Positions 1-64,000 of a stretch of DNA of 64,000 nucleotides are shown one piece after another (position 1 is the stretch's first letter; each line of letters opens with the position of its first letter). A program made the translations under genes and the position numbers. The notes beneath the pieces were generated by a model. That model ran no database searches. It was not told the DNA's origin and worked only from the letters and a program-made list of their open reading frames with translations. The stretch comes from Tidjanibacter massiliensis (GTDB taxonomy: Bacteria > Bacteroidota > Bacteroidia > Bacteroidales > Rikenellaceae): positions 1,550,001-1,614,000 of the forward strand of contig NZ_LT629960.1 in assembly GCF_900104605.1 (NCBI RefSeq), written 5' to 3'.

Positions 1-225
1 GGTATTGCGGGCCGCCGCCGGGCCGCCGTTGGGCTGGCGGACATAACAGATATCCAGCCGGTCGGCATACTCCCGCACCACCCCGTCCGAGGAGAGTTCC
101 GGCGCGGAACCGTCCTCGACCACGACCGTCTCAAAGTCGCGCCGCGTCTGGTGCGTCAGCGATTCGAGGAGCTCGCGCACCTCCTGCGGCCGGTTATATA
201 CCGGTATGACAAGCGATATGAACAT
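1..225 (-). CDS. Family 2 glycosyltransferase, N-terminal part only
   Basis: The first 75 codons are visible; the rest lies beyond the left edge. The protein opens FISLVIPVYNRPQEV, the beta-strand/loop that starts a GT-A fold, followed at about residues 35-45 by VVVEDGS, the usual nucleotide-sugar-binding segment, and ends at GGPAAARNT, also typical of family 2 enzymes. It would transfer a sugar from a nucleotide-sugar donor to a glycan or lipid acceptor; acceptor and linkage cannot be told from this part. The start is the ATG at 225, which lies about 25 bases after a TATCTTTG -7 box (250-257, minus strand). No neighbour on this side tells more about its pathway. Confidence 0.85.
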   Translation of the reverse strand, partial: MFISLVIPVYNRPQEVRELLESLTHQTRRDFETVVVEDGSAPELSSDGVVREYADRLDICYVRQPNGGPAAARNT

Positions 226-249
226 ATCTTTCCGAATTCAACTGCCCTG

Positions 250-257
250 CAAAGATA
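250..257 (-). promoter_or_regulatory. Bacteroidetes -7 box for the glycosyltransferase
   Basis: The minus strand reads TATCTTTG, a full match to TAnnTTTG. It sits 25 bases upstream of the ATG at 225. I see no convincing -33 TTG at the usual distance, so only the -7 element is claimed. Confidence 0.5.
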
Positions 258-716
258 AGTTTATATTCGATGAAAAAGAACGGTTTCCACCGAATGCCAT
301 CCCATCGTGAAGCGGCAAGGCAATGCAGCCGAAACGAAGAAACGGCACATCCGCATCGAAACGCGGCGACACGAAACAGGTATCGGCTCATGCTCCGGGA
401 AGCACGGCCGTTTTCCCTGCCGCTGCGGCAGCAAGCTCCCTCATCCAGCCGCTCCCGAATGCAGACGGACATAACGGTCACCAACTGACGCCGGGAAGCA
501 TGGCCGGGCGGAGGAACGCCGCCGGCTCCGTACAGCGGGAGATATTCGGCATACAAAGACGACATCCGTAAACCGCGCTCCGGATTCCGGCTGCGCATCC
601 GATTGCCGGACACAGCAAGGGACGACCGAAACGGCAGCCACCCCGTTTCCGGTTCTCCTGCCGGCCGCGGCGCACCATCATCTGCCTCCAGAGACCGTGT
701 GCCCGCTCCTATACGC
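258..716. other. Non-coding gap between glycosyltransferase and bfr
   Basis: About 460 bases without a convincing gene. Open frames exist on both strands, but their translations are arginine- and serine-rich with no recognisable motif, as expected for shadow frames in GC-rich DNA. Only the bfr terminator at its right end is interpretable. Confidence 0.5.
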
Positions 717-739
717 AAAAAGGCGGCCCGAAGACCGCC
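717..739 (-). terminator. Rho-independent terminator of bfr
   Basis: On the minus strand GGCGGTC-TTCG-GGCCGCC forms a 7-bp stem (one T-G pair) with a UUCG-type tetraloop, followed by TTTTT. It lies 28 bases after the bfr stop. Confidence 0.8.
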
Positions 740-766
740 CTCCTTTCCATAAGCCGCAGCGTCTCC

Positions 767-1261
767 CTACTCCGCGTTCTTGAGGTTGTCCACCACCTGC
801 AGCGCAAGGTACTCCTTGCCGTACTCCTTCGAGTTCTCCATCTCCAGACGGAATTGGTCCATATGCCCCTCCTCCACCACGAGGATGTCCTGGAACAACT
901 TGTGGGAACCCGCATCGCCGAGCGCAGCCGTCTCTTTCGACCACGCATTGTAATCCTCTATCGTCCCCTTTTCGAGCTCACGCGCATAGTCGAGCATCTC
1001 CGGGACCTCCGTAATGTGCTTTACGCCTTTCGCGAGCACCATCTTCACCTCGCCTTCGAGGAACAGGATACGTTCGGCGAACTCCTCGGCATGTTTCATC
1101 TCCTGAATGGCCGTCCTCTTGAAATACTGCGCCAGCGGACGGTACCCCTTGTCCTCGCAGATGAAGTGGAAATACATGTACTGCAACGATGCCGTGTTCT
1201 CCTCCGCGAGCGCATTGTTCAGCAGTTCGATGCTGCGCTCATACTTTTTTTCGTTTGCCAT
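767..1261 (-). CDS. bfr: Bacterioferritin-type ferritin
   Basis: A 164-residue four-helix ferritin. The di-iron ferroxidase ligands of E. coli Bfr can be placed: Glu21, Glu54 and His57 (QEMKHAE), Glu95, and Glu130 plus His133 (VVEEGH). Met55 in EMKH matches the Met52 that binds haem between Bfr subunits, so a haem-containing bacterioferritin is favoured over haem-free FTN or Dps. Such 24-subunit cytosolic shells oxidise Fe(II) and store ferric mineral, protecting anaerobes from peroxide. It is monocistronic: a terminator follows and the next gene is 150 bases upstream. No bacterioferritin-associated ferredoxin is seen nearby. Confidence 0.93.
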   Translation of the reverse strand: MANEKKYERSIELLNNALAEENTASLQYMYFHFICEDKGYRPLAQYFKRTAIQEMKHAEEFAERILFLEGEVKMVLAKGVKHITEVPEMLDYARELEKGTIEDYNAWSKETAALGDAGSHKLFQDILVVEEGHMDQFRLEMENSKEYGKEYLALQVVDNLKNAE

Positions 1262-1411
1262 AGTCTTTAAAGTTTATAAGTTATGTCTTAAAATCACAGT
1301 CTCCGTATTCCCTCTGTTCAGCAAAATCCGTACCCGCCATGCTTTCCGGCAGGAAATAATCGTTTTCCGGCAGGCAAAATTCTGTACGCGAACAGCATCT
1401 GGCACCGAAAG

Positions 1412-2131
1412 TCACTCCATCCGGAAAGCGATACGGCATACGGCCTCTCCCTCCGCATTCCGTATCTCGAAAGCGAGGGCTTCCTCCGCCGCCACGATGC
1501 GCAGCCGCTCCCCGTAACGCGCCTCCCGAATGAAATTGATGTCCGTCCGGGCGAAGCGCTTTTGCTGCAACAGCTCCAGCGGCAGCGTATCGACCGCCCA
1601 CTGGATATACTTCACGCTGTTGGCATGGCAGTTGAAATCGAGGTCGCTGTAAACCACCGCATGTTCGTACTCCCGGCCGCCGGAGAGCGGAGCCAGACGG
1701 CACGGCAGTGCGGCCGGCAGCGGGAAATCCTGCGTCATGGAGTCGTAGGCCGGCAGCAGGTGCAGGTCGAGCATGCGCCGGGCCGACAGGTCGAGCATAG
1801 CCCAATTGGTAACGGCGCACGCTATCCTGACGCCTTTCTCGTCGAACACTTCGAAGTTGCGGGTGGTCATGGCACGGGTCACGGCGCTCACCCACGTCGT
1901 AACCCGGATACGTTCGTACTCGGCAGGCATGCGCTCCACCTCCAGCGCCATGCGCGTCAATACCCACGAAGCGTTATGCAGGTTGAGGTCGCGCACGCCG
2001 AACCCGCCCCGGTCCGCATCCTCCCCCGCCGTGTGCAGGATGTAATCGGCGAGCGACATGAGCGTAGCCCGTTTCATGAAATCGGCATCTCCCGGTTCTA
2101 TTCTGTAAATATATTCCCTTTTATTGTCCAT
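1412..2131 (-). CDS. Acyl-ACP thioesterase family protein
   Basis: 239 residues with the double hot-dog layout of acyl-ACP thioesterases (PF01643): an N-terminal half with YRIEPGDADFMKRATL and VTTWVSAVTRAMTTRNFEVFD, and a C-terminal half with YSDLDFNCHANSVKYIQWA, where DxNxHxNxxxY is the recognised active-site helix signature. The enzyme hydrolyses acyl-ACP to free fatty acid. The start at 2131 (MDNKREYIYRIEP) aligns with the usual N-terminus; the frame stays open further upstream, but that sequence is the antisense of the divergent gene. It stands alone, divergent from the DUF2975 gene. Its acyl-chain preference cannot be read from sequence. Confidence 0.88.
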   Translation of the reverse strand: MDNKREYIYRIEPGDADFMKRATLMSLADYILHTAGEDADRGGFGVRDLNLHNASWVLTRMALEVERMPAEYERIRVTTWVSAVTRAMTTRNFEVFDEKGVRIACAVTNWAMLDLSARRMLDLHLLPAYDSMTQDFPLPAALPCRLAPLSGGREYEHAVVYSDLDFNCHANSVKYIQWAVDTLPLELLQQKRFARTDINFIREARYGERLRIVAAEEALAFEIRNAEGEAVCRIAFRME

Positions 2132-2288
2132 AAGCCGGTAATAATTATTAACTTGCCACAGTTTTACCTCCTGCGGCACGCCATGTACGGCCACTACCAA
2201 GATACGCATAATCCCGCGAAACGGCAAGCGCCTGCCGGCATGACAAAGGGCTAAGAATAAAAATATATCGAAAAACAATAAAAAACTA

Positions 2289-2318
2289 TTGTTTTTCCGG
2301 AAAACAGCCGTATATTTG
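2289..2318 (+). promoter_or_regulatory. Consensus Bacteroidetes promoter of the DUF2975/XRE operon
   Basis: TTG at 2289-2291 and TATATTTG at 2311-2318 are separated by 19 bases, close to the ideal -33/-7 arrangement of the Bacteroidetes primary sigma factor. The ATG follows 32 bases later. Confidence 0.75.
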
Positions 2319-2350
2319 CATATCGAATTACGATAAATTGTTATTGAATC

Positions 2351-3055
2351 ATGAAGTCCAAAAAGACCATACTGCGCCGCATCACCACGCTGTACGTCGT
2401 GTTCTTCGTCGTGATAGCCTTCGGCATCGTGCGGACGGTTTCCCGGTTTTCCGGCGAAGACTTCAATACGGGGCGGAACGACGCCCGCCGCATGGTGGCC
2501 GCCGCACGGATGGCCGACGGCCGCAACGTCGAACTCATGTACGACCTGCGGGTAGCCACCAGCACCACGGGTTTCGACATACCGATATACCGCAATGCCG
2601 CCGACAGCGTCACGATGTATGCCCGGCCGTCGCTCCTCGACCTGGAGGCCGTCATGCCGGCGGGAAGTTCCTCCGGCACCTCCGCCTTCAACTCCTACAG
2701 CATCGTTTACGGTCTGCTGGCCATGATGACCTATGCCGCGATATTCGTGATACTGTTCGTCATCATCGGTTCCCTGCGGAAAAGCATCCGCAATGACGAC
2801 GTGTTCCGCAAGTCGAACATCGCCCTTACGCGGGCCATCGGCATCCTGCTGATAGCCGCTTCGCTGCTCTTCTCGCTGATGAGCTGGCTCGAAGCGCGGG
2901 CCGCCGCACCCTATTTCGCAGGAAGTCCCTATGCGATAAACACGGCTTTCCCGTTCAACTTCGGAGAGATAATCATGGGCGTACTCATCTTCATCATCGC
3001 GGAGATATTCTCCATCAGTTCCACGCTGAGCGAAGAACAGAAACTCACCATCTGA
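2351..3055 (+). CDS. DUF2975-like membrane protein
   Basis: 234 residues with four predicted membrane helices, at about 12-28, 116-142, 157-180 and 198-220, and a polar region of about 85 residues between the first and second that should face outside. The last helix is followed by a short tail with SSTLSEEQKLTI. This layout, with a small YozG-like HTH gene directly downstream (48-base gap, same strand), is the usual context of DUF2975 proteins. Their biochemical function is not established; a membrane partner that controls or is controlled by the regulator is an inference from the pairing. Expression should be driven by the strong promoter at 2289-2318. Confidence 0.75.
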   Translation: MKSKKTILRRITTLYVVFFVVIAFGIVRTVSRFSGEDFNTGRNDARRMVAAARMADGRNVELMYDLRVATSTTGFDIPIYRNAADSVTMYARPSLLDLEAVMPAGSSSGTSAFNSYSIVYGLLAMMTYAAIFVILFVIIGSLRKSIRNDDVFRKSNIALTRAIGILLIAASLLFSLMSWLEARAAAPYFAGSPYAINTAFPFNFGEIIMGVLIFIIAEIFSISSTLSEEQKLTI

Positions 3056-3103
3056 CCGGGAACCTATGACACGCATGAAAGCATACAAGAAAGACTGAGA
3101 GGC

Positions 3104-3325
3104 ATGGCGATTATAATCAACATAGATGTTATGATGGCCAAAAGGAAGATGTCGCTGAACGAACTCTCCGAACGCGTCAATATCACACAGGCCAACATGT
3201 CGATACTCAAGACGGGCAAAGCCAAGGCCATCCGGATATCGACGCTCGATGCGATATGCCGCGTTCTGGAGTGCCAGCCCGGCGACATCATCGAATACCG
3301 CCCGGACGAACCGGACCCGGAGTAA
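3104..3325 (+). CDS. Small Cro/CI-type (YozG-like) HTH regulator
   Basis: A 73-residue protein that is little more than one helix-turn-helix: MSLNELSERVNITQANMSIL (helices 2-3) and STLDAICRVLECQPGDIIEY, the classic C-terminal signature of the YozG/HTH_26 family. It should bind DNA as a dimer in the cytosol. It follows the DUF2975 membrane protein by 48 bases, with an in-frame alternative ATG at 3131. A role in regulating its own operon is likely by analogy but not shown by a visible operator. Confidence 0.88.
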   Translation: MAIIINIDVMMAKRKMSLNELSERVNITQANMSILKTGKAKAIRISTLDAICRVLECQPGDIIEYRPDEPDPE

Positions 3326-3415
3326 CCGGAGGAGGGGCTCCGCCCCGGCAGACAGCAGTGACACGCGATGAAAGACAATTACACATAAGTTCAATCAACT
3401 CTTAAAGTTAATGTT

Positions 3416-6223
3416 ATGATTAGGAAAATCTTTTTAACGGTAGCCGCGACACTCGTAGCTGTTACGGGGCTGTTCGCACAGGAGCTTCCCGATGACCCCG
3501 AGGTACGCAAGGGCGTGCTCGACAACGGGATGACTTACTACATCCGCCACAACGACAAACCCGCCAATCAGGCAGAATTCTGGATTTTCGACAATGTGGG
3601 CGCACTGCAGGAGGAGGACTCCCAGCAGGGACTCGCACACTTCCTCGAACACATGGCCTTCAACGGGACCGAGAACTTCCCGGGCAAGAACATGATTAAC
3701 TACCTGGAGAGCATCGGCGTGAAATTTGGTGCCAACCTGAACGCCTTCACCGCACAGGAGATGACCTGCTACAACATGTCCAACGTGCCTGTCACCCGCG
3801 AAGGCGTCATCGACTCCGCCCTGCTCATCCTCCACGACTGGGCGTACTACATCACGCTCGACGGCGACGAGATTGACAACGAGCGCGGTGTCATCGTCGA
3901 GGAGCTCCGCACCTGTCAGAACGCAAGCTGGCGGACCAATGAGAAACTCAGGCCCTATCTCTACGGCGATACGCGCTACACGACCCGCAACATCATCGGC
4001 AGTGAAGAGGGCCTCCGCAGCTTCGACCACAAGGAGCTCCGCGACTTCTACCACCGCTGGTACCGCACCGACATGCAGGCGCTCTTCATCGTCGGCGATT
4101 TCGACGTGGACATGATGGAACAGAAGGTCATCGCCCTGATGTCCGACATTCCCGCCGTAGAGAACCCGGAACCCAAGCAGACAATCGTAATTGCCCCGAA
4201 CGACGAACCCATCGTGGGCATCATCACCGACCCGGAACTCACCGGGACCAACGTGACGCTCTATATCAAGAGGGAACCGATACCCACCGAATACAACAAG
4301 ACACCGGATGTCGCCATGCTCGACATGCTCGACCGCTTCATGATGACCATCGCCGACGAACGCTTCAGCGACATCGCCCAGAAACCCGACGCACCGTTCA
4401 TCTCCGGAGGAATGTACAGCGGTTATATGGTCAACGCCATGGATGTGACGCTCGTGCAGGCCAACGCCCGTGACGGCGAAGCCCTGAGGGCATTCGACGC
4501 CATGTACACCGAAGTGGAGAAGATGATACGCTTCGGCTTCACGCAGTCGGAATTCGACCGCGCCAAGACCGAAATCGAACGCCAGATACAGCAGGAGTAC
4601 GACCGCCGCGACGACCGCCGCAGCGATGAGTTCATGTGGCCGTTCATCTACAACTACATGCTCAACGCACCGATGATGAGCGCCGAGGATGAATACGAAT
4701 TCAACAACTACCTGCTGCAGGTAATCAACCTCGACCTGCTCAACCAATTCGTACAGCAGATGCGCCTCACCCCGACCAACCAGGTAATCATCGTAATGGC
4801 TCCGGAGAAAGCGGATGCCGTCGTACCCACCGCGGAACAGATAGAGGAGACCATCGGCAAGGTACGCGCAGCCGAACTCGAAGCGAACATCGAAGATTTC
4901 GTGATAGAGCCCCTCATTCCGGCCAAGACCAAACTCAAAGGCTCGAAGGTGAAGACGACCGAAACCGACCGGTTCGGCGCAACGATATGGACCCTCAAGA
5001 ACGGCGCTAAAATCGTCGTACTGCCTACCGACTTCAAGGCCGACGAGGTGACCATGCAGGTTATCTCCAAGGGCGGTAAATCGGTACTCGCCGACGACGA
5101 GATTCTTTCGGCTACCGTGCTGCCCGACTACACCGCAATGGCCGGTCTGGGCAAGTTCAATGCCAGCGACCTGCGCAAGCAGCTTACCGGCAAGATGGCC
5201 AGCGTCAGCCCCTTCATCGGTAACTACAGCAACGGTTTCTATGCTTCGGCTTCGCCCAAGGACCTCGAAACCATGCTCCAGCTCCTCTACCTGTCGTTCA
5301 CCTCTCCGAGGTTCGACGAGAGCGACTTCAACGTACTGATGGACAAACTCCAGTCGGCTTACCAGAACATGGCCAGCAACCCGATGTTCCAGTTGCAGGA
5401 CACGCTGACCAGCACGCTCTACAACCACAGCCCGCGCCGTGAAATGCTCACTTACGACAATCTCTCCCAGATAGATTTCGCCAAGATGCAGCAGATTTAC
5501 GACAAGCTCTACCGGAATGCCGACGACTTCACCTATACCATCGTGGGCAACGTAGACCTCGAAACGCTGAAACCGCTCGTAGAGAAGTACATCGGCTCGC
5601 TGCCCAGCACCAAACAGGGCTATTCGTGGGAAGACGACGGCGTACGGTATCCGCAGGGCAAGGTGACGAACCACTTCTCGACCACCATGGAGATGCCCAA
5701 GACCAGCGTCCTGACCATCTTCACCGGCGAAATGCCCTACACGTTGGAGAACATTCTCGCCATGGACTTCCTCTCGCAGATACTCGATATCCGCTACACG
5801 GCTACCCTGCGTGAGGAGAAGGGCGGTACCTACGGCGTACAGACCAGCGGCGACGCATCGTTCGCTCCGGTACAGACCTACATGCTCTTCACCATCTTCG
5901 ACACCGACCCGGCTATGGCCGACGAGCTCAAGCAGGATATCGTGAACGAGATTCAGAAACTCTCCGAGGAGGGCGTGAAAGAGGAAGACCTCAGCAAGAT
6001 TAAGGAGTACTTCACCAAACAGTATCCCGACCAAATCAAACAGAATGGTTACTGGCTGGGTACCCTCGTGAACTACCACCTCTACGGTTACGACCTCGAT
6101 ACGAACTACATGGAGACCGTGAACGGCTTTACGTCCGACTACTTCAAACAGTTGGCCGCCAAGATTCTCGCCGATGGCAACGTCATCGAGATTCTCATGA
6201 CGCCCGAAACCGCAGCGGAATAA
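3416..6223 (+). CDS. Exported M16-family zinc metallopeptidase (insulinase/pitrilysin type)
   Basis: 935 residues. A signal peptide (residues 1-21, cleavage near LFAQE) sends it to the periplasm. The inverted zinc motif HFLEH is at residues 75-79 (His75, Glu78 catalytic base, His79) and the third ligand is probably Glu156 in DNERGVIVEE. Two tandem M16 modules follow: a peptidase_M16_C region around 195-370, and a second half from about 525 that starts like another M16 domain (IWTLKNGAKIVVLPTDFKAD) but has no HxxEH, as is normal for the inactive half. Length fits two-module clamshell enzymes that degrade peptides. It has its own terminator. Its start at 3416 is set by the signal peptide. Confidence 0.93.
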   Translation: MIRKIFLTVAATLVAVTGLFAQELPDDPEVRKGVLDNGMTYYIRHNDKPANQAEFWIFDNVGALQEEDSQQGLAHFLEHMAFNGTENFPGKNMINYLESIGVKFGANLNAFTAQEMTCYNMSNVPVTREGVIDSALLILHDWAYYITLDGDEIDNERGVIVEELRTCQNASWRTNEKLRPYLYGDTRYTTRNIIGSEEGLRSFDHKELRDFYHRWYRTDMQALFIVGDFDVDMMEQKVIALMSDIPAVENPEPKQTIVIAPNDEPIVGIITDPELTGTNVTLYIKREPIPTEYNKTPDVAMLDMLDRFMMTIADERFSDIAQKPDAPFISGGMYSGYMVNAMDVTLVQANARDGEALRAFDAMYTEVEKMIRFGFTQSEFDRAKTEIERQIQQEYDRRDDRRSDEFMWPFIYNYMLNAPMMSAEDEYEFNNYLLQVINLDLLNQFVQQMRLTPTNQVIIVMAPEKADAVVPTAEQIEETIGKVRAAELEANIEDFVIEPLIPAKTKLKGSKVKTTETDRFGATIWTLKNGAKIVVLPTDFKADEVTMQVISKGGKSVLADDEILSATVLPDYTAMAGLGKFNASDLRKQLTGKMASVSPFIGNYSNGFYASASPKDLETMLQLLYLSFTSPRFDESDFNVLMDKLQSAYQNMASNPMFQLQDTLTSTLYNHSPRREMLTYDNLSQIDFAKMQQIYDKLYRNADDFTYTIVGNVDLETLKPLVEKYIGSLPSTKQGYSWEDDGVRYPQGKVTNHFSTTMEMPKTSVLTIFTGEMPYTLENILAMDFLSQILDIRYTATLREEKGGTYGVQTSGDASFAPVQTYMLFTIFDTDPAMADELKQDIVNEIQKLSEEGVKEEDLSKIKEYFTKQYPDQIKQNGYWLGTLVNYHLYGYDLDTNYMETVNGFTSDYFKQLAAKILADGNVIEILMTPETAAE

Positions 6224-6242
6224 ACCCTGTCGTTCCGAAACG

Positions 6243-6275
6243 ATACGGGCCCCTTGAAGGGGCCCGTATTATTTT
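6243..6275 (+). terminator. Terminator of the M16 peptidase gene
   Basis: ATACGGGCCCC-TTGA-AGGGGCCCGTAT, a 12-bp stem with a four-base loop, runs into TTATTTT. It starts 20 bases after the stop codon. Confidence 0.88.
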
Positions 6276-6702
6276 GTCCCACATCCGTCCGGTATCTCTG
6301 CTCTCCCACGCACGACACCTGCCACAGGCAACGGAACGAACCGCTTCTGCCGTCCACCGTATTACCCGGTCGGCCCGGCGACAATTCGTCCGACAAGGTG
6401 CAACCACCGAGCATCGACGACGTCACACTCCCGGTGATACGATACATGATGAGCAGCCTACGAAAACGCCACACGACACATCCGCCGGGCAACAAGAAGG
6501 CACACACTGCCGGAAACGGCCGGCCGTCACGATACGTCCGACACGGACCCCGACAGGAAGCCACGACACCCGGTCTGAGAGCCGCAGGCGCTCCGGCACC
6601 TCACTCCGCCAGAAGACAACCTTTATTTTTCCCATTGCGTATGTCGTTGCGGAAAACGGCCATTCGGGAATCCGCCGCCGCGGCAAGAGACCGACCTGGA
6701 AA
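6276..6702. other. Gap between converging M16 peptidase and outer-membrane protein genes
   Basis: 427 bases with no supported gene. Long open frames on both strands here run on into neighbouring genes in the wrong frame. No clear terminator for the leftward gene was found. Confidence 0.4.
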
Positions 6703-7449
6703 TTACATGCGGAAAGAGAGACCGCCCGTGAAATTGACATCTTCCAGAGCAGGGTTCCAGCTTACGGAGGTAAAGATACCGAATTCCAGTCCGGCAAGCC
6801 CCTCGAAACGCCAGCTTCGCCCGGCATTGAAGTGGACATCCTGCACATAGAAGTCGCGGTCGATACCGTAAACGCCGTAGGCATTCCACGGCACCATGCC
6901 GATACCCGCCTCCAGGTCGATGCCCTTGAAGGTGAAAGGATACGAAATCTCGAAATAGGAAGCGAAAACCCGTTTGCCGGCGGCATTGTAATCCGAACCG
7001 CCGAACAGCGTCGTGTACCATGCGAGCGCGACGGGAACCTGTTCGGAAATGCGCCACCTAATGCCCGCTTCGATACGGTGGGGCGACCCTTTGCCGAAAC
7101 TGAAATAGCCGTAGCTATCCCGCTTTTCCCCTGCCGGCGAGACGCAATAGATGTCGGCGAGCGACAGGTCTACCGGACCGACCCCGTAAGCAAGCGTCAG
7201 GTCCATCTCCCGGTAGGAGGCGGCTGCAAAATCGGTGGACCCCCAGGCAGCGATGGAGAACGCCCCGACGGAAAACGACAGGGAAGGCTGGAAACTGACA
7301 CCTGCCTCCCGCAGTCCCCGCCACATGTAATTGCTTACTATATCTGCGCCGCCGCCAAATTCCGCACGGCAACGTCTCTCCTGCGCCGCCACTTCGTTCG
7401 TGAACACGAGGGCCGCGACCGCCACAATACCTTTTATCCAACGTACCAT
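6703..7449 (-). CDS. TorF/Gcw_chp-like outer-membrane beta-barrel protein
   Basis: 248 residues starting with a signal peptide (MVRWIKGIVAVAALVFTNEVAAQ). The mature part alternates aromatic/hydrophobic and polar residues, ends in a terminal aromatic/hydrophobic strand (VNFTGGLSFRM), and near its start has DIVSNYMWRGLREAGVSFQPS followed by IAAWGSTDFA and EMDLTLAYG, the pattern of the TorF/Gcw_chp putative porin family. It is probably a small outer-membrane channel or structural barrel; the substrate is unknown. The start at 7449 was chosen for the signal peptide; an in-frame ATG lies at 7461. It has its own promoter. Confidence 0.7.
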   Translation of the reverse strand: MVRWIKGIVAVAALVFTNEVAAQERRCRAEFGGGADIVSNYMWRGLREAGVSFQPSLSFSVGAFSIAAWGSTDFAAASYREMDLTLAYGVGPVDLSLADIYCVSPAGEKRDSYGYFSFGKGSPHRIEAGIRWRISEQVPVALAWYTTLFGGSDYNAAGKRVFASYFEISYPFTFKGIDLEAGIGMVPWNAYGVYGIDRDFYVQDVHFNAGRSWRFEGLAGLEFGIFTSVSWNPALEDVNFTGGLSFRM

Positions 7450-7542
7450 AATCAGGTGCATCTCTTTCCGTTCGTCACGGACATCGCCCGCAACTCCTCC
7501 CCGGACAGCCACGCACCTACACCGCAACATGCTCCGGGCGCA

Positions 7543-7574
7543 CAAAAATAAACAATCCCGCGACACCGGACAAA
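7543..7574 (-). promoter_or_regulatory. Promoter of the outer-membrane protein gene
   Basis: On the minus strand TTTG (7571-7574) and TATTTTTG (7543-7550) are separated by exactly 20 bases, a full -33/-7 match. The leader before the ATG at 7449 would be about 85-90 nt. Confidence 0.65.
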
Positions 7575-7623
7575 CCGTCGGCGGTTTTCGCCGCATCTTG
7601 CTGCGGCAGCGCCGTTATCCCTC

Positions 7624-8151
7624 CTACATGGCCATCCGCTCCCAATCCACTATCGCCTTCTTCCGCTCCCGACCCCAGCGGTATCCGCCACCACCGTCGC
7701 CGCACACGACGCGGTGGCACGGTACGGCCACGGCCAATCTGTTCGCCGCGATGGCCAACGCCACTTGCCGGACAGCCCCGGGACACCCGACAGCCGCCGC
7801 GACCTCGGCATAGGTCATGGTCTCTCCCGGAGCTATCCGCAGCAGGGCCTGCCATACCGCCGACTGGAACGTCGTGCTCCTGAAACAGAGCGGCAAAGGA
7901 TTCTTCCCGTCATACAACAGCTCCTTGAACGATATCCTGTCGAAAGCGCGGTTGCGGCCCACCCAGGAATCGGCCCACACCCGCCGGAGCACAGCAGCCG
8001 CCCGCTCTTCCGAATCCACGAATTCGAAAGAACAGAGGCCGGAATAGTTGAAAGCCGCAAGGCATCTCCCGAACGGAGAGTCGATAAACCCATACTCCAC
8101 GACTCCGTTCTCCGACGGATTATAAAGATGTATAACAGTTTTCATAATCAA
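7624..8151 (-). CDS. ogt: Methylated-DNA-[protein]-cysteine S-methyltransferase
   Basis: About 173-175 residues. The C-terminal DNA-binding/active-site domain is complete: TTFQSAVWQALLRIAPGETMTYAEVA, the arginine-finger region GCPGAVRQVA, Asn (AANRL) and the acceptor motif PCHRVV with the reactive Cys at residue 143 when counted from the second Met. It removes O6-methylguanine by a suicide transfer to that Cys. The N-terminal domain is short and divergent, as in Ogt rather than Ada. Two ATGs, 8151 and 8145, are equally plausible. It is transcribed alone, leftward, behind the outer-membrane protein promoter region. Confidence 0.92.
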   Translation of the reverse strand: MIMKTVIHLYNPSENGVVEYGFIDSPFGRCLAAFNYSGLCSFEFVDSEERAAAVLRRVWADSWVGRNRAFDRISFKELLYDGKNPLPLCFRSTTFQSAVWQALLRIAPGETMTYAEVAAAVGCPGAVRQVALAIAANRLAVAVPCHRVVCGDGGGGYRWGRERKKAIVDWERMAM

Positions 8152-8161
8152 TATATCGATT

Positions 8162-8571
8162 TAAGTCAATCTTCTAATTATTCATACCGGCACTCTTCCC
8201 TCCTCGCCTGCCGCCGGGCCGCTGGAACAGGCTCCGCCCGAACCTCTCCGCCGAAAGCCGGCAAAAACGCGCAGAGGCTGCCGCAGCGCTTCCGCCGCCG
8301 CAGTTCGTCACGGCCCCCTGCCTCGGAAGTACCCCGTACGCCTCTATACTATGTTTACCGGATTAAAAAACGACAGAATGCCACTGCGCATATTCAATCG
8401 CACGGTACCAAACGGATGAATATCATGCTGAAAATCCGACAAAGAATTCATTTCGGAGGATTCGCCATGCCATTATTGTGCCGTTCCTTTCCGGAAAGCG
8501 GACAAAATGCACGGATACATACAAATTCGTCCGCAGGCAGACACGACGGCCGTCATATGCTAACCGGCAGC
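8162..8571. other. Gap between ogt and the aminotransferase terminator
   Basis: Roughly 410 bases with no supported gene, RNA or promoter box that I can recognise on either strand. Confidence 0.4.
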
Positions 8572-8614
8572 CGAAAAATAGAGAAGCCCGGCTGCACCAT
8601 GGTGCGGCCGGGCT
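8572..8614 (-). terminator. Terminator of the aspartokinase/aminotransferase operon
   Basis: A 14-bp stem (AGCCCGGC...GCCGGGCT with inner GCACC/GGTGC) is followed on the minus strand by TCTCTATTTTT. It lies about 85 bases after the aminotransferase stop. Confidence 0.75.
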
Positions 8615-8697
8615 CTCCTGTCCGAAACGTCATCTCCGCAACCGGTCCTTCCGGACAAACGGAAAAGTACCGTGCAACAGGGCAGGCAATTCCGCCC

Positions 8698-9885
8698 TTA
8701 CAGCCGGTCGAGACAATCGACGACTATCCGACATACCTCCGCCACCTCTTCGTCGGTGATGGTCAGCGGCGGAGAGATACGAAAGGCGGTATCGCAAAAA
8801 AGGAACCAGTCGCTCAGGATGCCGCTCTCCTTGAAATGCTCCATTATCCGGTAGAGTTTCCTGCTCTCGCCGAGCTCCACAGCCAACAGCAGACCGCTGC
8901 GACGGATGCTCTTCACGGCGGGGTGACCGCCCAGCAGCGTCTCGAAAAGCGCCCCCTTGCGTTCGACGCTCCCCAGCAGCCCTTCATCAATAATATACTC
9001 CATGGCAGCAAGCCCTGCCGCACAGCAGACGGGATGACCGCCAAAGGTGGTGATATGCCCCAGGGCCGGGTCATGCGAAATGCACTCCATTATCCGGCCA
9101 GAAGAGACGAAGGCGCCGAGGGGCATGCCACCGCCAAGCGCCTTGGCCAGGCAGACGATATCGGGTGTCACACCGTATTTCGACATGGCGAACATCTCCC
9201 CCGTCCGACCGAAACCGGTCTGTATCTCATCGAAAATCAACAGGGTACCCACCTCGTCGCAGCGACGGCGCAGAGCCTCCAGATACCCCTCCTGCGGAAT
9301 CCGCACCCCCGCCTCGCCCTGCACGGGCTCCACGAGCACGCAGGCCGTCTCTTCGGTAATCCGACCCAAATCCTCCGGTTCGTTGAACCGTATCCAATCC
9401 ACACCGGGCAGCATCGGGCCGTAGGCGTCGGAGAATTCCCTGCTCTCCATGACGCTCATCGCTCCGTGCGTGGAGCCGTGGTACGCATTGCGGCAGGCCA
9501 CCATGCGCCGGCGGCCCGTAAAGCGCTTGGCGAGCTTCAGCGCCCCTTCCACCGCTTCCGCACCGGAATTGACGAAATAGACCGCATCGAGCGGTGCAGG
9601 CAGGTACTCCGCGATGCGGGCGGCATAGCGCACCTGCGGGCGCTCCACCAGCTCTCCGTAGACCATCACGTGCATGTAGTCGCGGGCCTGACGGCACACG
9701 GCCTCCGTGACAGCCGGATTGCCGTGCCCCACGTTACTCACCGAAACCCCCGCGATGATGTCGTAATAACGTTTTCCCTCCGGAGTGAAGAAACACACCC
9801 CCTCGGCACGTGCCACCTCCACCAGCATAGGCGAAGGCGAGGTCTGGCCGATATGTCTCAGAAACTGTTGTCTCAGTATCTCCAT
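8698..9885 (-). CDS. Class III PLP aminotransferase (ArgD/DapC-like)
   Basis: 395 residues of the acetylornithine/ornithine aminotransferase group. Visible landmarks are SGAEAVEGALKLAK (107-120, phosphate binding), AYHGSTHG (135-141), LVEPVQGEAG (184-193), FDEIQTGFGRTG with Asp219 that holds the PLP ring nitrogen, and Lys248 in CLAKALGGG for the Schiff base. It moves an amino group between glutamate and an acylated or free omega-amino substrate. Only 4 bases separate it from the upstream aspartokinase gene, with GGGAGGAG just before its ATG, so the two are co-translated. With dapD in the same window, an N-succinyl-diaminopimelate aminotransferase role (DapC) is a reasonable inference; ArgD or another diamine specificity remains possible. 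Confidence 0.85.
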   Translation of the reverse strand: MEILRQQFLRHIGQTSPSPMLVEVARAEGVCFFTPEGKRYYDIIAGVSVSNVGHGNPAVTEAVCRQARDYMHVMVYGELVERPQVRYAARIAEYLPAPLDAVYFVNSGAEAVEGALKLAKRFTGRRRMVACRNAYHGSTHGAMSVMESREFSDAYGPMLPGVDWIRFNEPEDLGRITEETACVLVEPVQGEAGVRIPQEGYLEALRRRCDEVGTLLIFDEIQTGFGRTGEMFAMSKYGVTPDIVCLAKALGGGMPLGAFVSSGRIMECISHDPALGHITTFGGHPVCCAAGLAAMEYIIDEGLLGSVERKGALFETLLGGHPAVKSIRRSGLLLAVELGESRKLYRIMEHFKESGILSDWFLFCDTAFRISPPLTITDEEVAEVCRIVVDCLDRL

Positions 9886-9889
9886 CGTC

Positions 9890-11164
9890 CTACTCCTCCC
9901 TTCTTCTCACCGCCTGCAGCGTGCGGCGCGTCCGCTGCACCAGATAGACATCCTGCGCCCCCTCCAGCGCGGCGAGCTGCTGAGGCGTATAGTTGCGGAT
10001 GGTAATGAGCTCCATATCGGTATTGTAGCGCGTATAGTACCCCTCCTGCCGGAGCCGCTCGGTGAGCTCCTCCAGATGCCGCGTGCGGTCCATGCAAAGG
10101 TCGAGGTTCACGGCGGAACTTTGGATGAGGTTCACCTTCACCATATACTCGTCGAGCAGGGCGAATATCTGTGCGAAGCGCTCCTCCAAAATGAAGGAGA
10201 AGTCGTTGGCCCGGACGGTCAGCAGCACCTGCGAGGGCTTGACGATGAGGATGGGTATCTCGCGGTTCTTCTGCACGCCGGCGCGGATGACGCTGCCCGG
10301 CAACGCAGGGTCGAGGAAACAGCGCACATGGAGAGGAATATTCCTGTTCTGGAGCGGTTTGATGGTCTTGGGATGGATTACCTGCGCCCCGCTGTAAGCG
10401 AGTTCGATGGCATCGAGGTAGTTCATCTCCGGAATATGGCAGACATCGTCGAACCGCTTCGGGTCGCCGTTCAGAATACCCTCCACATCCTTCCAGATAG
10501 TCACGCTCTCCGCACCGAGAATATATCCCGCCGCCGCGGCCGAATAGTCCGAACCCTCGCGCCCTATCGTGGTAGGCGCTCCGTCCTCGGTAGCCCCGAT
10601 GAATCCCTGGCCGACATAGACGCGCGAATCGGCAGCCTCCACGAGTGGAACGAGCCGCTCGGCCGACCGTTCCAAATCCACATTCGCATCCTTGTGGCGC
10701 GCCGTCGTCACGAAACACTCCCGCATGTCCACCCACGTGTTGGCGATACCGACCGCAGCGAGGTATTCCGACACGATGGAAGTAGAGATGAGCTCCCCGT
10801 ACCCCACGATACGGTCGTACCACACCTCGTATTCACGCACGGCAGGATTGGAAGAAGCCACCGTCTCCTCGAGTTCCATATAGAAACGGGCCACCCGGTC
10901 GGGCAGGAACGGCCTGCCCCAGAGCTCCGCGATTATCCGGTTGTGAAAATCGACTATATTCTGCAGGCGCTCCAACGCCAGGGCGGTCTTCCCGTCGTAA
11001 AACGTATCGAGCAACCCCTCGAGCGCGTTCGTCGTCTTTCCCATGGCGGAGACGATGACGAAGAGCCTCCCTTTTTCGGCACCCACTATCGAGGCGATGT
11101 TGCGTACTCCGGCGGCATCTTTTACCGACGCGCCGCCGAATTTATACACTTTCATATTGTCCAT
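9890..11164 (-). CDS. lysC: Monofunctional aspartate kinase
   Basis: 424 residues. The kinase domain begins KVYKFGGASVKDA, the aspartokinase nucleotide-binding signature, and continues with FVIVSAMGKTTNAL, GQGFIGA and GREGSDYSAA (aspartate/ATP site). The C-terminal third (about 290-424) carries ACT-type regulatory segments (VLLTVRANDFSF, VNLIQSSAVNLDLCMD), so feedback control by an aspartate-family amino acid is likely. It makes aspartyl phosphate for lysine/diaminopimelate, threonine and methionine. There is no homoserine dehydrogenase domain. It is the first gene of a two-gene leftward operon with the aminotransferase. The start may be 11164 or the Met three codons later. Confidence 0.93.
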   Translation of the reverse strand: MDNMKVYKFGGASVKDAAGVRNIASIVGAEKGRLFVIVSAMGKTTNALEGLLDTFYDGKTALALERLQNIVDFHNRIIAELWGRPFLPDRVARFYMELEETVASSNPAVREYEVWYDRIVGYGELISTSIVSEYLAAVGIANTWVDMRECFVTTARHKDANVDLERSAERLVPLVEAADSRVYVGQGFIGATEDGAPTTIGREGSDYSAAAAGYILGAESVTIWKDVEGILNGDPKRFDDVCHIPEMNYLDAIELAYSGAQVIHPKTIKPLQNRNIPLHVRCFLDPALPGSVIRAGVQKNREIPILIVKPSQVLLTVRANDFSFILEERFAQIFALLDEYMVKVNLIQSSAVNLDLCMDRTRHLEELTERLRQEGYYTRYNTDMELITIRNYTPQQLAALEGAQDVYLVQRTRRTLQAVRRREE

Positions 11165-11253
11165 ATTATTTTCTCTATGTAGGGTCTTTTCCCAAGTCGG
11201 ACGAAAGGCACGTACGGCATACCGGCCGCACGCTTCCCCGCGCCCTAACGAAA

Positions 11254-11284
11254 TCTAAGTCCCCCGCCGGGCGGAAGACTTAGA
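11254..11284 (-). terminator. Hairpin after the prolyl oligopeptidase gene
   Basis: TCTAAGTC/GACTTAGA arms enclose a second CCGC/GCGG stem; the minus strand continues TTTCG. It sits 48 bases past the stop at 11332. The U-tract is short, so it may be a weak terminator with some read-through into lysC, for which I see no promoter box. Confidence 0.5.
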
Positions 11285-11331
11285 GATACGTTCGGATATA
11301 TCGCCGCAGTCCTGCTGCGGAACGTCCGCCG

Positions 11332-13485
11332 CTATTCGGCTACCGGCCGATAGTCGGTGTCGGTATTCCAGAAGAAGAACGACAGGATATCGGCCGCCTC
11401 GGCGATGCGTTTGGCGGTCGGCTTCCCGGCACCGTGGCCGGCATTGGTGTCGATGCGGATAAGCACCGGCTTGTCGCACCCCTGCGCCTGCTGGAGCGTA
11501 GCCGCGAACTTGAACGAGTGGGCCGGCACCACACGGTCGTCGTGGTCACCGGTGGTTATCATCGTCGCCGGATAACATACCCCCTCCTTGATGTTGTGAA
11601 GCGGGGAGTATTTGTAAATGTACTCGAACTGTTCGGGGTCGTCGCTCGAACCGTATTCGACCACCCATCCCCAACCTACGGTGAAGAGGTGGTAACGGAG
11701 CATGTCGAGCACGCCCACCTGCGGGAAGGCCACGGCGAAGAGGTCGGGACGCTGCGTCATGCAGGCGCCCACAAGGAGTCCGCCGTTGGAGCCGCCCGAT
11801 ATGGCGAGTTTCCTGCTGGAGGTATATTTGTTCCTGACGAGATACTCGCCCGCCGCGATGAAGTCATCGAAGACGTTCTGCTTGTTGGCAAGCATGCCCG
11901 CCTTGTGCCACTCCTCGCCGTACTCGTTGCCGCCGCGCAGATTGACCGAGGCATAGATGGCACCCTGCTCCATCATGGCAATGTTCGTGGGGCTGAATCC
12001 GGGCGTCAGCGGGGCGTTGAAACCGCCGTAACCGTAGAGGTACACGGGATTCTTGCCGTTCTTCTTCAACCCCTTGTGATAGGAGAGGAACATGGGCACC
12101 TGTGTGCCGTCCTTGCTGGCGAAGAAGACCTGTTCGGTCACGAAGTCGTCCGGATTGAACTTCACTTCCGGCCGGGCGAAGAGCGTGGACTCTCCGGTAG
12201 CCAGGTCGTAGCGGTACACGGCGGGCGGCGCGGTGAAGGTGGAGAAGGTATAGAACGTCTCTGTCGCATCGTCCTTCCCGTCGAAACCGGCTACGGTACC
12301 GATACCGGGGAGAGCGACTTCACGCACCAGGTCGCCGTCGAGCGTATATTGGTAAACGCGGCTGGAGGCATCTTTCATGTAGATGGCGAAGATGTAGTCA
12401 CCCACGAAATGCACCGACTGCAGCAGCATGTTCGGGTCCTCGGGCAGTATCTTCTCGGCAGGCGAAGGCATAAAGCGGACATCCAGCCGGAGCAGATGGT
12501 AGTTGGGCGCCCCTTCGTTGGTGTAGAGGTAGAGCATGTTGTCCCTGACCTTGGCCACGGCATATTCGTGGTCGAACCCTTTGAGGATGACACGGAACGG
12601 CTCGCGCACACCTGTGCGCTTGTACATCAGCTGCGTACCGGACGTTCCTTCCGAAACGCTTACGAAGAGGTATTTGCCCGTATCGCCGTCATCGAAACCG
12701 TCGTAATAGCGGAGCGGGTGAAGCGGGTCGGCATAGATGATTTCGTCTTCGGACTGCGGCGTACCCAGCCTGTGGTAATAAACCTTCTGGAACTGGTTCT
12801 GGCCCGAAAGCTCGGAACCTTTCGCCGGCTCCTCGTAACCGCGGTAATAGAACCCCTTGGAATCGGCCGACCAGTTCGCACCGGAGAATTTCACCCAGCG
12901 GATGACATCGTCGAGCACCCGGCCCGTGGGGACCTCCTTGACGAATATCTCCACCCAGTCGGAACCCGACCTGGCGATACCGTAGGCCATATATTTCCCG
13001 TCTTCCGAAAAAGCAACGCTGTTGAGGGCGGCGGTCCCGTCGGCCGACAGGGCATTGGGGTCGAGAAAGACCTCGGGCTGCGGGTCATCGAGGCTGTCAA
13101 GCATGTAGAGGACGCTCTGGTTCTGCAGTCCGTCGTTGCGGAAATAGAAATAGCGGTCGCCCACCTTGGTCGGCGCCCCTATCTTCTCGTAGTTCCACAG
13201 CTCCGTGAGGCGTTCGTCTATGGCCGGACGGTAGGGTATCTGCGAAAGGTAATCGAACGTCACCTCGTTCTCGGCAGCAACCCATGCCGCCGTTTCGGCG
13301 GAATTGTCGTCCTCCAGCCACCGGTAGGGGTCGGCCACCACCGTGCCGTGGTAGTTATCCGAGACATCGACCTTCGCCGTCTGCGGATAGGGTTTCATCT
13401 TAATCTCCATCTTTTTCTTAGAGGTACAGTCTGTCATTGCGAGGCACAGCACCGCCAGCGCGACATAAAACGGGATTCTCTTCAT
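11332..13485 (-). CDS. S9A prolyl oligopeptidase family serine peptidase
   Basis: 717 residues. After a signal sequence (MKRIPFYVALAVLCLAMTDC; the Cys could be lipid-modified, although Asp before it is unusual for a lipobox) comes a seven-bladed beta-propeller (about 90-430) and an alpha/beta-hydrolase domain. The catalytic triad is Ser566 in GGSNGG, Asp at about 649-650 in GDHDDRV, and His684 in NAGHGAG, close to the positions in the mammalian enzyme. It cleaves short peptides after proline, here in the periplasm or at the outer membrane. The YPQTAKVDVSDNYHGTVVADPYRWLED start of the mature part is the family hallmark. A TATTTTTG box lies upstream. Confidence 0.94.
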   Translation of the reverse strand: MKRIPFYVALAVLCLAMTDCTSKKKMEIKMKPYPQTAKVDVSDNYHGTVVADPYRWLEDDNSAETAAWVAAENEVTFDYLSQIPYRPAIDERLTELWNYEKIGAPTKVGDRYFYFRNDGLQNQSVLYMLDSLDDPQPEVFLDPNALSADGTAALNSVAFSEDGKYMAYGIARSGSDWVEIFVKEVPTGRVLDDVIRWVKFSGANWSADSKGFYYRGYEEPAKGSELSGQNQFQKVYYHRLGTPQSEDEIIYADPLHPLRYYDGFDDGDTGKYLFVSVSEGTSGTQLMYKRTGVREPFRVILKGFDHEYAVAKVRDNMLYLYTNEGAPNYHLLRLDVRFMPSPAEKILPEDPNMLLQSVHFVGDYIFAIYMKDASSRVYQYTLDGDLVREVALPGIGTVAGFDGKDDATETFYTFSTFTAPPAVYRYDLATGESTLFARPEVKFNPDDFVTEQVFFASKDGTQVPMFLSYHKGLKKNGKNPVYLYGYGGFNAPLTPGFSPTNIAMMEQGAIYASVNLRGGNEYGEEWHKAGMLANKQNVFDDFIAAGEYLVRNKYTSSRKLAISGGSNGGLLVGACMTQRPDLFAVAFPQVGVLDMLRYHLFTVGWGWVVEYGSSDDPEQFEYIYKYSPLHNIKEGVCYPATMITTGDHDDRVVPAHSFKFAATLQQAQGCDKPVLIRIDTNAGHGAGKPTAKRIAEAADILSFFFWNTDTDYRPVAE

Positions 13486-13538
13486 CGGTTATCTTTTTAA
13501 GTTCATGAAATGCTTCCGAAAGGAACCGGTACGGCAAA

Positions 13539-13546
13539 CAAAAATA
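13539..13546 (-). promoter_or_regulatory. -7 box of the prolyl oligopeptidase gene
   Basis: The minus strand has TATTTTTG, a full TAnnTTTG match, 54 bases upstream of the start at 13485. No clear -33 element. Confidence 0.5.
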
Positions 13547-13676
13547 CAAAACTTATCGGGACTTGCCTCCCCGATTCGGCCCTTCTTTACGAGAAAATGG
13601 TTGCGGGACGGAAAAAATGGCTAATTTTACACCTGTTTACACCCGAATATCGTTTTATCTCAAAGAAGATATGATT

Positions 13677-14510
<834 letters not shown>

Positions 14511-14568
14511 TCCGGCGCCGCCTGTCCGGCGGTGACAATGCAACAGTTATAACGTACAGACGCGATTC

Positions 14569-17505
14569 ATGAAAAACTTCAAATTCTTTCCGGTATTATT
14601 TCTCGCGCTGCTGCTGGCCGCATGCAGCGACATCGACGGGCTGAACGACTACAATGCCGTCTTCTCGTTCGAAATAACGGAACACAAAGGTACCGACGGC
14701 GAAATCGTGATAGGCGAACCGGTCATGGCCGGCAACACCATCCGCATCCCGGTGCTGCACGGCATTCACAACTTTCCGCTCTATTTCAAGGGGCAGCCGC
14801 ACTTCGAGAATCCGATAGACCGCGTTACGGGGCTCGATTTTAACGACTGGATAGAGATAGACCTCGAACGCGGGGGCGAGAGCGGAAACGAACCCGTCCT
14901 CGACGAAAACGGAAATTACATCTTCCAGGAGCCCAAATTCTACGTACAGGCGCTCAGCGGGATGCCGCGGGAATACACGTTCAAAATCGACTATACCGCC
15001 ACCAGCAGCGACGCGGAGATATTCCCGCAGGTAACCTTCGCAGAAGTGCCCGAGGGAAGCATCGTGGCCGACCTGCTGACGGTCACTGACAGCGATGTAC
15101 CCGAAGAGGGGAATATGGTGCTGGCCAACATCGTCGCACCGCAGTTCCCGCTGACGCTCACCCCCGAATTCAGCCTCAGCGACGGAGCCACACTCGAAGG
15201 CAACGGCACTACGCCGTACGAATTCGGTTCGGCGGACGAGCGGCACAGCTTCACGGTGGTGGCCCGCGACGGTACGGAAAAACGGTGGACGTTCGGTCTG
15301 GCCGTCCTCCCGGTCGTCAATGCCAACAGCGCCGAGGTGGACGAAGCCGCCCTCGCGCTCACCAACCTGGCGGGATTCTCCGCCGAACCGGGCAGTAAAG
15401 GTTTCTCTATCGAGGAGCACCGCTTCTCCGCATCCACCGGCGCCGCAGGTACCGAAACCGCCGCGACTTCCGAACCGGCCAAAACGGCAGCGCTCTCCGG
15501 CAAGGGAGGAAACGCCCTGCAAAAAGCGACCATCCGGCACGGCCGCCCCGCAGAGGCAGACACACCGACCGCCGATACGCTCAAACTCTATATCAACACC
15601 TCCTCCGGCACGCCGTTCCCCATCAGCATCGACATGGCGATACCCCTTCCCGACGGCGTATCGCTCGTCGGCGATGTAAGCGACATGTCGTTCCCCGACA
15701 TCGGGAGCGAGCATACCTTCTGGCTGCTGGATACGGTGGACGGCATCGCACGGCGCTGGATAGTGGCCCTCGAAGAGTACAACTCCCCCGTGGCCACGGT
15801 TCTCGACTTCTCCTATGAATACACGGCCTCCGAGGTACGGGAAAATTCGCTTTCCGACCCCAAGGTACCGGCCATCGTGATGGATGCCGACCGGACGGCC
15901 GACATAGACCCCGTGAACCGGTGCATCTACCTGCGGGCGGTGGAGATACACAAACCGAAATACGCCTCGTTGGACCCGTGGGAACTGAGCCTGACAGTGG
16001 ACATCAGGATAAGCAACGGAGCATCGCTGGTCAACGTGAGCAACTTCGACTGGACGGGCACCGACTCCTGGAAAAACCCGAAAACTTTCGGGGTGAAGGC
16101 TTCGGACGGCACTGTCTATGAATGGAAAATCATCATCCGCGACTGGAGCGACGGCGAACCGGAGGCTTCCGACGAATGCGAACTCTACGGAGTAACGCTT
16201 AAAGAGGTACGTCCCTACACCGTGGAACTCGAAGCGGAACCCCTGACAATAGACTACGATAACCGCACCATCACGCTGAATCTCACCAAGGACGACAACG
16301 GCTATCCGCTCTCGGTGGCTGTCGACTACCAGCTTTCGGACTACGCACGCATCGCCACGCAAAACGGCGGCCGCGACCCGCTGGTATTCGATTCGCCGGA
16401 AGCGGTGAATGAGGTGGAGGTCGTCTCCGAAAGCGGAAAGAACAGCGAAATGTGGACATTCCGGCTCCGCCCGCCGCTGAAAGAGACGGGAACCGACGTA
16501 ACCTCCTTCCGCATCGTCTCCTTCTCCGAGAGCGGATTCAACGCGGAACTCGTCGGCATCGATACCGACAATGCGGTGGTGACCGTGAATTTCCTGCAAA
16601 CGGGACGGTTCCCCGTGACGATGAACATACGCATGGGGCTCTCCTACAAGGCCACGAGCACCATCATCGACCAGTACGGTGCCGGCGCAGTCGAATTCGC
16701 CCGGGTGGAGGACAAACCGTTCACCGTAACCGCACAGAACGGCGAGACACGCGAATGGACGCTGCGCACCACCTACATGCCCCAGCTCCAGAACGCCGAC
16801 TTCGAACGCTGGGCCAACCTGCAGACACCCCTCCCGAAAGGCATCAAGGGCAGTCCCTACTGGGCATCCGCCAACATGACCTCTCCCGTGGTAGTCGAAG
16901 GCACCACCCAGACGGAAGGGGCACCGGGACAGGGCAAGGCAGTACAGATGGAGACCAAGAATACCATCATCGGCAAACTCGCCGCCGGTTCGCTCTTCCT
17001 CGGCTGGTTCGACGACTCCAACCCCATGGGGAACATGAACGACCCGGCCGTCATGATGTTTTACGGTATCCCCTTCTCCTCCAACCAGCCCATCAAAGGG
17101 ATGCAGGTGGATATCCTCTACCACCCGGGCAACGGACCTTCGAGCGACTCCGGTTCGCTGGCCATCGAACTCATCCGGCAGCGCGACCTCTCCCAGGAAC
17201 TCGAATATCACGGCGCGAATCCCGACGGGACGTGGCACTCCAAGAACAACGCCGACCGGGTAGCGCGCGGCCACTCCATCGTAGCCACCCAGGCAGGCAC
17301 GCTCGACAACGGCGATACGGCCGACCTCGTCGTGCCCGACAACACCTGGCAGACAGTGTTCGTCCCGCTGGAATACGACGGCGCCTACCCTGCATACACC
17401 CACCTGACGGTCACTTTCTCCTCCTCGTCCAAAGGCGACTCCTACAAAGGTGCCGTAGGCTCCATACTGAAAATCGATAACATCCGGTTAATCTATGAAG
17501 AGTAA
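14569..17505 (+). CDS. Large surface lipoprotein with C-terminal PCMD domain
   Basis: 978 residues. The lipobox LLLAAC is followed by SDID, an acidic stretch like the Bacteroidetes signal that sends lipoproteins to the cell surface. From about residue 30 to 735 come several Ig-like/beta-sandwich modules, each ending with a phrase such as FTVVARDGTEKRWTF, FGVKASDGTVYEWKI or FTVTAQNGETREWTL, which marks at least four or five repeated units (DUF5018-like). The C-terminal 240 residues (NADFERWANLQTPLPKG through LKIDNIRLIYEE) match the PCMD putative carbohydrate-metabolism domain. A glycan- or polymer-binding role is likely but unproven. Its last 11 bases overlap the next gene, so the two are co-translated. 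Confidence 0.82.
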   Translation: MKNFKFFPVLFLALLLAACSDIDGLNDYNAVFSFEITEHKGTDGEIVIGEPVMAGNTIRIPVLHGIHNFPLYFKGQPHFENPIDRVTGLDFNDWIEIDLERGGESGNEPVLDENGNYIFQEPKFYVQALSGMPREYTFKIDYTATSSDAEIFPQVTFAEVPEGSIVADLLTVTDSDVPEEGNMVLANIVAPQFPLTLTPEFSLSDGATLEGNGTTPYEFGSADERHSFTVVARDGTEKRWTFGLAVLPVVNANSAEVDEAALALTNLAGFSAEPGSKGFSIEEHRFSASTGAAGTETAATSEPAKTAALSGKGGNALQKATIRHGRPAEADTPTADTLKLYINTSSGTPFPISIDMAIPLPDGVSLVGDVSDMSFPDIGSEHTFWLLDTVDGIARRWIVALEEYNSPVATVLDFSYEYTASEVRENSLSDPKVPAIVMDADRTADIDPVNRCIYLRAVEIHKPKYASLDPWELSLTVDIRISNGASLVNVSNFDWTGTDSWKNPKTFGVKASDGTVYEWKIIIRDWSDGEPEASDECELYGVTLKEVRPYTVELEAEPLTIDYDNRTITLNLTKDDNGYPLSVAVDYQLSDYARIATQNGGRDPLVFDSPEAVNEVEVVSESGKNSEMWTFRLRPPLKETGTDVTSFRIVSFSESGFNAELVGIDTDNAVVTVNFLQTGRFPVTMNIRMGLSYKATSTIIDQYGAGAVEFARVEDKPFTVTAQNGETREWTLRTTYMPQLQNADFERWANLQTPLPKGIKGSPYWASANMTSPVVVEGTTQTEGAPGQGKAVQMETKNTIIGKLAAGSLFLGWFDDSNPMGNMNDPAVMMFYGIPFSSNQPIKGMQVDILYHPGNGPSSDSGSLAIELIRQRDLSQELEYHGANPDGTWHSKNNADRVARGHSIVATQAGTLDNGDTADLVVPDNTWQTVFVPLEYDGAYPAYTHLTVTFSSSSKGDSYKGAVGSILKIDNIRLIYEE

Positions 17506-18484
17506 ACACCTCACGCTATATGCCGCGCTGCTGCTGGCCGCTGCGGCCGGCACCTCCAGCGCCTACGGCCAGGCGCCGGAGCCCGCGGACATCGTACGGA
17601 CATGTCCCGCTGCAAACACCGCCCTTTCCTCGACGGCCGAAGAAGAGGGACCCGCCCCGGCACAGGAACGGGAAAAGGCATGGCACCAAACGGTCCTTCA
17701 CTCCAAGCCCGTCCCGACCGAAGAGCGCACGGCAGAGAAACGCCGCACCGAACAGCCGAAATACGCCTTCGGCGTACACGTCGGCGTAGACTTGGGTGCC
17801 GCCGCCCCCTGGCCCCCCGCCCACATGCGGGGCGGGGCCATGAAGATGAGCGCAGTCCCGAAGCTGAGTCCCTCGCTGGGCCTCTCCTTTACCGCCCACA
17901 TGCCCTACCGGCTGTCGCTTACGGCAGAACTTACCTACAAACAGGTCGGCATCGACGCCGAAGCGTGGGTATCCGGACAGCAGTTCAGGATGCCTAATCC
18001 CGACGGCGAGGATTTCATCACGCGGTTCCGTGGAACGGCCAACGTGGTCATGAACTTCTCCATGTTCGAAATACCGATCTACGTCGGATACAGCTTCGGC
18101 GGCGGACGCAGCCGGATATACCTCGGCGCCTACTACAGCTACATACTGAAGAGCCAGTTCAATACCACCCCCCTCAAAGGACTCGTGGAGAATCCGAACG
18201 ACCCGTCGAAACCGCCCATCATGGTGACGCCCGACAGCCCCGTACCGCCGGACGCGATGCCCGTTTTCAACGACTACCTCGGGAAATGGGATGCAGGCAT
18301 GCTGCTGGGATACGAATGGCAAATCGTCCCTCGCGTCAAGATGACCGCCCGTTTCTCGATGGGATTCAAGGATATCTTCCGTCGCGGCAGCAACTATCTC
18401 GAATACAAGATGCTGCACATGCGGGGAACGGTAGCGGTCAGTTATGCGTTCCTCCGGTACAACGACAAGCCTTTCCGCAAATAA
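17495..18484 (+). CDS. PorT-like outer-membrane beta-barrel protein
   Basis: 329 residues. A signal peptide ends near SAYGQAPE, followed by a low-complexity charged linker (to about residue 85), then a membrane barrel: YAFGVHVGVDLGAA, LSPSLGLSFTAHMPYRLSLTAELTYKQVG, IPIYVGYSFGGGRSRIYLGAYYSYIL and a last strand ending SYAFLRYNDKPFRK. This is the outer-membrane beta-barrel (OMP_b-brl/PorT) pattern. The ATG at 17495 lies inside the end of the PCMD lipoprotein gene (11-base overlap), which argues that barrel and lipoprotein work together at the outer membrane. The ligand is unknown. Confidence 0.75.
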   Translation: MKSKHLTLYAALLLAAAAGTSSAYGQAPEPADIVRTCPAANTALSSTAEEEGPAPAQEREKAWHQTVLHSKPVPTEERTAEKRRTEQPKYAFGVHVGVDLGAAAPWPPAHMRGGAMKMSAVPKLSPSLGLSFTAHMPYRLSLTAELTYKQVGIDAEAWVSGQQFRMPNPDGEDFITRFRGTANVVMNFSMFEIPIYVGYSFGGGRSRIYLGAYYSYILKSQFNTTPLKGLVENPNDPSKPPIMVTPDSPVPPDAMPVFNDYLGKWDAGMLLGYEWQIVPRVKMTARFSMGFKDIFRRGSNYLEYKMLHMRGTVAVSYAFLRYNDKPFRK

Positions 18485-18485
18485 G

Positions 18486-19214
18486 ATGCTTCGGGGAGAG
18501 ACGACGGTATTGGAAACGTGCGGTTCGACCAATACGGAGGCCGCCGACCGCAGCCGCTATGCCCACGGAGACACGGTAGTGGCCATACGCCAGACTGCCG
18601 GGCGGGGACAGCGCGGACACCGGTGGGAGAGCGTGCCGGGCGAGAACCTCACGTTCAGCATCGTTCTCGAACCGACCTTCCTCGCTGCGGGAGAGCAGTT
18701 CCTGCTCTCGGAAGCCATCGCGCTCGCCGTAACCGATACCTTACAGGAGTACGGCATCGGTGCAGCCATCAAGTGGACCAACGACATATACGTCAACGAC
18801 CGGAAAATATGCGGCATGCTGCTGGAGCACAACCTCGACGGCACACGACTCGCACGTACGGTAGCGGGCATCGGACTCAACGTCAATCAGGAACGTTTTC
18901 CCGCATGGATAGCCAACCCCTGCTCCATACGCACGGAGACGGGAATACGGCACGACGTCATGGAGGTCTTCGCCAAACTGTACGGCCACCTTTCGATGCG
19001 CTACGGTATGCTGGAGGAAGGACGGGCCGACCGGATAAGCGACGACTACAACACCCTGCTCTACCGCCGCGGAAAGCCGTCGCGCTTCTTCCTGCCCGAA
19101 GAGGGCGAAGTCATCGGCACGATATGCGGCGCAGGACCCGACGGTCGGCTGACGGTAACCATCGACGGGAAAGAGCGCGGCTTCCTGTTCCGGGAAATCG
19201 AGTTCGTTATCTGA
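18486..19214 (+). CDS. birA: Biotin--[acetyl-CoA-carboxylase] ligase
   Basis: 242 residues, catalytic domain only, with no N-terminal DNA-binding domain, so it is a group I ligase that does not repress biotin genes. Motifs seen are STNTEA, QTAGRGQRGHRW (biotinyl-AMP loop), LTFSIVLEP, KWTNDIYVNDRKICGMLLE and GIGLNVNQ. It activates biotin with ATP and attaches it to biotin carboxyl carrier proteins. The ATG at 18486 is two bases after the barrel gene's stop, so it is almost certainly in the same transcript; the frame is open further upstream within the barrel gene but that start is unlikely. Confidence 0.93.
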   Translation: MLRGETTVLETCGSTNTEAADRSRYAHGDTVVAIRQTAGRGQRGHRWESVPGENLTFSIVLEPTFLAAGEQFLLSEAIALAVTDTLQEYGIGAAIKWTNDIYVNDRKICGMLLEHNLDGTRLARTVAGIGLNVNQERFPAWIANPCSIRTETGIRHDVMEVFAKLYGHLSMRYGMLEEGRADRISDDYNTLLYRRGKPSRFFLPEEGEVIGTICGAGPDGRLTVTIDGKERGFLFREIEFVI

Positions 19215-19278
19215 AACCATTCATCCGAACCCTCCCCGGCGCCTCTCGGGAAAATACGCAAACGCCCATAGAAATACG

Positions 19279-20304
19279 ATGAAAATAGTAGCCGACGACA
19301 AGATACCTTATATCCGCGGCGTATTCGAACCCTACGCCGACATAACCTACCTGCCGGGCAAGGCCATCACGGCCAAAGAGGTCAAGGAGGCGGACGCGCT
19401 TCTGGTTCGCACACGAACCCGCTGCGATGCGGCACTGCTGGCCGGTTCCTCCGTCCGTATGGTCGCCACCGCAACGATAGGCACCGACCACATCGACCTG
19501 CCATGGTGCGCCGCCCACGGGATAAAGGTCGTCTCCGCTCCGGGCTGCAACGCCGGCGGGGTACTCCAATGGGTAGCGGCCGCACTCGCCCGCACGGTCG
19601 GCGAGGCATCTCCCGCCGGTTTGACGCTCGGCATCGTCGGCATCGGCCACGTCGGTTCGCTCGTGGAACAGTATGCCTCCGCATGGGGATTCCGGGTACT
19701 CCGCTCGGACCCGCCGCGCGAAACGGCCGAGAAGCTGGGTCCCGCCGATGGTTACGTACCGCTCGACGAACTGGCCGCGCACTCCGACATCGTTACGTTC
19801 CATGTCCCGCTGCACGCCGAAGGCCCCCATCCTACGGTGCATCTGGCCGGCGAACGTTTTTTCTCCGCCCTCAAGCCGGGAGCGACACTCTTCAACTCTT
19901 CCCGCGGCGGCGTCGTGGACGAAGAGCAATTGAAACGCGCCATGGCAAGCGACCGGTGCGCGTGCCGCATCGATACGTGGGAGAACGAACCGGCCATCGA
20001 CCGCCGGTTGCTGGATGCGGCCCTGTCGGCCACACCGCACATCGCAGGCTACTCCGAACAGGGCAAGGCCAACGCTTCGGCGGCCGTCGTGGCCGCTGCG
20101 GCCAAACACTTCGGCCTCCCGCCGGAAGGATGGTACCCGACCGGCGTGACGCAGGTCGGACGCAGACCGATAAGCTGGGCGGAGATGCGTGCGACCATCA
20201 CGGACTATTTCGACATCGACGGCCAATCACGGACGCTCAAAGCGGCACCGGAACAGTTCGAGACTCTCCGGGAAGAGTACATATTCCGACAGGAGTATTT
20301 CTGA
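19279..20304 (+). CDS. pdxB: 4-phosphoerythronate dehydrogenase
   Basis: 341 residues of the D-2-hydroxyacid dehydrogenase family. The NAD fold has LTLGIVGIGHVGSLVEQ; the catalytic set is Arg in FNSSRGGVVDE, Glu in DTWENEP and His in TPHIAGYS. MKIVADDKIPYI at the start and the C-terminal dimerisation part with ITDYFDIDGQS distinguish PdxB from phosphoglycerate dehydrogenase. It oxidises 4-phospho-D-erythronate in DXP-dependent pyridoxal phosphate synthesis. It follows birA by 64 bases and is closed by a terminator. Other pdx genes are not in the window. Confidence 0.92.
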   Translation: MKIVADDKIPYIRGVFEPYADITYLPGKAITAKEVKEADALLVRTRTRCDAALLAGSSVRMVATATIGTDHIDLPWCAAHGIKVVSAPGCNAGGVLQWVAAALARTVGEASPAGLTLGIVGIGHVGSLVEQYASAWGFRVLRSDPPRETAEKLGPADGYVPLDELAAHSDIVTFHVPLHAEGPHPTVHLAGERFFSALKPGATLFNSSRGGVVDEEQLKRAMASDRCACRIDTWENEPAIDRRLLDAALSATPHIAGYSEQGKANASAAVVAAAAKHFGLPPEGWYPTGVTQVGRRPISWAEMRATITDYFDIDGQSRTLKAAPEQFETLREEYIFRQEYF

Positions 20305-20323
20305 CAGTACAGCCATATGCGAA

Positions 20324-20365
20324 CGATGCGGGGACCGGTGAGGGTCCCCGCATCGTATATACATT
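20324..20365 (+). terminator. Terminator between converging pdxB and a lipoprotein gene
   Basis: CGATGCGGGGACC/GGTCCCCGCATCG is a perfect 13-bp stem (20324-20336 and 20343-20355), followed by TATATACATTTG. The rightward U-tract is broken, but stem strength and position between converging genes support termination of one or both. Confidence 0.7.
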
Positions 20366-20381
20366 TGTGACAGCCGAAACG

Positions 20382-21311
20382 TCACTGCGCCCGCCGAGGG
20401 GTATAGGTACGGTCGTACACCACCTGCTCGCCGGCTTTGAGTACATTGAGCGTCAACGTATAGCTGTCGCTGTGGAACACGGACCTTATCGTCACTTCGC
20501 CGGCGGCAAATCCGGCATCTATACGCGCCTGCTTCTCCCTGTCCTTGTTGTCATTCTCCATATCGGGCGTCTCTTCCGTACCGTCCGTCCACGCAATCAC
20601 GGCGCTGTCGCAGGCAAGCATCAGCGAGTCCCACGTCGTGATATGATGATGCAGCAGCAGGTAGTGCATATAGAAACCGCTGCCGCGCGAAACATCCGCC
20701 CCTTCCGTCTGCAGTATCCTGGCAAGCCTGCCGTCAGTGAACTGGAAGCCCGTCACGATATTCGGCTGACCGGACTGCAGGGGGTCATATACCATACCGA
20801 CCAACGCATCTTCGCCCTGCGCCGTCAGTCCCGGATAGTTGAGCTCCGTCTCCTGCATACTGTCGCCCCAGAAGGAGCGGAGCACATCGCAGGGTACAAC
20901 CTCGATACGGGCCTCGCCGGTCACATCCGCCGACAGAGCCCCCCCGGCATCGGGCGCACCGAATATATACCGTGCGGTACAGCTTATCACATAACTGCCG
21001 GCCGCAGAAGGCGCCCTGAAATCGTACGATTCCACGGTGGGTTCCACCGGAGAGGTACGGGTAACGTCCGCAGCTACCTGCTCCGCAGCCGGACGAATAC
21101 CCCACAAATATTCCACCGAAGAGATGTTATGCCCGTCGGCGGGAATGACGCACGTCGCCGTGAAGGGCTGGCCCGTACCGATACGTTCGCGGTTTACGGT
21201 AACAGGTCCTATGCTCTCGGGGGCCCGACCGTGGTCGGTCAAATCCACAGGCTCGCAGCCGGAGAAGACGATAGCCGCGGCAAAGGCGGCGATATGGATA
21301 AACTGTTTCAT
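20382..21311 (-). CDS. Lipoprotein of unknown function
   Basis: 309 residues. The start at 21311 gives MKQFIHIAAFAAAIVFSGC, a clean lipoprotein signal peptide with lipobox VFSGC, followed by EPVDL. Further in, the chain reads like one or two Ig-like/PKD-type beta-sandwich units (IGTGQPFTATCVIPADGHNISSVEYLWGI; AAGSYVISCTARYIFG), and a C-terminal part with many acidic and polar residues. I recognise no family with confidence. It is transcribed alone from a TATCTTTG box and converges on pdxB. Export by the lipoprotein pathway is clear; function is not. Confidence 0.72.
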   Translation of the reverse strand: MKQFIHIAAFAAAIVFSGCEPVDLTDHGRAPESIGPVTVNRERIGTGQPFTATCVIPADGHNISSVEYLWGIRPAAEQVAADVTRTSPVEPTVESYDFRAPSAAGSYVISCTARYIFGAPDAGGALSADVTGEARIEVVPCDVLRSFWGDSMQETELNYPGLTAQGEDALVGMVYDPLQSGQPNIVTGFQFTDGRLARILQTEGADVSRGSGFYMHYLLLHHHITTWDSLMLACDSAVIAWTDGTEETPDMENDNKDREKQARIDAGFAAGEVTIRSVFHSDSYTLTLNVLKAGEQVVYDRTYTPRRAQ

Positions 21312-21349
21312 ATTCCAATCTTTTAGCAGCTCCCGTCGTTGGGAGAGTG

Positions 21350-21357
21350 CAAAGATA
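21350..21357 (-). promoter_or_regulatory. -7 box of the lipoprotein gene
   Basis: The minus strand reads TATCTTTG, 39 bases upstream of the start at 21311. A -33 element is not evident. Confidence 0.5.
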
Positions 21358-21429
21358 TTCAAAAAACCGTACATACGTATAAACGATTGCAGACACGGCC
21401 ACCCGTTCGCCTGCAGCCGACCGCTTCCA

Positions 21430-21462
21430 TTGCCGCAAATCGGAAGGAAGTTCGTATCTTTG
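21430..21462 (+). promoter_or_regulatory. Promoter of fabI
   Basis: TATCTTTG at 21455-21462 with TTG at 21430-21432 (22-base spacer, slightly long). The fabI start is 27 bases downstream of the -7 box. Confidence 0.55.
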
Positions 21463-21488
21463 CGTACATTCAATCAATACGGAAACTT

Positions 21489-22352
21489 ATGCCTTACAAT
21501 CTGCTGAAAGGAAAACGCGGCCTGATATTCGGTGCCCTCAACGACAAATCCATCGCATGGAAGGTAGCCGAACGCGCCCGCGAAGAGGGCGCGGAGCTGG
21601 TACTGACCAATACTCCGGTCTCCATCCGCATGGGCAACATCGACGAACTCGCCCAGCGGTGCGGAGCCGTCGTGATACCCGCCGACGCCACCAGCGTCGA
21701 AGACCTCGAAAACCTCGTGACGAAAGGGATGGAACACCTCGGTGGAAAATTCGATTTCGTCCTGCACTCGATAGGCATGTCGCCCAACGTACGCAAAGGA
21801 CGGACTTACGACGACCTCGATTACGACTACTACCACAAGACGGTGGATATCTCGGCCATCTCGTTCCACAAGGTGATACAGACGTGCCGCAAGTTCGACG
21901 CCATCGAGGAGTGGGGTTCGGTCGTGGCGCTGACCTACATAGCCGCCCAGCGCACGCTGTACGGCTACAACGACATGGCCGACGCCAAAGCGATGCTCGA
22001 ATCCATCGCCCGCAGCTTCGGCTATATCTACGGCCGGGAAAAGAACATCCGTATCAACACGGTCTCGCAGTCACCCACTCCCACGACCGCCGGCAGCGGA
22101 GTGATGGGTCTCGAAAACCTGATGGATTTCGCCGAACGCATGTCGCCGCTGGGCAACGCCACCGCGGCGGAGTGCGCCGACTACATCATTACGCTCTTCT
22201 CCGACCTCACGCGGAAAGTCACCATGCAGAACCTCTACCACGACGGAGGATACTCCAGCATGGGCATGAGCATGCAGGCGATGCACATCTACAACGAGGG
22301 TCTCGAATACCGCGACGTCAAGAACGACAAGTCGCGCCGCCGCAACAAATAG
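21489..22352 (+). CDS. fabI: NADH-dependent enoyl-ACP reductase
   Basis: 287 residues of the short-chain dehydrogenase fold. The start MPYNLLKGKRGLIFGALNDKSIAWKVAE has the modified glycine-rich motif of FabI (GxxxxxSIAW); HSIGMSPN and VVALTYIAAQRTLYGYNDMADAKAMLE include the catalytic Tyr-x6-Lys (Tyr in YGYNDM, Lys in DAKAM). It reduces trans-2-enoyl-ACP in the last step of each fatty-acid elongation cycle and is the target of triclosan-type inhibitors. It is monocistronic, with promoter and terminator. The frame is open upstream, but the promoter lies inside that stretch, so 21489 is the start. Confidence 0.94.
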   Translation: MPYNLLKGKRGLIFGALNDKSIAWKVAERAREEGAELVLTNTPVSIRMGNIDELAQRCGAVVIPADATSVEDLENLVTKGMEHLGGKFDFVLHSIGMSPNVRKGRTYDDLDYDYYHKTVDISAISFHKVIQTCRKFDAIEEWGSVVALTYIAAQRTLYGYNDMADAKAMLESIARSFGYIYGREKNIRINTVSQSPTPTTAGSGVMGLENLMDFAERMSPLGNATAAECADYIITLFSDLTRKVTMQNLYHDGGYSSMGMSMQAMHIYNEGLEYRDVKNDKSRRRNK

Positions 22353-22374
22353 AAGACGCCCGCCACAAACGCAT

Positions 22375-22402
22375 GGGGGAGAGGTTTCGGCCTCCCCCTT
22401 GA
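22375..22402 (+). terminator. Hairpin after fabI
   Basis: GGGGGAG/CTCCCCC (22375-22381 and 22392-22398) with a ten-base loop, followed by TTGATGT. Only a short U-tract, 22 bases after the stop. Confidence 0.5.
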
Positions 22403-22461
22403 TGTCATACGACTATACCGGCCTCTCTTCCCCGCCTTATGGCGACAGAAACCCGGCAGCA

Positions 22462-22508
22462 AGCAAACAACAAGCCGCGCAGGCTGTCGTAAGACAACCT
22501 GCGCGGCT
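22462..22508 (-). terminator. Terminator of tRNA-Pro
   Basis: A 16-bp stem (22473-22488 with 22493-22508, one G-T pair) directly follows the tRNA 3' end on the minus strand and continues TGTTGTTTGC. Confidence 0.75.
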
Positions 22509-22511
22509 CCG

Positions 22512-22586
22512 TCGGGATGACTGGACTCGAACCAGCGACCTTTGGTCCCCCAGACCAACATTCTAACCGGACTGAACTACATCCCG
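22512..22586 (-). tRNA. tRNA-Pro, anticodon GGG
   Basis: On the minus strand a 75-nt cloverleaf can be drawn: acceptor CGGGATG/CATCCCG, D arm GTTC...GAAT, anticodon arm TTGGT-CTGGGGG-ACCAA and T arm CTGG-TTCGAGT-CCAG. Anticodon GGG (genomic 22549-22551 reads CCC on the plus strand) makes it tRNA-Pro. The discriminator base is A; the CCA end is not encoded. It has its own consensus promoter and terminator. Confidence 0.95.
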
Positions 22587-22601
22587 CCTTCAATCGAGGT
22601 G

Positions 22602-22633
22602 CAAATATATCCTATTTTTTATAAAAAAGCAAA
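22602..22633 (-). promoter_or_regulatory. Consensus promoter of tRNA-Pro
   Basis: On the minus strand TTTG (22630-22633), a 20-base AT-rich spacer and TATATTTG (22602-22609), ending 15 bases before the mature tRNA 5' end. This is the best promoter match in the window. Confidence 0.8.
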
Positions 22634-22776
22634 AAATAAAAAAGTTCCTGCCGCAAAAGAATCCGTTTTTGGATTGGTTTTTGTTCGTACATCCCTGTCG
22701 CACGGAAGGTTGCAGGACACCCATCATGCGGCACCGCAATATTTTACGCAAGGTCTCACACGCAAAATTTCCGCTT

Positions 22777-23892
22777 ATGGCAGAACTCGACGACACCATC
22801 CGCAAGAACAACCTGTTTTTCCGGCAGCTCCTCTTCCTGTCGGTACTGATACTGATGGGAGTAGTCATGCTCAGGGAGCTCTCCTTCATAATAGGTTCCT
22901 TCCTCGGGGCCATTACGCTCTACATCGTGTTCCGTCCTCTGCAATACCGGCTCATCGACCGGTACCGATGGCGTCCATGGCTCGCCTCGCTGCTGCTCGT
23001 GTTTCTCGCACTGCTCGTACTCGCGGGACTGCTTTTCGGCGTATTCCGGGTCGTATCCGCCGAAATCATCAACATCGACTTCAAAAGCCTGCTCTCCGGG
23101 CTCGACAACGTGGTGGAGAAGATAAACCGGGAACTGCCGTTCAACCTCATCCCGGCCTCCTACCTATCCGACTCGTCGGCCTACCTGACGAAAGCGGCGG
23201 GTTCCATCATCAACACCACGTACAGCTTCGTCATCAACATCCTGTTCACCATCATCATCCTCTATTTCATGCTGGCCAACGCCCGGACGCTGGAGCGCCG
23301 CCTCGGCCGCTACAATCCGTTCAAGGGCGACAGCCGTGCAGTGGTGACGAAAGAGGTATCCGATATCATCTACAGCAACGCAGTCGGCATCCCCATCATC
23401 ATGCTCGGCCAGGGATTGACCGCCGCCCTGATTTACTGGCTCTTCGGAATCCAGCATATCGCCTTTTGGGCCTTCCTTACCGCCATCGCCGGATTGATAC
23501 CGGTCGTCGGCTCCATCATCGTCAGCGTGCCGCTGGGTATCTCCATCATCATGCAGGGACATCTGTGGCAAGGTATTCTACTGATGCTCTGCGGCATGCT
23601 GGTCATCGCCAACGTAGATAACCTCATCAGGATATTCCTCAATAAGAAGATGACCGACACGCATCCGCTGATAGTCATATTCGGCGTCTTCATGGGGATT
23701 CCCCTGTTCGGTTTCTGGGGTATCATATTCGGCCCGCTCCTCATATCCATCTTCCTGCTGCTCATAAAGATATACTATCACGAATTCAAACTGATGACAC
23801 CGCAGGAGATAAAGGAGGAACGGATGGACGAGCTTTCGGCCAAAAGCGGCCAGGGACGCAAGGGGCTGCGATTCGGCAAACGGAGAAAGTGA
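22777..23892 (+). CDS. AI-2E family transporter
   Basis: 371 residues with the eight-helix layout of the AI-2E transporter family (PF01594): two pairs of helices at the N-terminus (FFRQLLFLSVLILMGVVMLRELSFIIGSFLGAITLYIVF), an amphipathic middle, then IIMLGQGLTAALIYWLFGIQHIAFWAFLTAIAGLIPVVGSIIVSVPLG and PLFGFWGIIFGPLLISIFLLLIKIY. The family name comes from TqsA/YdiK; members move diverse small molecules or sodium, so autoinducer transport should not be assumed. The start MAELDDTIRKNN at 22777 is preferred; the frame is open upstream. It is divergent from tRNA-Pro. Confidence 0.85.
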   Translation: MAELDDTIRKNNLFFRQLLFLSVLILMGVVMLRELSFIIGSFLGAITLYIVFRPLQYRLIDRYRWRPWLASLLLVFLALLVLAGLLFGVFRVVSAEIINIDFKSLLSGLDNVVEKINRELPFNLIPASYLSDSSAYLTKAAGSIINTTYSFVINILFTIIILYFMLANARTLERRLGRYNPFKGDSRAVVTKEVSDIIYSNAVGIPIIMLGQGLTAALIYWLFGIQHIAFWAFLTAIAGLIPVVGSIIVSVPLGISIIMQGHLWQGILLMLCGMLVIANVDNLIRIFLNKKMTDTHPLIVIFGVFMGIPLFGFWGIIFGPLLISIFLLLIKIYYHEFKLMTPQEIKEERMDELSAKSGQGRKGLRFGKRRK

Positions 23893-23919
23893 TGCCCGCC
23901 GTCGGTCTGCGAAGACGGC

Positions 23920-24615
23920 TCACTTTATCTGCCGATAGGATACAAGCCAATAATCATCGTCGTATCCTGTCCGGCAGACCGTCATCGTCGAAGTGGAGTA
24001 CGTCAGGTTGTTGATATAGTTCTTATCCCCCTGTTCGCTGCCATTAAGCAACAGGTACCTCTCATTCAGAAAGTCGTCGAGCTGTGCCGTCTTATCCTTG
24101 CCGACGGTAATGTTGGCAGCGACCAGCCGGTTATTGGAGTCGAATTCATACGATTTGAACGAATTCACCGAAGAGACGAGGTCGTACGTCAATACGTTGT
24201 TCTCCATCTTGTCCGGCAAACCGAGACGATTGACCACCTGTTCCCGGGTCATGTTCCAGCTCAGGTCTTCCATCGGTTCGTCGTACAGGTCGGAACGCCC
24301 CCGGACTGTCACGGAAACCGATGCGTTGTTGGCCGTGATGCGCGTCTGGCCGATTCGCAGACCCGATATGCGTCCCCTCTCCACGGTGGCAACGAATTCG
24401 TTGTCGCTGCGCCACGCCACATTATCGGGGTCGCCTGTCTCCACATAGACAATCTGCGTATCGCCCGTACGCATTTCGAGCGCATACTTGTCCAGCGTGA
24501 TATTGTTGTAATTGCTCTCTTGCTTGCACCCGGCCAGCAGCACTGCGGGCAGTGCTGCCAGCGTCAATACGAACTTTCTCATGCCCATGCCTGATATACG
24601 ATATTCGTTCTTCAT
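23920..24615 (-). CDS. Lipoprotein with bacterial Ig-like (BIG2) domain
   Basis: 231 residues at most. The signal peptide MRKFVLTLAALPAVLLAGC ends in a canonical lipobox. Residues after the Cys (about 35-105) read as a BIG2 unit (ALEMRTGDTQIVYVETGDPDNVAWRSDNEFVATVERGRISGLRIGQTRITA), a calcium/adhesion-type beta-sandwich common on outer-membrane lipoproteins. The last 120 residues (MTREQVVNRLGLPDKMENNVLTYD...) resemble a small SmpA/BamE-like fold in rhythm, but I cannot confirm that. Starts at 24615, 24588 or 24582 all keep the signal peptide. Transcribed alone, converging with the AI-2E gene. Confidence 0.72.
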   Translation of the reverse strand: MKNEYRISGMGMRKFVLTLAALPAVLLAGCKQESNYNNITLDKYALEMRTGDTQIVYVETGDPDNVAWRSDNEFVATVERGRISGLRIGQTRITANNASVSVTVRGRSDLYDEPMEDLSWNMTREQVVNRLGLPDKMENNVLTYDLVSSVNSFKSYEFDSNNRLVAANITVGKDKTAQLDDFLNERYLLLNGSEQGDKNYINNLTYSTSTMTVCRTGYDDDYWLVSYRQIK

Positions 24616-24689
24616 TTTTCTCTGCTTTATCCCTAAGACGCCGGAAACAACCTCTTTGTTGCATACTCCGCCGAAAAAACCTCTTTCCG

Positions 24690-24697
24690 CAAATTTA
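24690..24697 (-). promoter_or_regulatory. -7 box of the Ig-like lipoprotein gene
   Basis: TAAATTTG on the minus strand, 75 bases upstream of the gene start. No good -33 element. Confidence 0.45.
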
Positions 24698-24782
24698 TCA
24701 AATTTTACTTAAAAGCGGGGCGCTTTCCCGTTTTATTGTGCTCCGGCCCGCCGGGGCAGACGGCCGCCAGCGTCCGGACCGA

Positions 24783-24812
24783 TAAAAAGAGCCGCCCCGG
24801 TCAGGGAACGGC
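24783..24812 (-). terminator. Terminator of hpf
   Basis: Minus strand GCCGTTCC/GGGGCGGC-type stem (24791-24799 with 24804-24812, two G-T pairs) followed by TCTTTTTAT, 26 bases after the hpf stop. Confidence 0.75.
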
Positions 24813-24837
24813 CCATGCCTGCGTGGCTGTCAGGAGA

Positions 24838-25134
24838 TTATTTGGCGTAACGTTCCTTGTGTTTCTCTATCTGCTTCTTCAGCGCATCTATGGCATTGTC
24901 CACCGACTCCTCGAAACTTTTGCTGCGGGCTTCCGCCACCAGGTCGTCACCGGGAACCTCTATCCGGATAATGGCCACCTTGTTACCTTTCTCGTTGTCC
25001 TTGTCGAGTTTGAGGATGACATCGGCCCCTGTCGCACGCTCTATGAAACGGTCGAGTTTAGCCATTTTTGCCTCTACGAATTCGATGAGCTTCCTGTCGG
25101 CATCGAATTTAACTGCCTGAATCTGTACGTTCAT
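24838..25134 (-). CDS. hpf: Short-form ribosome hibernation-promoting factor (HPF/RaiA family)
   Basis: 98 residues, the whole length of the short HPF/YfiA fold (beta-alpha-beta-beta-beta-alpha), starting MNVQIQAVKFDADRKLIEFVEAKMAKLDRF and ending in a lysine-rich helix. Such proteins sit in the ribosome decoding channel and store ribosomes as inactive 100S or 70S forms in slow growth. The long-form C-terminal dimerisation domain is absent. The start is firm because AGGAGGA (25141-25147) lies six bases before the ATG, an unusually strong Shine-Dalgarno sequence for this phylum. It follows the Xer recombinase gene by 94 bases and has its own terminator. Confidence 0.9.
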   Translation of the reverse strand: MNVQIQAVKFDADRKLIEFVEAKMAKLDRFIERATGADVILKLDKDNEKGNKVAIIRIEVPGDDLVAEARSKSFEESVDNAIDALKKQIEKHKERYAK

Positions 25135-25140
25135 AACTAA

Positions 25141-25147
25141 TCCTCCT
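25141..25147 (-). promoter_or_regulatory. Strong Shine-Dalgarno site of hpf
   Basis: AGGAGGA on the minus strand, six bases before the hpf ATG. It fixes the start and stands out because most genes here lack such a site. Confidence 0.7.
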
Positions 25148-25228
25148 AACTTTAAAGCACCCGAAGGCGCCGTTTATCTTTTCGGTACAGGCTTCCGGCC
25201 CGACCGGTTCTCTCCTGCAGAGACGGCA

Positions 25229-26143
25229 TCACTTGCGGTTCCCGCGGGGGTGTGCGCCGGCATAAACCTCTTTCAACTGCGCAATGCTGTTGTGGGTATA
25301 GACCTGCGTGGCATTCAGGGAACCGTGCCCCAACAACTCCTGTATCTCCCGCAAATCCGCCCCACCGTTCATCAGGTGGGTAGCGAACGTGTGCCGCAGG
25401 ACGTGCGGACTCCGCTTACCTTGTACTCCGAGCGCCGTCAGCTCCCCGCGCACGATACGGTAAACCTCCGTTCTCGAAATCCGCCTCCCTTGCTCTGTTA
25501 AAAATAACGCTTTTTCTCCGGATTTGCAAATATCGTCCCGTTTTATCGCTGCCATATATTCGAACAACCGCCGCCTCAGTTCCGGGACGACGGGCACCAT
25601 CCTTTCCCGGTCGCCCTTCCCCGTCACATGCAGTTCACGGAACTCCGGACCGAAATCGGTCCGGTCTATCGCAATCAGCTCCGCAAGCCTTATCCCCGTA
25701 GCGTACAAAAAGAGTACCACCAATGCGTCGCGCATACTGCGGAAATCCGTCGCCTCCTCCATCTCGGCCGACAATTCGCCGACAAGCGCCGCCATCCGCC
25801 CCTCCGGTATAAACGACGGGAGCAGGGCAGGCGTCTTGAGCGACGAGACTTTCGCAAAGGGATTCCCCGCAACAATCCCCTCCCGCAGCAGGTATTTGAA
25901 GAAAGAGCTGCAGGCGGAGAGCATCCGGTTGATACTCGACGGCTTCAGCCCGCTTTCCGAAAGCGCCACTATCCACTCTCGAATATCGTCGGCAGTCAGC
26001 AGCGACGGGTCGAACGTTCCCTCCTCCGTCCCGAGAAAATCGAGCAGCATCCCGATGTCGCGACGGTAGCTCTTCACCGTATTGGGCGAATAGCGCCTGA
26101 CGCGCTCTATGTAGGCGAGATATGCTTCCGCGAGGTCGGTCAT
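25229..26143 (-). CDS. Tyrosine recombinase of the XerC/XerD family
   Basis: 304 residues. N-terminal SAM-like core-binding domain (AYLAYIERVRRYSPNTVKSYRRDIGMLLDFL; SSINRMLSACSSFFKYL) and C-terminal catalytic domain with Arg in YATGIRLAELIAI, HxLRHTFATHL, LLGHGSLNATQVYTH and the nucleophile Tyr in QVYTH. Length and spacing are those of Xer proteins that resolve chromosome dimers at dif. Neighbourhood with hpf fits a housekeeping Xer and not a mobile integrase; no att-like repeats are seen. XerC and XerD cannot be told apart by eye. The leader upstream can fold into nested hairpins. Confidence 0.9.
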   Translation of the reverse strand: MTDLAEAYLAYIERVRRYSPNTVKSYRRDIGMLLDFLGTEEGTFDPSLLTADDIREWIVALSESGLKPSSINRMLSACSSFFKYLLREGIVAGNPFAKVSSLKTPALLPSFIPEGRMAALVGELSAEMEEATDFRSMRDALVVLFLYATGIRLAELIAIDRTDFGPEFRELHVTGKGDRERMVPVVPELRRRLFEYMAAIKRDDICKSGEKALFLTEQGRRISRTEVYRIVRGELTALGVQGKRSPHVLRHTFATHLMNGGADLREIQELLGHGSLNATQVYTHNSIAQLKEVYAGAHPRGNRK

Positions 26144-26164
26144 GACAAAAAAGATTAAACAGAA

Positions 26165-26239
26165 CCCCTGTCGGCACGCTTACGGACGCGAAGCATCCGT
26201 AAGAACGCCCCTCTTTTTACAGGATAACGGCAACAGGGG
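26165..26239 (-). other. Nested inverted repeats in the xer leader
   Basis: Outer arms CCCCTGT (26165-26171) and ACAGGGG (26233-26239) enclose an inner hairpin CTTACGGA/TCCGTAAG (26179-26186 and 26196-26203). It lies between the DPM1-like gene and the recombinase gene. No U-tract follows, so a plain terminator is unlikely; it may be a structured leader. Confidence 0.4.
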
Positions 26240-26278
26240 CCGTATATTTCATCCGCCGCGTTTTTTACCGCAGACGCA

Positions 26279-27004
26279 TCAGGGTCGGACGGCTGGTCGT
26301 ATCTTACGGAAACGCAGCTTTATCACCCCCCAGAACGCTTCTCCGAAGATGCCGCTGCTCATCTTCGACACCCCGGCCGTGCGGTCCATGAAGATGATGG
26401 AAACCTCCCGGATACTGAAACCGAGACGCCATGCCGTATATTTCATCTCTATCTGGAAACCGTAGCCTTTCATCTGTACCGCATCGAGGTCGATGGCTTC
26501 CAGCACCTCGCGGGAATAGCAGACGAATCCGGCCGTTGCGTCGCGGACGGGCATTCCCGTCACGGTACGCACATACGACGAGGCACAGTAGGACATCAGC
26601 AACCGCGACATGGGCCAGTTCACCACGTTCACCCCCTGTATGTAACGCGAACCCACCACGACGTCCGCCCCGCCGAGAGCGGCACGGTAAAGGCGCAGCA
26701 GGTCGTCCGGATTGTGCGAAAAGTCGCAGTCCATCTCAAACACGTAGTCGTACCCTTCGGCAAGCGCCCATCGGAAGCCCGTCAGGTAGGCGGTACCCAG
26801 GCCGAGTTTGCCGGAACGCTCCAATAGAAAGAGCCTGCCGGGAAACTCCGCCTGTCTGCCGCGCACGATATCGGCCGTCCCGTCGGGCGAGGCATCGTCG
26901 ATGACGAGCAGGTCGAACGCTTCCGGCAACGAAAAAACCTTGTCAATCATGGCCGACACGTTCTCCCTTTCAAGATAGGTCGGTATTATCACGAGTTTTC
27001 GCAT
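26279..27004 (-). CDS. Polyprenol monophosphomannose synthase-like glycosyltransferase
   Basis: 241 residues. The family 2 GT-A domain starts KLVIIPTYLERENV, with LLVIDDASPDGTAD, the metal site DCDFSHNPDDL and GSRYIQGVNVVNWPMSR, the signature of DPM1-type enzymes. It lacks C-terminal membrane helices, like short DPM1 proteins that attach peripherally. It would move mannose (or another hexose) from GDP/UDP-sugar to undecaprenyl phosphate for use by membrane mannosyltransferases, for example in O-glycosylation. Transcribed leftward from a TAAGTTTG box, with the Xer gene 135 bases downstream. Confidence 0.88.
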   Translation of the reverse strand: MRKLVIIPTYLERENVSAMIDKVFSLPEAFDLLVIDDASPDGTADIVRGRQAEFPGRLFLLERSGKLGLGTAYLTGFRWALAEGYDYVFEMDCDFSHNPDDLLRLYRAALGGADVVVGSRYIQGVNVVNWPMSRLLMSYCASSYVRTVTGMPVRDATAGFVCYSREVLEAIDLDAVQMKGYGFQIEMKYTAWRLGFSIREVSIIFMDRTAGVSKMSSGIFGEAFWGVIKLRFRKIRPAVRP

Positions 27005-27037
27005 GTATGGTCAAGCTATTGGTCAGTTCCCCGAAGA

Positions 27038-27045
27038 CAAACTTA
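27038..27045 (-). promoter_or_regulatory. -7 box of the DPM1-like gene
   Basis: TAAGTTTG on the minus strand, 34 bases upstream of the start at 27004. Confidence 0.45.
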
Positions 27046-27145
27046 CGGAAAATCGCCGGAATAAACGAACGCAAACTCGGGAAATAATACCCGGCCGCCG
27101 TTCGACCGGACATCCGCCGCCGGCTCCTTCCGCCGGCCCTCCTCC

Positions 27146-27721
27146 TCAACGACTCAACAGCCTGCCGTTGTCGTTCCATTCGCCGTAGAGAATCCCCGCA
27201 CGGGTACATTCGACGAACTTCTCCAGCCTGCGACGGAAAAGTTCCGGTTCCTTCCGTTTTATCCGGATGGTGTCTATCCTTACCCGTCTGTAAAGTTCGG
27301 GCAATCCGCAGAAATGTTCCCAGACGACCGGGTCGGCACGCAACGCCCGCAGGATATCCTCGTCCGCGACGAATCCCGCCTGCGTCATATCCGGCAATAC
27401 GGCACGCCCCGCATCGGTCATCAGCCCCAGCCGCTCCAGCCTCCGGCATCGCTCCTTGTTCAGCTCCGACCAGGCACTGCCCGGACGGCGGGGACACAGC
27501 CGCTGCACCGTCGCTCCCGACGGGAGCTTTTTCACCGTGCTGTCAATCCAGCCGAAACACAACGCCTCCTCCACGGCATCCACATACCAGAATGTGCCGT
27601 CATCGACCGGCCGACCCCGCCTGACCGCCACCCAGCACTCCTTCTCCCGCCGATGATTCTCCGATAGCCATGCCCGAAGCTCCCGCCGGGACTTCGCATC
27701 CAACAGATTCCTTATCTCCAT
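27146..27721 (-). CDS. YdeI/OmpD-associated family protein
   Basis: 191 residues. The first half (LRAWLSENHRREKECWVAVRRG, FWYVDAVEEALCFGWIDSTVKKL) and the phrase QRLCPRRPGSAWSELNKERCRRLE are the signature of the YdeI/OmdA family, in which the central PRRPxSxWSxxNxxR motif is conserved. These small cytosolic proteins have been linked to bacteriocin protection and peptide resistance in enterobacteria, but the mechanism is not known. The start at 27721 is close to a TACCTTTG box and divergent from tgt. No operon partner. Confidence 0.88.
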   Translation of the reverse strand: MEIRNLLDAKSRRELRAWLSENHRREKECWVAVRRGRPVDDGTFWYVDAVEEALCFGWIDSTVKKLPSGATVQRLCPRRPGSAWSELNKERCRRLERLGLMTDAGRAVLPDMTQAGFVADEDILRALRADPVVWEHFCGLPELYRRVRIDTIRIKRKEPELFRRRLEKFVECTRAGILYGEWNDNGRLLSR

Positions 27722-27749
27722 CAACCAAACGCTCTCCGTTTTCCGTCTC

Positions 27750-27757
27750 CAAAGGTA
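27750..27757 (-). promoter_or_regulatory. -7 box of the YdeI-like gene
   Basis: TACCTTTG on the minus strand, 29 bases before the start at 27721. Confidence 0.5.
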
Positions 27758-27841
27758 TGGATAATCCGTGAGACCGAAAGAATGCTGTTCCGAAATCGGG
27801 GAAGCGGGAGGCTTTCGTGCTGTAAATGGAGCGGAATTGCT

Positions 27842-27849
27842 TACCTTTG
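27842..27849 (+). promoter_or_regulatory. -7 box of tgt
   Basis: TACCTTTG, 32 bases before the tgt start. Divergent from the TACCTTTG box of the YdeI-like gene 85 bases away. Confidence 0.5.
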
Positions 27850-27880
27850 GGAGCGAAAACCAAAGCCTCGTCAAGCAGCA

Positions 27881-29008
27881 ATGACTTTTGAAGTGGAACA
27901 CAGGGCGGCAGGCAGCGCGGCCCGGGCGGGACGGTTCACCACCGACCACGGAACCGTCGAGACTCCCGTCTTCATGCCGGTCGGCACGGCCGCGAGCGTC
28001 AAAGGCGTTTTCCACCGCGACCTGGCCGAAGCGGGAGCGCGCATCATCCTCGCCAACACCTACCATCTCTACCTGCGGCCGGGCATGGAGGTCATCGAAG
28101 CGGCGGGAGGCGTCCACCGTTTCTGCACATGGGACAAACCGATGCTGACCGACAGCGGCGGTTTCCAGGTATTCTCGCTCGCGCAGTGCCGCAAGCTGAC
28201 CGAAGAGGGGTGCCGTTTCAGCTCCCATATCGACGGCTCGCGCCACCTCTTCACCCCCGAAAACGTCATCGACACCCAGCGCACCATCGGAGCCGATATC
28301 ATGATGGCATTCGACGAATGCCCCCCCGGCGACTCGCCGCGCGACTATGCGGCAAAATCGCTGCTTCTCACCCAACGCTGGCTGGAACGCTGCTTCGAAC
28401 GCTATGCCGCCACTGCGCCGAAATACGGCCACAGACAGTCGCTCTTCCCCATCGTACAGGGGTGCACCTATCCCGACCTGCGGGCCGGAGCGGCGGAGTT
28501 CGTGCAGCAGTTCGGTGCGGACGGCTATGCCATCGGCGGCCTCGCCGTCGGAGAACCCGCCCCGGTGATGTACGAGATGATAGAAATCGTGAACGGCATA
28601 CTTCCACAGGACAAACCCCGTTATCTGATGGGGGTGGGAACTCCGGTGAACATCCTCGAGGCGATAGACCGCGGCGTGGACATGTTCGACTGCGTGATGC
28701 CCACCCGCAACGGACGCAACGGGATGCTCTTCACTTCGGAGGGCATCATCAACATCCGCAACCAGAAGTGGCGCGAGGACTTCTCGCCCATAGACCCCAT
28801 GGGACACTGCTTCGCGGATACGCTCTACTCGAAAGCCTATCTGCGTCACCTGGCCGTTTCGGGTGAGATGCTGGCGGCGCAAATCGCATCGCTGCACAAC
28901 ATCGCCTTCTACATGTGGCTCGTGGACGAGGCACGGCGGCGCATCGCCGACGGCACTTTCGCGGAGTGGAAACGCGGGATGGTTGTAAAATTGACACGGA
29001 GGTTGTAA
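27881..29008 (+). CDS. tgt: tRNA-guanine transglycosylase (queuine/preQ1 insertion)
   Basis: 375 residues. Landmarks are ETPVFMPVGTAASVKG, Asp91 in DSGGFQVFSL (general acid/base), QGCTYPDLR, GGLAVGEP and the nucleophile Asp in GVDMFDCVMPTRNGRNG. It exchanges guanine 34 of GUN-anticodon tRNAs for preQ1. Compared with the canonical C-x-C-x2-C zinc site before YSRAYL, this protein has G-x-C-x2-D (PMGHCFAD) while keeping the His in LHNIAFY, so zinc binding may be lost or altered. The start at 27881 matches the family; the frame is open upstream. The next gene, an LptF/LptG permease, has its own promoter inside the tgt end. Confidence 0.93.
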   Translation: MTFEVEHRAAGSAARAGRFTTDHGTVETPVFMPVGTAASVKGVFHRDLAEAGARIILANTYHLYLRPGMEVIEAAGGVHRFCTWDKPMLTDSGGFQVFSLAQCRKLTEEGCRFSSHIDGSRHLFTPENVIDTQRTIGADIMMAFDECPPGDSPRDYAAKSLLLTQRWLERCFERYAATAPKYGHRQSLFPIVQGCTYPDLRAGAAEFVQQFGADGYAIGGLAVGEPAPVMYEMIEIVNGILPQDKPRYLMGVGTPVNILEAIDRGVDMFDCVMPTRNGRNGMLFTSEGIINIRNQKWREDFSPIDPMGHCFADTLYSKAYLRHLAVSGEMLAAQIASLHNIAFYMWLVDEARRRIADGTFAEWKRGMVVKLTRRL

Positions 29009-29013
29009 CTTTG
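28983..29013 (+). promoter_or_regulatory. Promoter of the LptF/LptG gene, inside the end of tgt
   Basis: TTG (28983-28985), 20-base spacer, TAACTTTG (29006-29013). The -33 element lies within the last codons of tgt. Confidence 0.6.
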
Positions 29014-29053
29014 GCTTGTTTCCCGGTCGGGAAGCACCTTTTGCGACAAAGGC

Positions 29054-30172
29054 ATGGCAGACAGGAAAAGAATAAAATTCCCCGGATTCAAGATACTCGA
29101 CGGGTATATCACCCGGAAGTTTCTGGGTACCTATGTGTTCGCCATCGCACTCATCATCGTCATCGTCGTAGTATTCGACGCGGTGGAGAAGATGGACGAC
29201 TTCATCACCACGAAAGCATCGCTCAAAGCTGTCGCACTGGACTACTACCTCAACTTCATCCCTTACTTCATCAACCAGTTCAGCGGCCTGTTCACCTTCA
29301 TCGCCGTCATCTTCTTCACCTCGAAAATGGCGTACCAGACGGAAATCATCGCCATCCTTTCGAGCGGCGTCAGCTTCCGCAGACTCATGTGGCCCTATTT
29401 CCTTTCGGCCATGCTCATCACGATGCTCTCCCTGAGCCTCAACCTGTGGGTGATACCCAACGCCAACGCCCGGCGAGTGGAGTTCGAACGGCAGCATCTC
29501 ACCAAAAACGCCTATATCCGCTACGAACGCCACATCTACCGTCAGGTCTACCCGGGCACTTTCGCCTACATCCGCAGTTACAACGGAACGACGGAGAAAG
29601 CCTCCTACCTCGCCATCGAGAAGTACGAAGGCAGCCGCATGGTGGCGTCGCTCGAAGCCTCGGACGTGAAATTCAATCCCGACACGAAGCATTGGACAGC
29701 AGCGAAATACCTGACGCGCAGCTTCGACGAGAACAACGTGGAGAAACTCGAAAAAAAGGAGAAGCTCGACACCATGATAAACCTCGATGTGCTGGAACTC
29801 GGCAAGCTGGAGGACATCATCCAGACCATGAGCATCGGGCAGCTCAACCGGTTCATCGTCGAACAGAAGGCCAAAGGCTCCGACATGGTCTCGATGTTCG
29901 AGGTGGAACGGCAAAACCGTTTCGCCTACCCGATGGCTACCTTCGTGCTGACGGTCATTGGCGTCTCGCTCTCCTCCCGCAAGGTGCGGGGCGGGACGGG
30001 CCTGCACATCGGCGTAGGTATCGGACTCTGTTTCACCTACATCCTCGTCTGCAAGTTCGCAGCCGAATTCGCCAAAAGCAGCACCTTCTTCTCCCCCATC
30101 CTGCTCGTCTGGCTGCCAGACATATTCTACGCCTTCATCGCGCTCTACCTTTACAAGAAAGCGCCGAAATAG
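29054..30172 (+). CDS. LptF/LptG (YjgP/YjgQ) family permease
   Basis: 372 residues: MxxFKILDGYITRKFLGTYVFAIALIIVIVVVFDAVEKM (first helix plus coupling segment), two more N-terminal helices to about residue 125, a periplasmic beta-jellyroll (about 130-270, with YIRSYNGTTEKASYLAIEKYEG) and three C-terminal helices (FAYPMATFVLTVIGVSLSS; LHIGVGIGLCFTYILVCKFAAEF; WLPDIFYAFIALYLY). This is the membrane half of the LptB2FG exporter that lifts lipopolysaccharide from the inner membrane. Bacteroidetes usually encode LptF and LptG as separate unlinked genes; which one this is cannot be told here. Confidence 0.88.
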   Translation: MADRKRIKFPGFKILDGYITRKFLGTYVFAIALIIVIVVVFDAVEKMDDFITTKASLKAVALDYYLNFIPYFINQFSGLFTFIAVIFFTSKMAYQTEIIAILSSGVSFRRLMWPYFLSAMLITMLSLSLNLWVIPNANARRVEFERQHLTKNAYIRYERHIYRQVYPGTFAYIRSYNGTTEKASYLAIEKYEGSRMVASLEASDVKFNPDTKHWTAAKYLTRSFDENNVEKLEKKEKLDTMINLDVLELGKLEDIIQTMSIGQLNRFIVEQKAKGSDMVSMFEVERQNRFAYPMATFVLTVIGVSLSSRKVRGGTGLHIGVGIGLCFTYILVCKFAAEFAKSSTFFSPILLVWLPDIFYAFIALYLYKKAPK

Positions 30173-30231
30173 TACGGCATCCGGCCCGGAAGTGATAAAA
30201 TGATACTTCACAAGGGCATTTTGTAAATTTT

Positions 30232-30274
30232 TGTAGCTAAAAAGGATAACTACACGTAAAAATAGCTACATTTG
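30232..30274 (+). promoter_or_regulatory. aspA promoter with two AGCT-centred sites
   Basis: TACATTTG at 30267-30274 is a full -7 box. It overlaps the right arm of an inverted repeat, TGTAGCTA (30232-30239) and TAGCTACA (30263-30270), whose centres are 31 bases apart, about three helix turns. That arrangement suits a DNA-looping or two-site regulator. The ATG is 81 bases after the box. Confidence 0.5.
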
Positions 30275-30354
30275 CAGAATTGGGGGATTACCAATCCGAC
30301 AGCTAAACAAATTAAAACCAGACATAGGTTCTTTAAATTAACCTCATTCAGACT

Positions 30355-31788
30355 ATGGATATCACGACTGCCCAACTGTCGGGCAAAACACGAGAAGAAC
30401 ACGACCTGATAGGTTACATGCAGGTTCCGGAAGAGTATTACTTCGGCGTGCAGACGATGCGCGGTATGGAGAATTTCCATATCAGCCGCGTAAGGCTCAG
30501 CTTTTTCCCGGAAATCATCAAGGCCCTGGCCGACGTGAAAGAGGCCGCCGCACTGGCGAACCGCGACCTGGGACTGCTCGACAAAAAGACTGCCGACGCC
30601 ATCGTAGAGGCATGCCGCATGGTACGCGACGGCAAGTTCGACGACCAGTTCGTTGTGGACATGGTACAGGGCGGAGCCGGCACCTCCACCAACATGAACG
30701 CCAACGAGGTCATCGCCAACATCGCCCTCGAACTGATGGGCCACAAGAAGGGCGAATACAAATACTGCCACCCCAATAACCACGTCAATCTGTCGCAGTC
30801 CACCAACGACGCCTACCCTACGGCCATGAAGATAGCCCTCATCCGCAGCATCGCCAAGCTGGAGGACTCCCTCAAACAGCTCGTGGAGGCTTTCCGTGCC
30901 AAGGGCGTAGAGTTCGCCGACGTCATCAAGATGGGACGCACGCAGTTGCAGGACGCCGTACCGATGACACTCGGGCAGGAGTTCGAAGCCTATGCAGCGA
31001 ACCTCTCCGAAGAGATGGAGCGGCTGGAACAGAACTACAAGCTCTTCTATGAGATGAACATGGGTGCCACCGCAATCGGTACGGGTATCAATGCCGACCC
31101 GGACTATCCGGCCATCTGCGAAAAGTATCTGCGTGAAATCACGGGCCTGCCGATGGTGGTCGCATCGAACATGATAGAGGCGACGAACGACACCGGTGCA
31201 TTCGTCATGAACTCCTCGGCGCTGAAACGTCTCGCCGTGAAGCTCTCCAAGATATGCAACGACCTGCGTCTGCTCTCTTCCGGCCCCCGCTGCGGTCTGA
31301 ACGAAATCAACCTGCCGCCCCGCCAGCCGGGTTCGTCCATCATGCCGGGCAAGGTGAATCCCGTCATTCCGGAAGTCGTGAACCAGGTGGCTTTCCGCGT
31401 TATCGGCAACGACCTGACCGTCACGATGGCCGCCGAAGCGGGTCAGCTCGAACTGAACGTCATGGAGCCCATCATCATCCACTGTCTCTTCGAGAGCATC
31501 GAAATGCTGGCCAATGCGATGAACACACTGCGCGAGAAGTGCGTGACCGGCATCACGGCCAACAAGGAAGTGTGCCGCAACATGGTGTACAACAGCATCG
31601 GGCTCGTTACGGCCCTCAATCCCTACCTCGGCTATGAAACTTCGACCATGCTGGCCAAGGAGGCGCTCAACAGCGGCAAGGGCATCTACGACCTCGTGCT
31701 CGAACACAAACTCATGAGCAAGGAGGAGCTCGACAACATCCTGCGTCCGGAGAATATGGTAAAACCCCGGAAGTTCCTCAGGAAGTAA
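30355..31788 (+). CDS. aspA: Aspartate ammonia-lyase
   Basis: 477 residues of the fumarase/aspartase superfamily. The start TREEHDLIGYMQVPEEYYFGVQTMRGMENF is typical of aspartase; QGGAGTSTNMNANEVIANIA, HVNLSQSTNDAYPTA and GSSIMPGKVNP (catalytic Ser loop) are the three conserved regions. It splits aspartate into fumarate and ammonia, feeding fumarate respiration and succinate formation in Bacteroidales. The alternative, class II fumarase, is less likely because of the N-terminal sequence. It is monocistronic with a long leader, an unusual double inverted repeat at its promoter and a very strong terminator. Confidence 0.93.
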   Translation: MDITTAQLSGKTREEHDLIGYMQVPEEYYFGVQTMRGMENFHISRVRLSFFPEIIKALADVKEAAALANRDLGLLDKKTADAIVEACRMVRDGKFDDQFVVDMVQGGAGTSTNMNANEVIANIALELMGHKKGEYKYCHPNNHVNLSQSTNDAYPTAMKIALIRSIAKLEDSLKQLVEAFRAKGVEFADVIKMGRTQLQDAVPMTLGQEFEAYAANLSEEMERLEQNYKLFYEMNMGATAIGTGINADPDYPAICEKYLREITGLPMVVASNMIEATNDTGAFVMNSSALKRLAVKLSKICNDLRLLSSGPRCGLNEINLPPRQPGSSIMPGKVNPVIPEVVNQVAFRVIGNDLTVTMAAEAGQLELNVMEPIIIHCLFESIEMLANAMNTLREKCVTGITANKEVCRNMVYNSIGLVTALNPYLGYETSTMLAKEALNSGKGIYDLVLEHKLMSKEELDNILRPENMVKPRKFLRK

Positions 31789-31805
31789 CGCCGACCAATC
31801 ACCTA

Positions 31806-31844
31806 CACAGAGGGGCGGGAAGATGAACTTCCCGCCCCTCTGTG
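31806..31844 (+). terminator. Terminator between aspA and the DUF3089 gene
   Basis: A perfect 17-bp stem (31806-31822 with 31828-31844) around ATGAA, containing GAGGGGCGGGAAG. It lies between converging genes; U-tracts are poor on both sides, so it may act in both directions by stem strength. Confidence 0.75.
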
Positions 31845-31862
31845 CATTTCAAACAGTCCCCT

Positions 31863-32918
31863 TCATTCCCGGACTGCGGCAGCCCGGCATGCGGTCGGAA
31901 AACGTGCCGCACGGCCTTCTTCATAATACGCCCGCACCCTTCGCGCCACATTGTGCCGCAGGTTGCCGAAATAGATGTTCAGTTCCTGCACATGGTAATT
32001 TCCCAGCGGTGCTACGGGGGCTATGGCCGGAATGAAATGCTCCTCCGGAACAAGACCGTCCACGATGAGCGTACAGGAGGCCGTATCGATACGTGCCGTC
32101 ACGGGTTCCACCTGCCGGGCGACCGTCCCGTCCGGATTGAGGAAAAGCGTACCGAGGTTCTCCTCCGGCCGGGAGGGAAGAGCATCCGTCCGCCAGTTCA
32201 TCGGATTGATGCAGGCACGGTTTCCCCGAAAGAGCGGAGAGAGCGCAGAGGTATCCGCCACACTGTTGATACATATCACGACACCTGTATCGAGCGAGTC
32301 GGCGGCAGGCACGACATACCGCGCTCCCTCCAACTCTCCGTCGGTAATCCGGTACCCGACCACGTAAGCGGCCACCAACCGGCCGTAAAGACTGTCGTTC
32401 ATCTCCTCCTTCAACAGCTCCAACACGCACCGGGCTCCCTGGCTGTGTCCCGCCAATACGAAAGGCCGGCCCCCGTTGACGTGCTCCAGATAGTAACGGA
32501 AAGCCTCCCGTACATCTTCCATCGCCACGGCGAACCTTGCCCCGATAACCGAATCGGGCTCGAACCACGACTCCATGGTAATCTGCCGGTAATAAGGCGC
32601 GTAGAAACGGTTGCCTTCGGCGAACACGCGCTCGGCCAGTCTGAGCGGCGCCTGCAGATTGGCACGCTGCACGGTATCGTACACATCCATCTGCCAATGC
32701 ACGGTGCCGTCGGCATCCGTCCGTCCCCAATTGCAGGTCGGGGCGATGTAAAACACATCGGCATTCTCCGCCGAAGCCGCCGTACCGCCCCGATACCACA
32801 TGTCGGCCCGACCGTAATCCAATCCGGCCGCTCCCCGTTCCGCCCCTGCTCCCGGCTGGCAGGCGACTGCCGCCAGCAGAAGGAGAGCGAAAAACATGTA
32901 CCTTCGAATCGTCTTCAT
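31863..32918 (-). CDS. DUF3089 lipoprotein, alpha/beta-hydrolase fold
   Basis: 351 residues. A lipoprotein-like signal (MKTIRRYMFFALLLLAAVAC) is followed by a domain with VFYIAPTCNWG, YAPYYRQ and the nucleophile elbow LAGHSQGARCVL, then a C-terminal cap with INPMNW and NYHVQELNIYFGNLRHNVARRV. This combination is DUF3089, a lipase-like family of unknown substrate. The Ser in GHSQG is the predicted nucleophile; the matching His could be the one in NYHVQEL. Surface or periplasmic esterase activity is inferred. It follows pckA on the same strand but a strong terminator separates them. Confidence 0.85.
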   Translation of the reverse strand: MKTIRRYMFFALLLLAAVACQPGAGAERGAAGLDYGRADMWYRGGTAASAENADVFYIAPTCNWGRTDADGTVHWQMDVYDTVQRANLQAPLRLAERVFAEGNRFYAPYYRQITMESWFEPDSVIGARFAVAMEDVREAFRYYLEHVNGGRPFVLAGHSQGARCVLELLKEEMNDSLYGRLVAAYVVGYRITDGELEGARYVVPAADSLDTGVVICINSVADTSALSPLFRGNRACINPMNWRTDALPSRPEENLGTLFLNPDGTVARQVEPVTARIDTASCTLIVDGLVPEEHFIPAIAPVAPLGNYHVQELNIYFGNLRHNVARRVRAYYEEGRAARFPTACRAAAVRE

Positions 32919-32932
32919 CTCTTCTCCTTTTG

Positions 32933-32963
32933 AAAAAAGCGGGACGACATTACGCCGCCCCGC
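32933..32963 (-). terminator. Terminator of pckA
   Basis: Minus strand GCGGGGCGGC-GTAAT-GTCGTCCCGC (10 bp with two G-T pairs) followed by TTTTTT, 28 bases after the pckA stop. Confidence 0.88.
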
Positions 32964-32990
32964 CGTTCGATGAGTGACAACACTACACTC

Positions 32991-34604
32991 TTATTTCAGC
33001 TTCGGACCTGCGGCGACAAGCGATTTGCCCTCCGCATTGCCGGTAAACTTCTCGAAGTTCTTGATGAACCGGCCGGCAAGGTCTTCCGCTCTCCTGTTCC
33101 ACTCGGCCGCGTCGGCATAAGTATCGCGCGGGTCGAGAATTGCAGGGTCTACGCCCGGGAGTGCGGTCGGCACCGTAAAGTCGAAATAAGGAATCTGCTT
33201 GGTCGGGGCCTTGTCTATCGAGCCGTCGAGGATGGCGTCGATGATGCCGCGTGTATCCCTGATGGAGATACGTTTGCCCGTACCATTCCAGCCGGTGTTC
33301 ACGAGGTAGGCCTTCGCACCCGATTTCTCCATGCGTTTTACGAGCTCTTCGCCGTACTTGGTAGGGTGAAGCGAGAGGAACGCCGCACCGAAACATGCCG
33401 AGAAAGTCGGTGTCGGCTCGGTGATACCGCGCTCGGTACCCGCCAGCTTCGCGGTAAAACCGGAGAGGAAGTAGTATTTCGTCTGCTCCGGAGTGAGGAT
33501 CGAAACGGGAGGCAGCACACCGAACGCATCCGCCGACAGGAAGATAACACGCTCCGCAGCCGGGCCCTTGGATACGGGCTTCACGATGTTGTTGATGAAG
33601 TATATCGGATAGGACACGCGGGTATTCTCGGTCACGCTCTTGTCGGCGAAGTCGATATGCCCCTCCTTGTCCACCGTCACGTTCTCAAGCAGCGCATCGC
33701 GCTTGATGGCGTGCCAGATATCCGGCTCGCTCTCCTTGTCGAGGTTGATGACCTTCGCGTAGCAGCCGCCCTCGAAGTTGAACACGCCCTGGTCGTCCCA
33801 GCCGTGCTCGTCGTCGCCGATGAGCAGGCGTTTCGGGTCGGTCGAAAGGGTGGTCTTGCCCGTACCCGAGAGGCCGAAGAAGATGGCCGTATTCTTGCCC
33901 TCCTTGTCGGTGTTGGCCGAACAGTGCATCGAAGCGATGCCCTTGAGCGGCAGGAGATAGTTCATGTAGGAGAACATGCCCTTCTTCATCTCGCCGCCAT
34001 ACCACGTATTGATGATGACCTGCACCTTTTCGGTCAGGTTGAAGACGACGGCCGTTTCGGAATTGAGGCCGAGCTCCTTATAGTTCGTTACCTTCGCCTT
34101 GGAAGCATTCATCACCACGAAGTCGGGTTCGCCGTAGTTCTCCAGCTCCTCTTCGGTCGGACGGATGAACATGTTCTTCACGAAGTGGGCCTGCCATGCC
34201 ACCTCCATGATGAAACGTATCTTGAGGCGGGTATTCGCATTGGCGCCGCAGAAAGTATCCATCACGAAGAGCTTCTTGTTGGAGAGCTCGTTCGTGGCAA
34301 TCTTCTTGAGCTCCTTCCACGCCTCCTCGCTCACGGGCTTGTTGTCGTTCTTATACTCGTCGCTGGTCCACCAGATGGTATCGCGCGTCGTGTCGTCCAT
34401 CACGAAGAACTTGTCCTTGGGCGAACGGCCGGTATATTCGCCGGTCATCACATTCACCGCACCGGTATCGGTCAGTTGGCCCCGTTCGTAACCGGTGAGG
34501 GCCGGGTTCATCTCCTCCTCGAAAAGCCGTTCGTACGACGGATTGTACAGTATCTCCGGGGTTCCGGTGATACCATACTTGGTCAAATCAATCTTCTTTG
34601 CCAT
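32991..34604 (-). CDS. pckA: ATP-dependent phosphoenolpyruvate carboxykinase
   Basis: 537 residues, the size of the ATP-type enzyme. The kinase P-loop is GLSGTGKT (244-251), followed by [11 protein letters not shown] with the metal-binding Asp pair; HCSANTD and the substrate Arg in [10 protein letters not shown] are also present. It interconverts oxaloacetate and PEP with ATP/ADP; in Bacteroidales it can run toward oxaloacetate with CO2 fixation during fermentation, or toward PEP in gluconeogenesis. A palindrome at the predicted transcription start suggests regulation by a dimeric repressor or activator. Monocistronic, with its own terminator. Confidence 0.95.
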
Positions 34605-34717
34605 AATCTTCTGTATATTATGTGTTTATGCTATTCTCACCTGTTATATGCGCCTCCGGACACCCGGAACGGTCCGGTCTGCGAATCCGGTTATATAACT
34701 CTTTCCCGCCGGAATTA

Positions 34718-34748
34718 TTGTTAGCACACTAACAACGGCGCAAAGATA
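34718..34748 (-). promoter_or_regulatory. pckA promoter with palindromic operator candidate
   Basis: TATCTTTG on the minus strand at 34741-34748 is a full -7 box. Just downstream, TTGTTAG-CACA-CTAACAA (34718-34735) is a perfect inverted repeat that covers the predicted transcription start, where an operator would be expected. The leader to the ATG is about 130 nt. Confidence 0.6.
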
Positions 34749-34957
34749 TGGAATAATTCCGTCTTGCGGTACTAATTCCACCGTATAAAATCGACTTTTT
34801 TTACCGTACCGGAAACCGGGAATACCTATCTGCATATCTTCCCCCACCGCATAATGACGGCAGCGGCGGCCATTATTACGGTTTTTTTGCTAACTTTCGC
34901 ACGTTTTTTGTGTTCAGCACCTTACGAAATCGAAACACACCATCATTCCACCCAGAA

Positions 34958-36091
34958 ATGGCCGCATTGTACATCCATATCCCGTTCTGCAAAACGCGCT
35001 GCAACTATTGCGATTTTTATAAAAGCACATCCTGTGCCAAAACGGAGGATTACATAGAAGCCCTCGAAAGGGAGATGGAGTACCGGCGCGGCTATTTCGG
35101 CGACACCCCGGTAGACACGGTATTCTTCGGCGGGGGTACCCCGTCGCTTCTTCCGCCCGCCCTGCTCCAGCGGCTCATCGACAAGGCCCGCTCGCTCTGG
35201 AATCTGGAAGAGGTATCGGAAATCACGGTCGAGGCGAATCCCGACGACATCACCGAACACTATCTGGACGAACTCGCCCGTACCGACATCAACCGGCTCA
35301 GTTTCGGCGTACAGTCCTTCATCGACCGTGACCTCAAGCTGCTCGGCAGACGGCACAACGCCCAACAGGCGGTAGAGGCCATCCGGGCGGCCCAGGCAAA
35401 GGGGTTCGGCAACATTTCGCTCGACCTCATCTTCGGCATCCCCGGCATGTCGCTCCGCGAGTGGGAAAACAATGTCCTGCGTGCCGTAATACTCGGCGTA
35501 CAGCACATCTCGGCCTACTGCCTGACCATCTCCGACAACACCGTCTTCGGCGACATGGCGGAGGCGGGAACGCTCATACCTGCCAGCGACGAAATATGTG
35601 AGGAGCAGTTCATGATATGCCACCGCATTCTGACCGACAGCGGTTTCTGTCACTACGAAATCTCCAACTATGCCCGCGGCGAAGAGTTCCGCTCGCTGCA
35701 CAACTGGGCCTACTGGTGCGGCAAAACCTATCTCGGCCTCGGCCCATCGGCCCACTCCTACGATGGGGACCAACGTATCTACTCGGTCAACAACCTCGAA
35801 AAGTACATCGACCTGGCCGGTACCGACCGGATATACGGACGGGAAATCCTCTCCCGCATAGACAAGTACAACGAATATATCATGACCGCCCTCCGTACCG
35901 ATTACGGTATTCGACGCGACGCGCTCTCCGAACGGTTCGGGTTCAAGGGACTGCTCTACTTCGAATATTGTGCCGGCAAGTTTCTCCGAAACGGCTTGAT
36001 AGTCCGCGAAGGCAATGTGTACAGGATACCACCCGAAAAGCTCATGGTCTCCAACAGCATCATCAGCGACCTCTTCTATATCGAGGAATAA
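34958..36091 (+). CDS. hemW: Radical SAM family haem chaperone HemW
   Basis: 377 residues. The radical-SAM cluster motif is Cys11-x3-Cys15-x2-Cys18 in IHIPFCKTRCNYCDF, followed by FFGGGTPSLLP, EANPDD and GVQS, and a C-terminal HemN-like domain (YGIRRDALSERFGF). The short N-terminus before the cluster, and the absence of the longer N-terminal arm of HemN, mark it as HemW, which binds haem and passes it to respiratory proteins, and not coproporphyrinogen III dehydrogenase. The start MAALYIHIPF at 34958 is favoured. Divergent from pckA. Confidence 0.88.
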   Translation: MAALYIHIPFCKTRCNYCDFYKSTSCAKTEDYIEALEREMEYRRGYFGDTPVDTVFFGGGTPSLLPPALLQRLIDKARSLWNLEEVSEITVEANPDDITEHYLDELARTDINRLSFGVQSFIDRDLKLLGRRHNAQQAVEAIRAAQAKGFGNISLDLIFGIPGMSLREWENNVLRAVILGVQHISAYCLTISDNTVFGDMAEAGTLIPASDEICEEQFMICHRILTDSGFCHYEISNYARGEEFRSLHNWAYWCGKTYLGLGPSAHSYDGDQRIYSVNNLEKYIDLAGTDRIYGREILSRIDKYNEYIMTALRTDYGIRRDALSERFGFKGLLYFEYCAGKFLRNGLIVREGNVYRIPPEKLMVSNSIISDLFYIEE

Positions 36092-36261
36092 CGCAGCGGC
36101 AGGCAGTTCCGTGCCGCCGCACTTCGTGCGGCAGCGAACGGACGTCCTCCGGCCCATTTCCCCGAACCCGTCGTTCCCGCCTTTCCGGCAAAAGCACGGG
36201 GTACGGCACCGCCTCATCGAAATGCCCGGATACAACGCGACAACCCTCACAAAACGAACGC

Positions 36262-36840
36262 ATGTCCCATGACATAAGAACGGAACGGCTGCACCTGCGG
36301 CCGTTTGCCGAACAGGATGCGAAAGCCCTGCTGGACATTCTGGGCGACACCGAAGTGAATACATTCCTGCCCATGTTTCCGCTGAAGCATTTGGAAGAGG
36401 CCGAGGCATACCTGCACAAGAAACTTGCAGCACTGCGTTCCGGCGAATCGCTTTTATACGATGCCGTCTGCATGAAAGGCAGCGATGTACCCGTCGGTTA
36501 TGTCCACGTAAGCGGCGCCGGCAGCCACGACCTGGGGTACGGACTCCGAAAAGCATTCTGGCACCGGGGCCTGTGTACGGAAGCCTGCCAGGCCATCATC
36601 GACCGGCTTCGGCGAGATGGTCTCCCTTATGTTACGGCGACGCACGACGTGAACAACCCGAGAAGCGGAAACGTGATGCAGGCCATAGGTATGAAATACC
36701 GTTACTCCTACCGGGAGCTCTGGCTGCCCAAAAACATCCCGGTCGTCTTTCGCATGTATCAACTCAACCTCGACGGACAGGAAGAACGGATTTATGACGA
36801 ATACCGGAACAAATATCCGCATTTCATAGAGGAACTCTGA
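36262..36840 (+). CDS. GNAT family N-acetyltransferase (RimJ/RimL type)
   Basis: 192 residues. DIRTERLHLRPFAEQDAKALLDIL at the start and YGLRKAFWHRGLCTEACQAIIDRL (acetyl-CoA binding, Q/RxxGxG/A variant) with ATHDVNNPRSGNVMQAIGMKYRYSYREL are the pattern of the PF13302 group that acetylates ribosomal protein N-termini or small molecules. Substrate unknown. It follows hemW by 170 bases with no gene between; co-transcription is possible. Its start is the ATG at 36262; the frame stays open far upstream inside hemW, where it is a shadow. Confidence 0.88.
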   Translation: MSHDIRTERLHLRPFAEQDAKALLDILGDTEVNTFLPMFPLKHLEEAEAYLHKKLAALRSGESLLYDAVCMKGSDVPVGYVHVSGAGSHDLGYGLRKAFWHRGLCTEACQAIIDRLRRDGLPYVTATHDVNNPRSGNVMQAIGMKYRYSYRELWLPKNIPVVFRMYQLNLDGQEERIYDEYRNKYPHFIEEL

Positions 36841-36900
36841 CCTGCCAGCCTCTCCCTATCCTTTCCCGGACACCGCCGCCATAAACCGGCAGCATTCCGT

Positions 36901-36933
36901 GCCGTACTGTTCCTGCCCCCGCAACAGTACGGC
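36901..36933 (+). terminator. Hairpin after the GNAT gene
   Basis: GCCGTACTGTT/AACAGTACGGC, a perfect 11-bp stem with an 11-base loop, 60 bases past the stop. No U-tract on either side, so its role as a terminator is uncertain. Confidence 0.4.
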
Positions 36934-37223
36934 CACAGAGATTCCGAAAACCGACCGGCCATTTCCCTGTCGCCGCTTTCCGGCATTCCGACCGAACCGC
37001 ATACAGGTTCTGCACGGAAACCGCCCAACAACCACACGCAGGCAAGGGGCTCAGCTCCGACCGAGACAACTCCCGATTCCGTCACCGCCGCCGAACGTCT
37101 TCCCGAAACAGCGTCATGTCCGGCTGGGTTTCACCGGCCGGGATACACTGCCCGACAACGACACCCACTTTACCGCACCGTTTCGCAGGCAATCCGTTAC
37201 GGCTGTCTACGGAGCAAAGACGA
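36934..37223. other. Gap before the acyl-CoA dehydrogenase terminator
   Basis: About 290 bases with no supported gene, RNA or promoter. Confidence 0.4.
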
Positions 37224-37259
37224 GACGAGGGATGCGGCAAGATTGCCGCACCCCTCGTC
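37224..37259 (-). terminator. Terminator of the etf/acyl-CoA dehydrogenase cluster
   Basis: A 16-bp stem with one mismatch (GACGAGGG...CCCTCGTC with inner TGCGGCAA/TTGCCGCA) follows the acyl-CoA dehydrogenase stop by 36 bases; the minus-strand tail TCGTCTTTGC is only weakly U-rich. Confidence 0.65.
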
Positions 37260-37295
37260 CCAATCGGCTACGCTTTCCGCGCAACCGTTCTTATC

Positions 37296-39017
37296 TTATT
37301 CCAGCGTCTCGTTCAGAACCGCCTTGTAGAGGTCGATATCGCCGCAGCAGGAGTTGGCGATGAATTCGGCCGCCGCCTTGTTCTGCGCTTGGGCATACTT
37401 GATGTACGCCTCGGCAGGCACCCGATACTCTTCGCTCTCGGCCGCCTGACGGAGCAGGAGGTGCGAAAGGACGATGTGCCCGGTCATCTCCACGAGCCGG
37501 CGTGCATGGAACTCTATCTGTTCGCTGTCGCCGCCCGTTACGCGGGCTATCGCCCGTTCGTACTCCTCGCGCATGGCGATGAGCTTGTCGAGCTGGAACT
37601 TGAACTCGGCCGGGCGCTCGGCAGCCTCGTATGCCTTCATCTGCGCGAGGAACGTGCCGGTCGTCACGTGGCGGATGGCGGCCACCACCTGAAGCTGGGT
37701 CGTACCTTCGTAGATGTTGGTGATGCGGGCATCGCGGTAAATCCGTTCGATGGGATAGTCCTTCATGTAGCCCGAACCGCCGTGTATCTGTATGGCCTCG
37801 TAGGCAAGCTGGTTGGCATATTCGCTGGCGAACATCTTGCAGAGCGGCGTGAAGGCATCGGCGAGCTTGTTATAGGCCTTCATCTCGCTCTTTTCCTCGG
37901 CCGTCAGCGGACGTTCCTTGCCTATCTCCGCCCAGCACTTGTATATCTCGACGAAACGGGCCGTCTCGTACAGCATCGCACGCGATGCGTACAGTTTCGC
38001 CTTCATGTTCGTCAGGATTTCATAAATGGCCGGGAACTGGATGATGGGCTTGCCGAACTGCTGGCGTTCGTTGGCATACTTCAGCGCTTCGCGGTAGGCG
38101 GCCTCGCACAGCCCCGTGCCCTGTGCGCCGATACCGAGACGGGCGGCATTCATCAGGGACATCACGTATTTGATAAGGCCGAGCTTGCGGTCGCCGACGA
38201 GCTCTGCCGGAGCGTTCGTATAGACGAGCTCGCAGGTAGGCGAGCCTTTGATACCCAGCTTGTTCTCGATGCGACGCACCTTCACTCCGCCGTCGCGGCG
38301 GTCATAGACGAACATGGAGAGACCGCGCCCGTCCTTCGTCCCCTCTTCCGAGCGGGCGAGCACGAGCGAGATGTCGCCGTCGCCGTTGGTGATGAACCGC
38401 TTCACGCCGTTGAGCAACCACTTGCCGCGGGCCTCGTCGTAATGCGCCCGAAGCATCACCGCCTGCAGGTCGGAACCGGCATCGGGCTCGGTAAGCGCCA
38501 TGGCGCAGGTAGCCCCCCGTGATACGAGCGGCAGATATTTCTGCTTTATCTCCTCGCTGGCGAACTCGTTGATGGTTTCGGCGCAGTCCTGCAATCCCCA
38601 GATATTCTCGAAACCGGCATCGCCGCGGGCCACCATCTCGTTGGCCATCACGAAGCAGATGAGCGACATGTTGAGTCCTTCGTACTTGCGGGGCAGGTGG
38701 ATACCGCCCAATCCGGCCTTGCGGATGGCATCGAGGTTAGCCTGCGTACCGCGTGCATAGACGACATGGTCATCCACCACCCGCGGTCCCTCCTTATCGA
38801 CATCCTCGGCATTGGCCGCTATCACGTCGGCGCATATTCCGCCCGTTATCTCCAATACGCGGCGGTAGCTGTCCATCGCATCCTCGAAATCCGCCGGTGC
38901 ATAGTCGTACACATCCTTGTCGGCGAAATTCTTCTCGCGCAGCTCCACGATTTTCTTCATCAGCGGATGATTCAGGTGGAACTGCAGGTCTTTATTGTCT
39001 AAAAAAAAGTTTCCCAT
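37296..39017 (-). CDS. Acyl-CoA dehydrogenase, long form
   Basis: 573 residues, about 190 longer than the short-chain type. N-terminal helical domain with GGIHLPRKYEGLNMSL, middle beta domain with CAMALTEPDAGSDLQAV (FAD/substrate signature), and C-terminal helical domain with YANERQQFGKPI and QIHGGSGYMKDYPIERIYRDARITNIYEGTTQ, where the Glu of NIYEGT is the probable catalytic base. A further C-terminal stretch of about 120 residues (from MKAYEAAERPAEFKF) is extra. It lies downstream of etfB and etfA (73-base gap), so EtfAB is its electron partner. Substrate is not evident; the long form is the usual partner in Bacteroidetes. Confidence 0.9.
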   Translation of the reverse strand: MGNFFLDNKDLQFHLNHPLMKKIVELREKNFADKDVYDYAPADFEDAMDSYRRVLEITGGICADVIAANAEDVDKEGPRVVDDHVVYARGTQANLDAIRKAGLGGIHLPRKYEGLNMSLICFVMANEMVARGDAGFENIWGLQDCAETINEFASEEIKQKYLPLVSRGATCAMALTEPDAGSDLQAVMLRAHYDEARGKWLLNGVKRFITNGDGDISLVLARSEEGTKDGRGLSMFVYDRRDGGVKVRRIENKLGIKGSPTCELVYTNAPAELVGDRKLGLIKYVMSLMNAARLGIGAQGTGLCEAAYREALKYANERQQFGKPIIQFPAIYEILTNMKAKLYASRAMLYETARFVEIYKCWAEIGKERPLTAEEKSEMKAYNKLADAFTPLCKMFASEYANQLAYEAIQIHGGSGYMKDYPIERIYRDARITNIYEGTTQLQVVAAIRHVTTGTFLAQMKAYEAAERPAEFKFQLDKLIAMREEYERAIARVTGGDSEQIEFHARRLVEMTGHIVLSHLLLRQAAESEEYRVPAEAYIKYAQAQNKAAAEFIANSCCGDIDLYKAVLNETLE

Positions 39018-39090
39018 ATCTTGCCTTGCGGCAGGTTCCCGGATACGGGAAGCGGCGTCTCTCTCGGCCCTCCCCGGAAACGGCTCCCGC

Positions 39091-40110
39091 CTATTTGGAG
39101 TTTTGTTTATAGAACTTTATCATTTTGGGCACGACCTCCAGGGCACTGCCGGTAATCACATAATCGGCGAATTTGTTGATGGGCGCCTCCGGGTCGGTAT
39201 TGATGGCTATCACGATGGAGGCCTGGTCCATTCCCGCCGTATGCTGTATCTGACCGGAGATGCCGCAGGCGATGTAGAGTTTCGGCCGAACCGTCACGCC
39301 GGTCTGCCCCACCTGACGGGCATGGTCGGTAAATCCCGCATCCACGGCGGCACGCGACGCGCCCACCTCGCCGCCGAGCAGGTCGGCCAGTTCATGCAGC
39401 ATGGCGAAATTCTCCTTCGACCCCATGCCGTAACCGCCGGCCACGATAACCGGGGCGTTCTTGATGTCGATGCCCCGCTCCTCGATATGCCGGTCGATTA
39501 TTTTCACGACGAGGTCGCTCTCCTTCACGAACTTCGCCACGTCCACCCGTTTCACCTCCGGATGCTTCGGCTCCTTGAGCTCTTCCTTGCGCATCACGCC
39601 CTCGCGGACGGTCGCCATTTGCGGACGATGGTCGGGATTGACGATGGTGGCGATGATGTTGCCGCCGAAGGCAGGACGAATCTGATAGAGCAGGTTCTCG
39701 TACGACCGGCCGCTCTTGGCATCGGTATGGTCGCCTATGACGAGGCTCGTACAGTCGGCCGTGAGCCCGCTGCGCAGCGTGGAGGAGACGCGCGGAGCGA
39801 GGTCGCGCCCCACCGGCGTCGCACCGAACAGGGCTATCTGGGGTTTCTCCTCTTCGAAGATACCGCAAACCACCGCCGTATGGGGCAGGGTGCGGTACGG
39901 AGCGAGCTCCGCATCGTCCGCCAGCCAGAGCGTATCGGCTCCGTAGCGTCCGACAATCTTATCCATCTCCTTGAGTTCGTGACCGAGGGCGAGCGCTTCC
40001 AGTTTACACCCGAGGCGGTCGGCCAGTTCGCGGCCTTTGGTGAGCAGCTCCAGGCTGACATCAGCCACCTTGCCGCCTTCCGTTTCAATATATACGAATA
40101 CGTTGTTCAT
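39091..40110 (-). CDS. etfA: Electron transfer flavoprotein alpha subunit
   Basis: 339 residues. N-terminal Rossmann-like domain (VFVYIETEGGKVADVSLELLTKGRELAD) and C-terminal FAD domain with VGASRAAVDAGF, ARQVGQTGVTVRPKLYIACGISGQIQHTAGM and IVIAINTDPEAPINKFADYVITGS. The start MNNVFVYIE is fixed by GAGGAGGAA, a strong Shine-Dalgarno (40117-40125) that overlaps the etfB stop codon. Only 14 bases separate it from etfB, so subunits are made together. It passes electrons from an acyl-CoA dehydrogenase to a downstream acceptor, or bifurcates them. Confidence 0.93.
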   Translation of the reverse strand: MNNVFVYIETEGGKVADVSLELLTKGRELADRLGCKLEALALGHELKEMDKIVGRYGADTLWLADDAELAPYRTLPHTAVVCGIFEEEKPQIALFGATPVGRDLAPRVSSTLRSGLTADCTSLVIGDHTDAKSGRSYENLLYQIRPAFGGNIIATIVNPDHRPQMATVREGVMRKEELKEPKHPEVKRVDVAKFVKESDLVVKIIDRHIEERGIDIKNAPVIVAGGYGMGSKENFAMLHELADLLGGEVGASRAAVDAGFTDHARQVGQTGVTVRPKLYIACGISGQIQHTAGMDQASIVIAINTDPEAPINKFADYVITGSALEVVPKMIKFYKQNSK

Positions 40111-40116
40111 CTTACA

Positions 40117-40125
40117 TTCCTCCTC
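40117..40125 (-). promoter_or_regulatory. Strong Shine-Dalgarno site of etfA
   Basis: GAGGAGGAA on the minus strand, six bases before the etfA ATG and overlapping the last bases of etfB, which suggests translational coupling. Confidence 0.65.
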
Positions 40126-41003
40126 TATCCGAGCGTGTGGCTGGAAATAAGTTCGACCATCAGTGAATTGATATCCCCGTCCGAAGCGGTCAGTCTGCGC
40201 GACTCCTTGGCCTGGAATACCACGTTCTCTATCTGTTTTACCTTGGTGGGCGAACCGAGCAGTCCGAGCTGCTGGGGGTCCGCATCGATATCGCCGACGT
40301 TCCACTCATTGATTTTCAGGTAACTCTTGGCTTCGAGGAGCTGCATGTAGTAATCCTCGCCGAGCTCCTGCAGTTCGCTGCGGGTACGGGCATGCTTGTA
40401 CTTCATCACCCGTTTCGCGTTCTGGGGACGGCATTCGGGAGCCGAACCGTTCACCGTCATCAGCATCGGATAAGGCGACGAAACGGTCTCCACGCCATGT
40501 TCCAGACGACGTTTGATGACGATGCGGCTGTCGTCTATCGACACGATTTGTTCCGCATAGGTCACCTGCGGAAGACCGAGTTTCTCAGCCACCTGCGGCC
40601 CCACCTGCGCGGTATCGCCGTCGATGGCCTGCCGGCCCGCCACGATGATATCGGGCTTTATCTCGGCCAGCGCCCGCGAAAGGGCATAGGAGGTGGCGAG
40701 GGTATCCGCACCGGCGAATGCCCTGTCCGTAAGAAGGTATCCGCCGTCGGCACCGCGGAACATGGCATCGCGTATGATATCCGCAGCACGCAGCGGCCCC
40801 ATGGTCAGGATATATACCGTACTCCCTTCGCACATGTCCTTGATGGTCAGTGCCTGTTCGAGCGCATTCAGGTCTTCGGGGTTGAAGATGGCCGGCAGGG
40901 CGGCACGGTTCACCGTACCGTCGGCCTTCATGGCATCCTTGCCCACGTTGCGCGTGTCGGGAACCTGCTTGGCGAGTACAACTACTTTCAACTGTTTTCC
41001 CAT
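40125..41003 (-). CDS. etfB: Electron transfer flavoprotein beta subunit
   Basis: 292 residues, alpha/beta domain that clasps the alpha subunit. Key stretches are KVVVLAKQVPDTRNV, FNPEDLNALEQALTIKD, MGPLRAADIIRDAMFRGADGGYLL and AGRQAIDGDTAQVGPQVAE (nucleotide loop). Respiratory ETFs usually have DDCNQTG in that last loop and bind AMP; the GDTAQVGP form resembles clostridial bifurcating ETFs as I remember them, so a second flavin is possible. First gene of etfB-etfA-acyl-CoA dehydrogenase. An unusual hairpin (41034-41053) lies 30 bases upstream of the start, in a 435-base leader region. Confidence 0.93.
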   Translation of the reverse strand: MGKQLKVVVLAKQVPDTRNVGKDAMKADGTVNRAALPAIFNPEDLNALEQALTIKDMCEGSTVYILTMGPLRAADIIRDAMFRGADGGYLLTDRAFAGADTLATSYALSRALAEIKPDIIVAGRQAIDGDTAQVGPQVAEKLGLPQVTYAEQIVSIDDSRIVIKRRLEHGVETVSSPYPMLMTVNGSAPECRPQNAKRVMKYKHARTRSELQELGEDYYMQLLEAKSYLKINEWNVGDIDADPQQLGLLGSPTKVKQIENVVFQAKESRRLTASDGDINSLMVELISSHTLG

Positions 41004-41438
41004 TAGCTTAACTTTTATTTAGTAACCGAACCGCGTGCGGGCTGCGCCGCACGGGATTCCTTTTAATATCACCGATTTCCGAAAGCTCCTGCCGACACCG
41101 CCGCCGACATGCCCCGCCACGGCCCTGCAAGACGGCCCGGCATCCTGCCTTTGCATTGCAACATACTGTATGACAATACTATCTCTACATAGCCGGGATA
41201 GCTGCAAATACACCGTTCCAAATTAGGGCCGGATGCAAATTTACTCTTTTTTCCGAGAAAGGTGCATAAACGTCCCGTTTTTTCGGGGCTTTCCCGTCGG
41301 CCGACCGTCCATCGGATACGAATACACTAACATCCAGCCACTTAACAAGTCCTCTCAGACCGCTGCCGCTCCGAAAACGCCTCCGGCGCATCCGTATTAG
41401 GATTATAATCGTTATATTAGCAAGCTTAAAATCCGGGA
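41004..41438. other. Divergent control region of etfB and the TPR gene
   Basis: 435 bases with no gene. On the minus strand TAAATTTG (41236-41243) could be the -7 box of etfB with a leader of about 225 nt, and a CGTGCGG/CCGCACG hairpin (41034-41053) lies just before etfB. On the plus strand only a weak TATATTAG is seen before the TPR gene. I recognise no riboswitch. Confidence 0.45.
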
Positions 41439-43439
41439 ATGCGTAAATTCATTGGGGCCATACTATTCCTTTTCTGCATGTTCGCAGACAACGCCGGAGC
41501 GCAGGTCAACAAACAGTATTTCGTGTGGGTAGGCCGCGACATGGTTATGGACAGCCGCTACCGGGAAGCGATAGAGACGCTCAACATTCTGCTGCGCGCC
41601 GACCCGGACGCCTACGAAGGTTACTTCTGGCGCGGTATCGCGAAGTATCACCTAGACGACCTGCTGGGCGCCGAACGGGATTTCACCCTGACACTCGCAA
41701 AAAATCCGGTTTACACCAACGCCTACCAATTCCGTGCACTCACCCGTTCGCGGCTCGGCAACTACGACGACGCGATGAAAGACTTCGACGAAGCCATCGA
41801 ACTGCGTCCCGATTATCCGGCCCCCTATTACAGCCGGGGCGTCACGAACATTCTCACGGGGCGCTACCGCGAAGCCGTCGATGACTTCAACATGTACATG
41901 CGCTTCAACCAGCGCGACGCCGACGCCTACGCCAACCGGGGCACAGCGTACCTCCACCTGCAGGATACGGTCGCCGCATACGAGGACTTCGGCAGGGCCA
42001 TCCGCACCAATCGGGAGTATCCGCGCGGTTACCTCGAACGCGGTTCGCTCTACATGGAGCAGGGCAGGTACGACGAAGCGCTCGCCGATTTCGATACGGC
42101 CGTACGGTGCGACACGTCGTACATACCGGCCTACTTCAGCCGGGCCATGGCCTATTACAGGAAGCACAACCTGCAGGCCGCACTCGCCGATTTCGACCGG
42201 GTACTGGAGCTCGACCCGACCAGTTCGGTAACCTACTTCAACCGGGCGCTGGTGCGCACCGAAACGGGTGACTACAACCGGGCCCTGGAGGATTACGACC
42301 AGGTAGCCGCCTACTCGCCGGGCAACGTCATCGTCTACTACAACCGGGCCGGCCTCCGCTTCAGACTCGGCGAATTGCAGGGGGCGCTGGAAGACTACGA
42401 CCGCGCCATCGAACTCTATCCCGACTTCGCCAACGCCTACCTCGGCCGGGCTTCGGTCAAATACCTGCTCCGTGACAGCGAAGGCGCCGAACGGGACCGC
42501 AGTGTCGCCGAACGCAAAATCGCCGAATACCGGGCACGGCTCGAAGGGGAAAGCGAAGTCTCCTTTGCCGACACCTCCCGGCAATTCGACAAACTGCTGT
42601 CGTTCGACACGCAGCTCTCCGACGGACCGGTACGCAATACGGCAACGGGAACGAACGAGCGAATAACGCTGCGCCCCTCCTACGGCTTCACCCTCCGTTC
42701 GGATGCGGAGCCAGGCCGGGGCCTCATCCTGCACCCCGGAGAGGCCGAGGCGGAAGAGTTCATCGCTTCGCTGGGCGACGCATCGGTCGTCTTCGGATGC
42801 GAAGGAAGCGACATGGCGGCCGCCGCCCTCGTCAGGAAGGACGAGGCCGTCTCGGCGGACATCGCCGCCAACGGCAGCCGCTGGCAGGCCTATTTCATGC
42901 GGGGCATGACACAGGCGCTGCTGAAACAGTACACCAACGCGGTCGGAGCCCTTTCGACTGCCATCACGCTCTCTCCGCGCAACCCGTTCCTCTACATCGC
43001 CCGCAGCGCCGTACAGGCCGAAATGACGGATTTCATCTCCTCCATGAACAACGGTTATTCGCGCATTTCGCCCGAAAGCGACCGTTCGGCCAGGATGCGC
43101 GACGCGGCACGGACGTACGACTACGACGAAGCCATCTCCGACCTGAACAAGGCGGCCAAACTCAATCCGAACCTCCCCTGCATCTACTACAACCGGGGCA
43201 ATCTGTTCGCCCTGTCGGGACGCTTCCCGGAGGCATTCGAGGAGTATTCGCACGCCATCGCCCTCGACCCGGGCCTCGCCGAAGCCTATTTCAACAGGGG
43301 CTTGGTACAGATATACATGAAGGATACCCGCAAGGGGCTGCTCGACATCAGCAAGGCGGGCGAACTCGGCATCGGCGAAGCCTACGACCTGCTCCGGCTC
43401 TACTCGGCCGCCGGCATGCCGAACGACACGGACAACTGA
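41439..43439 (+). CDS. Exported tetratricopeptide-repeat protein
   Basis: 666 residues. A signal peptide (MRKFIGAILFLFCMFADNAGA) leads into about nine TPR units at residues 30-350 (for example AYQFRALTRSRLGNYDDAMKDFDEAIELRPDYPAPYYSRG and AYFSRAMAYYRKHNLQAALADFDRVLELDP), a non-TPR middle of about 120 residues, then three to four more TPRs near the C-terminus (CIYYNRGNLFALSGRFPEAFEEYSHAIALDPGLAEAYFNRG). Such arrays bind partner proteins in the periplasm or at the outer membrane. The MFS permease gene starts 31 bases later on the same strand, so they may be co-transcribed. Partner unknown. Confidence 0.85.
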   Translation: MRKFIGAILFLFCMFADNAGAQVNKQYFVWVGRDMVMDSRYREAIETLNILLRADPDAYEGYFWRGIAKYHLDDLLGAERDFTLTLAKNPVYTNAYQFRALTRSRLGNYDDAMKDFDEAIELRPDYPAPYYSRGVTNILTGRYREAVDDFNMYMRFNQRDADAYANRGTAYLHLQDTVAAYEDFGRAIRTNREYPRGYLERGSLYMEQGRYDEALADFDTAVRCDTSYIPAYFSRAMAYYRKHNLQAALADFDRVLELDPTSSVTYFNRALVRTETGDYNRALEDYDQVAAYSPGNVIVYYNRAGLRFRLGELQGALEDYDRAIELYPDFANAYLGRASVKYLLRDSEGAERDRSVAERKIAEYRARLEGESEVSFADTSRQFDKLLSFDTQLSDGPVRNTATGTNERITLRPSYGFTLRSDAEPGRGLILHPGEAEAEEFIASLGDASVVFGCEGSDMAAAALVRKDEAVSADIAANGSRWQAYFMRGMTQALLKQYTNAVGALSTAITLSPRNPFLYIARSAVQAEMTDFISSMNNGYSRISPESDRSARMRDAARTYDYDEAISDLNKAAKLNPNLPCIYYNRGNLFALSGRFPEAFEEYSHAIALDPGLAEAYFNRGLVQIYMKDTRKGLLDISKAGELGIGEAYDLLRLYSAAGMPNDTDN

Positions 43440-43470
43440 CATAAACCATAAAATATCAAATGAAGAAAAA

Positions 43471-44868
43471 ATGACACAGACAATGCAAAGAAAGCTCAAC
43501 GACTCGGTCGTGGCAAGATGGGGGGCGCTGATACTCATCGCACTGATGATGTTCTTCGCCTACATGTTCGTGGACGTTATCTCCCCGATATCGTCCCTTT
43601 TGGAGACGCAGCGGGGGTGGTCGCCGGACGTTTACGGCACGGTCGTAGGTTCGGAGTATTTCCTCAACGTATTCGTACTTTTCCTGATATTCGCAGGCAT
43701 CATCCTCGACAAGATGGGGGTGCGCTTCACGGGACTCCTCTCGGCCGGCCTGATGATAATAGGTGCCGGAATTAAGCTCTACGGTATCAGCGACTACTTC
43801 GTGGGCGGCGGTTTCGGCTGGGAATTCTTCAATTCATTCTGGCCCTCGATGCCCGGCAGCGCAAAGGTGGCATGCATCGGTTTCGCCATCTTCGGATGCG
43901 GCGCCGAAATGGCGGGCGTGACGGTTTCGCGAGCCATCGCACGCTGGTTTGACGGCAAGGAGATGGCGCTCGCCATGGGTGTGGAGATGGCCATTGCACG
44001 CCTCGGCGTGACGGCCGTCTTCTTCCTCTCGCCCCGTCTGGCCGCAATCGCACCCGAAAGCGTCGTGCGCCCGGTAGCGGTCGTAGGCGCCCTGCTCTGC
44101 ATCGGCTTTCTCACCTTCCTCGTCTTCACGTTCATGGACCGGAAACTCGACCGGCAAATGGGTAACATCGAAGAGATAGAGGAGGACAAATTCAAGGTAA
44201 AAGACCTCGGCAACCTCTTCGGAAGCAAAACCTTCATGATAGTGGCATTCCTCTGCGTGCTCTACTATTCGGCCATCTTCCCCTTCCAGAAGTTCGCCGT
44301 TCCCATGCTACAGAACACGCTCGCCATCTCCAGCCAGGAGGCTTCCGACCTCTTCGCATGGTTCCCCATCGGAGCGATGATACTCACGCCGCTCCTCGGT
44401 GCATTCCTCGACTTCAGGGGCAAGGGAGCCACGATGCTCATTCTCGGCGCCATTCTGATGTGTGCATGCCACCTCACTTTCGCGCTCGTCCCGTTGACCA
44501 AGCCCATCGCCTACATCGCCATCATTCTGCTCGGCGTGTCGTTCTCGCTCGTTCCCGCCGCCCTGTGGCCTTCGGTACCCAAGCTGGTGGACGGCCGGTA
44601 CCTCGGTTCGGGCTACTCGGTCATCTTCTGGATACAGAACCTCGGTCTGTGGGCCTTCCCGCTCATCATCGGCAAAACGCTCCAGGCTACCAACCCCGGT
44701 GTATCGGAACAGATACAGGCAGGCGTGGAGGGCGTAACCTACAACTATACGGTACCGATGCTTGTCTTTGCGAGTCTCGGTGTCCTCGCCTTCTTCCTCG
44801 GCATCTGGCTCAAACGGCTCGATACGAAGAACCACTACGGTTTGGAACTGCCCAACGTCAAAAAGTAA
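43471..44868 (+). CDS. Major facilitator superfamily transporter
   Basis: 465 residues and about 12 membrane helices, with the MFS features GIILDKMGVRFTG (loop 2-3) and the repeat in the second half LLGAFLDFRGKGATM. Many Phe/Gly-rich helices and a cytosolic central loop (MDRKLDRQMGNIEEIEEDKFKVKDLG, about residues 222-250). Resembles the group of Bacteroidales MFS permeases often annotated as nitrate/oxalate-like by default; the real substrate cannot be told. Starts 31 bases after the TPR gene; an ATG four codons in is an alternative. Followed by a strong terminator. Confidence 0.88.
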   Translation: MTQTMQRKLNDSVVARWGALILIALMMFFAYMFVDVISPISSLLETQRGWSPDVYGTVVGSEYFLNVFVLFLIFAGIILDKMGVRFTGLLSAGLMIIGAGIKLYGISDYFVGGGFGWEFFNSFWPSMPGSAKVACIGFAIFGCGAEMAGVTVSRAIARWFDGKEMALAMGVEMAIARLGVTAVFFLSPRLAAIAPESVVRPVAVVGALLCIGFLTFLVFTFMDRKLDRQMGNIEEIEEDKFKVKDLGNLFGSKTFMIVAFLCVLYYSAIFPFQKFAVPMLQNTLAISSQEASDLFAWFPIGAMILTPLLGAFLDFRGKGATMLILGAILMCACHLTFALVPLTKPIAYIAIILLGVSFSLVPAALWPSVPKLVDGRYLGSGYSVIFWIQNLGLWAFPLIIGKTLQATNPGVSEQIQAGVEGVTYNYTVPMLVFASLGVLAFFLGIWLKRLDTKNHYGLELPNVKK

Positions 44869-44886
44869 GGAGACCGTCCACACAAC

Positions 44887-44919
44887 AGCGAGGGGAAACG
44901 TTATCCGTTTCCCCTCGCT
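44887..44919 (+). terminator. Terminator of the TPR/MFS unit
   Basis: AGCGAGGGGAAACG/CGTTTCCCCTCGCT is a perfect 14-bp stem with a five-base loop, followed by TTGCATCTATT. It is 18 bases after the MFS stop. Confidence 0.8.
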
Positions 44920-45002
44920 TTGCATCTATTGTCCGGGCAGGCCGCCCGATTCGTTCCGGACACGGTCCGTAGAGCATCCTCCGCCGACCGGCCGTCACCC
45001 GC

Positions 45003-47273
45003 TCAGCGGCGATGCCTTCCTCTGGACTTTCCCGGCTGCCTGTCCGGTGCTCCGCCCTGCTTTCCGGCCGCGGCCTGCCCCATCGGATGCAGCCTGCCGG
45101 TACCGAACTCGATGGTTCCCACCAGTTCGAAATCCAGCAGTTTGCGGGCAAGATCGGCATTTTTCACCCGAATGCGCACATTCTCTCCTAGCGTAAGGGT
45201 GCGACCGGTACGGTGACCGCGCAGGGCATAATTCTCCTCGTCGAACGAATAGACATCGTCGGTTATATCCCGTGTGGAGACCATGCCTTCGATATGCGTA
45301 TCGTCGAGCTCCACATAAACGCCCCACTCGGTAACGCCTGATATGACGCCGTCGAACTCCTGTCCAATCTTGTCCTCCATGAACTCCACCATCTTATACT
45401 TCACCGATGTACGCTCCGCCTCGGCAGCCACCACCTCCATATCGGAGGAGTGTTCGCACTGCTCGTTGTAAAACGCCACGTCGGGCGACTTGCCGCCGGC
45501 AAGGTAACGGGCGAGCAGCCGGTGTACCATCATGTCCGGATAACGGCGGATGGGCGAGGTGAAATGGGTATAGTAAGGAAACGCGAGTCCGTAGTGTCCG
45601 ATGTTGTCGGTCGAATAGTAGGCTTTCGCCATGGAGCGGATGGCGAGCGTCGAGATGACATTCTCTTCGCTTTTGCCCTTTATCTCCTTGAGCAGCCTGT
45701 TAATCTCGCGCGAAATCTCCTTTCCCTTGGCGTCCGGTTTGAAATAGTAGCCGAACTTGAGGATGAAGTTGCTGAAACGCTCCAGCTTGTCGGGGTCGGG
45801 CTTGTCGTGCACGCGGTAGACGAACGTCCGCTCCGCATTGGCACCCTTGCCTCGTTTTTTCCCCACAAACTCGGCCACCTTGCGGTTGGCCAGCAGCATG
45901 AACTCCTCGATAAGCTGGTTGGCCTCTTTCTGTACTTTGAAATAGACGCCTGTGGGTTTGCCTTGCTCGTCGAGGGTAAACTTCGCCTCCTCGCGGCCGA
46001 ACGTGATGGCGCCGTTGCGGAAACGCTCCGCACGCATCTTCTGGGCAAGCATGTTCAGCGTGAGCACCTCCTCCCTGAAATCCCCCTCGCCGGTTTCGAT
46101 AATGCGCTGCGCCTCCTCGTAGGTAAAGCGCCTGTCGGAACGGATGACGGTACGGCCCAGCCATTCGTTCGTGATATTCAGGTCGGCATCCATCTCGAAC
46201 ACGGCCGAGAAACAGAGTTTCTCCTCATCGGGCCTCAGCGAACAGAGGTAATTGGAGAGTTTCTCCGGCAACATCGGTATCGTACGGTCCACCAGATAGA
46301 CCGAAGTGGCGCGCTCACGGCCTTCGGCTTCTATGATGCTCTCTTCCTGCACATAATAGGTGACATCGGCAATGTGTACGCCCACTTCCCACCGGTTCTC
46401 CCCTACAGGACGTATCGAGAGCGCATCGTCGAAATCCTTGGCATCGGCCGGGTCGATGGTAAAGGTCGTCACTCCGCGGAAATCGCGCCGCCGGGCTATC
46501 TCTTCGGCCGGTATCAGCTCCGGAATGGCATCGGCCGCCTTCTCTACCTCCTCCGGATATTTATAGGGCAGGTTGAATTCGGCGAGGATGGCATGCATTT
46601 CGGTATCGTTGTCGCCCGCCGGACCGAGCACGTCGATGATTTCGCCCGTAGGCGACTTGGTGTCTGCCGGCCACTCCTTTATCTTCACCACGACCTTGTC
46701 TCCGTCGTGGAGTTCCATCCCTTTGGTATAGACGAATATGTCATAGGGCATCTTGCGCGAATCCACCCGCACGAAGGCGTGGTTGCGGGTAAGTTCCACC
46801 CGGCCCACGTACTGCCTGTCGGCCCGCTTCACGATTTCGGTTATCTCTCCTTCCGGGTCGCCGTTGCGCTTGCGGCGGATGACGACCAGTTTCACCACGT
46901 CGTCCTGCAGCGCATGATTCGTATTGCGCCCGTCGATATAGACATCCTTATCAAAGCCCTCTACTTTAACGTATGCGGCTCCGGAAGGTACGAGGTCCAC
47001 GACCCCTTCGTAGGAAGGCATCTGCGAGGTGCTCAGCCTGTATTTCCCGGGGAGGGCTTCCACAACCACTCCCTCCTTTACCATGGCGTCCACAATCTCT
47101 TTGGTGCGGTAACGCCCCTCCTTGTCGTTTCCGCCGCTGGCCGCAGCAAGGTTCTTTATCGTGTACTGCTTGCCCGGAAACGAGCGGAACAGTTCCGCTA
47201 TGACGGCGCTGCGGTCGGCGCCACGCCTCTTCGGGGTCCCCTTCGGCCCCCCTTCAGTCTTCTTCTTAGACAT
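45003..47273 (-). CDS. rnr: Ribonuclease R
   Basis: 756 residues. An N-terminal winged helix (AVIAELFRSFPGKQYTIKNLAAASGG), two cold-shock domains, the RNB catalytic core with IDPADAKDFDDALS (metal-binding Asp cluster), VGVHIADVTYYV and HFTSPIRRYPDMMVHRLL, and a C-terminal S1 domain (GQEFDGVISGVTEWGVYVELDDTHIEG) with a basic tail. It degrades structured RNA 3' to 5', including rRNA and tmRNA-tagged messages. The start MSKKKT at 47273 is chosen; an in-frame Met 11 codons upstream lies at the promoter box. Convergent with the MFS gene. Confidence 0.95.
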   Translation of the reverse strand: MSKKKTEGGPKGTPKRRGADRSAVIAELFRSFPGKQYTIKNLAAASGGNDKEGRYRTKEIVDAMVKEGVVVEALPGKYRLSTSQMPSYEGVVDLVPSGAAYVKVEGFDKDVYIDGRNTNHALQDDVVKLVVIRRKRNGDPEGEITEIVKRADRQYVGRVELTRNHAFVRVDSRKMPYDIFVYTKGMELHDGDKVVVKIKEWPADTKSPTGEIIDVLGPAGDNDTEMHAILAEFNLPYKYPEEVEKAADAIPELIPAEEIARRRDFRGVTTFTIDPADAKDFDDALSIRPVGENRWEVGVHIADVTYYVQEESIIEAEGRERATSVYLVDRTIPMLPEKLSNYLCSLRPDEEKLCFSAVFEMDADLNITNEWLGRTVIRSDRRFTYEEAQRIIETGEGDFREEVLTLNMLAQKMRAERFRNGAITFGREEAKFTLDEQGKPTGVYFKVQKEANQLIEEFMLLANRKVAEFVGKKRGKGANAERTFVYRVHDKPDPDKLERFSNFILKFGYYFKPDAKGKEISREINRLLKEIKGKSEENVISTLAIRSMAKAYYSTDNIGHYGLAFPYYTHFTSPIRRYPDMMVHRLLARYLAGGKSPDVAFYNEQCEHSSDMEVVAAEAERTSVKYKMVEFMEDKIGQEFDGVISGVTEWGVYVELDDTHIEGMVSTRDITDDVYSFDEENYALRGHRTGRTLTLGENVRIRVKNADLARKLLDFELVGTIEFGTGRLHPMGQAAAGKQGGAPDRQPGKSRGRHRR

Positions 47274-47293
47274 ATCATCGTTATTTCTCGGCC

Positions 47294-47301
47294 CAAAGGT
47301 A
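47294..47301 (-). promoter_or_regulatory. -7 box of rnr
   Basis: TACCTTTG on the minus strand, 21 bases upstream of the rnr start, which excludes a start further upstream. Confidence 0.55.
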
Positions 47302-47450
47302 CACATAAAAAACGGGTTATCGCCACCACCCGGCGCAATAAGGCCCGGAGAGAGACCATTTTACGCCGGACTTGGAAAGATTCGTCGGGCCCGGTACGAA
47401 AAAGGCAGAATAATTGCATATCTTTAAAAATCGGGAAACAGACATCATAC

Positions 47451-49097
47451 ATGAACAGAGACAACAACAAGCGGCTCTCGCGGACGGGCCGCATCCTTTT
47501 GATAAGCGGCATCGCGGTCGCCGTTCTGCTGGGCGCATGGTTCGGCATACAGGCGTGGTTGGGTCGCGAAGTGACGAAACTACTGGAGAGCGAACCGCTC
47601 AACCTCGACGGAAGCGCCTACATAACCGACGTCGGCAGAGTACGGGTAGACCTCGCCCGACGGAGCGTCACCCTGCACGGAGTCAGCGTAAAGACACAGA
47701 AGAACTCCCGTACACGGAAGCAAGGCCCCGTGCCCGTTCTCGAGGCCCGTGCCGAAAAGGTAAGCGCATCGGGCATCCACTATCGTAAGGGAAGGGATAC
47801 CGTACCAGGGGCACTGCACATACGCAGCCTCGAAGTCACCGCTCCCGAGGTGATATTCGAGGGCGTTCCCTGCCCCGAAGGGGACACCTGCCGTACCGCT
47901 GCTGCCGGAAAGAGGAACAAGCCAATGAAAATCGACATCGAACGTTTCGGAATAAGCGGAGCCACGATACACGCCGGCATCTGGGAAGGGAGCGAAAAGA
48001 ACAATTTCACTGCCGAAGGCCTCGACCTGACGCTGCTGCACCTGTCCTTCGGGAGCGGGATACCGAAGGAGACGCTCCGACAGGCGGACAGCGTTCCGGC
48101 CGGCGTCTCGGCCGTCAGCCTCTCCGTCCGAACCCTCGCCTACGTTTTCAAGAACGGAGCACTTAAGATGGAGGCGGACACCCTCTCGCTGGATTCGGGG
48201 AAAGGAATCCTTTCGGCCGGACGGCTGGCCCTGCTCCCGCAGTACGACAAGTACCAGTATGCCGTGCGCGTGGGCGACCACACCGACTGGGTGATGCTCG
48301 ACGTGCGGGAGATAGCCTGTTCAGGTGTCAGCCTTCCCTATCTCTCCGGTCACGACATGCTGCACGCCGACTCGGTCAGCGTGGGGAGCGTAGAGATAGA
48401 CAGCTACAAGGACCGCAACCAGCTCCAGTCGCCTGCATTCCGGCAGATGCTCTACACATCGGTACAACGTATCCCCGTCGGCATTGATTTTCCCGTCATC
48501 GACGCCCGCGGCATCAACATCCGCTACGAGGAGGTATCGAAAGGGGCCACCGTACCCGGCGTCGTCACCTTCACCGACATGGACGCCCGGATAACCGGCC
48601 TGACGAACCGACCCCAAAAGCCGACACAGCAATATCGAATTTACGCCGAAGGATACATGTTCGGCGGAGCTCTCGTCAAAACCACCCTCTCTCTCCCCGC
48701 CGACAGCAGCAACGACCGCTTTTCGCTCAAGGCGGAGGTAGGACCCATGTCGGCCACCATCGCCTCGCCGGTCACCGAACCCATCGCCAACGTTCGCATC
48801 GTATCGGGCGACCTCCATTCGGTGAACGTGGAGCTCTCCGGAAGCTCCGTCAAGGCGCAGTCAGTCGTGGACATGCGTTATAACAACCTGCAAATAGCCA
48901 TTTTGCACAAGAAAGACCCCGAACGGGAACGGGAATTGCTCACCACCATCGCGAACGGCATGGTACTGCACCGGGACAATCCCGAAGGCGGCAAACTCCG
49001 CATCGGGCACGGCTTCTATGAACGCGACCCGCAGAAATCGTTCTGGAATTATCTCTGGAAGACCTCCTTCGCCGGCGTCACGGATATCGTAATGTAA
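47451..49097 (+). CDS. AsmA-like/DUF748-type envelope protein
   Basis: 548 residues with one N-terminal membrane helix (LLISGIAVAVLLGAWFGIQAWL, about 14-35) and a long periplasmic part built of repeating beta-strand ladders: repeated runs such as LDGSAYITDVGRVRVDLARRSVTLHGVSV and ITVEIDSYK-like strands. A Cys pair sits in EGVPCPEGDTC (about residue 145). This is the pattern of AsmA/TamB/YhdP-like bridge proteins that carry lipids between membranes, though no closer family is certain. The start at 47451 is fixed by the signal anchor; TATCTTTA at 47419-47426 is a near-consensus -7 box. The frame is open far upstream as a shadow of rnr. Confidence 0.65.
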   Translation: MNRDNNKRLSRTGRILLISGIAVAVLLGAWFGIQAWLGREVTKLLESEPLNLDGSAYITDVGRVRVDLARRSVTLHGVSVKTQKNSRTRKQGPVPVLEARAEKVSASGIHYRKGRDTVPGALHIRSLEVTAPEVIFEGVPCPEGDTCRTAAAGKRNKPMKIDIERFGISGATIHAGIWEGSEKNNFTAEGLDLTLLHLSFGSGIPKETLRQADSVPAGVSAVSLSVRTLAYVFKNGALKMEADTLSLDSGKGILSAGRLALLPQYDKYQYAVRVGDHTDWVMLDVREIACSGVSLPYLSGHDMLHADSVSVGSVEIDSYKDRNQLQSPAFRQMLYTSVQRIPVGIDFPVIDARGINIRYEEVSKGATVPGVVTFTDMDARITGLTNRPQKPTQQYRIYAEGYMFGGALVKTTLSLPADSSNDRFSLKAEVGPMSATIASPVTEPIANVRIVSGDLHSVNVELSGSSVKAQSVVDMRYNNLQIAILHKKDPERERELLTTIANGMVLHRDNPEGGKLRIGHGFYERDPQKSFWNYLWKTSFAGVTDIVM

Positions 49098-49150
49098 TCC
49101 CCCGCCGGCGGACGAAACTTGCGGATGCCTCCGCACGGGCCGGCCAAGCA

Positions 49151-49189
49151 AATTCAGGGGCGGGAACAAACTGTTCCCGCCCCTGAATT
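49151..49189 (+). terminator. Bidirectional terminator between AsmA-like and PRODH genes
   Basis: A perfect 18-bp stem (49151-49168 with 49172-49189) with a three-base loop and core AGGGGCGGGAA, the same core as in the aspA terminator. It lies between converging genes. Confidence 0.8.
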
Positions 49190-49211
49190 CATCTGCGCTT
49201 TCCGACCGGAA

Positions 49212-50393
49212 TCACCGCTCCCGACGGGCCTCCCGACGGCGCTTCATCTCGGCCCGAAGCACGTCGAGCTCGCGTGTGGTCTGCCCCGCCATGGAGGTGT
49301 TCTCCTCCGCACGGCGGATAAGATACGGAAGCACGTCCCGTACCCGGGCATAAGGCACGTACTTGACCACGTTATATCCCGCGGCCGCCAGATTGAAAGA
49401 GATATGGTCGCCCATGCCGTGGAGCTGGGCGAAGAAGATACGCCGGTCGTTGCGCTCCAGCCCCTTCTCATCCATCAGCCGTGCAAGCCGGTAATTGCTC
49501 GTTTCGTTGTGGCTGCCCATGAAAATCTCCATCCGGTCGATATGCTCCACCGCGAACGCCACGCCTTCGTCAAAATTGGCATCGGTGGCCTCTTTCGTGG
49601 GGCATATCGGGTCGGGATACCCCATTGCTGCAGCCCGTGCACGCTCCTCCTCCATATAAGCGCCGCGCACGAACTTCACGCCGGCCACATAATCCGCCTG
49701 CCGGGCATCTTCGTACAGCCTGCGCAGATAGGGCATCCGGTCGCAGCGGTACATCTGGAGCGTGGCGAATACGATGGCCCGTCCGCCGTTGTACCTGTGC
49801 ATGGCCTCCTCCGTCAGCCGGTCCACCGCATCCTGGAACCGGACATCTTCGGCATCGACGAGTATCCGCACCCCATGCCTGTGAGCCAGAGCGCAGAGCG
49901 CATCGAAACGCGCGGCGAATGCATCGAATCCGGTACGCTCCGCAGCCGTGAGCGTCTCCGGGTGCTCCGATGCCTTGGCCAGCAGGGTATCCGTCGTAAG
50001 CGTCGAAGGCTTGAACACCGCGTAGGCAACGTTCTTGTTACGAGCGGCATACTCTATCGAACGTTCGGTCTCGGCGAAAACCGCCTCGATTCCCACGGGC
50101 GTCTGTTCGCTCTCGGCCGAGTAGTCGAGAGCCGCCTTCACACCCGCCCGTTCGAGACCGTCCACCGTCGGCCCGCACTCCTCGAGCGTCTCTCCGCCGA
50201 CGAACTGCCGGTAAAGGGTCGGTTTCACAATCCACCCCACCGGCAGATGCAGCCGGGCAGCCGCACCGCACGCCCGCTTGCCGGCCTTCACGAGGCCGGG
50301 CCTCTTCATCATACGGAAGAGCATGAGGGCGTTCCGCATCTCACCGTCGCTTTTGCGGGCGAATGCGGTCTTGGTATCGTTGAAATCCAACAT
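49212..50393 (-). CDS. Proline dehydrogenase
   Basis: 393 residues, a TIM barrel of the PRODH family. Sequences seen are YAVFKPSTLT, RILVDAEDVRFQDAVD (FAD region), VFATLQMYRCD, GVKFVRGAYMEEERARA (the RGAYxxxE substrate/FAD motif) and FAQLHGMGDHISFNLA. It oxidises proline to pyrroline-5-carboxylate with FAD. It lies downstream of the P5C dehydrogenase gene with a 9-base gap, so PutA functions are split into two proteins made from one message. Its C-terminus is a basic helix (RAEMKRRREARRER). Confidence 0.93.
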   Translation of the reverse strand: MLDFNDTKTAFARKSDGEMRNALMLFRMMKRPGLVKAGKRACGAAARLHLPVGWIVKPTLYRQFVGGETLEECGPTVDGLERAGVKAALDYSAESEQTPVGIEAVFAETERSIEYAARNKNVAYAVFKPSTLTTDTLLAKASEHPETLTAAERTGFDAFAARFDALCALAHRHGVRILVDAEDVRFQDAVDRLTEEAMHRYNGGRAIVFATLQMYRCDRMPYLRRLYEDARQADYVAGVKFVRGAYMEEERARAAAMGYPDPICPTKEATDANFDEGVAFAVEHIDRMEIFMGSHNETSNYRLARLMDEKGLERNDRRIFFAQLHGMGDHISFNLAAAGYNVVKYVPYARVRDVLPYLIRRAEENTSMAGQTTRELDVLRAEMKRRREARRER

Positions 50394-50402
50394 GGCCGGC
50401 CC

Positions 50403-52034
50403 CTATTTCTCGCCGAGGAACGGATAGCGGAAATCCGTCGGGGGAACAAGCGTCTCCTTGATGGCCCGCACATTCGTCCAGCGTATCAGGTTGAGGGCGC
50501 TGCCCGCCTTGTCGTTGGTACCCGAAGCTCGTGAACCGCCGAAAGGCTGCTGCGACACGACAGCCCCCGTAGGCTTGTCGTTGATATAGAAGTTGCCGGC
50601 CGCATAGCGGAGTCTCTCCATCGCGGTCGTTATCGCCGCGCGGTCGCGGGCGAAGATGGAACCGGTCAGAGCATAGGGCGAAGAGGCGTCGCACAGGTCG
50701 AGCGTCTCCTCGTATTTCGCATCGTCGTACACGAAGACGGTGATGACCGGACCGAACAGCTCCTCCACCATGGTCTTGAACTTCGGGTCGGTGGTGACGA
50801 TGACGGTAGGTTCGATGAAATAACCCACGGACTTGTCCCCCCTGCCGCCGAATACGACCTCGGCGTCGGACGAATGTTTCGCATACTCGATGTTCGCCAT
50901 GATGTTGTCGAACGAAGGTTCGTCGATGACGGCATTCACGAGATTGGTAAAGTCGCGCACATCGCCCATCTTCACCTCCCGCAGCATATCCCCTATTTCG
51001 GAACGTATACTGCCCCAGAGCGATTTCGGGATGTATGCCCTCGAAGCTGCGGAACACTTCTGCCCCTGATACTCGAACGCGCCGCGCACAATGGCCGCTG
51101 CCACTTCCGTCGTCGGGGAAGAAGGGTGTACGAAGATGAAGTCCTTGCCGCCCGTTTCGCCCACGATTCTGGGATAGGACTTATAGCCCGCGAGATTGGC
51201 GCCGATTTGCCCCCAGAGGTAGTTGAAGGTCGCCGTCGAGCCGGTGAAGTGGAAGCCGCCCAGGTCGGGACTCGCCGTTATCACCTTGCCCATCAGGCTC
51301 CCCTGGCCGGGGACGAAGTTCACCACGCCATCGGGCAGGCCCGCCTCGCGGAATATCTGCATTACGAGATAATTGGAGTAGAGGGCGGTGGTCGAAGGCT
51401 TCCATATCGTCGTATTGCCCATCAGCACGGGCGACATGTTGAGGTTGGAAGCGATGGCCGTAAAGTTGAACGGCGTGAGGGCGAACACGAAACCCTCCAG
51501 GGGCCGGTATTCCATGCGGTTGATGACTCCTTTTTCCGAACAGGGCTGGTCGGCATAGATATCTCCCGCGAAGAAGTTGTTGAAGCGCAGGAAATCCACC
51601 AGTTCGCACGGGGCGTCTATTTCGGCCTGGAAAGGATTTTTACTCTGGCCGAGCATCACCGAGGCATTGACGAGGTAACGATATTTCGTGGCGATGAGTT
51701 CCGCCGCACGCTGCAGGATGGAGGCACGTTCCACCCACGGCATCCGGGCCCACTCGCGGTGGGCCTTCATGGCAGCCTCTATCGCCATCCGCACCTCCTT
51801 CTCTCCGGCCTTGTGATAGGTAGCGAGTACATGTCTGTGGTCGTGCGGCATCACCACTTCGCCGGTATCGCCCGTGCGTACCTCGCGGCCGCCGATAACG
51901 AGCGGTATCTCCCACTTCTCGGATGCGAGCCGGTGGAGCGCCTTTTTAAGTTCCGCCTTCTCCTCCGAACCGGGAGCGTATCCCTTCACCGGTTCGTTGC
52001 ACGGCTTCTGAAATTTGAATAGAGCGTTGTTCAT
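50403..52034 (-). CDS. pruA: L-glutamate gamma-semialdehyde dehydrogenase (P5C dehydrogenase)
   Basis: 543 residues of the aldehyde dehydrogenase superfamily. FALTPFNFTAIASNLNMSP (NAD fold), FTGSTATFNYLW, the general-base region GETGGKDFIFVH, the catalytic Cys in EYQGQKCSAASRAY and the end FGGSRASGTNDKAGS mark the P5CDH group 1. It oxidises glutamate semialdehyde to glutamate, the second step of proline degradation. First gene of the pair with PRODH. The start MNNALFKFQKPCNEPVKGY at 52034 matches family N-termini; a TAAATTTG box lies 31 bases upstream. Confidence 0.94.
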   Translation of the reverse strand: MNNALFKFQKPCNEPVKGYAPGSEEKAELKKALHRLASEKWEIPLVIGGREVRTGDTGEVVMPHDHRHVLATYHKAGEKEVRMAIEAAMKAHREWARMPWVERASILQRAAELIATKYRYLVNASVMLGQSKNPFQAEIDAPCELVDFLRFNNFFAGDIYADQPCSEKGVINRMEYRPLEGFVFALTPFNFTAIASNLNMSPVLMGNTTIWKPSTTALYSNYLVMQIFREAGLPDGVVNFVPGQGSLMGKVITASPDLGGFHFTGSTATFNYLWGQIGANLAGYKSYPRIVGETGGKDFIFVHPSSPTTEVAAAIVRGAFEYQGQKCSAASRAYIPKSLWGSIRSEIGDMLREVKMGDVRDFTNLVNAVIDEPSFDNIMANIEYAKHSSDAEVVFGGRGDKSVGYFIEPTVIVTTDPKFKTMVEELFGPVITVFVYDDAKYEETLDLCDASSPYALTGSIFARDRAAITTAMERLRYAAGNFYINDKPTGAVVSQQPFGGSRASGTNDKAGSALNLIRWTNVRAIKETLVPPTDFRYPFLGEK

Positions 52035-52064
52035 AAAATAGTAGGTTAGAAATTTAGAATCCCT

Positions 52065-52072
52065 CAAATTTA
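52065..52072 (-). promoter_or_regulatory. -7 box of the pruA/PRODH operon
   Basis: TAAATTTG on the minus strand, 31 bases before the pruA start. The frame's earlier Met lies between the box and 52034, so 52034 is the better start. Confidence 0.5.
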
Positions 52073-52219
52073 ACCTTTTTTCGGATATACGGAACGCTCC
52101 TTTCCGCTTTTTTCAGAGATACGCCGCAACCGCCGCCGGACATGCCCTCCCGCGGCACTCCCCCGTCACCCGCAGGGACGGACCCTTTTCCCGCACAGGA
52201 CGCCCCGAACGGTACGGCA

Positions 52220-53014
52220 TCACGCCTCCCCGGAGCGGGGGTAAACGATATCCTTCACCTGTTCGATGACCTTCCGCGCCGCCTCGTATCCGATGTCGAA
52301 AATCTCCCTGCCCTTGTCGAGCTGGGTATTGCCGTAGATGGAGAGCCCGTCGGGTTCTATCAGTATGTCGGCATTACGCCGGTCGTGGATGACGTTGCAG
52401 TGCGACATCAGGTGATAGGTGCGCATCAGGATACCGAATACGTTGTGGCGGTAATCCCTGTCGGGCACGATTTTGCTGAGGTTCACGGCCACCACCTTCT
52501 CGCACCGGCCGCGGATGACCGACACGGGCAGATTCATCAGCACGCCGCCGTCCACGTAGTGGTCGCCCTCTATCTCGATGGGGGTGAAAAGGCCGGGCAC
52601 GCAGCACGAGGCCGCGATGCGGGGCGCTATCTCCCCCTCCCGGAAGTGGACGCTCCGCCCCGTATCGAGGTTGGTCGCCGTCACCGCCAGCGGCAAGGAG
52701 AGCTCTTCGATGCGCCCGACCGACAGGGTGTCGCGCAGGAAACCGTAGAAGTTATCGAGGTTCATGAAACCGCCGCGCGAACGGGTAAAACCCGTAAAAC
52801 TCCGGAACTCCCTGCTCATGAAGAGTTCCAACACCTCCTCCGGTCTCTTGCCGTCGGCGATGAATACACCCGCCACCGCGCCGATGCTGACCCCTGCAAT
52901 GATTTCCGGCCTGATGCCGTACTCGAAAAGCGCCTGTAGCGCACCGAGATGCGCATATCCCTTCACGAAACCGCCGCTCAAGGCGAATCCCGTCCCGTAA
53001 CATTCGTCCGTCAT
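52220..53014 (-). CDS. Patatin-like phospholipase family protein
   Basis: 264 residues from MTDECYGTG, or 279 from an upstream Met at 53059. The oxyanion loop is FALSGGFVKGYAHLGAL, the nucleophile elbow GVSIG (Ser), and the catalytic Asp in VDGGVLMNLP. This is the RssA/YlbK-like short patatin layout, a cytosolic or membrane-associated Ser-Asp lipase/acyl hydrolase. Substrate unknown. It stands alone between two leftward and rightward genes; TATCTTAG (53095-53102, minus strand) is a weak -7 box that would suit either start. Confidence 0.88.
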   Translation of the reverse strand: MTDECYGTGFALSGGFVKGYAHLGALQALFEYGIRPEIIAGVSIGAVAGVFIADGKRPEEVLELFMSREFRSFTGFTRSRGGFMNLDNFYGFLRDTLSVGRIEELSLPLAVTATNLDTGRSVHFREGEIAPRIAASCCVPGLFTPIEIEGDHYVDGGVLMNLPVSVIRGRCEKVVAVNLSKIVPDRDYRHNVFGILMRTYHLMSHCNVIHDRRNADILIEPDGLSIYGNTQLDKGREIFDIGYEAARKVIEQVKDIVYPRSGEA

Positions 53015-53218
53015 AGACAAAAACCGTTTTTGAATTCCCGCACGGGACACCCGTGCCATAATCGTTTCGGGCAGCCGGCGCGGAATACTGCGGTGCTAAG
53101 ATAGAAAAATAAACCGTTCCGACCGCAACGACAATCATTGTGCATTCCGAACAGAATCCGTACCTTGCAATCGGTAACATTACCGCACGACGACGATTCG
53201 ACAAAAAACACCGACAGA

Positions 53219-54583
53219 ATGAAAAGATTGCTGCTGCCGCTCCTGGCTATAACATTGGCTTTCGCTCCGGCCAGAGGACAGGACATTACGGGCGACTGGT
53301 ACGGAACCCTCGAAATAGGCCCGCAAAAGCTCGCCCTGGTCTTCCATATCAGCGAAAACGAAGGGAGATACGCGACCGTCATGGACAGCCCCGACCAGCA
53401 TGCCGAAGGATTGGAGACCTCTTCGACCGTATTCGACGGCACGACCCTGACCGTCCGGGCCGCCGCTCTGGGAATGACCTACGAAGGCGCATTCGCCGCT
53501 GATACCCTGAAGGGAACGTTCCGGCAGGGAGGGCTCGCCCTGCCGCTGACCTTCACGCGCCATAAAGTGGAACGGGCGAGGCCGCAGTCGCCCCGGCCGC
53601 CCTTCCCCTACACCGCGAAAGAGGTCGCATTCGACAACTCCGCTGCGGGCATCACGCTTGCAGGAACCCTGACACTGCCCGCCGGAGAAGGTCCCTTCCC
53701 CGCCGTTGTCCTCGTGACCGGTTCGGGGGCACAGAACCGCGACGAAGAGCTCCTCGGCCACAAACCGTTCCTCGTACTGGCCGACTGGCTGACACGCAAC
53801 GGCATCGCCGTCCTGCGCTATGACGACCGCGGAACGGCCGCTTCGGAAGGCGACTACGCCTCCGCCACGCTGCAGGATTTCGCCTCCGATGCGGCAAGCG
53901 CCCTGCGCTGGCTCGCCGCACGGCCCGAAACGGCCGCCACAGGCATTATCGGCCACAGCGAAGGGGGCATCATCGCCTACATGCTGGCCGGCGGCGGAGA
54001 GGCCCCCGACTTCATCGTTTCGATGGCGGGACCGGCCGTCAAGGGGACGGAATTCATGCGTGAACAGCGCCGCCTCATCACCGAAAGGATGGGCCTTCCC
54101 GAATCGGCCTTCCGCCAGAACGAACAGATGGTGGAGTACATGATAGAGGTGACCGACCGATACCCCTACGACTATGTAGAAACGCACCTCGATTCGCTTG
54201 CAGCGACCGTGCTGCCGGCCTTCATGCGTAACGATACGCTCGCCGTAAACCAAATCAAAACGGGACTTCTGCAATCCGCCGTACCCGAGATGGTATCGCT
54301 CAGGCGTTACGACCCGGCCGCAGACCTTGCACGCATCACCTGCCCGGTGCTGGCTCTGGTGGGCGAGAAGGACGTACAGGTACCGCCCTCAGTCGTGGAA
54401 CTCCCGCTGCGCGAAGGCATCAACCCGGCTGCAGACCTCACCGTCAAGGTGTACCCGGACCTCAACCACCTCTTCCAGCACGCCGGAACGGGCCTGCCTG
54501 CGGAATACGGGGAGATAGAGGAGACCCTCTCGCCCGAAGTGCTCGCCGACATCGCGGCATGGATAAAACAGGTTGCAGAATAA
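53219..54583 (+). CDS. Exported alpha/beta hydrolase (dienelactone-hydrolase-like peptidase/esterase)
   Basis: 454 residues. The start at 53219 gives a signal peptide (MKRLLLPLLAITLAFAPARG). Residues about 22-120 form a small beta domain (DITGDWYGTLEIGPQKLALVFHI), also found in front of S9-like hydrolases of Bacteroidetes. The hydrolase domain has VVLVTGSGAQNRDEEL, VLRYDDRGTAASEGDY, the nucleophile elbow GIIGHSEGGIIAY, Asp in VGEKDVQV and His in YPDLNHLFQHA. Periplasmic ester or peptide bond hydrolysis is likely; substrate unknown. TTG (53138-53140) and TACCTTGC (53161-53168), 20 bases apart, are a near-consensus promoter. Confidence 0.88.
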   Translation: MKRLLLPLLAITLAFAPARGQDITGDWYGTLEIGPQKLALVFHISENEGRYATVMDSPDQHAEGLETSSTVFDGTTLTVRAAALGMTYEGAFAADTLKGTFRQGGLALPLTFTRHKVERARPQSPRPPFPYTAKEVAFDNSAAGITLAGTLTLPAGEGPFPAVVLVTGSGAQNRDEELLGHKPFLVLADWLTRNGIAVLRYDDRGTAASEGDYASATLQDFASDAASALRWLAARPETAATGIIGHSEGGIIAYMLAGGGEAPDFIVSMAGPAVKGTEFMREQRRLITERMGLPESAFRQNEQMVEYMIEVTDRYPYDYVETHLDSLAATVLPAFMRNDTLAVNQIKTGLLQSAVPEMVSLRRYDPAADLARITCPVLALVGEKDVQVPPSVVELPLREGINPAADLTVKVYPDLNHLFQHAGTGLPAEYGEIEETLSPEVLADIAAWIKQVAE

Positions 54584-54619
54584 TGCCGACAGCCTAACCG
54601 TATCCATCGGGAAACAGAA

Positions 54620-54661
54620 ACCGGCCGGAGGGGACAGCTTGTTCTGTCCCCTCCGGCCGGT
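54620..54661 (+). terminator. Terminator between converging hydrolase and ndk genes
   Basis: A perfect 18-bp stem (ACCGGCCGGAGGGGACAG and complement) with loop CTTGTT, followed by CTTTCC. 36 bases after the hydrolase stop. Confidence 0.75.
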
Positions 54662-54686
54662 CTTTCCTCCGTCGGCCCTGCCGCGC

Positions 54687-55130
54687 TTACTCCTCCTTCG
54701 GCTCGTATCGGGCCACGACGATATCCTCTTCGCGGAAAAAACGGGAGGCCTCCATACGAGCATTCTCCACGCTGTCGGAGGCATGCACCGCATTGCGCGT
54801 GACATTTTCGCCGTACATCCGGCGCAGCGTACCCTCCGCCGCTCGGGCCGGGTCGGTGTTTCCGACGAGCCGCCGCAGTTCGGCGACGGCATCCTCCCGC
54901 TCCAGCAACATCACCACGCAGGGCCCCGATGTCATGAAATCGACGAGCCGACTGAAAAACTCCCGCCCCCGGTGTACGGCATAAAACTTCTCGGCATCGT
55001 TACGGCTCATGCAAACCAGGCGCATGGCGAGTATCCGGAAGCCGTCCTGCAGAAAAGCGTCGATTATCCGGCCCGTAACACCCATTGCAACGGCATTCGG
55101 CTTGATGATGGTGAAAGTCCTCTCTTCCAT
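54687..55130 (-). CDS. ndk: Nucleoside diphosphate kinase
   Basis: 147 residues. MEERTFTIIKPNAVAMGVTGRIIDAF is the usual start; the phosphorylated residue is His116 in NAVHASDS, which replaces the common IHGSDS, and the Arg and Lys ligands of the phosphate are present. It moves gamma-phosphate between NTPs and NDPs, by a ping-pong mechanism through phospho-His. An in-frame Met four codons upstream is possible; the family start is at 55130. It follows the pseudouridine synthase gene by about 200 bases. Confidence 0.93.
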   Translation of the reverse strand: MEERTFTIIKPNAVAMGVTGRIIDAFLQDGFRILAMRLVCMSRNDAEKFYAVHRGREFFSRLVDFMTSGPCVVMLLEREDAVAELRRLVGNTDPARAAEGTLRRMYGENVTRNAVHASDSVENARMEASRFFREEDIVVARYEPKEE

Positions 55131-55327
55131 GGCGAACTGCATTATACGAAAACACGACGGCAGGTACGCACCCGCCGCCACGAACCGTGCAAAAACCGTT
55201 CCGCAGCCGACCGCCGCACCGACCGTCTGTGTCCAGACAACCGCAGGAACAAGGCGAGCATCCGGCAAAGAGGACGGCCGCCCCTGTCCGCCGGCAAGAA
55301 TCCCCGCCGACGTACGGGGCCGCCCCG

Positions 55328-56491
55328 CTACTCTTCCTCCGCCGGCCGGGCGGCCGTATAAGCGTCCCACTTGTCGAGAACAGCCCGGAAATCGGCCGGC
55401 AGCTCGCTGTCGAACTCCATGCGCCGACGGGTGGAGGGATGCTCGAATCCGAGGCTTCGCGCATGCAGGGCATGTCTCGGCATGACAGAGAAGCAGTTAT
55501 CGATAAACTGCTTGTATTTGGCGAATGTCGTTCCTTTCAGAATACGGTCGCCCCCGTAACGTTCGTCATTGAAAAGCGGATGGCCGATATACTCCATGTG
55601 GACACGTATCTGGTGAGTGCGTCCTGTCTCGAGTCGACACTCTACGAGTGTTACATAGCCGTAGCGCTTCAATACCCGGTAGTGCGTCACGGCATGTTTG
55701 CCGTCGCTGCCGTCGGGATAGACGGCCATGCGCAGCCGGTCGCGCACACTGCGGCCAATGTTGCCGGTCACCGTGCCTTCGTCCTCCTCGAAATTGCCCC
55801 ACACAAGGGCCACATAGCGTCGCGAAACCGTATGGTCGAAAAACTGCCGGGCCAGACGGGCATGGGCCCGCTCGTTTTTGGCCACCACCAGCAGTCCGGA
55901 AGTGTTCTTGTCGATACGGTGCACCAATCCGGCCCGCATGTCCCCCTCCTGAAACAGGGGCAAATCCTTCAGATGCCAGGTCAGGGCATTGACGAGTGTC
56001 CCGCTGTAATTGCCGTGCCCCGGATGCACCACGAGCCCGGCCGGCTTGTTCAGTACGATGAGGTCGTCGTCTTCATACAGGATGTCGAGCGGAATATCCT
56101 CCGGAATAATTTCCACCTCCCGCTTGGGATAGGGCATCACGAGGGCAATACGGTCGAGCGGCTTCACCTTGTAGCTCGACTTCACGGGAATGCCGTTCAC
56201 AAGGATATTTCCGCTGTCGGCTGCGGCCTGCACCCGGCTCCGCGAACAGTTCTCCAGTCTCACCGCCAGATATTTGTCGATACGGAGCATGGCCTGCCCC
56301 CGGTCTACCGTGACGGCGAAATGCTCGTACAGTTCATCCTGCTGCTCCTCCAGCTCCTCCGGTACCTCCCCGGCGTATTCCATTTCGGCACTCTCCACCT
56401 CGCACAAATCCTTTAATCCCGAAGCGGCAGGCGGCACCGTTTCCCGGCAGCCGTCTTTCCGCATCCGCACAAACGTATCGGGCGCACGCAT
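55328..56491 (-). CDS. RluA/RluD-type pseudouridine synthase
   Basis: 387 residues. S4 RNA-binding domain at about 69-115 (LRIDKYLAVRLENCSRSRVQAAADSGNILVNG), then the RluA catalytic domain with Asp194 in GLVHRIDKNTSGLL, VSRRYVALVWG and GRTHQIRVHMEYIGHPLFND. It converts uridines in 23S rRNA to pseudouridine; RluD activity is most likely but not certain. The first about 55 residues precede the S4 domain and are rich in Glu, so a later start, such as the Met at residue 37, is possible. It starts 12 bases after the PASTA gene and belongs to the same transcription unit. Confidence 0.88.
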   Translation of the reverse strand: MRAPDTFVRMRKDGCRETVPPAASGLKDLCEVESAEMEYAGEVPEELEEQQDELYEHFAVTVDRGQAMLRIDKYLAVRLENCSRSRVQAAADSGNILVNGIPVKSSYKVKPLDRIALVMPYPKREVEIIPEDIPLDILYEDDDLIVLNKPAGLVVHPGHGNYSGTLVNALTWHLKDLPLFQEGDMRAGLVHRIDKNTSGLLVVAKNERAHARLARQFFDHTVSRRYVALVWGNFEEDEGTVTGNIGRSVRDRLRMAVYPDGSDGKHAVTHYRVLKRYGYVTLVECRLETGRTHQIRVHMEYIGHPLFNDERYGGDRILKGTTFAKYKQFIDNCFSVMPRHALHARSLGFEHPSTRRRMEFDSELPADFRAVLDKWDAYTAARPAEEE

Positions 56492-56502
56492 TCGCCGTCC
56501 CG

Positions 56503-57561
56503 CTATTCGAAAAACTCGCTCTCGTCGTCATGCCGTACCGTTCCGCCGTACTCTTCCAACGAACGCACGATGGCATCCTCCTCTTTGCGTCTCCTCTCTG
56601 CCGGCGTCGCTTCGCCGTTCTCTATCCGGATTATCCAGTCCATCTCCTCCTGCAGTTCGTCGCCCGAATACCCTTCGGCCGCCAGACTGTCCCGCAGGGC
56701 CTGTTCCCGGGCAGCCACCCTGTTTCCATACCGGTCCGAACGCGAAACGCCGGACGCTACGGTAAGCGAGTCGAGCGACAGGGCGATGGAAATCCCCGTC
56801 CCGAGCACCACGCGGTGCCCCTGGTCGGGTTGCTGAAGATATACACGGGCCTGGCGGAGATTCATCCGGTCGATATCCTCCGCCAGCGTTACGCCGGCCA
56901 CATTGAGTCCGGCCTCCCAGATACGGCTCTTGGCCTCCCGCAGCGGCAGTCCCACCACGCGGGGCACGGAGACGAGGTCGGCTCCGGGCGCACGACCCAC
57001 GGTCAGCACCACGCCGCTTCCCACGCGGGCCTGAACCCGGTTGTCGGCAGCCACCACCTCCGGCCCCACCCGCTGTTCAAGCACGTTGTTGGTTGCGATG
57101 TCGTCCACATAGACGAGTTTCTCTATCTCCAGCCCTGCAGTCTCCAGAATATTCTTGGCCTGACGGAGCGAATACCCCGCGACATAGGGCACATCTATCA
57201 TCCGCTGCTGCGAAGAGTTCACCGTCACATAGATACGGCGGCCGGGCTTCACCTCCGTACCGGCAGCCGGACGCTGTTCGAGAATGACGCCCGGGTCGAA
57301 GGCGGGTACATAGAGCGAATCGTTCACCTCTATCCGCAGCTTGTCCCCGCGGGAAGCCGCCAACGCCTCGTCGAGCGTCATGTTCATGAAATCGGGCACC
57401 TCGACATGCTTGTTGTGACGCGTGAAGAGGTTCAGCAGCAGGTTCGCTGCAAAAAGTACGATGACGAGCAGGCTTACCGCCAACACGATATTGCGCACCA
57501 CATAGTTGCCCCACATTCTGCGCAACCACCCCTGTCCGGAATGTTTTCCGTTGTCTCCCAT
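56503..57561 (-). CDS. Membrane-anchored PASTA-domain protein
   Basis: 352 residues: one N-terminal membrane helix (VVRNIVLAVSLLVIVLFAANLLLNLF, about 22-46), then three PASTA units (about 53-120, 121-195 and 196-265), each with a V/VP-x-V-x-G-x-x-L/A-x-x-A pattern such as VEVPDFMNMTLDEALAASRGDKLRIEVN and VSVPRVVGLPLREAKSRIWEAGLNV. A C-terminal charged tail of about 85 residues follows. No kinase domain is present, unlike PknB-type PASTA proteins. The domains probably bind peptidoglycan or partner proteins in the periplasm. Upstream of the pseudouridine synthase, as in many Bacteroidetes. Confidence 0.88.
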   Translation of the reverse strand: MGDNGKHSGQGWLRRMWGNYVVRNIVLAVSLLVIVLFAANLLLNLFTRHNKHVEVPDFMNMTLDEALAASRGDKLRIEVNDSLYVPAFDPGVILEQRPAAGTEVKPGRRIYVTVNSSQQRMIDVPYVAGYSLRQAKNILETAGLEIEKLVYVDDIATNNVLEQRVGPEVVAADNRVQARVGSGVVLTVGRAPGADLVSVPRVVGLPLREAKSRIWEAGLNVAGVTLAEDIDRMNLRQARVYLQQPDQGHRVVLGTGISIALSLDSLTVASGVSRSDRYGNRVAAREQALRDSLAAEGYSGDELQEEMDWIIRIENGEATPAERRRKEEDAIVRSLEEYGGTVRHDDESEFFE

Positions 57562-57591
57562 ACAACACGTGATTTGACCGGCAGGCCGGGC

Positions 57592-58683
57592 CTACCGGAC
57601 GATTTCGTTATAAAACGTATCCCTTTCGACCGCCCGCAGTCCGGCCGATGCGGCCATGGCCTGCATATCATCCACCGTGAGCCGGGGTTTCTCCTCCGCC
57701 CCCGCCATGGAGTATATTTTGGTCGAGTCGTCTATCGTACCGTCCATGTCGTCGGCTCCGAAGCCGAGCGCCATCTCCGCCGTCTGCTTGCCGTACATCA
57801 CCCAGTAGGCCTTGATGTGCGGGAAGTTATCGAGATAGATACGCGACATGGCCAGCGTCCGCATGTCTTCCGTTACGGGTACCTCCTCCAGCCCCTCGCC
57901 GAGGCGATTGCCCGCCCGGCGGAACTTGAGCGGAATGAAGGCGTCGAAACCGCCCGTCTCGTCCTGCAGCGTCCGGAGCCGGTCGAGATGGTCTATCCGC
58001 TGGGCAACCGTCTCCACATGGCCGTAAAGCATGGTGGCATTGCTCCGTATGCCGAGCCGGTGTGCGGCCCGGTGGAGCGACAGCCACACCTGAGAACTCC
58101 CCTTCTCCGGACATATCCGTGCACGGAGCTCCTCGTCGAATATCTCGGCACCGCCGCCCGGTATGGCCTCCATACCGGCCTCCCGCAGCAGCCGCAGTCC
58201 CTCGTCGTATCCCATACCCGCCTTCTCTATCATATAGGCGAGTTCTATCGCCGTGAACGCCTTCACGGCCACCTGCGGCATAATACGTTTTACGAGACGT
58301 ATCATTTCGGCATAGAACCGGATGTCATGGTCGGGATGCACGCCGCCCACGATATGCACCTCCGTCACCCCGCTGTCGCGGCGGGCACGCACGATTTCCT
58401 CTATTTCGGCCAACGAATGGTTCCACGCCCCCGGTTCGCCAGCCCCGCGACGGTACGAACAGAAACGGCAGTTGAAGACGCAGATGTTCGTCGGTTCGAT
58501 ATGGAAATTGCGGTTGTAATAGACCACGTCGCCGCTTTTGCAATGCCGCATACCACAGGCCAATTCGGCCAGCAGCGACAGCGGCGCATCGTTCCACAGC
58601 GTCTCCGCCTCATCGCGGGATATGCGTCCGCCGGCGGCCACCCGTTCCGCTATACCGCCGCATACTCTCTCCTTGTCAAACAT
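57592..58683 (-). CDS. mqnE: Aminofutalosine synthase
   Basis: 363 residues from MFDKERV. The radical-SAM motif is Cys68-x3-Cys72-x2-Cys75 in NICVFNCRFCSY, after NFHIEPTN, with EVHIVGGVHPDHD, LPGGGAEIF-like EAIPGGGAEIFDEELR and LHSNATMLYGH-like IRSNATMLYGH. These match MqnE rather than MqnC. It joins chorismate-derived enolpyruvyl benzoate to adenosine in the futalosine pathway to menaquinone. The start at 58683 lies only seven bases beyond a TATCTTTG box, so the message would have a very short leader. Upstream of it are rpmH and its terminator. Confidence 0.92.
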   Translation of the reverse strand: MFDKERVCGGIAERVAAGGRISRDEAETLWNDAPLSLLAELACGMRHCKSGDVVYYNRNFHIEPTNICVFNCRFCSYRRGAGEPGAWNHSLAEIEEIVRARRDSGVTEVHIVGGVHPDHDIRFYAEMIRLVKRIMPQVAVKAFTAIELAYMIEKAGMGYDEGLRLLREAGMEAIPGGGAEIFDEELRARICPEKGSSQVWLSLHRAAHRLGIRSNATMLYGHVETVAQRIDHLDRLRTLQDETGGFDAFIPLKFRRAGNRLGEGLEEVPVTEDMRTLAMSRIYLDNFPHIKAYWVMYGKQTAEMALGFGADDMDGTIDDSTKIYSMAGAEEKPRLTVDDMQAMAASAGLRAVERDTFYNEIVR

Positions 58684-58689
58684 AGTTTT

Positions 58690-58697
58690 CAAAGATA
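58690..58697 (-). promoter_or_regulatory. -7 box directly before mqnE
   Basis: TATCTTTG on the minus strand ends seven bases before the mqnE ATG. If used, transcription would begin at or next to the start codon. Confidence 0.5.
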
Positions 58698-58734
58698 CGA
58701 AAAAGAAATCTACAAACACCGCCCGAACGCGGCA

Positions 58735-58764
58735 AACATGAACAGCCGCCTTGAGGGCGGCTGT
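58735..58764 (-). terminator. Terminator of rpmH
   Basis: ACAGCCGCC/GGCGGCTGT, a perfect 9-bp stem (58742-58750 and 58756-58764), 37 bases after the rpmH stop; the minus-strand tail TTCATGTTTGCC is only weakly U-rich. Confidence 0.6.
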
Positions 58765-58800
58765 ACGTATCTTGTCTACCGGAAACCGGACGGCTGAACG

Positions 58801-58956
58801 CTACTTGAAACGCGTTTCGTCCGATACCGTCAGTTTCTTACGGCCTTTGGCACGGCGTGCTGCGAGAACCTTGCGGCCGTTTACGGTCGCCATCCTCTGG
58901 CGGAAACCGTGTTTGTTTATCCTCTTGCGACGGGAGGGTTGGAAAGTCCTTTTCAT
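58801..58956 (-). CDS. rpmH: 50S ribosomal protein L34
   Basis: 51 codons translated from the minus strand: it begins [20 protein letters not shown], continues [20 protein letters not shown] and ends [11 protein letters not shown]. This is a complete L34, slightly longer at its C-terminus than the 46-residue E. coli protein. It is a basic rRNA-binding protein of the large subunit. It has a consensus promoter, a terminator and no dnaA, rnpA or yidC neighbour here, unlike the arrangement in many bacteria. Confidence 0.97.
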
Positions 58957-58998
58957 GGCTGTCTATATTTTTACTTTTCGTCCACTCTTTGCGGAGTG

Positions 58999-59028
58999 CA
59001 AAGGTAAACCATTTTTACGATTTACAAA
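58999..59028 (-). promoter_or_regulatory. Promoter of rpmH
   Basis: On the minus strand TTTG (59025-59028), an 18-base spacer and TACCTTTG (58999-59006), 43 bases before the rpmH ATG. Confidence 0.65.
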
Positions 59029-59238
59029 AGAAATACGGCAAAATAATCACATGCGTATCAAAACATAGGGATGCGCCGTTGCCCCTCCGGGAGGAGATGT
59101 ATCCGCCGGCGTGCGCGCCGCCCTCTTCCGGGAGGAAATCTGTCGGGAAAAATGGCCCTGCAGGCCCTTGCAACGTACAATCGCCTGTATATGAAACCGT
59201 TTTTCACTCAAACAACATTCAATCGGCAGAAAATTATA

Positions 59239-59246
59239 TATATTTG
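59239..59246 (+). promoter_or_regulatory. -7 box of the candidate small RNA
   Basis: TATATTTG, a full match, in an AT-rich patch within otherwise GC-rich DNA; no protein-coding gene follows before the terminator. No -33 TTG at the expected place. Confidence 0.55.
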
Positions 59247-59251
59247 CACCG

Positions 59252-59437
59252 CAAAAACCGGAAAAGGAAAACGACTGCGAAGATATATCTCCGCAGGAAC
59301 GGCGGCATAACGGCATGTCACGAAAGCAGCCGGGCAGGCAAGGTCTCCGACCGCCTGTACCGGGATACCATTGAGAACCCCCAACTTTCGGCTTTGTCGG
59401 CCCGGAGGGCGGAAATATCCCCCTCCGGGTTTTTTAT
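59252..59437 (+). ncRNA. Candidate independent small RNA of about 185 nt (6S-like?)
   Basis: A promoter box at 59239-59246 and a strong terminator at 59401-59437 bracket 150 bases that have no credible protein but can fold well. Hairpin A is CTGCG/CGCAG with inner AGATATATCT (59275-59296). Hairpin B is CAGGC-GGTC/GACC-GCCTG (59335-59357), extended by CCGG pairs. The 5' end AAAAACCGGA can also pair with TCCGGGTTTTT near the 3' end, with one bulge, giving a closing stem as in 6S RNA. I do not recognise SRP, tmRNA or RNase P motifs. Length, isolation and closing stem favour a 6S-like RNA; another regulatory RNA is possible. Confidence 0.5.
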
Positions 59438-59439
59438 TT
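59401..59439 (+). terminator. Terminator of the candidate small RNA
   Basis: CCCGGAGGG/CCCTCCGGG stem (59401-59409 and 59421-59429) followed by TTTTTTATTT, the longest U-tract in the window. It does not follow a protein gene, which supports a separate RNA transcript. Confidence 0.85.
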
Positions 59440-59509
59440 ACTCTCCGAACGGGACCTTCCGTCATGCCGGAGTCTCCTCCGGCGAGAACCCCGCGGACAA
59501 GGCCGGAAT

Positions 59510-60133
59510 TCAGCGGGGAGCATAAACCACCTTTTTCGTTTCGAAAAACGCCTCGCCGAACCACTGCGCTATATCGTACACCTCGAAACGCCCCCCTGCC
59601 GCGGTCAGCTCCGCGGTCAGATCGCCGCCCTTCAGCACGAGCATGCCGTTGGGAAGCGTTCCCTTCCGGCCGGACGTTATCTTGTTCCACATCCATCCCT
59701 TCAGCACCGACATCTCCGTAACGGCCCGGCTGACTACGTAATCGTATCCGCCCGGCAGCGCCTCCGCCCGGCAATTCACCGCCTCCAGGTTATCGAGACC
59801 GAGGGCTGAGGCAACCGCCCGTACCACCGTAATCTTTTTGCCGATGGAGTCCACTGCGGTGAAGTGTGCCCCGGGGAAGAAGATGGCAAGCGGCACGGCA
59901 GGGAACCCCCCTCCCGTCCCGACGTCGCACACCTGCGCCCCGCCGTCGAAACGGCACGCGCAAGCAATGGCCAGCGAATGAAGCACATGCTTCAGGTAGA
60001 GGCTGTCGAAATCCTTGCGTGACACCACGTTGATACGGGCGTTCCACTCCGCATAGAGGTCGTACAAACGGACGAAGCGTTCCCGTTGCAGCGGAGTGAG
60101 TTCCCCGCTGAAATATTTCTCGATAAGTTCCAT
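59510..60133 (-). CDS. rsmG: 16S rRNA (guanine-527-N7)-methyltransferase
   Basis: 207 residues. ELIEKYFSGELTPLQRERFVRLYDLYAEWNARINVVSRKD is the GidB/RsmG N-terminus; the SAM loop is CDVGTGGGFPAVPLA (about 69-83), with AVDSIGKKI and SRAVTEM following. It methylates N7 of G527 in 16S rRNA; loss gives low-level streptomycin resistance in other bacteria. The start at 60133 (or 60142, three codons up) is typical. It converges with the candidate small RNA, and lies 43 bases after the broken FAD oxidoreductase gene. Confidence 0.94.
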   Translation of the reverse strand: MELIEKYFSGELTPLQRERFVRLYDLYAEWNARINVVSRKDFDSLYLKHVLHSLAIACACRFDGGAQVCDVGTGGGFPAVPLAIFFPGAHFTAVDSIGKKITVVRAVASALGLDNLEAVNCRAEALPGGYDYVVSRAVTEMSVLKGWMWNKITSGRKGTLPNGMLVLKGGDLTAELTAAGGRFEVYDIAQWFGEAFFETKKVVYAPR

Positions 60134-60176
60134 ATGAACCATCCTTTTAAAATTCCCTGTCCGAAAAGCCGCCCGT

Positions 60177-61771
60177 TCAGCCGAGATTGCGCACGATGGC
60201 CTCCGCGATACGCTCCCCGTCGAGAGCCGCCGAAATGATGCCGCCCGCATACCCGGCCCCCTCTGCGGCAGGATAGAGTCCGCGCACGGACACATGCATC
60301 AACGTGACGGGGTCGCGCGGAATCCGCACCGGCGAGGAGGTGCGCGACTCCACCCCCACCACCTGCGCCCCGTCGGTCAGGAACCCGTGCATGCGGCGGC
60401 CAAACACCGCAAACCCTTCGCGCAGCGCACCGCCGATGAACTCCGGCATCCATTCGGAGAAACGCGAGGGCACCGTTCCCGGCACATACGAGGTCGCCGG
60501 CAGGTCGGCCGACCTGCGGTCGGCAACACATACGAGGTCGCCGGCAGGTCGGCCGACCTGCGGTCGGCAACGAAATCGGTCAGCCGCTGGGCCGGCGCCA
60601 CCTGTGCGCTGCCCCCGGCCCGCCGGGCGGCCTGCTCGAAGTCGCGGCGGAACTTCAGTCCGGCCAGCTCGCCCCACTCCCCGCGCAAATGCTCGAAATC
60701 GGACAGCCGCACTTCCGTCACGATGCCCGAATTGGCCCACCGCGAATTGCGCCCCGACGAGGACATGCCGTTCACGACACTCTCCGACGGGTCGGTCATG
60801 GCAGGTACGATGACGCCGCCCGGACACATGCAGAACGAGTAGACACCCCGTCCGCCCACCTGGGCCGTCAGGGTATAGGAGGCCGCGGGCAGGTATTCAC
60901 GTCCGGCACCGTGATACTGTATCTCGTCGATGAGAGCTTGCGGATGCTCCACCCGGACGCCCATGGCGAACGGCTTGGCCTGCAGCAGCACCCCCTGCCG
61001 GTGGAGCATCGCGTAGACATCGTCCGCCGAGTGACCCGTGGCCAGCACCACGCTGCGGGCCTCTATCCGCTCACCGCCGCATACCACGCCGGCTACGGCG
61101 TCCCCGTGCAGCAACAGCTCCGTCACCCGACTGCCGAACCGCACTTCGCCGCCGCAGGAGGTGATTGTCCGGCGGATGGCGGTCATGATACCGGGCAGCC
61201 GGTCGGTACCGATATGCGGATGGGCTTCATAGAGTATCGCCTCGTCGGCACCGTGGAAGACGAGCGTACGGAGCGCCTTGTTGTAATCTCCGCGCTTCTT
61301 GCTCCGGGTAAAGAGCTTGCCGTCGGAAAAGGTACCCGCACCTCCTTCGCCGAAGGCATAGTTGGAGTCGGGGTCGAGCCGGCCGTTGCGGTTCAGTTCT
61401 GCCACGTCGCGGCGGCGTACCGACACCTCCCGGCCCCGTTCGAGGATGACGGGCCGGTATCCCGATTCGATGAGCCGCAGCGCACAGAAGAGGCCGGCAG
61501 GGCCTCCGCCCACGATGACGACCTCCTCGGCATGCGACACGTCCGGATAGTCGAAGCGGACCTCCGGAGCGGGCCCGTCGCCGTCGGCATAGAGTTCGAG
61601 CGTCAGATTCACCCGTACCGAACGCCCGCGGGCATCCACCGAACGCTTCAGGATACGTACCAACGCCACATCGGCAGGCGGCACCCCCGCCCGCCGGGCA
61701 GCTATCTCCGTATAAACTTTCCGGTCGGCGGCCTGTTTCGGCGAAAGAGTAAGCGTTATCGTACGGGGCAT
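60177..61771 (-). pseudogene. FAD-dependent oxidoreductase (COG2509 type), frameshifted by a 44-bp tandem duplication
   Basis: Reading from MPRTITLTLSPKQAADRKVY at 61771, the chain has VVIVGGGPAGLFCALRLIESG and a second half with SVVLATGHSADDVY, the FAD/NAD(P) oxidoreductase group of COG2509. After LTDFVADRRSADLPATSYV the frame is lost, because the 44-bp unit 60484-60527 is repeated at 60528-60571; translation then ends at 60377. With one copy removed the frame runs on into TVPSRFSEWMPEFIGG, GVESRTSSPVRIPRDP and GLYPAAEGAGYAGGIISAALDG, the conserved family end, to 60177. The function is unknown. It may be a real pseudogene, a reversible switch, or a sequencing or assembly artefact. Confidence 0.85.
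60484..60571. repeat. Perfect 44-bp tandem duplication with internal palindromes
   Basis: Two identical, abutting 44-base copies (60484-60527 and 60528-60571). Each contains the perfect 18-base palindrome GCAGGTCGGCCGACCTGC (60500-60517 and 60544-60561). Forty-four is not a multiple of three, so the duplication shifts the reading frame of the oxidoreductase gene. Palindrome-directed slippage is a known route to such duplications. Confidence 0.95.
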
Positions 61772-61920
61772 ATGGAATTTCAACGGTTTCAACGGGCCAA
61801 AGGTACTCAATTCCGCCGAGATTCCCGCCTCCGCACCGGAGCAGCGCCGCATTCCGCAGTCCTCTCCGACACGGGAACGGTTTATTGCCGGCAGGACAAG
61901 GGATGTTGGCCGAAAAACAC

Positions 61921-61928
61921 TACTTTTG
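61921..61928 (+). promoter_or_regulatory. -7 box of the membrane glycosyltransferase/sigma operon
   Basis: TACTTTTG, a full TAnnTTTG match, 21 bases before the ATG at 61950; no clear -33 element. Confidence 0.5.
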
Positions 61929-61949
61929 TCTTCGTATCCGCCGACGAAC

Positions 61950-63113
61950 ATGGAAAGACTCTCATCCGCATACGCATACCTTTGGGAAACCTGCGGACCG
62001 TGGGGCATCGCCCTGCTGGCCTGCATGATAATCCTCTTTTTCGTCCAGTTCTGGTATTGGGTGGGGTACTACGGACGCATCCCCTCCTACCGGAACGCCC
62101 GCGCAGGCGACGCCCGCCCGCCGGTCTCCGTCGCCCTGGTGGTGCACGAACCCGACTACGATTTTCTGGAAAACGGACTTCCGGTACTTTTGGGACAGGA
62201 GTACGACGACTTTGAAATTATCGTGACCGACCTCTCCGGGGATGTGGAGTTCGGAGAGGCGCTCGCGGTTATCGCCGAACACAACCCCCGTTTCAACGTC
62301 ACCCGCATGGTACGCGACGCCCGTTTTCCGATAAGCGACAAGATGGCGTTCAACGTGGCCATCAAGGCGGCACGCTACGACAACATCCTGCTGACCACGG
62401 TAGACAGCCGCCCGGCATCGCTCCAGTGGATAGCCCGCATGGCACGCGGATTCGACGGTGCGGGTATCGTGATAGGTTACTGCGGCATGGAAGGAGCCTC
62501 CGCCTTCTCCTCCCGCCTGATAAGGCTGGACAATGCGGCCCGGGCCATCCGCTGGCTGAGTGCGGCCATGCACGGGAAACCCTACCGGGGTACGCTCCAG
62601 AACATCGGCTTCACCAAGGCACTTTACTTCGGCAACGGAGGATTCAATTACCTCAACATGAATATCGGCGAGGACGACCTCTTCATCCAGAAACTGCTGG
62701 AAACGGGTACCGCCGCAGCAGTCATCGTCTCATCCAATTCGACCGTCCGGCAGAAGATATGGGGCGGAACGGGCTGGTGGTATGCCGACCGCTGCATGCG
62801 CAGCAACGCATTCCGCCACTATCCGGCGAAGGTGAAGACTTTTGTTGCCGCCGAGCTCTGGAGCCGGGCGCTCTTTTTCGCCGCGGCGGCCGCGGCCGTC
62901 GTCCTGTTTCCACCGGAACTAAAACTCTTCGCGGCAGGATTGCTGCTGATACGTTTCGGCCTGATTTTCTTCGAGATGCGGCGCATCACGCGCCGGCTTT
63001 CCGAGAAGGGATTGATGAGGGCCGTTCCCCTCTACGACCTCTGCTCGCCGCTGTACGAGGCATGGATGGCCGCAGACCGTAAATTCAGACGTTCGCCGGG
63101 ACTATGGAGATAA
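61950..63113 (+). CDS. Membrane-bound family 2 glycosyltransferase
   Basis: 387 residues. One N-terminal helix (WGIALLACMIILFFVQFWYWVGYYG, about 18-42), a GT-A domain with VSVALVVHEPDYDFLENGLPVLLGQEY and NVAIKAARYDNILLTTVDSRP (in the place of the DxD region), GEDDLFI for the catalytic base, and two C-terminal helices (LWSRALFFAAAAAAVVLFP; LFAAGLLLIRFGLIFFEM). This is the processive/COG1215-like layout, but the QxxRW motif is only weakly kept as RQKIW. Product unknown. The start MERLSSAYAY at 61950 is preferred. Its end overlaps the ECF sigma gene by 10 bases. Confidence 0.85.
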   Translation: MERLSSAYAYLWETCGPWGIALLACMIILFFVQFWYWVGYYGRIPSYRNARAGDARPPVSVALVVHEPDYDFLENGLPVLLGQEYDDFEIIVTDLSGDVEFGEALAVIAEHNPRFNVTRMVRDARFPISDKMAFNVAIKAARYDNILLTTVDSRPASLQWIARMARGFDGAGIVIGYCGMEGASAFSSRLIRLDNAARAIRWLSAAMHGKPYRGTLQNIGFTKALYFGNGGFNYLNMNIGEDDLFIQKLLETGTAAAVIVSSNSTVRQKIWGGTGWWYADRCMRSNAFRHYPAKVKTFVAAELWSRALFFAAAAAAVVLFPPELKLFAAGLLLIRFGLIFFEMRRITRRLSEKGLMRAVPLYDLCSPLYEAWMAADRKFRRSPGLWR

Positions 63114-63688
63114 GCAACTACATCATACTCACCGACCAGCAGCTCGTCACCCTTGCCCACGACGGGGATGCCGTAGCTTTCGAGACGCTTTTCAACCGCT
63201 ATCGGGACGGCATCTACAAACTCTACCTCAACCGGACGGGAGGCAACCGCGACGATGCCGACGACCTGCTGCAGGAGACTTTCATCAAGGTCTTCCTCAA
63301 CCTCGGCAAATACGATACGGCCTTCACTTTCGGCCAGTGGATATATACCATCGCGCGGAACACCTTCATCGACTTCATGCGCAAAAGGCGCGACGACCTG
63401 CAGATAGACACCTCCCCGGCAGGCGGGACGGCTTACATCAATCCCCCTTCGCACGAGGCTACGCCCGAAGAGCGCGTCATCAACAACCAGAACGGCAAAC
63501 AGCTCGAGAATCACCTCTCGCACATGACGCCGCGTTACCGGCGGCTGATAGAACTGCGTTTCTTCAAGGAGTACTCCTACGAGGAGATAGCCGCCGAACT
63601 CGACATCCCGCTCGGAACGGTCAAAACGCAGATACACCGCGCCCGTACCCAACTCTGCAAACTCATCGTGGAGAGCGGCATTCTGTAA
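63104..63688 (+). CDS. ECF-type RNA polymerase sigma factor
   Basis: 194 residues. Region 2 (FETLFNRYRDGIYKLYLNRTGGNRDDADDLLQETFIKVFLNLGKY, then FGQWIYTIARNTFIDFMRKRRDD) and region 4 (YRRLIELRFFKEYSYEEIAAELDIPLGTVKTQIHRARTQL) are complete and without region 3, as in sigma-70 group IV. It directs RNA polymerase to a special promoter set. The gene overlaps the glycosyltransferase by 10 bases. No anti-sigma or FecR-like gene follows within the remaining 312 bases, so its control is not visible. Confidence 0.93.
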   Translation: MEISNYIILTDQQLVTLAHDGDAVAFETLFNRYRDGIYKLYLNRTGGNRDDADDLLQETFIKVFLNLGKYDTAFTFGQWIYTIARNTFIDFMRKRRDDLQIDTSPAGGTAYINPPSHEATPEERVINNQNGKQLENHLSHMTPRYRRLIELRFFKEYSYEEIAAELDIPLGTVKTQIHRARTQLCKLIVESGIL

Positions 63689-63887
63689 GAACGCCGGCCG
63701 AATTTTCCGTCCGCGCGACAGCGGGCCGCACACACGTTCCCCCCTCTGTGCAGCCCCCTCCCCGAAACTCCTCCGCGGCCTTCCTACCCACAAATCTCCG
63801 CCTTCCGGCCGTTCGCTTCGGCCGAACGAGAAAAATGCCGAAAAGCGCACGTTCTTTTCCGCCAGCTACTCAGGTAGGAGATACAAA
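63689..63887. other. Gap after the sigma factor gene
   Basis: About 200 bases, GC-rich, with no gene or promoter that I can support. Confidence 0.4.
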
Positions 63888-63916
63888 ACGGGGCGGCGGA
63901 AAACCCGTCGCCCCGT
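63888..63916 (-). terminator. Terminator, probably of a leftward gene beyond the right edge
   Basis: ACGGGGCGACGG...CCGCCGCCCCGT, a 12-bp stem with one G-T pair. On the minus strand TTTTGTATC follows, so it suits a gene coming from the right. The reverse strand also shows a TAG stop near 63995-63997, compatible with such a gene end. Confidence 0.55.
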
Positions 63917-63942
63917 CCTCATTTCCATTCCCGCCCCCAGCC

Positions 63943-63962
63943 TTCGTACCGTACGGTACGAA
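63943..63962. repeat. Perfect 20-bp palindrome
   Basis: TTCGTACCGTACGGTACGAA reads the same on both strands. Such a palindrome is expected less than once by chance in a window of this size. It lies between a probable gene end and its terminator. Confidence 0.6.
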
Positions 63963-64000
63963 TAACCTGCGGGGAGCGGCAGCCGGCCGGAACGCTACTC

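Follow-up and report, generated by a model that had tools for sequence, protein, structure and literature searches.

The gap between rpmH and rsmG in the window (the whole 64-kb stretch of DNA analyzed here) contains promoter and terminator signals that bound a compact transcription unit, which probably makes a regulatory RNA of about 190 bases. The pairing of these signals is unique in the window, the RNA has no detectable homologues, and it is not the 6S-type RNA of this genome. The explanation we favor, and consider fairly probable, is a lineage-specific intergenic small RNA (sRNA) gene with its own promoter and terminator, whose product would act by base pairing in trans with mRNAs, as in analogous systems. 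It is best read as an sRNA gene of recent origin and of an ordinary kind. The relevant features of the window are as follows.

58801..58956, minus strand: rpmH, ribosomal protein L34 (Pfam, 82.1 bits)
58999..59006, minus strand: TACCTTTG box found by box scan, the likely rpmH promoter, divergent from the sRNA
59239..59246, plus strand: sigma-A -7 box TATATTTG of Bacteroidota type, fitting TAnnTTTG
59247..59256, plus strand: CACCGCAAAA, a start region common to the tRNA promoters of relatives (sequence matches)
59251..59438, plus strand: predicted stand-alone small RNA of about 185-188 nt and 55.9% G+C, delimited by promoter and terminator sequence
59251..59263, plus strand: 5' side of a possible closing stem, pairing with 59386-59397 (pair probability 0.55-0.88)
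59275..59296, plus strand: predicted internal hairpin 1, 5+3 pairs (probability 0.78-1.0)
59315..59374, plus strand: putative ATG open reading frame (ORF) of 19 codons, the sole closed one in the transcript
59334..59358, plus strand: predicted internal hairpin 2, 6+4 pairs (probability 0.85-1.0)
59401..59438, plus strand: intrinsic terminator from the terminator scan, a bulged G+C-rich hairpin followed by TTTTTTATT
59510..60136, minus strand: rsmG, 16S rRNA methyltransferase G, convergent with the sRNA (Pfam GidB, 118.6 bits)

Promoter and terminator

The consensus -7 box claimed in an earlier note on this DNA is indeed present, in the form expected of a Bacteroidota sigma-A promoter; PMC9723704 gives the consensus as TAnnTTTG, at -12 to -5. 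From the position of the box, transcription is predicted to start at about 59251. The motif is over-represented in the window, with 30 copies found against a mean of 13.6 and a maximum of 25 in shuffled sequences, and the longer form TAnnTTTGC occurs 12 times on the two strands together.

Many relatives contain short sequences that match the promoter part of the query. The surroundings of 20 of the 30 loci listed, namely those with a match in the promoter part (query positions 1-33), were scanned for tRNA genes. A tRNA gene starts on the same strand within 50 nt downstream in 10 of these 20 (L002, L008, L009, L013, L014, L016, L017, L018, L019, L025); not all of the ten are independent, since some represent one tRNA found in two genomes. 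When the larger insert was searched against 150 family genomes, a sample of a larger group, at E≤0.001, it matched its own genome and three tRNA promoters, at tRNA-Ser, tRNA-Pro and tRNA-Leu genes. Within its own genome, TAnnTTTGCACCGCAAA occurs once, at the sRNA locus; allowing one mismatch adds one further site, before a tRNA-Glu gene. These data suggest that the sRNA promoter is a strong one of the stable-RNA type. A relic of a tRNA gene was considered and rejected, as neither ARAGORN nor Rfam finds a tRNA at the site. The window also holds a tRNA-Pro (ggg) gene at 22511-22586 on the minus strand, behind an TATATTTGCACC promoter (box 22602-22609) of the same type as that of the sRNA. The promoters and the relatives suggest that the DNA comes from a Bacteroidota, probably one of the Bacteroidales.

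At the other end, the terminator hairpin at 59401-59429 has a predicted stability of -23.3 kcal/mol and is followed by TTTTTTATTT (T6). It is the most stable of 15 terminator-like sites scanned in the window, which bears out the earlier description of a strong terminator. The same description credited it with the longest U-tract in the window, and this was mistaken: a site with seven Ts exists at 34882 (plus strand, weak hairpin). Three further sites with six Ts lie on the minus strand (47312, 32938 and 8801), all with weaker hairpins than that at 59401-59429. A simpler terminator scan returned four sites, with 3.4 expected, and the 59401 site was absent from its list, we think owing to the bulge in its stem.

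The distance from box to terminator is 191 nt, and this is the sole TAnnTTTGC-terminator pair spaced by 60-350 nt on either strand of the window. Two features of a stand-alone intergenic sRNA, a sigma-A promoter and an intrinsic terminator of its own, were found at the sequence level, and the proposal of an independent small RNA gene in the earlier note is well supported by sequence. The unit at 59251-59438 would be transcribed into an RNA with 55.9% G+C, in a window with 58.8%.

Predicted fold

The whole predicted RNA folds at -70.9 kcal/mol, compared with -58.5 for shuffled sequences (z -2.8; 10 of 1000 shuffles as good). This excess is due to the terminator hairpin: with the hairpin removed, z is -0.8 and 199 of 1000 shuffles fold as well. 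The earlier claim of foldable sequence therefore stands insofar as stems can form, and falls insofar as the body of the RNA is no better folded than its shuffles. Pairing of the 5' and 3' ends, also claimed, appears possible in the model through a closing stem made of 59251-59255 with 59393-59397 (5 pairs) and 59258-59263 with 59386-59391 (6 pairs); its probability falls to 0.38-0.61 if the terminator is left out of the fold. The two good internal hairpins described before are likewise recovered by the fold prediction, with the probabilities given above.

Homologues and genomic context

No convincing homologue of the RNA was detected in the genome collection, which holds one genome per species. 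A blastn search with the RNA against 22 other genomes of the genus gave a single match at E≤0.01, of 28 nt (E 7e-4), in the genome G008. It corresponds to RNA positions 59378-59405 and sits between two genes. This match was not counted as a homologue because no T-run or terminator lies behind it and because it scores 1.0 bit with R2, a structure model made from one sequence entered twice with helices chosen by dropping those of low probability. The best R2 score at the G008 locus, 11.2 bits, belongs to an unrelated terminator-like hairpin, and R1, a 6S-type model described below, reaches at most 7.3 bits there. At E≤1, R2 finds the window itself among 23 genus genomes and nothing in the other 22; it also finds nothing in the rpmH loci of 18 relatives or in the 6S-type locus. 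At gathering level, Rfam reports one tRNA alone in the whole window. Matches to sRNA-Xcc1, mir-5881, SNORA49, anti-hemB and CRISPR-DR36 fall far below their gathering scores and were taken as chance. The literature searched yielded no transcript map for Alistipes.

The rpmH neighborhood was compared at 30 loci, from this genome and 29 relatives. The rsmG gene lies upstream of rpmH in this genome and in 18 of the 29 relatives; it is on the other side of rpmH in one, and outside the 1.5 kb examined in ten. A scan of genome contigs with RsmG gave one Tannerellaceae locus, which was left out of the comparison. The rpmH-rsmG gap is 557 nt here versus 97-303 nt in the 18 relatives, with the rsmG end taken at the closest base aligned to RsmG rather than at the stop codon, and a 188-nt RNA with its promoter is too large for most of the relatives' gaps. 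All 18 of these gaps contain GCAAAnnTA, the complement of TAnnTTTGC on the rpmH strand, and 12 of the 18 contain GCAAAGGTA.

Several observations concern the remainder of the gap. The rpmH leader carries TTTGCGGAGTGCAAAGGTA at 58981-59006 of the window. At 59086-59144 the insert carries an 18-nt sequence, TCCGGGAGGAGATGTATC, twice; the copies are 83% alike and 41 nt apart. An origin of the insert from a mobile element was tried and rejected, there being no plasmid or phage match at E≤0.1; one 21-nt stretch of the insert also has no exact match in viral contigs.

Function and alternative explanations

In the mechanism we propose, a sigma-A promoter of the stable-RNA type would drive synthesis of an RNA of about 185-188 nt that ends at its own terminator and carries two local hairpins and possibly a closing stem. 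With BatR and other Bacteroides sRNAs as the analogy, we take pairing in trans with mRNAs as its most likely mode of action. The likeliest pairing sites would be the A-rich segment at the 5' end or the regions of weak structure at about 59297-59333 and 59359-59385. Two non-promoter matches, from those listed among 14 in the own genome, were inspected as antisense targets. The first, of 22 nt (E 0.13), runs antisense within a 613-codon open frame, and the second, of 27 nt (E 0.25), has the same orientation as the flanking plus-strand frames; both are at chance level, neither is convincing, and they were rejected.

Two other explanations are unlikely to a similar degree. The RNA may act in cis, pairing perfectly with the read-through tail of rsmG so as to separate rsmG from rpmH or to limit rsmG. 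Such pairing could occur, as the RNA is antisense to the region into which rsmG would be read through: it lies between the two genes, opposite in strand to both and convergent with rsmG, and on the minus strand the terminator scan gives no site in the interval from rsmG to the RNA. However, 18 relatives keep the rsmG-rpmH order with their shorter gaps and lack a detectable copy of the RNA, and the TACCTTTG box points to a separate promoter for rpmH.

The RNA may equally be a functionless by-product of transcription, produced where a recent insert lies by chance between a tRNA-type promoter and a terminator. It is an orphan, and without a homologue purifying selection cannot be demonstrated; it shows no excess structure apart from the terminator, and its promoter region is tRNA-like. 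Against this, a strong terminator and a good promoter form a matched pair with no other element in between, in an arrangement found once in the window.

A bolder version of the sRNA explanation, to which we give a rather small chance, is that of a very young regulatory RNA: a tRNA-type promoter would have come to stand before new, terminator-bearing sequence, and the resulting closed rod would control a few mRNAs. If this is true, an sRNA has been born from a stable-RNA promoter in one species. For the question of how strain-specific sRNA genes originate, the locus offers a workable example because its insertion context is well bounded, with the same neighbors and a short gap in relatives, and its promoter is of the tRNA type.

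The transcript could also be a small mRNA for a basic peptide of 19 residues, starting at the ATG at 59315, which we regard as very improbable. In its favor, the transcript contains a single closed ATG ORF; yet the longer frames tested have no family match, and there is no relative for comparison. Four open frames cross the insert and none matches a Pfam family at E≤1, on which ground a hidden gene in the insert was rejected. The earlier reading of the sequence as non-coding is consistent with the lack of any sign of coding in these four frames, although the 19-codon ORF could conceivably be translated.

An RsmY-like sponge that binds the CsrA protein through GGA motifs can be dismissed almost entirely, since its weak cmscan match (RF00195, 22.3 bits; E 0.0028 for 611 bases, 0.29 for the window) is far below the gathering score of 57, starts inside the promoter box (59240) and breaks several pairs, and since no CsrA above the curated cut-off occurs in the genome (best 12.5 bits versus 27).

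A probable 6S-type RNA elsewhere in the genome

The earlier note had offered 6S RNA as a reasonable guess for the window RNA, a reading that its length and possible closing stem favor. We now hold this to be scarcely credible. Covariance searches of 58950-59560 with RF00013 and RF01685 gave no match at E≤10, a negative result that is weak by itself, as neither family detects the better candidate described below. With filters off, R1 gives four matches in 59000-59520, the best of 1.1 bits, none of which overlaps 59251-59438. The 6S-type blocks CCCGCA, ACTYAACA, ACAGGCC and TTGGACGTT are absent from the window RNA. Finally, a 6S-Flavo-type RNA is encoded elsewhere in the genome, with zapA and rny as its neighbors. 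The window RNA was rejected as the 6S gene of this genome in favor of that locus, on the contig C7, where R1 scores 84.4 bits versus no overlap here.

RF00013 is evidently insensitive in these genomes. It gave a match at E≤1 in one of 60 relatives, with none over the cut-off, and no match in the 23 genus genomes, this one included; Bacteroides ihuae, one of 14 control genomes, also went without a match. RF01685 (6S-Flavo), named as a Bacteroidetes motif in PMC2864571, matched 21 of 60 genomes at E≤10, with a best E of 3.3e-5 and every match below the cut-off, and gave no match in this genome at E≤10. Its controls yielded one sub-threshold match, in an archaeon, and none in Bacteroides ihuae.

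To build R1, the 11 best matches among 26 to RF01685 in relatives were taken, all of them below the gathering score; with just 13 base pairs, the model mainly captures sequence. Variants of the blocks ACTCAACA, ACAGGCC and TTGGACGTT are common to these 11, which are flanked by a CCCGCA-type segment and, ahead of a T-run, by the partner of that segment. A two-block pattern was present in 18 of 40 genomes, including 15 of 23 in the genus, compared with 2 of 40 for a reversed control. It occurs once in this genome, at G000:C7:137018-137084, where R1 scores with E 1.5e-16. For the R1 test, 16 of the 18 pattern loci were entered, L096 and L101 being omitted as the same places as the training loci L071 and L072. 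R1 matched 15 of 17 sources, the window and L107 being those without a match; one of the 15, L091, is itself a training place (the same as L064), leaving 14 independent of training. The resulting feature is given below.

G000:C7, about 136937-137165 (L094 1420-1648; L117): predicted 6S-Flavo-type RNA of about 229 nt, from GGAATTATCCCGCA to the T-run, between zapA and rny

The flanking zapA is identified by Pfam ZapA (45.5 bits), and rny, on the other flank, encodes RNase Y. In E. coli, 6S also follows zapA. RNA of this type could be aligned from 14 of the 15 genus genomes with the pattern. The name 6S rests on the chain from RF01685 through R1 to C7 together with synteny, because Rfam 15 gives no match at E≤1 on this locus and three orthologues (four loci in all) and because of the few pairs in R1. 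On this sequence evidence, the genome seems to carry a 6S-type RNA at C7. RF01685 could be widened accordingly, and the C7-type RNA would be useful in practice for annotation.

Comparison with known systems

The window RNA resembles 6S-Flavo (RF01685) in length class and in its possible 5'/3' closing stem. In the 6S-type RNA of the genus, the closing stem runs into the terminator, whereas the terminator of the window RNA is a separate hairpin.

Parallels are also found among the high-confidence intergenic sRNAs of Bacteroides thetaiotaomicron, for which Ryan et al. 2020 (PMC7366714) report 124 intergenic sRNAs, 49 of them with a start site and a terminator; 27 of these 49 are strain-specific. 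They are like the predicted RNA in having their own start signal and intrinsic terminator, in being intergenic and, in many cases, in being strain-specific. They differ in that they have been seen as RNA, whereas the window RNA is a prediction, and in their G+C content, 35% for the intergenic sRNAs versus 55.9% here.

BatR of B. thetaiotaomicron (PMC10861873) has a seed that the long form partly hides; once processed, the RNA pairs with translation start regions. The predicted RNA is like BatR in its -7 box, its terminator and a structured long form, which in BatR is 154 nt long with a partly masked seed. BatR differs in its conservation across Bacteroides and in having targets that have been tested.

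A split gene near the locus

Beyond rsmG, the gene for an FAD-dependent protein at 60180-62026 of the window (minus strand) is split between two frames, with Pfam FAD-depend_C covered from 1 to 144 in one frame and from 135 to 197 in the other. A 44-bp unit whose core is palindromic occurs at 60483-60570 as two identical copies in tandem, at the point of the frame change. The copy number of this unit would set the frame, because 88 is not a multiple of 3.
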